DNA from: a virus
Direction: 5' to 3' (one strand)
Virus record (IMG/VR): IMGVR_UViG_3300000956_000092
Coordinates: 1-28,974 of that record
Length of the DNA: 28,974 nt
In this document: positions 1 to 28,974 of the stretch, piece after piece
How the letters are laid out: each line of letters opens with the position of its first letter
Position numbering within the stretch: position 1 is the stretch's first letter
Notes under the pieces: generated by a model
What the model saw: the letters and a program-made list of their open reading frames with translations, nothing else
Database searches by the model: none
What the model was told of the DNA's origin: nothing
Program-made: the position numbers and the translations under genes

Positions 1-527
1 CCATCTCTGCGGGTACTGCTGTGGCTGCTGATGTCGCGTCCCTGGTGAGCTTCGACTCCCCCGTGCGCGACGAGTTGGCCTGCCTGACGTCGGGGACGAC
101 AGTGACCGCGCCTGAGGCGATGGACCTGTTCTTCTCCATCTGGGTGCGCTTCGCCATGCCTGCAGACCCGGGCGACTCCTACCGCCGGATCAGGCTGCTG
201 ACCAACCTGCCGACCTCCAACACCGTGCTGGCCGAGCTGGCTCTGCCGGCGATCACTGACACCCCCACCTCACTCAACCTGACCACCACGGTGCGGGCAG
301 CAGAGGGCCAGACCTTCAACGTGCAGGCCACTCACTCAGACTCCCTGAGCGTGGCAGTGGATGCTGGTCGGATGGCCATCTACCGGGTTGGCTCTGGGCC
401 GCGAGGTATCCAGGGACCCCAGGGCATCGTTGGACCTGTTGGGCCCGTTGGACCGCAAGGACCTGAAGGACCTCCCGGGGACGCGAACAGCGGCTTCGAC
501 ACCTTCGAGGACCTGCGGAGTTCGTAG
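1..527 (+). CDS. Minor tail protein with C-terminal collagen-like repeat (5' end outside window)
   Basis: This reading frame is open from the first base (first complete codon at 3), so the gene probably begins upstream; a GTG at 21 is the first start-type codon inside the window but has no convincing ribosome-binding site. The visible part is a beta-rich domain of about 120 residues followed by nine Gly-X-Y triplets (nt ~396-479) and a short tail ending at TAG 525-527. Collagen-like stalks are known in phage tail fibres, where they form trimers. It lies immediately before a very large fibre gene, with stop and start overlapping by one base (TAGTG). I infer a trimeric minor tail or fibre protein; its receptor and full length cannot be judged from here. 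Confidence 0.75.
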   Translation, partial: ISAGTAVAADVASLVSFDSPVRDELACLTSGTTVTAPEAMDLFFSIWVRFAMPADPGDSYRRIRLLTNLPTSNTVLAELALPAITDTPTSLNLTTTVRAAEGQTFNVQATHSDSLSVAVDAGRMAIYRVGSGPRGIQGPQGIVGPVGPVGPQGPEGPPGDANSGFDTFEDLRSS

Positions 528-3500
528 TGCAGGACAACGCGCAGCAGCTGCGCCTGGGGCAAAGAGGCGACTCCCCGAACCCCGGGCTGCAGCTGGTCAC
601 CGTTGTCACGCTCCCGGAGTTCGCCTTCCGGGGGCAGCTCGTCTATCTGCTCGACCTGGACGAGTTCAGGGTCTTCGACGGCGATGCGTGGCAGATCCCT
701 ACGGCTGCCAACAACGGCGGGAGCCAGACGTTCGTCTCGCCTACCCAGCCGGTGGCAGACGCTGTCGGTGACCTGTGGATGCGCACCACTGACCTGACCC
801 TGCATGTGTGGGACGGGACGCTGTGGAAGCAGATCATCGACCCCAACGCCAACGCTGCTGCCGCTGCTGCTGCTTCAGCACTGGCCGCTGCCGCTGATGC
901 CCTCGACATCGCTGAGAACGCCCAGGCGATAGCCGATGGCAAGGTAGAGATCTTCTACACCACGCTCGCGCCCGAGGAGCCGGACTTCTCCCCCAAGGCG
1001 GGAGACATCTGGTATCGCACCAGTGACAACCGTGCGTTCAGGCGGGTGGGCGCGTCCTGGGTAGAGATCGTGGATGCGGCCATCACCCAGGCCCTGACGG
1101 CTGCCAACACCGCTCAGGCCACTGCTGACCAGAAGATCACCACGTACTACTCCGACGAGCCGCCCTGGCCCAACGAGACGCCTGGTCATGGCAACGACAT
1201 CGGTGACCTGTGGTTCGACACCAACAACGAGAACAAGCCCTACCGCTGGAACGGCAACTGGGTCTCGGTGCAAGACGGTGGCATCCTGCTCGCGCGCGAC
1301 ATCGCCAGCACCGCCCTGGAGAACGCAGCTGCTGCTCAGGCCCAGTTGGATGAGGTGCTGGTCGAGATCGGCACTGATGGGGTGCCTCCGCTGTCGTCGC
1401 CCACGCCGATCCTGACGCCCTCGATCAAGACCTTCATGGTCCGGGTGACACCGGTAGCCAACGTCGACCCGGTGATCTACGACTACCACGTCTCTACCGA
1501 CCCCAACCTGGGCTCGATCTACGACGCCTCCACGCTGCTGCTGTCTACCAACGCCTGGATGACCACGGTCTACGGGCTGCCTGGTCCTGACCCAGACCCA
1601 GGAGAGCCGGACGAGCGAATCCTGCAGCCTGAGGTCACCTACTACGTGCTGGTGCAGGCGCGCGACGGTGATGGTGCGGCTCCGCCATCAGAGGTCGCCT
1701 CCATCGTCTTGAAGAAGATCACTGGCCCTGATGTGGCTGCTGAGACCTTCACCGGTGAGCACTTCGTGGGTGGCTCGTTCACCGGCCGAGAGTTCGCCGG
1801 CGAGATCATCACCGCCACCGACTTCAAGACGGGCTCGGTGGGCCAGCGCACCATCTGGGGTCGCTCTGGTATCCAGCAGTACACCCAGGACGAGAAGCTC
1901 ACCGTCAACATGCCCTCGGACGGCTCGGTCAACATGATCGACGCCGAGATCGTCGCGCGCGGGCTGACGGCCAAAGAGGGCATCGCCATGGAGGGCGAGT
2001 CCGAGGTCAAGGCTGGCGCCAAGATCGTCTTGTCCTCTGGCATCTCTGCTCCCACCACCAGCCCCCAGATGATCAACTACTGGGAGACCGTGCGGCCGAA
2101 CTTCTCCCCGCAGCTCGGTCCCCTGGGTGCGTTCAACTTGGTGCCGGGTGAGGTCATGCACGTGCACTGGAACGCCGCCGAGTCGATGTTCAACATCTTC
2201 CAGTTCCGGGCCAACGGCACCCGGCTGTGGCGCTGTGACACCTCAGGCAACCCTGGGACCTTCACCGCTGACGACGACTTCGTCAACTGGGAGATCTGCG
2301 GGCAGACGGTCATCGCCTCAGGCTCCAAGGCTGGTACCTACCGGATGCAGCGCTACCTGCCCCAGGGCAACGCCTGGTACGTGGACGGACCGCCTGGGCT
2401 GAACCAATTCACCCGCACCAACGTCAACCGCAGGCCGATGGTGGGTAACAACGGCACCGACCTGTTCATCGCAGAGACCCTGGCCAACAACTCCGTCCAG
2501 GTCACCTACCGCAACATGAACCCGCACGGGGCCACGATCAGCGCTCCGACCTCGACCTTCACCTCAGCTGCCTCCATCTTCGGCGCCTCACTGGTGTCGG
2601 CTGAGCGGGGGAACTTCGACGTAGCTGCTGACCGCTATGCCTTCAGCGAGCGGTACTTCAACTACAACTCCAAGATGTTCTCCATCTCGGGCTCCACCTT
2701 GACCAACGTGGCTGGCCACAGCTGGGAGATCCCGATCACGCGCCTGGGCCAGGCCTGGGACGGCACTCGCTTTTGGACCTACGGCAACGACGGGCTGTTC
2801 TACAAGCACACTTCGACAGTCTGGGATCCGGCCTCCACCAGCTCGGTGCTGTGGGCCAAGTCGTCGTACTACGACTCTGTGGGTACCACCCACGAGACCG
2901 ACCTGGGCCCGGTGCGCAAGCTCCCACTGGCAGCCAGACGAGCCATCACCCGTGTGGTGCTGCCCGAGATCCAGGGCGCTGGTGGTGTGGACGAGCCCAA
3001 CGCCAACCGGCTCTACATGGCGCGCGGGGCTACTCAACCGGCGGACTCCAGCTTCAAGCTCCAGTACTCAGGCGCCACCTTGGTCGTGGACCTGACCTCG
3101 ATCTCAGGAGCAGGGGCTACCCACACCACGACACCGTTCCCTGACTCCACGCCGGGCTGGATGGAGAACTCAGCTGGGACGTTGGAACTCAGCGGTGATG
3201 GCAGGGCTACTTTCGTCAGCGTCACTGAGACCGAGGCCAAGCCGCACAGCTACGCGCGCTACCTGACTTCTGCCGGGCTGGCTACCTCCACCACCACCTA
3301 TGTGACCCTGACCGGGTGGACGGTGCAGGAAAGCTCCAGCATCACCTACTCATCCGGGGTGTGGACCTGTCCGGTGGCCGGGCGCTACCGGATCGCTGCT
3401 GCAGTCTCATACGCGACCAACAACGCGGGGCTGCGGGGCATCCGTTTCCTGATCGAAGGCACCGGGCGACAGACCATCCTGATCGGGGCCTCACCGGCCC

Positions 3501-3655
3501 TGCACACCACGGTGGCCTTCTCCCCGACCTTCCGACTGTCCGCCTCTGGCACTATCGCCATCCAGGGGATCCAGAGCTCTGGCGGCACCCTCAACGTCAA
3601 CGGTGATACCGATGGCGCCTACACCAACTGCTGGATCGAATACGTCGGACCCTGA
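527..3655 (+). CDS. Large minor tail protein / central fibre-like protein (1042 aa)
   Basis: The start is GTG 527, overlapping the previous stop by one base. The N-terminal quarter has at least three repeats built as GD-(I/L)-W...W-x-G-x-W followed by Ala-rich helical linkers (about residues 70-105, 140-183 and 203-250). A fibronectin-III-like segment follows (about 290-398), then a Gly/Phe-rich strand segment typical of siphophage tail-tip proteins (about 407-435). Residues ~540-810 are beta-rich with repeated W/Y-containing strands and could be a propeller. The last ~135 residues look like a C1q/TNF-type jelly roll, a common trimeric tip of collagen-like fibres. It probably sits at the tail tip and helps recognise the host. 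The domain names are structural impressions and no motif fixes the receptor. Confidence 0.8.
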   Translation: MQDNAQQLRLGQRGDSPNPGLQLVTVVTLPEFAFRGQLVYLLDLDEFRVFDGDAWQIPTAANNGGSQTFVSPTQPVADAVGDLWMRTTDLTLHVWDGTLWKQIIDPNANAAAAAAASALAAAADALDIAENAQAIADGKVEIFYTTLAPEEPDFSPKAGDIWYRTSDNRAFRRVGASWVEIVDAAITQALTAANTAQATADQKITTYYSDEPPWPNETPGHGNDIGDLWFDTNNENKPYRWNGNWVSVQDGGILLARDIASTALENAAAAQAQLDEVLVEIGTDGVPPLSSPTPILTPSIKTFMVRVTPVANVDPVIYDYHVSTDPNLGSIYDASTLLLSTNAWMTTVYGLPGPDPDPGEPDERILQPEVTYYVLVQARDGDGAAPPSEVASIVLKKITGPDVAAETFTGEHFVGGSFTGREFAGEIITATDFKTGSVGQRTIWGRSGIQQYTQDEKLTVNMPSDGSVNMIDAEIVARGLTAKEGIAMEGESEVKAGAKIVLSSGISAPTTSPQMINYWETVRPNFSPQLGPLGAFNLVPGEVMHVHWNAAESMFNIFQFRANGTRLWRCDTSGNPGTFTADDDFVNWEICGQTVIASGSKAGTYRMQRYLPQGNAWYVDGPPGLNQFTRTNVNRRPMVGNNGTDLFIAETLANNSVQVTYRNMNPHGATISAPTSTFTSAASIFGASLVSAERGNFDVAADRYAFSERYFNYNSKMFSISGSTLTNVAGHSWEIPITRLGQAWDGTRFWTYGNDGLFYKHTSTVWDPASTSSVLWAKSSYYDSVGTTHETDLGPVRKLPLAARRAITRVVLPEIQGAGGVDEPNANRLYMARGATQPADSSFKLQYSGATLVVDLTSISGAGATHTTTPFPDSTPGWMENSAGTLELSGDGRATFVSVTETEAKPHSYARYLTSAGLATSTTTYVTLTGWTVQESSSITYSSGVWTCPVAGRYRIAAAVSYATNNAGLRGIRFLIEGTGRQTILIGASPALHTTVAFSPTFRLSASGTIAIQGIQSSGGTLNVNGDTDGAYTNCWIEYVGP

Positions 3656-3695
3656 GTAGCTTCTCCGACGACACTGGTAACGACAAGGAGGAGCC

Positions 3696-4022
3696 ATGGT
3701 CAATCAGACTGGAAACCAGGGACTGCCTTACCCGGAGCCCGATGACGAGCCAGCTGACATGCCGGTCTTCGTGCAGGCGCTTGCGGAGGCGATCGAGGGG
3801 AAGCTGGTGCAGGTCTTCACCAGCGAGGCCCAGCGGTCCACCAAGGTTCCTGTGCCGACCTCGGGGATGGTCAGCGTGATCACCTCGACTGACGTCGTCG
3901 AGTTCTACGACGGCGCTGCCTGGAAGCGCCTGTACCCGCCGGCAGTCCCCACCTTCACGCGTGGCACCGTGGTCCCCTCGAACGCCTCTGGGGTCAACGG
4001 CGACGTCTTCTTCAAGTTCTGA
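3696..4022 (+). CDS. Small minor tail protein (108 aa)
   Basis: ATG 3696 is preceded by a strong AAGGAGGA ribosome-binding site. The N-terminus is acidic (PYPEPDDEPADMP) and is followed by a short helix and a beta-rich section with VVEFYDGAAWKRLYP, a W-x-R/P phrase also common in fibre-associated proteins. The Pro-rich N-terminus followed by a helix resembles the N-terminal segment of other phage fibre proteins that attach to the tail baseplate. It sits between two large tail genes and very probably encodes a virion component. I do not recognise a named family. It could be a fibre adaptor or a trimerising base. Confidence 0.65.
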   Translation: MVNQTGNQGLPYPEPDDEPADMPVFVQALAEAIEGKLVQVFTSEAQRSTKVPVPTSGMVSVITSTDVVEFYDGAAWKRLYPPAVPTFTRGTVVPSNASGVNGDVFFKF

Positions 4023-4028
4023 GCGCGC

Positions 4029-5084
4029 GTGACTACCTACATCAAGGACGCGGGGGTCTGGAAGCAGGCCTTCCCGAACGTCAAGAACACGGTCTGGGAT
4101 GAGGCCAGCCAGGTCTGGGTCAAGGACTCAGGCATCTGGAAGCTGGCTCACCAGCGCGACATCACCCCGCCTGCGGCACCGAGCGTGACGCTGAGCTTGG
4201 TGAGTGGTCGCTACGTCAGCGTCGCGGTGAAGGCCTCCGAGCTGGCACTGTCTGGCGCTGACTATGACCGCACACTTGTGTTGATCAACCAGGGAAAGGG
4301 CTATCCGGCGACCCCGCAAAGCTCTGGTTTCGTCTCCACGCCCGATGCCACCTACCCGTTCGAGCCCTGGTCGGAGTGGCAGTTCAACCGGGGATCTGCT
4401 GCTCATCCCTCGGTGATCGCCACCATCACCAAGGAGTGGCCGCCAAACCCAACTGCCTCAACCCAACTACCGGGCGGCGGATACGTCTACCTTGGAGCAT
4501 GGACTAGGGACTTCCGGGGGAACTGGTCGAGCGGTGTGTTCAAGCAGGTCTGGGTGCCTCCGCGCCCGGGAGAGCCCACCTACACGCCGACTACCAAGAC
4601 CAAGACCTACAACGCCACCTGGTCCCAGACCTTCAACGGGGATACCTCTGTCCGGTTCTCCGACGCCAACCTGACCACCGGCTACTGGGCTGAGTTCAAC
4701 GGCGTACAGCACGTCGTCATCGGCTTCCCGACCACGATCATGTCCGACCTGAAGAACGCAACCGTCAAGAAGGTCGAGCTGATCCTGTACAACAAGAAGT
4801 TCTACAACCCCACGGGTTCGGTTCGGTACCGGTACCACGCCTTCTCAGGGCCGGTCGCTGACTCCTCGGGTAGCGGAACTGGTCCCTTCAACACAGTCAA
4901 CAACTGGGCCAGAGGCTCGATGCGTGTCATCGACATCTCTGGTTCCGGCCTCACCCAGTGGAAGACAGGCGCTTACAGGGGCGTCCGACTGGACCCGTTC
5001 AATGCTGACCGTAGGTACTCAGGCGTGTTCTACGGGCATGCAGAAGCCCACCCGCCGCGCGTTCGTATTACCTACGAGAGCTGA
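4029..5084 (+). CDS. Minor tail protein, probable receptor-binding or carbohydrate-binding fibre (351 aa)
   Basis: The start is GTG 4029, six bases after the preceding stop; no clear ribosome-binding site is seen, so translation may be coupled to the upstream gene. The N-terminus carries two copies of a V/I-KD-x-G-x-WK phrase (YIKDAGVWKQA and WVKDSGIWKLA). A fibronectin-like section follows (about residues 46-110). The C-terminal half (about 190-351) is a beta-sandwich-like domain resembling DNRLRE-type domains found in surface proteins. The domain order (attachment repeats, spacer, sandwich) fits a tail appendage that binds the cell surface. This is inferred from composition and position, not from a catalytic motif. 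Confidence 0.7.
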   Translation: MTTYIKDAGVWKQAFPNVKNTVWDEASQVWVKDSGIWKLAHQRDITPPAAPSVTLSLVSGRYVSVAVKASELALSGADYDRTLVLINQGKGYPATPQSSGFVSTPDATYPFEPWSEWQFNRGSAAHPSVIATITKEWPPNPTASTQLPGGGYVYLGAWTRDFRGNWSSGVFKQVWVPPRPGEPTYTPTTKTKTYNATWSQTFNGDTSVRFSDANLTTGYWAEFNGVQHVVIGFPTTIMSDLKNATVKKVELILYNKKFYNPTGSVRYRYHAFSGPVADSSGSGTGPFNTVNNWARGSMRVIDISGSGLTQWKTGAYRGVRLDPFNADRRYSGVFYGHAEAHPPRVRITYES

Positions 5085-5119
5085 GCGGTGCCGATCCTCA
5101 CCCAAAGGTAGGTGCCCGG

Positions 5120-5353
5120 GTGATCGACCCCAAGTTGAAGAACTGGATCATCATCGTGGTGACCGCCGTGTGGGCGCTCAACTTCGTTGTTGGCCTGATC
5201 CCCCAGATCGAGTTTCAACCCGACCCAACGATCAACGCCATCTTCATGGGCATTGTTGGCGGACTGTTCGCCCTGAGTGCACGCAAGCAGCCACCTGCAG
5301 ACGACAAGAAGGTGGAAGACAGCAAGCCTCCGGACAAGGAGGTGGAGAAGTGA
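5120..5353 (+). CDS. Small two-helix membrane protein, holin candidate (77 aa)
   Basis: GTG 5120 is preceded by AAAGGTAGG at a suitable distance. Two hydrophobic segments are visible (about residues 9-29 and 38-54), separated by a short acidic/proline loop and followed by a strongly charged, Lys/Asp/Glu-rich tail. Small size, two membrane helices and a charged C-terminus are the usual signature of holins, which permeabilise the cytoplasmic membrane so the endolysin can reach the wall. It begins the lysis block and overlaps the next gene by 4 bases (GTGA). A second two-helix protein follows the endolysin, so which of the two is the true holin is open; one could act as antiholin. Confidence 0.7.
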   Translation: MIDPKLKNWIIIVVTAVWALNFVVGLIPQIEFQPDPTINAIFMGIVGGLFALSARKQPPADDKKVEDSKPPDKEVEK

Positions 5354-5823
5354 TCCAGGAGATGGCCTACAACCTGGCCTGGACGCTCTTCGGGTTCGTG
5401 CTCGGCTGCCTGGTCGGGTACGAGAGAGTTGTTCCCAAGAGGTTCCGCCAGGAGGAAAGCATGAGCGAGACCGAGTACGTCCCGCAGCAGACCCCGCGCC
5501 AGGGACGATGGATCGGGGCTGTCGTCATCCTCCTGGCTCTCTTCTCCGTAGCGCAGGGTAGTTACTTCGCCTTCGAGAACAGCCGGACAGCTGAGTGCCA
5601 AGCTCGCTTCAACGACGACTTCGCCCGGGTGACTACTCAGCGAGCTGTCTGGGCCGACGAGGACCGCCGGTCGCTGACCAAGATGCTGAACGAGATCTTG
5701 GCGGCCAAGGAGGGGACAAGCGCCGGCCGGGACAGCGTCAACCTGTACCTGGCAACGATCAACCGTAACGAGAAGCTCCGCCAGGAGAACCCGCTCCCGA
5801 ACCTGGAGGACCGCAGGTGCTGA
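5350..5823 (+). CDS. Lysis-region membrane protein with two possible starts (157 or 120 aa)
   Basis: The long form starts at GTG 5350, overlapping the previous stop, with AAGGAGG at 5336-5342. It has two membrane segments (about residues 6-24 and 54-74) and a charged, mostly helical C-terminal region of about 80 residues ending in a Pro-rich phrase and a terminal Cys. A second in-frame start, ATG 5461 (residue 38), is preceded by AGGAGG at 5450-5455 with a five-base gap; this form would keep only the second membrane segment. One membrane anchor plus a long helical tail resembles an inner-membrane spanin or lysis regulator, but Gram-positive hosts have no outer membrane. Lysis involvement is inferred from location. 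I do not recognise a named family. Confidence 0.72.
   Translation: MIQEMAYNLAWTLFGFVLGCLVGYERVVPKRFRQEESMSETEYVPQQTPRQGRWIGAVVILLALFSVAQGSYFAFENSRTAECQARFNDDFARVTTQRAVWADEDRRSLTKMLNEILAAKEGTSAGRDSVNLYLATINRNEKLRQENPLPNLEDRRC
5450..5463 (+). promoter_or_regulatory. Internal ribosome-binding site and second start in the lysis membrane protein
   Basis: AGGAGG at 5450-5455, a five-base spacer AAAGC and ATG at 5461 form a near-ideal start within the gene that begins at 5350. The upstream GTG start also has a strong site at 5336-5342. Two good sites in one frame suggest that both the long and short products may be made. Confidence 0.6.
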
Positions 5824-6131
5824 TGCAAAATACCGATGGCCTCTTCTTCTGGCGAGGCCTCAACATCTTGCTGGCAGTGGCCGCCATAGCCATCACGCTC
5901 TGGCGCTTGTACAAGCACTGGGGCTACCTTGAACAGGGACGGCTCACGGTGTTGGCGCTCTTGCTCTTTGAGATCTCCTCGATCACTGGGTCAGTCGAGG
6001 GGATCATCCAAGATCTCCCATACGGTTTCAGGATGCCCATGGTCACTGTGGCCAACCTGTGGGTCATCTGGTCAATGCAGCATGGGCCGGTCGGCCATGA
6101 CGCGCCCGCATCGCTAACTGAAGACAGATGA
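5817..6131 (+). CDS. Three-helix membrane protein of the lysis region (104 aa)
   Basis: Three hydrophobic segments can be placed at about residues 12-31, 42-62 and 72-88, with a short polar C-terminus. I chose GTG 5817 because GGAGG at 5805-5809 lies seven bases upstream; ATG 5823, which overlaps the preceding stop as TGATG, is a possible alternative with a longer gap. The product is an integral membrane protein. Its place among lysis genes suggests a holin-like or accessory lysis role, but there is no diagnostic motif. Codon use is looser than in neighbouring genes (ATA, CTA, TTG and AAA codons appear), hinting at a different history. Confidence 0.7.
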
Positions 6132-6135
6132 GCCG

Positions 6136-6867
6136 ATGACCCCCTTCAAGAACGGCGTCCCCAGTTGGGTCGTCGGCGCCTTCGTGATGCTCTCGACCCT
6201 GACCATGTTGCAGATGGCAGGGTTTAAGACTCAACTATCTGAGACCCAAGATACCGCCACCGTGGCCATCAGTCAGGCCAATGCACTCAACGAACAGGTA
6301 ACGTCACTGGGTAAGACGCCGGTGGTGGATAAGGCTGACATCCCTCAGGGTCCGCCTGGTCCTCCCGGCGTCCCAGGACTCCCAGGACAGAAGGGCGCAA
6401 CTGGTGACATCGGCGCGATCGGCCCGAAAGGTCCCGCTGGCCCTACTGGACCCCCGGGGCCGAAAGGTCCTCAAGGCCCTGCTGGGCCAGCTGGACCCAA
6501 GGGCCCGGTCGGACCGTCTGGCCCCGCCGGCAAGAACGGATCATCGCCCGAGTGCCTGCTGCTGTCCGGAGGATGTGTAGGTGCGACGGGTGATGAGGGT
6601 CCTTCGGGCCCGCAAGGCCCCCAAGGTCCACAAGGGGAGCAGGGCCAAAAGGGTGCGCAAGGTGACGAAGGCCCCCGAGGACCAGTTGGCCCCGAAGGTC
6701 CTGCGGGACCAGCTGGCCCCCAAGGTCCGGCAGGACCCAAGGGCGACGGCGGACCAGTCTGCGCCCCAGGCACAACCTTGAAGACCTACGACGTCCAGAT
6801 CACCATCGAGGGTGAAGGTCCGTTCTCTCGGACCCTGCGCGTGTGTGAGGTCGACCAGACCCCGTAG
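6136..6867 (+). CDS. Membrane-anchored collagen-like protein (243 aa)
   Basis: ATG 6136 follows the upstream stop by four bases. One hydrophobic segment (about residues 9-29) forms a signal anchor; a polar, probably coiled section (about 31-70) follows. Two uninterrupted Gly-X-Y blocks then occur, about residues 72-134 (21 triplets) and 149-208 (20 triplets). They are separated by a 14-residue break containing Cys140 and Cys147, and followed by a small beta-rich tail with Cys209 and Cys237. Collagen-like repeats usually form trimeric rods. Most phage collagen-like proteins are tail fibres, but the N-terminal membrane segment and position directly before the endolysin point to an exported, membrane-tethered protein. 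It could also be a virion fibre that inserts in the host membrane. Confidence 0.82.
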
Positions 6868-6896
6868 TGACTCGACGGTCGTCGTGTACTGGGACC

Positions 6897-7688
6897 ATGG
6901 CCAAGGCTGTGTACTACCCCAGGGCGAACCGCTCCGCGCAGTGGTGGGACACCAAGTTCGACCGGAAGACCTTCACCGGCATCGACAAGCTGCTCCTGCA
7001 CACCACCGAGACCGGCTCCTGGCCGGGCTACAGCGGTGGCAAGTCCGCACCCACGTTGACCTACGATCCGACGACTCGGCAGTGGCGACAGCACAACAAG
7101 CTGAACCGTTCCGCCCGGGCTCTTCGTGACCCTTCAGGGACGGTTGTCCGGGAGAACCAGGACAACGTCGTGCAGGTAGAGATCAACTGCTCTTGCGACA
7201 AGAACTTCGCCAAGAAGCACGGCTACCCCTACGCAGGCGCCCTGAGCAATGCAGCACTGGATGACTTGGGTGCGTTCGCAGCCTTCCTCCACATCGAGTG
7301 GGGTCTGCCGCTGGTGGCGGCACCGCTGTGGCTGCCCTACCCCGAGTCCTACGGCAACTCCCGCGCGCGCATGTCCGGGCCGAGGTACGACGCCTTCAAG
7401 GGCATCCTCGGTCACCAGCACGCGTCCGGGAACGACCACGGGGACCCTGGCTCACTGAACGTGGGCCGCATCCTCAGCACTGCCAGGCAGATCGTTTCAC
7501 CTATGCACCAGGGTGCAGATGTGGAGTTGGAGATGAAGTTCACCGACAAGATCCCGAACGCCAAGGACCCGGACGGCTCGCCCGTCACCGTTGGTGAGGC
7601 ACTGGCCCGGGGCAACTGGGCCTACTTCCAGCTGGTCGAGGGTGGCGCGATGGACAAGCGCATGGACAAGGAAGAGGCGGAGAAGTGA
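6897..7688 (+). CDS. lysA: Endolysin, N-acetylmuramoyl-L-alanine amidase (263 aa)
   Basis: The protein resembles the zinc amidases (Amidase_2/AmpD/PGRP fold) found in actinophage endolysins, which cut the bond between MurNAc and L-Ala in peptidoglycan. Residues matching the zinc ligands are His35 in LLLHTTETGSWPGY, and His173 and Asp183 in GHQHASGNDHGDPG; the ten-residue gap between the last two matches AmpD. The catalytic domain fills about residues 1-205. The remaining ~55 residues do not look like a known wall-binding domain. I chose ATG 6897 because the upstream GTG 6867 adds ten residues unlike the family. No signal peptide is visible, so export should depend on a holin; the stop overlaps the downstream holin candidate by 4 bases. 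Confidence 0.93.
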   Translation: MAKAVYYPRANRSAQWWDTKFDRKTFTGIDKLLLHTTETGSWPGYSGGKSAPTLTYDPTTRQWRQHNKLNRSARALRDPSGTVVRENQDNVVQVEINCSCDKNFAKKHGYPYAGALSNAALDDLGAFAAFLHIEWGLPLVAAPLWLPYPESYGNSRARMSGPRYDAFKGILGHQHASGNDHGDPGSLNVGRILSTARQIVSPMHQGADVELEMKFTDKIPNAKDPDGSPVTVGEALARGNWAYFQLVEGGAMDKRMDKEEAEK

Positions 7689-8041
7689 GTAACACCGTCC
7701 CCGCCAAGATGGTGAGTAAGTCCAAGCCCATCAGGCTCCTGCTTGCTGTGGCTGCTGGTTCGACGGCTCTTGCCGGCGGCCTGCCGCTGATCACCCCGGA
7801 CGACTGGGACTGGACCGGTCCTGCCATCGGTCTGCTCGGTCTGGTCCTGACGGTCGCGGTCGGCAAGTACACCGAGGACAACACCACCCCCTGGGAGGAC
7901 GTGGCCGCCAAGGTCACGCCTGAGGGGGAAGTGGTTGCCGGACCGGCTGCTGTGCAGCGCACCGGCTCGACAGTCGAGGTCGTCAAGCCAGACGCGGCTG
8001 ACCCTCTTGCCCACGACGCACCACCGAACGAGGAGCTGTAA
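7685..8041 (+). CDS. Holin candidate (118 aa, two membrane helices)
   Basis: GTG 7685 overlaps the endolysin stop (GTGA). A short basic N-terminus precedes two hydrophobic segments (about residues 16-36 and 44-61) separated by a turn with TPDDWDWTG. The polar tail begins GKYTEDNTTPWEDVAAKVTP. This arrangement and the GKYTED-like phrase after the second helix match proteins commonly annotated as holins beside actinophage amidases (family recollection, not checked). It would form membrane lesions that release the endolysin. The other two-helix protein at 5120-5353 is a competing holin candidate. Confidence 0.75.
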   Translation: MSNTVPAKMVSKSKPIRLLLAVAAGSTALAGGLPLITPDDWDWTGPAIGLLGLVLTVAVGKYTEDNTTPWEDVAAKVTPEGEVVAGPAAVQRTGSTVEVVKPDAADPLAHDAPPNEEL

Positions 8042-8482
8042 ATGGCCATCACCGTCAGCCGGTACGGCAAGGTTGGTTACCACTTCGCCACGGCGAACAT
8101 CAACTGGACGTCCGGCACGATCAAGGTCGCGCTGTGCTCGGCCTCCTACACCCCGGACCTGGACGCTCACGAGTTCTTCAGCTCCGTCACCAACGAGCTG
8201 GGTACGGCCAACGGCTACACCGCAGGAGGGGCCACTCTCGGTACCAAGACGACTGCATACATCTCTGCTGACGACCAGACAGCTCTGCGTGCAGCCAACA
8301 CGGTGTGGACGCCTGCCACTGGTGAGACGCTGACCGCCCGCTACGCAGTCGTCTACCGGGACACCGGTAGCGGCGCGACGTCCCCGCTGATGGTTCTGGT
8401 CGACTTCGGAGAGAACGTTGTGGCCACCGGCGCCGCGTTCACCATTGACTGGAACGACACCGGCGGCGTCCTCAAGATCTGA
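8042..8482 (+). CDS. Probable virion structural protein (146 aa)
   Basis: ATG 8042 follows the holin stop directly, with GAGGAG just upstream. The protein is a compact beta-rich domain with phrases such as KVALCSASYTPDLDAHEFFSSV and ELGTANGYTAGGATL. I recognise the type as a small conserved protein often found near tail-fibre genes in actinophages, usually annotated as hypothetical or minor tail. No catalytic signature is visible. Its position between lysis genes and a tail-spike-like gene supports a structural role, for example a fibre tip or appendage adaptor. Confidence 0.6.
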   Translation: MAITVSRYGKVGYHFATANINWTSGTIKVALCSASYTPDLDAHEFFSSVTNELGTANGYTAGGATLGTKTTAYISADDQTALRAANTVWTPATGETLTARYAVVYRDTGSGATSPLMVLVDFGENVVATGAAFTIDWNDTGGVLKI

Positions 8483-8488
8483 GCCTAC

Positions 8489-10114
8489 GTGCCAACGATC
8501 AGGGCTGTCCGGAGCTTCGGAGTCGCTGACGCTGGGACGTTCCCCTACGACAAGTTCGTCAGCTACAACACAGACGAAGTCGCTGGTGGCGCTGCCCTGG
8601 TCAGCGCCATCACCTCTGCGTCGGCAGGAGACGTCATTGCCGTGGCACCGGGGCGATACAAGGTAGCTACTACGCCTACGTGGAAGACCGGGGTCACCCT
8701 GGCCGCCTACGGAGGAGCTGGGTTCGCGCCTGTCATCATCGACGGCTCGATCAAGCTGACGAGCTGGACCTTCGCCTCTGGTCGCTACTACGCCTCTGCC
8801 ACCTTCTGGCCCCGTGACTCGACCATGCGAGACGGCACCTACTCGGTGTGTGAGGTCTCGGCAGTCGACGGCACCAACCTGTGCTGGGACCGCGACCAGG
8901 TCTGGCTCAACGGTGCCCGGATGATCAGGGTGGCCTCACTGGCTGCTGGCGACGCTGGGGTGGGCAACCGGTTCTTCTGTGACCGGACCTCAAGCCGGGT
9001 CTACATCTGGAACGACCCGGCCGGGCAGACCATCGAGATCAACCGGGCTGCCTACTTCGTCCAGGACGCGAACGTCAACGACGTGACCTTCCGGCGTATC
9101 ACCGTCGAGCGGTTCGCCTCGCCCCTGCAGCGCTCAGGGGTCTCGGTGGCGGGTGACAACTGGGAGTTCGACCGGTGCATCTTCCAGAACAACCACGCCT
9201 CTGGGCTGCATGCGGCCAACGTGGAGAACCTGCACGTCCACGACTGCCAGTTCCTCTACAACGGGCAGATGGGGATGACGGTCGCCGGGCAGTCGTCGGG
9301 GACGGTCTACTCCAACAACATCATCGAATACTCGGACTTCATCGGCAACAACCAGGAGGACTTCTACATCGGGGACTGGGAGGCAGGAGCCTTCAAGACC
9401 ACGTCGGAGTCCGGCGGGATCGTGCGCCACTGCACCTTCTTGGACAACAAGGGCCTGGACATGTGGGTGGACTTCGGGTCGCAGTGGACCTTCGAGTACA
9501 ACACCTCCAACAACGCCTGGGGCCAGGCAGTGCGCCTGGAGGTCGCCAACAACTGCATCGTCCGGTACAACACGATCTCTGGGTCGGGCTACGACATCGG
9601 CCCCCACTACCGGGCAGCGCACAGCAACTGGAACACCGTCTTCGACACCTGCGCGGTCTCCATCTCGGAGTGCCAGTACGCGGAGGTCTACGGCAACACG
9701 GTGGACACCAGCTGCAAGAACGGGATCATCGTGATCGTGCGAACCCGTCAGACCACCCACCACATCTTCGTCCACGACAACACCGTGACCCAGCGCCAGG
9801 CGCCGATCCGGACCGGTGTCTCACTGGGCACCACCGGGACCATGGTGGCTGCTGGTGTGGCGATGCTCAGCTCGTCCCAGCCTGCCTCGGAGATCTTCGA
9901 CAACGCTGTCAGCTGGTCGATGCCGGGTGGCTCTGGGGAGACTGCCACAGAGATGGTCTCGGTCCGGGACAACATCTACTACGTGGGTGACCTGAACACC
10001 ACAGCTCGGTTCACCCACATCAACGGAGCTGGTACTGGCACCACCTACATGACCGCGAACGCATACGGGGGCGGCACCAAGAACCCCCAGGACGCTGGAG
10101 CCATCGCCGTATGA
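8489..10114 (+). CDS. Tail-spike-like protein with right-handed beta-helix (541 aa)
   Basis: The start is GTG 8489, six bases after the previous stop, with no clear ribosome-binding site. Residues ~50-75 carry the strand pattern that opens pectate-lyase-like beta-helices (VIAVAPGRYKV...GVTLAAYGG). Residues ~190-470 show repeated Asn-rich coils such as FDRCIFQNN, VHDCQFLYN, VYSNNIIEYSDF, VRHCTFLDN, VEVYGNTVD-like and VHDNTVT, as expected for parallel beta-helix rungs. Such folds occur in phage tail spikes and polysaccharide depolymerases. A cluster of Trp, Asp and Glu between rungs could form a sugar-binding groove, but catalytic residues cannot be assigned. It may degrade or bind a host glycan; a purely structural fibre is the alternative. 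Confidence 0.8.
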   Translation: MPTIRAVRSFGVADAGTFPYDKFVSYNTDEVAGGAALVSAITSASAGDVIAVAPGRYKVATTPTWKTGVTLAAYGGAGFAPVIIDGSIKLTSWTFASGRYYASATFWPRDSTMRDGTYSVCEVSAVDGTNLCWDRDQVWLNGARMIRVASLAAGDAGVGNRFFCDRTSSRVYIWNDPAGQTIEINRAAYFVQDANVNDVTFRRITVERFASPLQRSGVSVAGDNWEFDRCIFQNNHASGLHAANVENLHVHDCQFLYNGQMGMTVAGQSSGTVYSNNIIEYSDFIGNNQEDFYIGDWEAGAFKTTSESGGIVRHCTFLDNKGLDMWVDFGSQWTFEYNTSNNAWGQAVRLEVANNCIVRYNTISGSGYDIGPHYRAAHSNWNTVFDTCAVSISECQYAEVYGNTVDTSCKNGIIVIVRTRQTTHHIFVHDNTVTQRQAPIRTGVSLGTTGTMVAAGVAMLSSSQPASEIFDNAVSWSMPGGSGETATEMVSVRDNIYYVGDLNTTARFTHINGAGTGTTYMTANAYGGGTKNPQDAGAIAV

Positions 10115-11502
10115 CTATCACCAGGATCGCCCAGTCGGGTCCGGCGGCTGCCACGTCGGGCGCCCTCAACGTCACCCAGACGACGCCGGCGGCAGGCAAC
10201 CGCCTGGTGCTCACCATCTTCGCGCTGGCAGCCCAGACCATGCCGACCACGGTCACCGGCTACACCAAGGTGGGCTCCGACGTCACGCTGGCTGGCTTCG
10301 TTGCTGCCACCTTCACCAAGGTCGCTGCGGGTACTGAGACAGGCGCACTGTCGATCCTGACGGCGACCACAGCCTCCATCGCCTGGATCACCGAGTACAA
10401 CGGATCCACCGTCACCCCCTCGATCGTGGTGGGCTACGGCGGGGATACCCAAGACATGGGCGACGGCCTGACCACCTTGGCTACCGCTGGCATGACCACG
10501 GTGGCCGGGGACTGGATCGTTGCCAACACCGTCTGGGCAGCGTCCTCGCCCTCGTTCCCCACCGCTCCGGCGGCTCGGTCTGGTGCTGCCATCACTCAGT
10601 CCGGGGCCACCCTGGGCACCATCACCAACCGCGCGGGTACGACCTGGGCGACCAACCACCGGTACAACCTGGCCGATATCCCGGTCACCACCGGTGCGTC
10701 CACGGCCCCGCTGTACGGCTCCAACGGCATCACCACCAACCTGCGGGGCATCACCCAGTTCGTGGTCTTGACCGAGACTGCAGTAGCGGTACCGGCCACA
10801 GTCACCCCGGACCCGGCCAGCATCGTCATCTCGGCCACCGCTCCTGGTCTCAGCGCTGAGTGGTCGCTGTCGGCTCCCACCCCGTCCTTCCCGATCACCC
10901 CGGTAGCACCCCTGGTACTGCGGGGGCGGTCGATGGTCACGGGCACAGCCTCGGTGCCTCCCACCCCGGTGGCGCCTGCGCTGATCGCCAACGTGGCTGT
11001 CACCCCGGCTCCGGGCACAGCATCGGTCCCGCCGACCCCGGTCGCCCCCGCTGTCACTGCAGCTCGCACTCTGGTGGTCCCGGCAGCAGACGCAGCACCC
11101 ACTCCGCAGCCACCGGCGGTGATGGGCTTCATTGCCTCGCCGTGGACGGTCACGGTGCCTGGTCCTGCGATCGTGGACATCGACCCCCAGTTGGCCGAGC
11201 CCAAGGTCTTCCAGACCAAGCACCCCTTCTACGTCACCGTCCCCATCACCCCGGTGGTGCCGGTCATCATCGCCCAGGCCGCCTACACAGCGGTCGTGCC
11301 CACCGTCTTGGTCCCGATCACCCATGTCACCCCGCGCGTGGGCGCGTACCGAGACCTGAAGATCTTGGGTACCACCGTCCCGGTAGGCACCTGGACGAAC
11401 ACCGATGCCCTCACCTACTGGACCACCACTGAGCCTGGGACCATCGCCACAGCGACTGAACCGCTGCCGGTCTGGACCACAACCAACCCATCGACGGACT
11501 GA
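10111..11502 (+). CDS. Minor tail or fibre protein with Pro/Thr/Val-rich repeats (463 aa)
   Basis: ATG 10111 overlaps the preceding stop (ATGA), with GGAG ten bases upstream. Residues 1-~225 form a beta-rich domain full of Ala, Thr and Gly, similar in style to jelly-roll fibre domains. Residues ~255-400 are low-complexity, with the phrase TPVAP at about 263, 285 and 309 and an exact TASVPPTPVAPA repeat 24 residues apart. The end has WTTTEP/WTTTNP repeats. Pro/Thr-rich linkers are usually extended spacers that can be glycosylated in actinobacteria. I infer a surface-exposed fibre or appendage and do not recognise a family. Confidence 0.65.
   Translation: MTITRIAQSGPAAATSGALNVTQTTPAAGNRLVLTIFALAAQTMPTTVTGYTKVGSDVTLAGFVAATFTKVAAGTETGALSILTATTASIAWITEYNGSTVTPSIVVGYGGDTQDMGDGLTTLATAGMTTVAGDWIVANTVWAASSPSFPTAPAARSGAAITQSGATLGTITNRAGTTWATNHRYNLADIPVTTGASTAPLYGSNGITTNLRGITQFVVLTETAVAVPATVTPDPASIVISATAPGLSAEWSLSAPTPSFPITPVAPLVLRGRSMVTGTASVPPTPVAPALIANVAVTPAPGTASVPPTPVAPAVTAARTLVVPAADAAPTPQPPAVMGFIASPWTVTVPGPAIVDIDPQLAEPKVFQTKHPFYVTVPITPVVPVIIAQAAYTAVVPTVLVPITHVTPRVGAYRDLKILGTTVPVGTWTNTDALTYWTTTEPGTIATATEPLPVWTTTNPSTD
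10945..11055 (+). repeat. 72-bp coding repeat (TASVPPTPVAPA unit)
   Basis: The same twelve residues TASVPPTPVAPA are encoded at nt 10945 and 11017, exactly 72 nt apart. Several synonymous differences separate the copies, so the protein sequence is better conserved than the DNA. A related ITPVAP copy lies about 22 residues upstream. Confidence 0.7.
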
Positions 11503-11510
11503 GGGGAACC

Positions 11511-11819
11511 ATGAACATCCGAACCGACTCGACCGAGTACGTCCGTGGGACGGTTACGACCGACCACGACATCACCGGGGTGACCGTCTCGGTTGCCCTG
11601 CCTGCTTCTGGGCAGGCTCCTACTGATTGGCACGCTGCGGACACGATCTCCACGGTCCCGCTCAGCGGTAAGTGGACCACCACCTACCGGCTCCTGATCG
11701 GGCCCGATGGCGGATCCATCGAGCTGACCCCTGGGTCCTACGACTGGACCATCCGGGTCGAAGACACACCGGAGAAGCCGGTGCGTAAGGCGGGCGTCGT
11801 CATCGCGACGGCGGCGTAA
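11511..11819 (+). CDS. Small beta-sandwich-like virion protein (102 aa)
   Basis: ATG 11511 has GAGGGGAA just upstream. The whole protein reads as alternating beta strands with the overall look of an immunoglobulin-like or bacterial surface domain: an N-terminal RTDSTEYVRGTV strand, a middle GKWTTTYRLLIG section and a C-terminal YDWTIRVEDTPEKPVRKAG. Ig-like modules are common on phage virions, where they bind weakly to glycans. The gene lies at the end of the tail/appendage block. Function is unknown; a structural or decoration role is likely. Confidence 0.55.
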   Translation: MNIRTDSTEYVRGTVTTDHDITGVTVSVALPASGQAPTDWHAADTISTVPLSGKWTTTYRLLIGPDGGSIELTPGSYDWTIRVEDTPEKPVRKAGVVIATAA

Positions 11820-11828
11820 GGAGCTGAC

Positions 11829-11924
11829 ATGCCCAGTCGTTACTACGGCGGTCTCGTGATCGCCATCTTCATCATGGTCCTGCTGGACCTGCTCATCGAC
11901 GCCAAGATCATCGGGGTGAAGTGA
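11829..11924 (+). CDS. Very small membrane protein (31 aa)
   Basis: ATG 11829 follows AAGGAG at 11818-11823. The product is a short N-terminus with Arg and Tyr, a single hydrophobic helix (about residues 8-24) and a short Lys-containing end. The stop overlaps the next start (TGATG). The ribosome-binding site, the codon pattern and coupling to a second tiny membrane gene support real coding despite the size. Function is unknown. Confidence 0.55.
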   Translation: MPSRYYGGLVIAIFIMVLLDLLIDAKIIGVK

Positions 11925-12079
11925 TGATCGTCCTCGGACTCATCCTGCTGCTGATCGGCTGGCTGGCAGCCATCTCGATCCTGTTCTGGATCGGCCTGGT
12001 GCTCCTGGTCGTGGGCGCTGTGCTCTACCTGGTCGGTGGCGCCGGACACACTGTCGGTGGCAGACGGCACTGGTACTGA
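11924..12079 (+). CDS. Small membrane protein, DUF6131-like (51 aa)
   Basis: ATG 11924 overlaps the preceding stop by one base. The protein has two Leu/Ile/Val-rich segments (about residues 2-15 and 17-38) and ends in GGAGHTVGGRRHWY. A short double-hydrophobic protein ending in G-G-R-R-H-x-Y/W matches my memory of the DUF6131 family of actinobacteria and their phages, whose function is unknown. Together with the previous gene it forms a mini-operon at the end of the tail/lysis block, just before a terminator-like hairpin. Confidence 0.65.
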   Translation: MIVLGLILLLIGWLAAISILFWIGLVLLVVGAVLYLVGGAGHTVGGRRHWY

Positions 12080-12096
12080 GCCGCTAGTCTGCACCT

Positions 12097-12129
12097 GGAA
12101 GCCGTCCCGTGTGTGCCGGGGCGGCTTCC
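12097..12129 (+). terminator. Terminator-like hairpin before the large terminase gene
   Basis: GGAAGCCGTCCCG (12097-12109) pairs with CGGGGCGGCTTCC (12117-12129) over 13 bp with one G-U pair and a seven-base loop. The downstream sequence is only weakly T-rich (TTGTGT). It lies between the last small membrane gene and the terminase start, a natural boundary between tail/lysis and head transcription units. Without a real U-tract it may be an intrinsic terminator of the GC-rich type, a 5' leader structure or part of a packaging region. Confidence 0.55.
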
Positions 12130-12142
12130 TTGTGTCCGGATC

Positions 12143-13645
12143 ATGGGCCACATGAGCATCGTTTTGGACCGACCGCCCCGGACGGACGATGAGTTGTGGC
12201 ACCTGGTACGCGCGCTGTGGGGGCACACCATCCCCCGGACCAAGGTCTGCGCTGACCACCAGGCTCCCTTCGACGCCTTCGCTACCGGCTACTTCGAGCG
12301 CGAGCCCATGACCTTGATCCACGGATCCCGAGGTCTTGCCGGCAAATCCCGGCTGCTGAGCATCCTGGGTCTCACCAAGGCAGCCGTGAAGGGCGCCGAC
12401 GTGAACATCCTGGGTGGCTCGCTGAACCAGTCGAACAACATCCACCAGACCATGCGTGACGCCTGGGACTCCAAGAACGCCCCCAAGTACATGGTCCAAG
12501 ACGACTCGATGACGCTTATCAAGCTCAAGAACGGGGCCAAGATCCGTCCCCTGACTGCGAGCCAGAAAACCGTCCGTGGCCCTCACCCGCCCTTCCTGCT
12601 GCTGGACGAGATCGACGAGATGGACCAGGCCATCCTCGACGCGGCCCTTGGTCAACCCATGCCGCAGAAGAACTACCTGGGCGAGACCATCAACGCCCAG
12701 ACCACGATGAGTTCGACCTGGCAGTACCCGGACAAGACCTTCGCGGAGATGTACCGGCGGTTCCAAGATGAGGACCTGCCGATCTTCTCCTGGTGCTACC
12801 GGGAGACCTCCAACCCGGTCGACGGCTGGCTGGACCCCGCCTTCATCGAGCAGAAGAAGCGTGAGATCCCCGCTGAGATGTGGCGGGTGGAGTACGAGCT
12901 GGGTGAGCCCTCGATCGGCAACCGAGCCTTCGACTCGGAGATGGTGGAGAAGACGTTCTCCGAGGAGCCGCTGCCAGAGCCCAAGAAGCTGGCCAAGGAC
13001 TTCGAGCAGTACGAGATCCACCCCTACAGCCAAGACACCGACTACATCATCGCGGCCGACTGGGCCAAGGAGCAGGACTTCACCGTCATCACAGTGTGGA
13101 GCTGCACCCACCTGCCGATGAAGCTGTGCTACTACCTGCGGCTGCGTCGTCGCCCCTACCCGGTGATGATCGAGTACTTCAACCGGCTGATGAAGAAGTA
13201 CAACGCCGAGGGCATCCACGACGCCACCGGTCTCGGCAACGTGGTCGGGGACTACCTGGACACCCGGGTACGGGGTTTCTTGATGACCGGAGCCAACCGC
13301 GACAACATGCTGACCGAGTACATCGCAGCGGTGGAGAACAACAAGATCCGCTCAGTTCGGATCCCCTCGATCTACAAGGCTCACCTGTACTGTTCGGTTG
13401 ACGATGTCTACTCCCGCGCCAAGGAGTTCCACCTGCCTGACGAGGTCTGCTCTTCGGCCCTGGCCTGGAAGCTCGTCTCCCAGCGCCCGGTCGCAGTCAT
13501 GCCGCTGAGCGTCGGTGGGGGCGATGACACGAACTGGATGCGCCGCCAGATCGAGCAGAACACCCAGCCCAACAGGAACCCCCACTGGGACATCGGGCGG
13601 GTCGTGAAGCACGACGACCGCGATGAGTTCTCCCTGATGGTCTGA
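12143..13645 (+). CDS. terL: Terminase large subunit (500 aa)
   Basis: This is the ATP-driven DNA-packaging motor and nuclease. From ATG 12143: a Walker A loop at about residues 60-69 (HGSRGLAGKS), Walker B at ~151-158 (FLLLDEID) and a coupling-type motif around STWQYPDKTF (~191-200). The RuvC/RNase H-like nuclease domain has an Asp in AADWAKEQDFTV (~304-315) and a second acidic motif in HDATGLGN (Asp at ~360). Length is typical. A GTG at 12113 is in frame but lies inside the hairpin, and ATG 12152 is another option; no start has a strong ribosome-binding site. No small terminase gene is recognisable nearby, which is unusual since it often precedes this gene. Confidence 0.95.
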   Translation: MGHMSIVLDRPPRTDDELWHLVRALWGHTIPRTKVCADHQAPFDAFATGYFEREPMTLIHGSRGLAGKSRLLSILGLTKAAVKGADVNILGGSLNQSNNIHQTMRDAWDSKNAPKYMVQDDSMTLIKLKNGAKIRPLTASQKTVRGPHPPFLLLDEIDEMDQAILDAALGQPMPQKNYLGETINAQTTMSSTWQYPDKTFAEMYRRFQDEDLPIFSWCYRETSNPVDGWLDPAFIEQKKREIPAEMWRVEYELGEPSIGNRAFDSEMVEKTFSEEPLPEPKKLAKDFEQYEIHPYSQDTDYIIAADWAKEQDFTVITVWSCTHLPMKLCYYLRLRRRPYPVMIEYFNRLMKKYNAEGIHDATGLGNVVGDYLDTRVRGFLMTGANRDNMLTEYIAAVENNKIRSVRIPSIYKAHLYCSVDDVYSRAKEFHLPDEVCSSALAWKLVSQRPVAVMPLSVGGGDDTNWMRRQIEQNTQPNRNPHWDIGRVVKHDDRDEFSLMV

Positions 13646-13671
13646 GTCGACGTGCTGAGGAGACTGAAGAT

Positions 13672-15534
13672 ATGACCATCACTCCCCGCGACCAGGATGA
13701 GATGAGGATCTGGGAAGACAACGTCGACCCGGTCTCTCAGTCCTTCAACCCTGTCCAGGAGTTCGGCCTTACGGGCGTCAAGCGCTCGGCCGGGATGATC
13801 GACGAGGAGTTCCTGCCCGCCTTGCGTGGGCGCAAGGCCATCAAGGTCTTCACCGAGATGTCGACCAACGACTCCATCGTTGGCGCCCTGATCTTCGCCA
13901 TCGACAAGCTGATCCGCGAGGTGGAGTGGCACGTAGAGGCTCCGGACAACACCCCCGAAGCCACCGAGGCAGCTGACTTCGTCGAGAGCTGCATGGACGA
14001 CATGTCCCACTCCTGGGACGACTTCATCTCCGAAGTGATGACGATGATCATCTACGGCTGGAGCTGGCACGAGGTCGTCTACAAGAAGCGGATCGGGCCT
14101 TGGGAGAAGGACCCCAAGAAGAAGTCCAAGTACGACGATGGTCTGTTCGGCTGGCGCAAGATGCCGATCCGCTCCCAGGAGACGATGCTGCGCTGGATGT
14201 TCGACGAGTCCGGCGACGTCACTGGCATGGTCCAGATGGCTCCGCCGACCTACCGGACCACCACGATCCCGATGTCCAAGTCCCTGCTCTTCCGGACCGC
14301 CCCCTCCAAGGGCAACCCAGAGGGGCGCTCCCTGCTGCGCTCTGCCTACCGGTCCTGGTATTTCAAGAAGCGCCTGGAGGAGTTCGAGGGCATCGGTGTC
14401 GAGCGTGACCTGGCTGGTATGCCGGTCGCGCGGGTGCCTGCTGACTACCTCCAGGCCGAGCGGGGCAGCCAGAAGGCCAAGGTCGTCGACGGCTTCCGCA
14501 AGATGGTCCGGGGGGTGCGCCGGGACGAGAACGAGGGCCTGATCCTCCCGGTCATGTACGACCCTGACACCAAGCAGCCGTTGTTCGACTTCGAGCTGAT
14601 GAGCAGCTCAGGTGCCCGCCAGTTCGACACCAACGCCATCATCCAGCGCTATGAGCAGCGGATCTTGATGTCAGTGCTGGCTGACTTCATCCTGGTCGGC
14701 CACGAGCAGACCGGTAGCTACTCACTCCACACAGACAAGACTGGCATCTTCCGGGCGGCGCTGAACTCGATCACCAAGATGATCGCGGACACCCTGAACC
14801 GTCACGCCATCCCCAAGCTGTTCGAGCTGAACAGCTGGAAGCTGCGTGAGCTGCCTGAGATCAAGGCCTCCGAGATCGACCCGCCGGACCTGACCCAGCT
14901 GGCTCAGTTCATCTCCTCGACCGCTGGTGCGGGTATGCAGTGGTTCCCGGATGCGGAGCTGGAGAAGTTCATGCGTGACATCGCCCGGCTGCCTGAGATG
15001 CCGGACGAGGTGCTGGAGATGAAGCGCCAGCAGACCATGCAGACCCAGGCCATGAGCGTGGCCGAGCAGCAGATGAACATGCTGGGGCTGCAGCAGAAGG
15101 CTGAGCTGACCGCTGAGGGCTACAGCCCGGAGCAGGCTCAGATGATCGGGGAGTCCCCCACACCTGAGATGCAGCAGTACCAGGTGGAGCAGGAAGGCGT
15201 GGCTACCCAGTCCCAGATGGAGCTGGAAGCCCAGAACGCTCAGACCGACGACCCGGCTGCCCAGGCACAGTTCGAGCGTGACCAGGCAGCCGGCGACAAC
15301 CAGCTGAAGCGTGAGCAGGAGAAGTTCAAGCTCCAGGACCAGGGAGAGCAGTCGAAGCTGGCCCGGGAGAAGGAGCGGATGAAGCTCACCGACCAGACCG
15401 ACGCGCAGAAGTTCAAGCGGCAGATGGACATGCTCCGGGCCAAGGCCCAGGCGGACAAGCAGGCTGCGAAGAAGACTGCAGCACCGGCGAAGAAGACTGC
15501 GGCCAAGAAGCCGCCGAAGAAGAAGGGGCGATGA
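13672..15534 (+). CDS. Portal protein with long charged C-terminal extension (620 aa)
   Basis: ATG 13672 has GAGGAGA upstream. Residues 1-~450 resemble DUF935/gp29-type portals: an N-terminal helical part (TEMSTNDSIVGALIFAIDKLI), a WHEVVYKK segment, and the stem/crown part with LADFILVGHEQTGSYSL. The portal is the dodecameric ring through which DNA enters and leaves the head. Residues ~455-590 form a Gln/Glu/Lys-rich likely coiled coil, and the last ~30 residues are Lys/Ala/Pro-rich (AAKKTAAPAKKTAAKK), like histone H1 tails. This extension is longer than in most portals and should lie in or near the head interior, where it could touch DNA or internal proteins. Confidence 0.88.
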   Translation: MTITPRDQDEMRIWEDNVDPVSQSFNPVQEFGLTGVKRSAGMIDEEFLPALRGRKAIKVFTEMSTNDSIVGALIFAIDKLIREVEWHVEAPDNTPEATEAADFVESCMDDMSHSWDDFISEVMTMIIYGWSWHEVVYKKRIGPWEKDPKKKSKYDDGLFGWRKMPIRSQETMLRWMFDESGDVTGMVQMAPPTYRTTTIPMSKSLLFRTAPSKGNPEGRSLLRSAYRSWYFKKRLEEFEGIGVERDLAGMPVARVPADYLQAERGSQKAKVVDGFRKMVRGVRRDENEGLILPVMYDPDTKQPLFDFELMSSSGARQFDTNAIIQRYEQRILMSVLADFILVGHEQTGSYSLHTDKTGIFRAALNSITKMIADTLNRHAIPKLFELNSWKLRELPEIKASEIDPPDLTQLAQFISSTAGAGMQWFPDAELEKFMRDIARLPEMPDEVLEMKRQQTMQTQAMSVAEQQMNMLGLQQKAELTAEGYSPEQAQMIGESPTPEMQQYQVEQEGVATQSQMELEAQNAQTDDPAAQAQFERDQAAGDNQLKREQEKFKLQDQGEQSKLAREKERMKLTDQTDAQKFKRQMDMLRAKAQADKQAAKKTAAPAKKTAAKKPPKKKGR

Positions 15535-18500
15535 TGCTGAAGCCGGTCATCAAGAGCGCAGACCCGTACTTCAACCACGAGGCTGCCCAGCGGGCGGCTG
15601 ACTGGGTGATGAGCCTGGACGAGGATGTTGCTCGCTCCTTCACCACCATGATCGTGGCCGAGACGCTGTGGGACGACATCGCCAAGAACCACCGCACCCT
15701 GCAGCGTCACCTGGACGACGTGGTGACCAAGCGGGTGGAGCGGGTGGAGAAGGCCCTGGATCGGATGGTCTCCAAGAAGGCCGGGGCCACTGAGTTCACC
15801 GAGACCTTCACTGAGATCGCCAAGGCTGTCCGGACTCCGTACGACTACGGCTACGTGTTCGAGGAGAGCCGGGTCAAGCGTGACCAGTCCGGCCGGTTCC
15901 AGACCAAGGTCAACATCACGGCCAAGAAGCCGATCAAGGACAAGATCGCTCGGGCCACCCCCAACCTGCCCAACCCGGACAAGAAGTCCTACAAGCGCTT
16001 GACCCCCAAGCAGCAGGCCGAGTACCAGCAGGGCTACCAGCAGGTAGCTACCTTCCTGGACACGGTGCGCGACTCAGGGATGGCAGGCGACTCCAAGATC
16101 TACGCCACGATCCGTGAGCGGGGCCCCAGCGGTCGCACTTACGTCACGGAGGTCTCCGGCACCAAGGTCCCCGACATCGACCCCGAGACTGAGGTCTTCG
16201 CCGGGGTTGAGGCACGCCCGACCTCGCTCAGCGTAGGTGGGGCCAGCTTCGGCCTGGTCAGTGCCCTGGGTGGAAGCACGCATGCTGCTGGCCAGGCCGG
16301 AGCGACCATGGACGCAGCCGATTCCGGTATGCGTTCCTTCGCTGATGACTGGACCTCTGCGGGCACCCGCAACCAGGCCAGTTCCAACGACCGGCTGTAC
16401 GGGCGGGTGGAGGCAGGATCGCGCTTCCTGGGTCAGGTGGCCCCGGCAGGCTCGAAGCTGCAGATCGCCGGCGCCTTCGGTGAGTTCGTCGGACGCCAGG
16501 GTCCGCAGGCAGAACGGGTGCTCGGCCCCCGTGCGCGTACGACCATGTACCGCTACCGGGGCACGGAGAAGACCCCGGACAAGGAACTGACCGGCGAGTA
16601 CAACAAGCTGTCCCGGGGCTACGACATCGACCGGATCGGCCCCGAGGACAAGAAGAAGCTCCAGGGTCTGCAGAACTCTGCGCTGGTCACGGCCGAGCGT
16701 CGCAAGGGCTCCAAGCTCACCGACGCCGAGAAGAAGAACCTGTCTGACCGCGTGGCCCGCAACGCTCTCGGTCAGAGTCCCACCGCAGCTGCTGGTCAGG
16801 CAGAGGCTGGTTCTGTGCGCGCCCGGCAGGCTGCTGAGAAGTTCATGATGGAGAAGGTGCCGAAGGGCAACCTGTACGACCTGCAGCTCAAGAGCGGCCA
16901 CACCCCTCCGTCCGAGGGCGTCATCATCGACAAGGAAGGCAAGATCGTCACCCAGGCCATCGGCTACGGCGACGACCACTACCTGCCCTTCAACCTGAAG
17001 AACCTCAAGGGTCTGCGCGGTGGGGAGTACATCCGCACCCGGTCTGTGGGTGGCCCGACCACTGAGGACATCTACACCGGCCTGATCACCGGTGCCAAGC
17101 GCGTCACGGTGGTCTCTCGGTCCGGCACCTTCACGGTGGAGTTCGACGACACCTTCCGTGGCACCCGGCGCTACAACGACAAGGCCGGGCGGATGGTGGA
17201 CCGCTACGGCAAGATCCTGGACGCGGTGAAGTCCGAGCAGGTCGAGCGCCAGCCCCTGGACCCGGCTGTTCGCCAGGAGATCGCTGAGTCGGTCGAGAAC
17301 GAGTTCGGGGACTGGACGCCTGCGCGGGAGAAGCGCAAGATCATCGCCCAGCGTGAGGCCGAGTTCAAGGAGAACCCCACCCTCACCCGGATGGACGAGG
17401 AGCGGATCGAGGCCCGGATCAGCCAGATCGGCGGCAGTGACGCTGAGAGGAACCGGGTCCGGGCCCAGCTGCGCAACGAGGTGCTGGAGTCCAAGGCCTT
17501 CAACTTCCGCCTCAACGGCGATGGGTACGCGGCTGCGGTCACTGCGTTGCAGGAGCAGTTCCCGTACTACATCAAGCAGGCCACCCACCGGCCCACCCGT
17601 GAGGGGCGCTACGAGGGTGCCACCGACCGGGGCTATGTGAAGCCGAACTACAACCGGCCTCAGGGAGCACTTGAGGGTTACTACGACGCCTCGGTCAACG
17701 GCGAGGGCACCTTCACCGATGCCTCTGGCCAGCGCACCGGCAAGAACACTGCTGACCGGGTGGACTTCCAGAACAGCCGGGGCAGGCTGAACCGTGTCGC
17801 GGATGCCCCCGCGCGCGAGGCAGAGCCTGAGCCGGTACGGGTGGCGGGTGGTCAGCTCACCCCTACCCAGGCCGCCGCTACGCCAGCTGAGGTGGCGGCA
17901 GACCAGATCGAGCGGGCCTCTGACGTTCGCACCCTGTCCACCTCGGCTGCGACCCTGCAGCAGTCCCTGGCGACCAAGATCAGCCCGGACCAGCGTGGCC
18001 CGATGGCTGACGTGCTCGGAATGGACGAAGCACAGTTCAGTGCCTGGTACGCCTCGCCGGCGAACCAGAAGAAGTTCAAGGACCAGGTCGACACCGTGGT
18101 CAAGCCCGTCATGGACAAGGCGGGCGTCAAGGACCAGGTGACTGCCTTCGAGGCAGCCCACGGTCTGGTGGGTGGGGAGAAGTTCGACCGCACCCGCCAC
18201 ATGAACACGGTGCCCACCCAGCCCTACAGCTTCGAGGGAGCGCCGTACCTGCGTGGTGGCAAGCTCGCCAAGAAGCAGGCTGAGCTGCAGCGGATCTCTG
18301 CCCGGACCAACGTGCCTGGCTTCGGAGCGCTGTCGGAGATGACCCACGACGCTGACTTCAAGGAAGCCCTGGGTACAGCCCAGCAGCTGCGGGTGGTGGC
18401 CGACCAGATCAAGCAGGCCCCGCCGGAGAACCGTGGGTCCTACCTGCAGGCCATTGCCCAGAACGACACGATGGTCTCGAACATGTCCGATGACCAGAAG

Positions 18501-18974
18501 CGACTGCTCACCAACCCTGAGCGGGTCGACCAGATGATCGAGGACATCAACCGGGCCTGGGCGCTGCGGCAGCTGATCAACCGCCAGGGTCACAAGCCCG
18601 CTGCCCATATGGAGCGGGTCAACGATGAACTCCAGCGTGGGTCGCTGCAGCCGGTGGAGGGCAGCCTCCCTCCTACACGACCCACCGCCGAGCGACGGGC
18701 TGAGGCGCCTGACGCCAAGTACACGCGCAGGTCCATGACCGACTACCGAGAAGCGCTGTCGACCTACGCGATGGCGATCGGTGACGGGGACCCGGGCATG
18801 GCTGAGGCGGTGGAAGACATCGCTGGACGCTTCGACATCGCTGCCTACTCCGGCAAGGAGGAGGACGCGAAAGACGCCTACGAGCAGCTCAACTCGCTGA
18901 ACGAGGATCGTCCTGAGCACAAGCGCTCGATCGAGCAGGCCATCATGAACCAGATGCGGAAGAGGTATTCGTGA
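15531..18974 (+). CDS. Very large uncharacterised head-region protein (1147 aa)
   Basis: ATG 15531 overlaps the portal stop; AAGGGG lies just upstream. The N-terminus (VIKSADPYFNHE) contains a DPF-like motif related to one repeated in downstream genes. An RDQSGRFQTK phrase occurs at residues ~117-126. The central part (about 440-720) is the most ordered, with YGDDHYLPFNLKNLKGLRGG, a beta-rich VTVVSRSGTFTVEFDD stretch and FPYYIKQ...GYVKPNYNRP. The central section seems familiar from large hypothetical proteins near head genes of actinophages, but I know no function. The C-terminal third is helical, charged and Gln/Ala-rich. Its location between portal and MuF-like genes suggests a head-interior or portal-associated protein; an enzyme is not excluded. 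Confidence 0.85.
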   Translation: MMLKPVIKSADPYFNHEAAQRAADWVMSLDEDVARSFTTMIVAETLWDDIAKNHRTLQRHLDDVVTKRVERVEKALDRMVSKKAGATEFTETFTEIAKAVRTPYDYGYVFEESRVKRDQSGRFQTKVNITAKKPIKDKIARATPNLPNPDKKSYKRLTPKQQAEYQQGYQQVATFLDTVRDSGMAGDSKIYATIRERGPSGRTYVTEVSGTKVPDIDPETEVFAGVEARPTSLSVGGASFGLVSALGGSTHAAGQAGATMDAADSGMRSFADDWTSAGTRNQASSNDRLYGRVEAGSRFLGQVAPAGSKLQIAGAFGEFVGRQGPQAERVLGPRARTTMYRYRGTEKTPDKELTGEYNKLSRGYDIDRIGPEDKKKLQGLQNSALVTAERRKGSKLTDAEKKNLSDRVARNALGQSPTAAAGQAEAGSVRARQAAEKFMMEKVPKGNLYDLQLKSGHTPPSEGVIIDKEGKIVTQAIGYGDDHYLPFNLKNLKGLRGGEYIRTRSVGGPTTEDIYTGLITGAKRVTVVSRSGTFTVEFDDTFRGTRRYNDKAGRMVDRYGKILDAVKSEQVERQPLDPAVRQEIAESVENEFGDWTPAREKRKIIAQREAEFKENPTLTRMDEERIEARISQIGGSDAERNRVRAQLRNEVLESKAFNFRLNGDGYAAAVTALQEQFPYYIKQATHRPTREGRYEGATDRGYVKPNYNRPQGALEGYYDASVNGEGTFTDASGQRTGKNTADRVDFQNSRGRLNRVADAPAREAEPEPVRVAGGQLTPTQAAATPAEVAADQIERASDVRTLSTSAATLQQSLATKISPDQRGPMADVLGMDEAQFSAWYASPANQKKFKDQVDTVVKPVMDKAGVKDQVTAFEAAHGLVGGEKFDRTRHMNTVPTQPYSFEGAPYLRGGKLAKKQAELQRISARTNVPGFGALSEMTHDADFKEALGTAQQLRVVADQIKQAPPENRGSYLQAIAQNDTMVSNMSDDQKRLLTNPERVDQMIEDINRAWALRQLINRQGHKPAAHMERVNDELQRGSLQPVEGSLPPTRPTAERRAEAPDAKYTRRSMTDYREALSTYAMAIGDGDPGMAEAVEDIAGRFDIAAYSGKEEDAKDAYEQLNSLNEDRPEHKRSIEQAIMNQMRKRYS

Positions 18975-20962
18975 CCGAACCGCTCTTTGAATCTCCGGGC
19001 GACCTACTCCTCGCTCGGGGCACTGAAGACCCGGTTGAGAGCCTGGCGCTCTCCCGGGCCGAAGAGGACCAGCTGCGACTCATCCGCGACCAGTCACTGA
19101 CTGTGAAGACGCTGGTTGAGGTCGGGCTGGTCCTCGGTGCGGCCTTCCTGCTCTACCGCTCGGTGGTGGAGCGCAAGTCCCGAGCTGAGCTAGATGGCTC
19201 CCCCGATGGCCGCTTCCTGCGCTGGTTGGCGCTGCGCCACGCCCAGAACTTCATCCCCGGCTGGCTGTACATGGTCACCCCGGCGATCGAGTACGCCTAC
19301 ACCCTGGGCACGGTCCGGGACCGCCAGGTGCCTGATGAGTGGCTGACCCAGTTCGCTGAGCGCTACGCGGGCGACATCGCCAACTACTTCAACCAGACCT
19401 CAGCTGACGCGCTGTCGGAGGGGTTCAACGGCTTCGTCAACAAGAAGCTGCCCCGCCGGCTGGCTGCTGAGCGGGCGCTGGATGGCTGGGGCCTGAACAA
19501 CCGGATGATGCGCGCGGTGCTGTCCCGGGTGGGTCCGAACAAGATCGACTCCGTGGTGCAGTTGGACCGGGACGCCTCCACCCGGGACTGGATCGAATCC
19601 ATGCTGGTCCAGCGCGCCCACACCATCGGTGAGAACGAAGGCTTCAATGTCACTCAGCACGGGCGGCAGCTGTCCTGGATGTACCAGGTCCGAACCGGGC
19701 GCCTGCCTGCAAACGCCCGCAAGGTCTGGCTCACGGCCCGCGACGAGCGCGTCTGTGCGTCGTGCGGACCCATGCACAAGCGTGAGGTGCGGGTGTCCGA
19801 GGCGTTTGAGACTGAGTACGGAAAGCTATGGGTGCCTTCCATGCACCCCTCCTGCCGTTGCGAGGTGGTTCTGCGCATCCCAACAGAGGTAGGCCTGTCC
19901 AAGGCCCTGGGACACAACGAGCTGGCTGAGTTCAACGAAGAGCATCCTCGTGGAGAAGGAGGCCGCTTCCGGACTAAGCTCAAGGAGCGCCCCCAGAACG
20001 AGACCTTGGAGAGACTGCTCAGTGGTGTCCAGCAAGCCCCGGCACAGGAAGTCACTCTGGACGCGCCTGAGGGCGTCAGCCTCGGAGCAAGCGAAGTCGG
20101 ACTGGGCAGCTCTGGAACGTCTCTGGGCCAGACGGCGGTCAGCCTCGGCAAGCCAGACGCCTTCCTCGGAACCAGATCCGAGGTCAGTCTCGGCTCTGCT
20201 GGCGTCTCGCTCGATCAAGATGGCGCCTCTCTCAACGAAGCGCCGGTAGTCCTTCAGTCACCTGAGCTGGTCGAGCTACACGAGGACCTGAAGCTTCGAG
20301 CCCGCCAGGCCACAGACGTGGTGCTGGATGCTCCCCGTACGCCGCTGCCCCGGCGAGAGTCCCGGGCGACGGTTGTGCTGGAGGAACCGATCTACTTCCT
20401 GGACCCGGCTGGCTTCCACCACTTCGAGGACATGTCCCCGGTCATCGACCACATGGACCCGGAGAAGGCCAAGTTCGAGCCGTGGCAGGAGTTCGCCACC
20501 ATCGACGCCACCAGCGACATCGTGGAGACGATGTTCCAGCGTGAGATCCAGCGTGAGGCCCGGCGAATCATGCAGGAGGGCCGCAACATCATCGGCTCTC
20601 CCTACGGTGACCGCACTGCGCTGACCGAGGAGATGGTCACGCTGGCGATCGAGGCTGAGATCACCGGGGCCATCGACCAGCCGGGTTTGCGTGAGTACGC
20701 GCAGCACATGGGCATCCGCCGGCACGAGTGGACCCTGGTCGCCTACCGGATGGAGGAGGCCTACATGGATTCCTTCGAGGGCATCACCACCGCCCACGGC
20801 CACCAGGAGTTCTTCTCCGCTCCGGGTGAGTACTGGGTCGATGAGGTGGAGGAGTCCTACCTGGGCAACGAGGGCTACCCGGTGGTGGTCCACGAGGTGC
20901 TCCCGATCCTGCCCGAGGACGAGGAAGACCCAGACGGCTGGGCACGAGGGATGCATAGATGA
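18971..20962 (+). CDS. MuF-like minor head protein with extra C-terminal domain (663 aa)
   Basis: GTG 18971 overlaps the previous stop (GTGA) and has GGAAGAGG upstream. The SPP1 gp7/MuF head-morphogenesis domain is seen at about residues 80-300; its metal-like motif is intact, with Cys262-x-x-Cys265, then His292-Pro-Ser-Cys295-Arg-Cys297. A hydrophobic stretch occurs at ~45-62. After an FNEEHPRGEGGRFRTK phrase (321-336) comes a nine-unit heptad repeat of x-V-S-L-G type (360-428). A helical, acidic region of unknown fold then fills 429-663. MuF proteins associate with portal and head in low copy and some are ejected with DNA. The added domains roughly double the usual size. Confidence 0.87.
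   Translation: MTEPLFESPGDLLLARGTEDPVESLALSRAEEDQLRLIRDQSLTVKTLVEVGLVLGAAFLLYRSVVERKSRAELDGSPDGRFLRWLALRHAQNFIPGWLYMVTPAIEYAYTLGTVRDRQVPDEWLTQFAERYAGDIANYFNQTSADALSEGFNGFVNKKLPRRLAAERALDGWGLNNRMMRAVLSRVGPNKIDSVVQLDRDASTRDWIESMLVQRAHTIGENEGFNVTQHGRQLSWMYQVRTGRLPANARKVWLTARDERVCASCGPMHKREVRVSEAFETEYGKLWVPSMHPSCRCEVVLRIPTEVGLSKALGHNELAEFNEEHPRGEGGRFRTKLKERPQNETLERLLSGVQQAPAQEVTLDAPEGVSLGASEVGLGSSGTSLGQTAVSLGKPDAFLGTRSEVSLGSAGVSLDQDGASLNEAPVVLQSPELVELHEDLKLRARQATDVVLDAPRTPLPRRESRATVVLEEPIYFLDPAGFHHFEDMSPVIDHMDPEKAKFEPWQEFATIDATSDIVETMFQREIQREARRIMQEGRNIIGSPYGDRTALTEEMVTLAIEAEITGAIDQPGLREYAQHMGIRRHEWTLVAYRMEEAYMDSFEGITTAHGHQEFFSAPGEYWVDEVEESYLGNEGYPVVVHEVLPILPEDEEDPDGWARGMHR
20048..20254 (+). repeat. 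Heptad repeat (xVSLGxx) within the MuF-like protein
   Basis: Leu occurs at a period of seven (twice eight) across residues 360-428, with the common unit V-S-L-G, for example GVSLGAS, AVSLGKP, EVSLGS and GVSLDQ. The regular S-L-G pattern suggests a short beta-solenoid or an array of strands and turns. Codon differences between units argue that the repeat is old and kept by selection. Confidence 0.7.
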
Positions 20963-21987
20963 CTAGCGTCCACGCTGACCATGAGGTCATGGACCACATC
21001 AGCGACGTGAGCGCTCTCCTGTTCGGAGACGGCGCGTTCGAGCTGGTGGCTAAGATGACGCCCACCAGCTCCGACCTGGCTGCCCAGAAGAAGCGTGAAC
21101 GACGCCAGGCCCAGGTCGGGCTGGCTTCCAACATCGTCGGTCTGGCTGCTGGTGGCGCCGGTACCGCATCGGCGTACGGCGACTACCAGAGCACCCGGGC
21201 CAAGCGCTCGGGCAAGCTGACGGCGGTCAAGGAGCCGGGCAAGTTCGCCGCCAAGGCCAAGAAGTTCACCGGCAAGCACGCGGTCGGTGTAGCTGGCGCT
21301 GCACTGGGGCTGCAGGTGGCCAACGTCGCAGGTGACGCGATTGCCAACCGGGTGCTGGCGCGTTCGGCCAAGCAGCCCCAAGACCACAAGAAGAAGAAGG
21401 TCAGCAAGCGCAAGGACGGCACCCCGGTCACTGTGGCTGTGCCTCAGCTGAGCAAGGGCAAGCTGGTAGCCGCTGGCGTACAGACGGCCAAGCCAGCGGC
21501 CAAGGCGGGCGCCAAGCAGGTCCAGGAGGTCCGCGAGAAGCTGGCCAAGTCGACTCAGATGGACATCGTCTGGGAGGGCGAGTTCGCCAAGTTCGACATC
21601 GACAAGCGCCAGGTCTTCGGCTGGGCCTCCATCGTGGAGCTGAACGGTGAGCCCGTGGTCGACCTCCAGGGTGACTACATCACCGCCGAGGAGATCGAGA
21701 AGGCTGCCTACGACTACGTGGTCAAGTCCCGCAAGGGCGGGGACATGCACCGGCGTGAGCAGCACGAAGACGGGGAGCGCCCCTTCCACGCCTCCGACAT
21801 GATCGAGAGCTTCATGGTCACCCCGGAGAAGGTAGAGCAGATGGGGCTGCCTGCGGGGTCACTGCCCACCGGCTGGTGGGTGGGCTACCAGGTCCACGAC
21901 GAAGAGACCTGGAACTTGGTGAAGTCCGGCAAGAGGTCAGGCTTCTCCATCCACGGGAGGGGGAAGCGTGTCGAGCAGCAGGACTGA
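20959..21987 (+). CDS. XkdF-type head maturation protease with basic hydrophobic N-terminal extension (342 aa)
   Basis: ATG 20959 overlaps the previous stop (ATGA). Residues ~202-338 match the XkdF family, a putative prohead serine protease: FGWASIVELNGEPVVDLQGD, then H264 in GGDMHRRE, S284 in MIESFMVTPE, and the hallmark LPTGWWVGYQVHD...GFSIHGRG. His264 and Ser284 are the likely catalytic pair. The N-terminal 200 residues are unusual, with AFELVAK near residue 26, two Gly/Ala-rich hydrophobic stretches (~52-74 and ~100-125) and many Lys/Arg. RAKRSGKLTAV (80-90) matches a segment of the next protein. The protease should cleave scaffold and internal proteins before packaging; the extension may be a self-cleaved core-targeting part. 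Confidence 0.88.
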   Translation: MTSVHADHEVMDHISDVSALLFGDGAFELVAKMTPTSSDLAAQKKRERRQAQVGLASNIVGLAAGGAGTASAYGDYQSTRAKRSGKLTAVKEPGKFAAKAKKFTGKHAVGVAGAALGLQVANVAGDAIANRVLARSAKQPQDHKKKKVSKRKDGTPVTVAVPQLSKGKLVAAGVQTAKPAAKAGAKQVQEVREKLAKSTQMDIVWEGEFAKFDIDKRQVFGWASIVELNGEPVVDLQGDYITAEEIEKAAYDYVVKSRKGGDMHRREQHEDGERPFHASDMIESFMVTPEKVEQMGLPAGSLPTGWWVGYQVHDEETWNLVKSGKRSGFSIHGRGKRVEQQD

Positions 21988-23461
21988 TCCGTTCGAGATC
22001 GGTAAGTCCCTGAAGATCCCCACGGGTCTCAGTCGCAGCCAGAAGGCTGGCCGCAAGATCAAGAACGCGGCCAAGAACGCCTACGGCAATGCCACCAGCA
22101 AGCCGTCCCCGAAGATGTCGCGTACCAAGGAGCCGGTGGACGAACACGGCCGGATGACCAGCCGCCCGTATAGCGAGGACGGTCCTACGGCTCCGTTCGC
22201 CACCAAGCAGAAGTTCGGACAGAAGAAGCCGCGCGGACCGAAGGCTGAGGGCGCTGGCATCCAGAGCTTCGGCAACGGCATGCTGGCTGGAGCTGGTGCG
22301 GGTGCTGTCGCGGGCTACGGCGTACACGGTGGTCAGACCCGGCAGGACTACAAGACGCTGAAGCAGCACCGGCGGGTCAACAAGGCCTTCAAGCCCCCGA
22401 AGCGCCCGCACCTGATCACCGACATGGGCACCAACGCGGGCAAGCCCAGAGTCGGTGACCGTGACCTGTTCAGCGCCAAGGGCTTGGCGGCTGGCACTGC
22501 GCTGGGTGGGACGCTCACTTACGGGGCATCTGCTGGTCAGCGCAAGGAGCAGCGGGCTCAGCTGAACCGGGTCTACCGCCAGCAGAAGAAGAAGACGGCA
22601 GTCACTAAGGCAGCCACCCTGGAGCGCTACACCCCGTCCAAGAGCGAGCGTCGCAAGATGCGCGCCACCAACGCCGCTCACGCAGGTGTGGGTACGGCTG
22701 CAGCAGCTGCAGCAACCCCTGCCGCACTCAAAGGGGTTGCCCAGCTCGCCGGCAACGGCTCGGTGAGGCTGAAGACCCTCAAGCCCAGTGCCAAGAACCT
22801 GAAGATCGCTGCTGGCGCCGGTCTGGCTTCTGCGGCCCTGAACGCATCCGGCAAGTACGACAAGAAGCAGTTCCGAGTGAAGAAGGGCCTCATGGACAAC
22901 GACCCGTTCGAGATCAGTAAGTCCAGAAGGGACAGGGCAGCAGACGGAGCTGCGACTGCCGCGATCGGTGGCGGTGGCTACCTGGCTGCTGGTGCCGCTG
23001 GCAAGAAGGTGTCTGCTCACCACCGGAAGGCCACCCGCTACGGCCTCTCGCAGAACACCTCCACCAAGGGTGACTACATCAAGGCTGGTGCCAAGGGCCT
23101 GAAGACCAAGGCCGGGGCTGCTGGCCTGGGCCTGATGGCGGCGGGCACTTCGACCAACATCGTCCAGGCGCAGCGCGAGAAGCGCAGCGGATCCCTGACC
23201 CCGGTGTCGGTGGCCAAGAGCGCTGACCCGTTCGAGATCAGAAAGTGGAAGGACAAGTCCCCGGAGGCGCAGAGCATGCGTACCAACGCTGCTTTGGCCG
23301 CTGGCGGCGGATACTTCGCCCTGCGCGGGAAGACACCCATCGGCCGAGGCGCGGGCCTGGGCGCTGCCATCGGTGGCACTGCTGTGGCCCTGGACGCCAA
23401 CAAGAAGCGCAAGAAGAAGAACGCCATCATCAAGTACGCCGACCCCTTCAACGCGCGATGA
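21968..23461 (+). CDS. Basic repetitive protein with DPFEISK motifs, probable internal head protein (497 aa)
   Basis: GTG 21968 lies inside the end of the protease gene (20-nt overlap) with GGGAGGGGGAAGC as a strong ribosome-binding site. Aspartates at residues 7, 312, 420 and 492 begin the motif DPFEIGK, DPFEISK, DPFEIRK and DPFNAR. Between them lie about eight Gly/Ala-rich hydrophobic stretches of 15-25 residues, each followed by a Lys/Arg cluster. The net charge is strongly positive. I recognise no family. Location beside the protease and scaffold, overlap with the protease gene and composition suggest an internal head protein cut into pieces, bound to DNA or ejected into the cell. A membrane-active role is possible because the stretches resemble glycine-zipper helices. 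Confidence 0.8.
   Translation: MSSSRTDPFEIGKSLKIPTGLSRSQKAGRKIKNAAKNAYGNATSKPSPKMSRTKEPVDEHGRMTSRPYSEDGPTAPFATKQKFGQKKPRGPKAEGAGIQSFGNGMLAGAGAGAVAGYGVHGGQTRQDYKTLKQHRRVNKAFKPPKRPHLITDMGTNAGKPRVGDRDLFSAKGLAAGTALGGTLTYGASAGQRKEQRAQLNRVYRQQKKKTAVTKAATLERYTPSKSERRKMRATNAAHAGVGTAAAAAATPAALKGVAQLAGNGSVRLKTLKPSAKNLKIAAGAGLASAALNASGKYDKKQFRVKKGLMDNDPFEISKSRRDRAADGAATAAIGGGGYLAAGAAGKKVSAHHRKATRYGLSQNTSTKGDYIKAGAKGLKTKAGAAGLGLMAAGTSTNIVQAQREKRSGSLTPVSVAKSADPFEIRKWKDKSPEAQSMRTNAALAAGGGYFALRGKTPIGRGAGLGAAIGGTAVALDANKKRKKKNAIIKYADPFNAR
22901..23224 (+). repeat. 108-residue DPFEISK module, copy A
   Basis: This module runs from the DPFEISK at residue 312 to the next motif at residue 420 of the 497-residue protein. 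The order is motif, RRD, Gly/Ala-rich hydrophobic stretch, basic section, second hydrophobic stretch and basic end. Copy B in the next gene has exactly the same length and order. Confidence 0.55.
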
Positions 23462-24471
23462 CCCAGAAGCCGCCGACGAACAAGCGGATCGCTCGGCAGA
23501 AGAAGGCCCAGGCGGGCATCTCGCTGGCGGGCGGGACGCTCGGTCTGGCGGCTCTGGCATCTCGTGGCAAGGGCGCTCAGATGACCCGGATGGCGGGCAA
23601 GGCCGGTGGCGCCAAGGCCACCGCGCTGGCGAACGCTGGCCGGAAGTGGAACGAACGATCGAACCTACTCACTACGGCGGGTGCCGGTATCGGTGGCGTG
23701 GGGGCGTACAACTTCGCCTCCTACACCAACGCTGACGCCAAGAAGCAGGCCAAGTTGAAGAAGAACCTGGATCCCTTCGAGATCTCCAAGGCCAAGCGCG
23801 ACGAGCTGAAGAACAACGTCGCCGCTGGTGCAGCCGCCGGTGGGTCGATTGGTGCCATCCGACAGCTTCCCAAGGTGCGCTCCGGGCTTCGGGCTGCCAG
23901 GGCGGACATGCAGGACAAGAAGTCCTACGACGCCGAGCAGAAGCTGAAGACGGGCAAGCCGCACTTCGGACGGGCCATTCGCGGCATCTCAGGTGCCGGT
24001 CAGCTGCGCCGGGCGGCCGGTGTCGGCTCCATCGCCAGGACGGCTGCACTGGGTGGTGTGGCGTCAGCGGCCTACCACAAGGTGAAGAAGAACGACCCCT
24101 TCGAGGTGTCCAAGCTCGGCAGCCCCAAGGTCAAGTACCAGGAGCTGACCGCCCACGTCCAGGACGGCAACACCACCACCAGACACGACGCGGACACCGT
24201 CGAGACCAACTACAAGGGCAAGTCGCTGATCCTTCGCCGCCCCAAGTACCAGGCGGTCGGCTACCCCTCCAAGGTGGCCAACAAGCTGAAGGCTGGCGAC
24301 CACATCAGCGCTACCCCGAACTTGCGGGCGACCAAGACCGCAGCTCGTGCCCTCCATGAGGCGCACAAGGGGAAGAAGAAGACCGTGAAGTTCGACAACG
24401 GCCACAAGCTGCGCCACGAGGTGGGCAAGTCCAGCACCATCTCGGCCTTCGGGGTAGACCACGGGTGGTGA
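23458..24471 (+). CDS. Second basic DPFEISK-motif protein, probable internal head protein (337 aa)
   Basis: ATG 23458 overlaps the previous stop (ATGA); the in-frame codons upstream of it lie inside the previous gene and are not used. No strong ribosome-binding site is seen, so translation is probably coupled. Motifs DPFEISK (Asp105) and DPFEVSK (Asp213) are 108 residues apart, and four Gly/Ala-rich hydrophobic stretches alternate with Lys/Arg clusters in residues 1-212, as in the preceding protein. The last ~115 residues differ: a compact, Lys-rich alpha/beta-looking region (KVKYQELTAHVQDG...YKGKSLILRR) without a recognised fold. It appears to be a paralogue of the preceding protein with a new C-terminal domain. 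The function is inferred only from context: head interior, possibly protease-processed. Confidence 0.8.
   Translation: MTQKPPTNKRIARQKKAQAGISLAGGTLGLAALASRGKGAQMTRMAGKAGGAKATALANAGRKWNERSNLLTTAGAGIGGVGAYNFASYTNADAKKQAKLKKNLDPFEISKAKRDELKNNVAAGAAAGGSIGAIRQLPKVRSGLRAARADMQDKKSYDAEQKLKTGKPHFGRAIRGISGAGQLRRAAGVGSIARTAALGGVASAAYHKVKKNDPFEVSKLGSPKVKYQELTAHVQDGNTTTRHDADTVETNYKGKSLILRRPKYQAVGYPSKVANKLKAGDHISATPNLRATKTAARALHEAHKGKKKTVKFDNGHKLRHEVGKSSTISAFGVDHGW
23770..24093 (+). repeat. 108-residue DPFEISK module, copy B
   Basis: This module runs from the DPFEISK at residue 105 to the DPFEVSK at residue 213 of the 337-residue protein. It shares with copy A the opening DPFEISK-x-(R/K)-R-D, the two hydrophobic Gly/Ala stretches and the basic linkers, though most other residues have diverged. 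Confidence 0.55.
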
Positions 24472-24514
24472 CCCGGCTGGACACAGTATCGAGACTAAGA
24501 ACGAGGTGACGGTA

Positions 24515-25501
24515 GTGAAGCCAAGGGTTGTCAAGCATCTGTCGAACATCGAGATCGACGAGGTCTCTTTGGTCGACCGAGGCGCCAATCAGCACGCGAC
24601 TGTCGCCATCGCCAAGAGGGCTCCCGAGGAGGAGACAATGCCCAAGCTGTTCAACGAGGAAGGTCAGCTCCTCGACGAGAACTCGCTCGAAGACGGCCAG
24701 CAGGTGTATGACGAGGACGGTACTGCCTACGTCTTCACGCTGGACGAGGACGAAGATGGCGACGACGTCGAGGCTGCTGAAGACGACAACGAGGACGAGG
24801 ACGCTGAGACCCCGGAGCTTGCGGGCGTAGGCAAGGCGTTCGGCTTCGCGGGTGGTGTTCGTCCGAACGCCTTCAACCCGTCCGGAACCAAGAAGAAGAC
24901 CGCACAGGCAGGCGCGACCCCGGCTTTCCGGGCTGGCGCAGGCACGACGACAGGACGGCCCCGTATGGCAGGTGCAGCGAGTGCTGGTGGCGCTGGCGGC
25001 GTCGCCAAGTCGTTCAGCGAGGGTGTCATGGAGGAACTCTCCAAGGCCTACTCGGACGAGGAGCGGGACGCGGTCCTGTCCAAGGCCTTCGGCGCGGTGG
25101 AGACCTTCCGCCAGGCTGCCGAGGAGTCGGCCATGATCGCCAAGTCTGAGCGCGATCTGCGCCTGACCAACGAGTACATCTCCAAGGCGGCGGAGTACAA
25201 CCTCCCGGTCGACGCCGAGGAGCTTGGCCCGGTCCTGTACCGGATGGCCGAGACGATGGACTACGACGACTGCCGGGTCATCGCCAAGTGCCTTGAGGCT
25301 GCGGGTTCGGCTCTCTTCGACGAGGTCGGCTACATCGGTGGCGGCGACAACGTCGACATCATGGACCAGGTCGAGGCCCAGGCCCAGGAGCTGGTCGGCA
25401 AGGCTGCCGGCGGCGTGGACTCTGCCGACGTCATCGGTCAGATCTTCGAGCAGAACCCGGAAGCATACGACGAGTACCTCGCTTCGCGGCGGGGTTACTG
25501 A
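24515..25501 (+). CDS. Capsid scaffolding protein (328 aa)
   Basis: GTG 24515 is chosen because GAGGTGA at 24503-24509 is well placed for it; GTG 24506 would lie within that site. The N-terminus has EVSLVDRGANQHA (residues 16-28), a phrase typical of the segment that follows XkdF/HK97-type proteases. Then come an extremely acidic stretch (about 76-99), a Gly/Ala/Thr-rich flexible section and a helical C-terminal half ending EYLASRRGY. Acidic, helical and flexible composition just before the decoration and capsid genes is characteristic of scaffolds, which direct prohead assembly and are then removed by the protease. A second start at ATG 24638 has a GAGGAGGAG sequence upstream and could give a 287-residue form. 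Confidence 0.8.
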   Translation: MKPRVVKHLSNIEIDEVSLVDRGANQHATVAIAKRAPEEETMPKLFNEEGQLLDENSLEDGQQVYDEDGTAYVFTLDEDEDGDDVEAAEDDNEDEDAETPELAGVGKAFGFAGGVRPNAFNPSGTKKKTAQAGATPAFRAGAGTTTGRPRMAGAASAGGAGGVAKSFSEGVMEELSKAYSDEERDAVLSKAFGAVETFRQAAEESAMIAKSERDLRLTNEYISKAAEYNLPVDAEELGPVLYRMAETMDYDDCRVIAKCLEAAGSALFDEVGYIGGGDNVDIMDQVEAQAQELVGKAAGGVDSADVIGQIFEQNPEAYDEYLASRRGY

Positions 25502-25520
25502 GAAGGGGAGGTAACCCGCC

Positions 25521-25928
25521 GTGGCGTACGAAGAGAGCCTTCGTTCCATCACGCTGAACGCCGACAGCTCCATCGGCATCTACACGGGCGTACCTGGTAC
25601 GGCCGGTGCTGCCAACCCGAACTCGGGCAAGCAGTACCACTTCGTGAAGGTGACCGGGGTGCACATCTGCGGGCTCGCAGATGCAGACGACCTGAACGTC
25701 GTCGGTGTTCTCCAGAACAAGCCGCAGGGTGTCGGTCACGCCGCCACTGTCGGCTTCCAGGGTGTCAGCAAGGTGGTCTCTGATGTGGCCATCACCGCCG
25801 GTAGCCCGATCAAGGTGTCGGCAGACGGCCAGGCAGCTCTTGCTGGCTCCGGCCCGACCGTTGGCATCGCCCTGACCACGACCGCAGCGGCGGGGGACCT
25901 CGTGTCTGTCCTGCTCAAGCTCGCCTGA
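25521..25928 (+). CDS. Head decoration / capsid stabilisation protein, DUF2190-like (135 aa)
   Basis: GTG 25521 has GGGGAGG upstream. The protein is small and beta-rich, with a pattern typical of DUF2190-type decoration proteins: HFVKVTGVHICGLAD, GVLQNKPQGVGHAATVGFQGVSKVV, then ITAGSPIKVSADGQAAL and a C-terminal AAGDLVSVLL. Such proteins bind the outside of the capsid shell as trimers and stabilise it. Placement directly before the major capsid gene supports the call. Confidence 0.85.
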   Translation: MAYEESLRSITLNADSSIGIYTGVPGTAGAANPNSGKQYHFVKVTGVHICGLADADDLNVVGVLQNKPQGVGHAATVGFQGVSKVVSDVAITAGSPIKVSADGQAALAGSGPTVGIALTTTAAAGDLVSVLLKLA

Positions 25929-25949
25929 GAGAGAGTAGGAGGATAGAAG

Positions 25950-26954
25950 ATGCCGAACCCCACGCCGAGCGACCTTCACGTCAACGTACCGCTGACCAAC
26001 ATCTCGGTCGCGTACATGCAGAAGGCCGACGCGTATATCGCCAACAAGGTCTTCCCGCGCGTACCGGTCCAGAAGCAGTCCGACATGTTCTGGAAGTACA
26101 CCAAGTCGGACTGGCGCCGGACGGACGTGCAGAAGCGTGCCCCGGGCACTGAGTCGGCGGGAGTCGGCTGGAAGGTCGACACCGATACGTACTTCGCGCA
26201 CCCGTACGCGGTGCACAAGGACATCGACGACCAGCTGCGGGCCAACGCAGACTCCAACTGGAGCCTGGACCGCGACTCCACGACCTTCGTCACCAACCAG
26301 CTCCTGATCAAGCGGGACCTGGACTGGAGCAACGCCTTCTTCAAGACGGGCGTGTGGGGCACCGATATGACTGGTGTCACCTCCAACCCGACCGGCAACC
26401 AGTTCCTGCAGTTCAATGACCCCTCGTCTGACCCGATCAGTGAGTTCGCTGCCCGGCAGATCGAGTTCATCGAACAGACCGGGTACAAGGCCAACACGCT
26501 GGTCATCGGTGCGCAGGTGCTTCGAGTGCTCAAGCAGCACCCGGACATCATCGACCGGATCAAGTACACCCAGAAGGGCATCGTGACCGAGGACCTCCTC
26601 GCCACGCTCTTCGACGTGGAGAAGATCCTGGTCAGCTACGCCAGCTCCACCAACGTGGCCGAGCAGGCTGACGGCCGACTCCAGGACGCGGCTGCGACCT
26701 ACGCCTTCATCAACGACCCGTACTCGATGCTGCTGTGCTACAGCCCGTCGAGCCCGAGCCTGATGACCCCGGCGGCTGGGTACACCTTCACCTGGAACGG
26801 CTACTCCAACGGCAACGGCCAGGGCATCCGGATCAAGAACTTCCGGATGGAGCACCTGGAGGTTGACCGCATCGAGGGCACCATGACCTACGACATGAAG
26901 GTTGTGTCGCCGGACATGGGCGTCTTCTACTCGGCTGCTGTCGCCACCAGCTGA
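25950..26954 (+). CDS. Major capsid protein, HK97 fold (334 aa)
   Basis: ATG 25950 has TAGGAGGATAG upstream, a strong site fitting high expression. The sequence matches a capsid type common in actinophages: an N-terminal ANKVFPRVPVQKQSDMFWKY, then HPYAVHKDIDDQLRANAD, the A-domain-like NTLVIGAQVLRVLKQHPDI, DLLATLFDVEKILVSYA, and a C-terminal half with AFINDPYSMLLCY and MTYDMKVVSPDMG. It should form the icosahedral shell. It is preceded by scaffold and decoration genes and followed by a hairpin that may limit read-through, as expected for the most abundant virion protein. Confidence 0.92.
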   Translation: MPNPTPSDLHVNVPLTNISVAYMQKADAYIANKVFPRVPVQKQSDMFWKYTKSDWRRTDVQKRAPGTESAGVGWKVDTDTYFAHPYAVHKDIDDQLRANADSNWSLDRDSTTFVTNQLLIKRDLDWSNAFFKTGVWGTDMTGVTSNPTGNQFLQFNDPSSDPISEFAARQIEFIEQTGYKANTLVIGAQVLRVLKQHPDIIDRIKYTQKGIVTEDLLATLFDVEKILVSYASSTNVAEQADGRLQDAAATYAFINDPYSMLLCYSPSSPSLMTPAAGYTFTWNGYSNGNGQGIRIKNFRMEHLEVDRIEGTMTYDMKVVSPDMGVFYSAAVATS

Positions 26955-26964
26955 ACGGACTGAC

Positions 26965-27000
26965 AGGAGGGGTCGTCTCATCCCCGAGGCGGCCCCTCCT
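26965..27000 (+). terminator. Hairpin after the major capsid gene (attenuator candidate)
   Basis: AGGAGGGGTCGTCTC (26965-26979) pairs with GAGGCGGCCCCTCCT (26986-27000) over 15 bp with two G-U pairs and a six-base loop. It is followed by TCTGCT rather than a T-run. It lies directly after the capsid stop and just before the next gene's ribosome-binding site, so it may lower downstream expression or protect the 3' end. Confidence 0.65.
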
Positions 27001-27018
27001 TCTGCTAGGAGGATCATG
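26995..27018 (+). promoter_or_regulatory. Ribosome-binding site that can pair with the upstream hairpin arm
   Basis: CCTCCT (26995-27000), a six-base loop TCTGCT and AGGAGG (27007-27012) can form a small hairpin that hides the ribosome-binding site of the gene starting at ATG 27016. The same CCTCCT is the end of the larger capsid hairpin, so the two structures exclude each other. Confidence 0.4.
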
Positions 27019-27483
27019 AACCGGTTCCTGGACGACGACAGGGTGACGTTCCTGGCGGGACGCATGTTCACCCACCTGGGCAAGAAGGTACTGCCCGGTG
27101 AGGAGATCACCGACGCCCGCGAGTGGCGCAACCTGGAGTCGATGGTCCGGTCGCGTTACATGGTCGCTGTCACTGAAGACCCCTCCGTCCTGCCGCCCCG
27201 GATCCGTAAGGACGTACACGAGCGGGCCCGGACTGAGGACAAGCTCCAGGCGGAGCGCTGGCAGCAGTGGCGCATCGACAACCCTGAGCCCGAGCCTGAG
27301 CCGGTGGTGGACCCTGAGGAACTCAAGATCAAGGAGATCCTCGCCCATCTGGACGAGCATCCAGAAGACACAGAGTCCATCCTGGAACTGGAGCGGCAGG
27401 GCAAGAACCGCTCCACACTGATCAACGAGCTGGAAGAACGCCTGACGGCGCCAGCACAGGAGATGGAGAAGATTGATGTCTGA
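27016..27483 (+). CDS. Uncharacterised head-region protein (155 aa)
   Basis: ATG 27016 is preceded by AGGAGG only three bases upstream; in-frame codons further upstream cross the capsid gene and are not used. The protein is charged and mostly helical, with an N-terminal MNRFLDDDRVTFLAGRMFTH, a PEPEPEPVVDPEEL linker and a C-terminal helical pair (HLDEHPEDTESILELERQGK). Proteins of this style occur just after capsid genes in actinophages, but I know no defined function. The C-terminal phrase looks like a docking helix. It overlaps the next gene by eight bases. Confidence 0.7.
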   Translation: MNRFLDDDRVTFLAGRMFTHLGKKVLPGEEITDAREWRNLESMVRSRYMVAVTEDPSVLPPRIRKDVHERARTEDKLQAERWQQWRIDNPEPEPEPVVDPEELKIKEILAHLDEHPEDTESILELERQGKNRSTLINELEERLTAPAQEMEKIDV

Positions 27484-27952
27484 CAAGGACGAGACGAAGT
27501 CGGTCAACGACGACGCCAAGAACGACGACGCCCCCAAGGCCGAAGAGGTCCAGAAGAAGGCTGCTGACGGCGAGGCGCTGACGCTGGAGGAGCTGGAGGC
27601 GGTCAACACCCCGCCGGCCCGCCCGGACAACGACGACGCCGACATCGGTCGCCGGTTCGAGGCCAGCAACTACGCCCCGGACGCCCAGCCCGACCTGAAC
27701 GCTCCGGCCTACGTGCTGGCCCGCCAGGCGGCTGCTGCGGCCAAGGGCGAGGACGACACCCGTCAGGGTGCGGTCATGGGTGGCATCGCAGTGGGTCCGC
27801 GTGACGACGACGACTCCAAGGTAGGCGGCGAGGACAAGCGCTCCGAGGCCCGCAAGAACCAGACGGACAAGGCCGCCGAGAAGACGGCTGAGAACAAGGA
27901 GAACACACGTCCGGGCGCCAAGGGTGCCTCGACCGGCTCCAACGCCAAGTAG
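27476..27952 (+). CDS. Acidic, probably disordered head-region protein (158 aa)
   Basis: ATG 27476 lies inside the end of the previous gene, with GGAG upstream; TTG 27473 is an adjacent alternative. The sequence is rich in Asp, Glu, Lys, Ala and Asn with few hydrophobic residues, apart from a short ordered-looking part (ALTLEELEAVNTPP and APAYVLARQAAAA). The C-terminal third is Lys/Glu/Asn-rich. It is not a recognised family. Position between capsid and head-tail connector genes suggests a minor head component or assembly factor. Coding is supported by overlap, a start signal and GC-rich third positions. Confidence 0.65.
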   Translation: MSDKDETKSVNDDAKNDDAPKAEEVQKKAADGEALTLEELEAVNTPPARPDNDDADIGRRFEASNYAPDAQPDLNAPAYVLARQAAAAAKGEDDTRQGAVMGGIAVGPRDDDDSKVGGEDKRSEARKNQTDKAAEKTAENKENTRPGAKGASTGSNAK

Positions 27953-27981
27953 TCGAACTGAGCAGCTGATCGGAGGGCGCC

Positions 27982-28458
27982 ATGACGTGGAACTACAGCG
28001 GTGACCCGACGACGTCCAGCAAGGACGAGATCCGGTTCCTGATCGGTGACACCGACACCGACGATCAGCTGCTCAGCGACGAAGAGATCAACTATCTCTA
28101 CGCGCAGTGGTACCCCATCTACCGGACGGTCTTCTACGTCGCCTCGATTGCCTGCGAGACCATCGCTGCGTCGTACGCGCGGGAGGCCTCCCACTCAGCT
28201 GACGGTGTGTCTGTCTCCCTGGAGGCGATCCAGGACAAGTACACCAAGCAGGCTGAGACGCTGCGGGAGCAGCACGCAAGCCTGCTCGTGGGCGGCGCAC
28301 CCGATGTGGGCGGCATCGGCGCCCACGAGCAGCCTGACCCTGATCTGGCCCCGCTGATCTTCGGGACCGGGATGCACGACGACATCGCTGCCGGGCGTCA
28401 GGACTACGGGAGCCGCAACGTCCCGGAGTACTACCCCGAGCAGTACCCGGGGTACTGA
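27982..28458 (+). CDS. Head-tail connector (adaptor) protein (158 aa)
   Basis: ATG 27982 has CGGAGGG upstream. The N-terminus has the classic adaptor pattern KDEIRFLIGDTDTDDQLLSDEEINYL, followed by helices including ETIAASYAREASHSADGVSVSLEAIQDKY. This helical fold (HK97 gp6/SPP1 gp15 type) forms a ring under the portal that connects head to tail. The C-terminal Gly/Pro/Tyr-rich tail (after ~115) is flexible. The stop overlaps the next start by one base (TGATG), as expected for the connector operon. Confidence 0.85.
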   Translation: MTWNYSGDPTTSSKDEIRFLIGDTDTDDQLLSDEEINYLYAQWYPIYRTVFYVASIACETIAASYAREASHSADGVSVSLEAIQDKYTKQAETLREQHASLLVGGAPDVGGIGAHEQPDPDLAPLIFGTGMHDDIAAGRQDYGSRNVPEYYPEQYPGY

Positions 28459-28889
28459 TGCGAGGCCGCGTCTCGTCGCGGGCCCGGCGCTACGTCCAAG
28501 CCCGGGCAACCGCTCACATGTACTCCACCTGCATCATCGAGCGGGTCGGCGCACCTGTGTTCTCCGACGTCACCGGTATCGCTACCGCAGGCGCCCGGGT
28601 CCAGATCTACGAAGGGGTCTGCCGGATCTGGGAAGTCTCTGGAGCCCAGCCGCTGGCGGTCGGGGAAGACACCCTGACCCTGCAGTCCACCAACTTGTCG
28701 ATCCCTTGGGACGTCGAGGTGGTCCCTCGCCGCGATGACGAGGTGGAGATCACCAGCTCGCTGACCGATGCCGACCTGGTCTACCGGCGCTACCGGATCC
28801 TGGACGTGGTGAAAGGCGGCGACATCCGGGCCACCAGGCGCTTCAATGTGCAGGGCATCCAAGACAGCAAGGACTGGCACCGTGCCTGA
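28458..28889 (+). CDS. Head-closure-like protein, DUF6093-type (143 aa)
   Basis: ATG 28458 overlaps the connector stop. After a basic N-terminus (RGRVSSRARRYV) the sequence turns beta-rich: MYSTCIIERVG, VQIYEGVCRIW, LQSTNLSIPWDVEVVPRRDDEVEI and YRRYRILDVVKGGD. Pattern and location right after the adaptor match DUF6093-like proteins, which I take to be head-closure (stopper) proteins that seal the connector before the tail binds. The family name is from memory and not verified. Confidence 0.72.
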   Translation: MRGRVSSRARRYVQARATAHMYSTCIIERVGAPVFSDVTGIATAGARVQIYEGVCRIWEVSGAQPLAVGEDTLTLQSTNLSIPWDVEVVPRRDDEVEITSSLTDADLVYRRYRILDVVKGGDIRATRRFNVQGIQDSKDWHRA

Positions 28890-28974
28890 GATGAGCGTCG
28901 ATCTGACGCAGATCGCTGTCGACCTGGCCCGCGCCGGCGAGATGTCGGGCAAGAGCCTGGACGACCTGATCCTG
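28882..28974 (+). CDS. Start of a possible tail-completion protein, HK97 gp10-like (truncated at window end)
   Basis: GTG 28882 overlaps the previous gene by eight bases; ATG 28891 in the same frame is an alternative. Only 31 codons are visible: VPEMSVDLTQIAVDLARAGE followed by a helical segment. A short strand leading into a helix resembles the beginning of HK97 gp10-like proteins, and this is where that gene is expected. The call is tentative. Confidence 0.5.
   Translation, partial: MPEMSVDLTQIAVDLARAGEMSGKSLDDLIL

Follow-up and report, generated by a model that had tools for sequence, protein, structure and literature searches.

A bipartite DPFEISK/SAFG tag on unrelated head-region proteins of uncultured soil phages: a probable cleavable capsid-targeting signal

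A clear functional parallel to the peptides described in this work is offered by T4, whose internal proteins carry a capsid targeting sequence of about ten residues with separable targeting and processing residues (PMC9026906, PMC5694885), and whose protease gp21 removes these sequences and also shreds the scaffold (PMC9026906, PMC5694885); the statement in the sequence-only reading of our locus that no described system has such an arrangement is thus too strong. The likeness lies in a short peptide present on several basic internal proteins (IPI-III and Alt in T4), in its separable halves and in its removal by the head protease, which is predicted here. T4 cuts after Glu, whereas a cut after Lys is predicted here, and in T4 a few proteins are tagged, at the N terminus, whereas our tag occupies an N-terminal, C-terminal or internal position on dozens; moreover, our tag has a different core, the protease is of the XkdF type, the viruses are putatively long-tailed (siphophage-like), and polyproteins are predicted.

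The proven cut of HK97 is K103/S104 (PMC10275583). It reads F-N-K|S and fits the consensus predicted here, which brings the HK97 gp4 protease and its delta-domain scaffold close to our locus, the difference being that the HK97 scaffold is fused to the capsid protein. IQK|A, LTK|S and LIK|S are further present in the delta domain; no tag-like core accompanies the HK97 site, and we know of no cargo tags in this phage. The giant phage proteases SPN3US gp245, which cuts after A-x-E, and phiKZ gp175 also process many head proteins at a short motif, with several sites per propeptide (PMC10052503), but they have Glu at the cut and long N-terminal propeptides instead of the conserved 13-residue tag found here. 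In P1, an N-terminal 30-residue signal of DarB suffices to load a reporter into the head (PMC9024508). No shared short core is reported for this signal, which is not terminus-independent. Encapsulin cargo-loading peptides are short terminal peptides that load unrelated cargo into an HK97-fold shell; they are uncleaved, act without a protease and do not resemble our tag in sequence. The Lys grammar described below argues for cleavage, unlike an uncleaved peptide of the encapsulin type.

The window, that is the whole stretch of DNA analysed, is IMG/VR virus record IMGVR_UViG_3300000956_000092, positions 1 to 28,974 (28,974 bases). Its late genes follow the order large terminase, portal, 1147-aa protein, MuF, XkdF protease, gA, gB, scaffold, cement and major capsid protein, the last six of which are as follows.

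20959..21987, + strand: XkdF-type head maturation protease (PF14550, E=2e-19; phrog_3017, head maturation protease)
21968..23461, + strand: gA, predicted polyprotein of 497 aa, basic, with four DPF tags
23458..24471, + strand: gB, predicted polyprotein of 337 aa, of a family present in 47 loci
24506..25501, + strand: scaffold-like protein with seven [VIL][SAG]K[AS] sites (K110, 168, 180, 193, 213, 227 and 299)
25521..25928, + strand: cement/head-fibre protein, without a [VIFLM][SAG]K[AS] site
25950..26954, + strand: major capsid protein (phrog_1005), without a [VIFLM][SAG]K[AS] site

The neighbours named by the sequence-only reading, an XkdF protease before gA and gB and a scaffold after them, are thereby confirmed, as is the basic character of the two proteins, which are Gly/Ala-rich and contain 95 K+R against 29 D+E (gA) and 64 against 22 (gB). 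No Pfam or PHROG family matched gA. The XkdF protein has a basic, Gly/Ala-rich region ahead of its protease domain and a single [VIFLM][SAG]K[AS] site (LAK|S), situated immediately before that domain.

The six DPF copies that had been reported all lie where they were placed (Asp7, 312, 420 and 492 in gA, Asp105 and 213 in gB), and the pattern D-P-F-[EN]-[IVA]-x-[KR] given for them is exact in five; the sixth, at Asp492, reads DPFNAR-stop and is one residue short. A chance origin of the repeats is ruled out by shuffling the two proteins 60,000 times, which gave no match in 59,995 shuffles, one match in 5 and never five. Each copy is accompanied by a hydrophobic-x-Lys site, hereafter hxK: it stands after Asp7, before Asp492 and on both sides of the four internal copies. 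Cuts at these sites would divide gA and gB as follows.

21968..22006, + strand: gA N-terminal tag VSSSRTDPFEIGK, hxK only after the core
22007..22885, + strand: gA predicted product 1, residues 14-306, 293 aa, net charge +45
22886..22921, + strand: gA internal tag GLMDNDPFEISK, hxK on both sides (VKK before, ISK at the end)
22922..23218, + strand: gA predicted product 2, residues 319-417, 99 aa, net charge +13
23219..23245, + strand: gA internal tag SADPFEIRK, hxK on both sides (VAK before, IRK at the end)
23246..23434, + strand: gA predicted product 3, residues 427-489, 63 aa, net charge +10
23435..23458, + strand: gA C-terminal tag YADPFNAR, hxK (IIK) only before the tag
23458..23763, + strand: gB predicted product 1, residues 1-102 (102 residues), net charge +17, predicted helical hairpin
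23764..23790, + strand: gB internal tag NLDPFEISK, hxK on both sides
23791..24090, + strand: gB predicted product 2, residues 112-211 (100 residues), net charge +15
24091..24114, + strand: gB internal tag NDPFEVSK, hxK on both sides
24115..24429, + strand: gB predicted product 3, residues 220-324 (105 residues), net charge +13
24430..24468, + strand: gB C-terminal tag SSTISAFGVDHGW, VGK before the tag

All the predicted pieces are basic (+10 to +45), five of the six contain a Gly/Ala-rich hydrophobic stretch, and the tags that would be excised have 8-13 residues and a net charge of 0 to -2. The gA of locus L008 likewise begins with a DPF tag (VPNSDPFEVSK), and at the position of the gA C-terminal tag both L007 and L008 have ...KND[AT][VT]SAFGVDHGY instead. 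An unrelated gene of the tail region contributes one more pattern match in the window (DPFNADR at 4992), apparently by chance.

The C-terminal end of gB, SAFGVDHGW, had been overlooked by the sequence-only reading and is the key to the wider tag. As judged by comparison with related contigs, 80 of which were collected from IMG/VR by a search with the capsid protein, DPFEISK is the local form of a wider short tag present in a group of uncultured soil phages. DPFEISK was found in the first contig set only in the two nearest relatives (91% and 89% capsid identity), whose gA and gB both terminate in SAFGVDHG[YH], SAFGIDHGH or SPFGIDHGY; outside that set, it stands at the equivalent place in the gB of one more contig (L205). 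The form SAFG[VI][DE]HG...[IV]xK starts or ends many proteins in about fifty other contigs, on both sides of the capsid gene, and is N-terminal, C-terminal or internal in dozens of unrelated head-region proteins. Of 190 tagged frames, 133 have the tag at the N terminus only and 43 at the C terminus only, the rest being internal or mixed; with the contigs added later, the tagged proteins number 269 in 77 sequence clusters, a few being chance matches or truncated, and conservation extends over more than 40 unrelated families and both termini. Synonymous codons vary among the copies within one genome, and therefore selection acts on the protein; a DNA-level repeat or a mobile element is ruled out by the same observation.

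The portal of one relative bears a C-terminal tag and a MuF-type head protein is also tagged; Pfam and PHROGs searches on 65 tagged proteins mostly gave no match, the exceptions being portal, MuF, glycine zippers and one GNAT match. Glycine-zipper-like segments occur in many tagged proteins, and tagged genes are also found downstream of the capsid gene, some being distant from it. The capsid tree partly resolves the tagged lineage and did not yield a single origin of the tag. Annotated phages searched by tblastn with gA, gB and the tag gave no relevant match, a search for related loci with gA and gB as queries gave none, the GTDB genome contigs did not contain the long tag pattern, and a literature search found no tag string. 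Ala-rich words dominated the de novo counts of 4-mers in each genome, and 10-mer clustering at the threshold used retrieved only the SAFG tag in L017 and nothing in phages without the tag.

The tag obeys a strict grammar, in which the core is conserved almost letter for letter and the hxK always stands between the core and the protein body, on both flanks when the tag is internal. Of all the results, this grammar is the firmest. Among distinct tags, [IVF]xK follows the core by 3-10 residues in 101 of 101 N-terminal cases and hxK precedes it in 39 of 39 C-terminal ones, the background for a Lys with such a residue at -2 being 7-14%. In a later set, made of contigs fetched by a pattern without Lys or of whole records around the earlier loci, the rule was obeyed by 73/73 N-terminal, 6/6 C-terminal and 5/5 internal tags (both sides), or 84/84 in all, as against 10-11% of random positions with hxK in the same ranges; the two later matches that break it lie in a 2,500-aa open frame on contigs devoid of these head genes and are due to chance. 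As a cut signal, hxK alone is not specific: its total count in the gA and gB families is at chance (ratios 1.02 and 0.86), so that either extra determinants are needed or sites beyond the tags are also cut.

The gB family, whose members in 47 loci were found by a profile search from the capsid neighbourhood, indicates where the tag sits. The sequence-only reading had counted against itself homologues that keep the spacers and lose the motif. Most gB homologues indeed lack DPFEISK, but in its place stands an acidic, hxK-bounded linker or a SAFG-type terminal tag: the conserved first module is followed by an hxK, an acidic linker of 3-30 residues and usually a second hxK, and the linkers vary between homologues (NPFAE, IEPTTAGEVG, DEPYVGE, GMEMGYYGEEG...). 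In L007, the first module alone constitutes the whole gene product and ends, at the first internal tag position, with a C-terminal SPFGIDHGY; the homologues in L059 and L061 also stop near this position. Since gB homologues end or switch linker at the first tag, the tag marks the border between modules. A helical hairpin that ends at the tag was modelled for the first of them (blocks mostly at pLDDT 76-92); the whole-gB model is weak (pLDDT 59.5), and Foldseek found no significant match to the gB model. Both gA and gB have a modular look, their pieces being close to 100 residues long.

The same kind of site is concentrated in the scaffold. Seven [VIL][SAG]K[AS] sites are present in that of the window against 0.19 expected, and 382 h[SAG]K[AS] against 10.2 expected in 64 homologues, which are not independent; versions with R or E replacing Lys are depleted in these homologues. 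Across 38 sequences, K180, K193 and K299 do not vary. Of the seven sites, the structure model places four in unstructured parts or at helix ends and three inside a long helix. Helix composition could account for part of the L-x-K-A signal in this helical protein; the mirror pattern is raised as well, 4.6-fold. Its sites lack most of the tag core, and their form follows the lineage: VGK-SAFF in SAFG-tagged phages, VGK-AFGF in the relatives of the window, NPF or DPF in other lineages.

These observations allow the tag to be placed among the known systems. It shares with the T4 targeting sequences the presence of a common peptide on several unrelated proteins; since its location is not confined to the N terminus and its invariant residue is Lys, h.E[AS] being depleted in scaffolds, it is not classed as a T4 capsid targeting sequence. 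Two features of HK97/XkdF substrates are found: the head protease is encoded beside its putative substrates (PF14550 directly upstream in the window, XkdF profile matches in 47 loci), and the site fits HK97 F-N-K103|S104.

What the sequences themselves show is the tag with its grammar, its occurrence on unrelated proteins and the enrichment of sites in the scaffold. From this we infer that DPFEISK is probably a bipartite, cleavable capsid-targeting tag. Its core (DPFE here, SAFGVDHG in most relatives) would bind an inner component of the assembling prohead and draw the protein in, whereupon the XkdF head protease would cut at the hxK flanking the core on the protein-body side. Terminal tags would thus be removed, the internal tags of gA and gB, with a site on each side, would be excised so that each polyprotein gives about three basic pieces, and the scaffold would be shredded at its seven sites by the same protease. 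The basic pieces so released would be retained inside the head alongside the DNA, and at ejection they may act on the membrane. The sequence-only reading had offered a docking signal or a processing site; the evidence favours both at once, the variable core resembling the docking half and the hxK flanks the processing half.

Each half taken alone accounts for part of the data. If the tag merely bound a head component, the flanking Lys being part of the binding site and nothing being cut, one would expect a core kept nearly letter for letter, and the VGK-SAFF, VGK-AFGF and NPF/DPF forms of the scaffold look as if cargo and scaffold shared a binding element; this reading, which we consider unlikely, leaves unexplained why the Lys site changes from one side to the other between N-terminal and C-terminal tags and is doubled around internal ones, and why the scaffold repeats this site in a core-less form that agrees with the HK97 cut. 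Conversely, the core could consist merely of residues preferred by the protease, with no targeting role, as the scaffold sites without most of the core and the HK97 site without any such core would suggest. It would nevertheless be pointless for so many small, unrelated proteins to bear a free-standing tag of about 13 residues at the N terminus if this were merely cut, and the conservation of the core is far above the needs of a cut site, which makes this explanation somewhat less likely still.

A destination other than the head, such as the membrane, a host factor or the tail, would agree with the tagged genes downstream of or far from the capsid gene and with the many glycine-zipper-like segments; it is improbable, given that the portal and a MuF-type head protein are tagged and that the cut-site half is common to the scaffold. 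The modular look of gA and gB, with pieces near 100 residues, and the linkers that differ among homologues could also evoke functionless remnants of module shuffling or duplication. This is strongly disfavoured, and scarcely credible, for a tag kept in more than 40 unrelated families at both termini with varying codons, whose grammar held in the later data. Returning to the cleavable targeting tag, we tentatively suggest, while giving it somewhat less than even chances, that it may constitute a position-independent, self-removing cargo code, in which one tag loads dozens of unrelated proteins from either terminus or at excisable polyprotein joints, the scaffold shares the element, and maturation frees all the cargo at once for delivery to the host.

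The cleavage code that the model predicts for XkdF-type head proteases is hydrophobic-x-Lys|Ala/Ser; no description of the specificity of these enzymes was found in the literature searched. The tag would also allow likely head-loaded proteins to be recognised by sequence among the uncharacterised genes of abundant soil phages, and might perhaps serve phage-based protein delivery as a portable loading tag. Cultured phages of Arthrobacter, Microbacterium and Rhizobium, to which the cultured relatives with hxK|[AS]-rich scaffolds belong, would allow an immediate test of the predicted code: in five cultured relatives, the scaffold contains 7-12 [VILFM]xK[AS] sites against 1.1-2.0 expected. Lys-Ala/Ser sites are enriched in three cultured phages in the neighbouring putative protease gene, annotated as RNA ligase or aldolase, and in the Arthrobacter phage Kharcho the neighbour gene so annotated matches the XkdF profile.

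The tag, a short peptide with the core DPFE in the window and SAFG[VI][DE]HG in most of its relatives, extends to the portal itself, since the Mu-type portal protein of the related phage locus L182 ends in RKVGK-SAFGIEHQ. The following features of the related loci and of the window are considered here.

L182:1567-3285 (+), Mu-type portal protein with C-terminal tag
L017:6914-8704, relative of the basic polyprotein gB with further internal linkers between hydrophobic-x-Lys (hxK) sites
L111:1431-2312, tagged protein with an enzyme-like motif (HEVAH or DGNHRA)
L029:6519-7874, tagged protein with an enzyme-like motif (HEVAH or DGNHRA)
L003:6100-7239, Kharcho gp87, annotated 'RNA ligase'
L006:9730-10467, Rhizobium phage EVC16_060, annotated 'DNA methyltransferase/prohead protease'
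Window 18971-20962, MuF protein
Window 6136-6867, collagen-like gene

In L017 and other gB relatives, the linkers IEPLYAGEVSK, IEAPYTGEMSK and DEPYVGEIGK look, from their sequences, like additional variants of the tag core. The tagged proteins of L111 and L029 carry the motifs HEVAH and DGNHRA, the latter as in ParB/sulfiredoxin-like folds, and a Pfam search of both proteins gave no match; they may be injected enzymes. One tagged protein in alignment A3 matches the GNAT acetyltransferase family PF00583 (5e-6).

Kharcho gp87 and EVC16_060 both match the profile of the window XkdF protease, which is itself also matched by phrog_1530 'DNA methyltransferase' and phrog_14859 'RNA ligase'; such names seem to be misannotations of a head protease.

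The capsid region is present twice in each of two IMG/VR contigs of 136 kb and 106 kb (L082/L085 and L080/L086, respectively), the copies lying ~67-69 kb apart, which would reflect either tandem genomes or an assembly artefact. In the window, the MuF domain is followed by a long tail that contains consecutive degenerate [VA]SLG repeats, and the collagen-like gene contains long GPxGPx repeats, with a lysin-like gene downstream.
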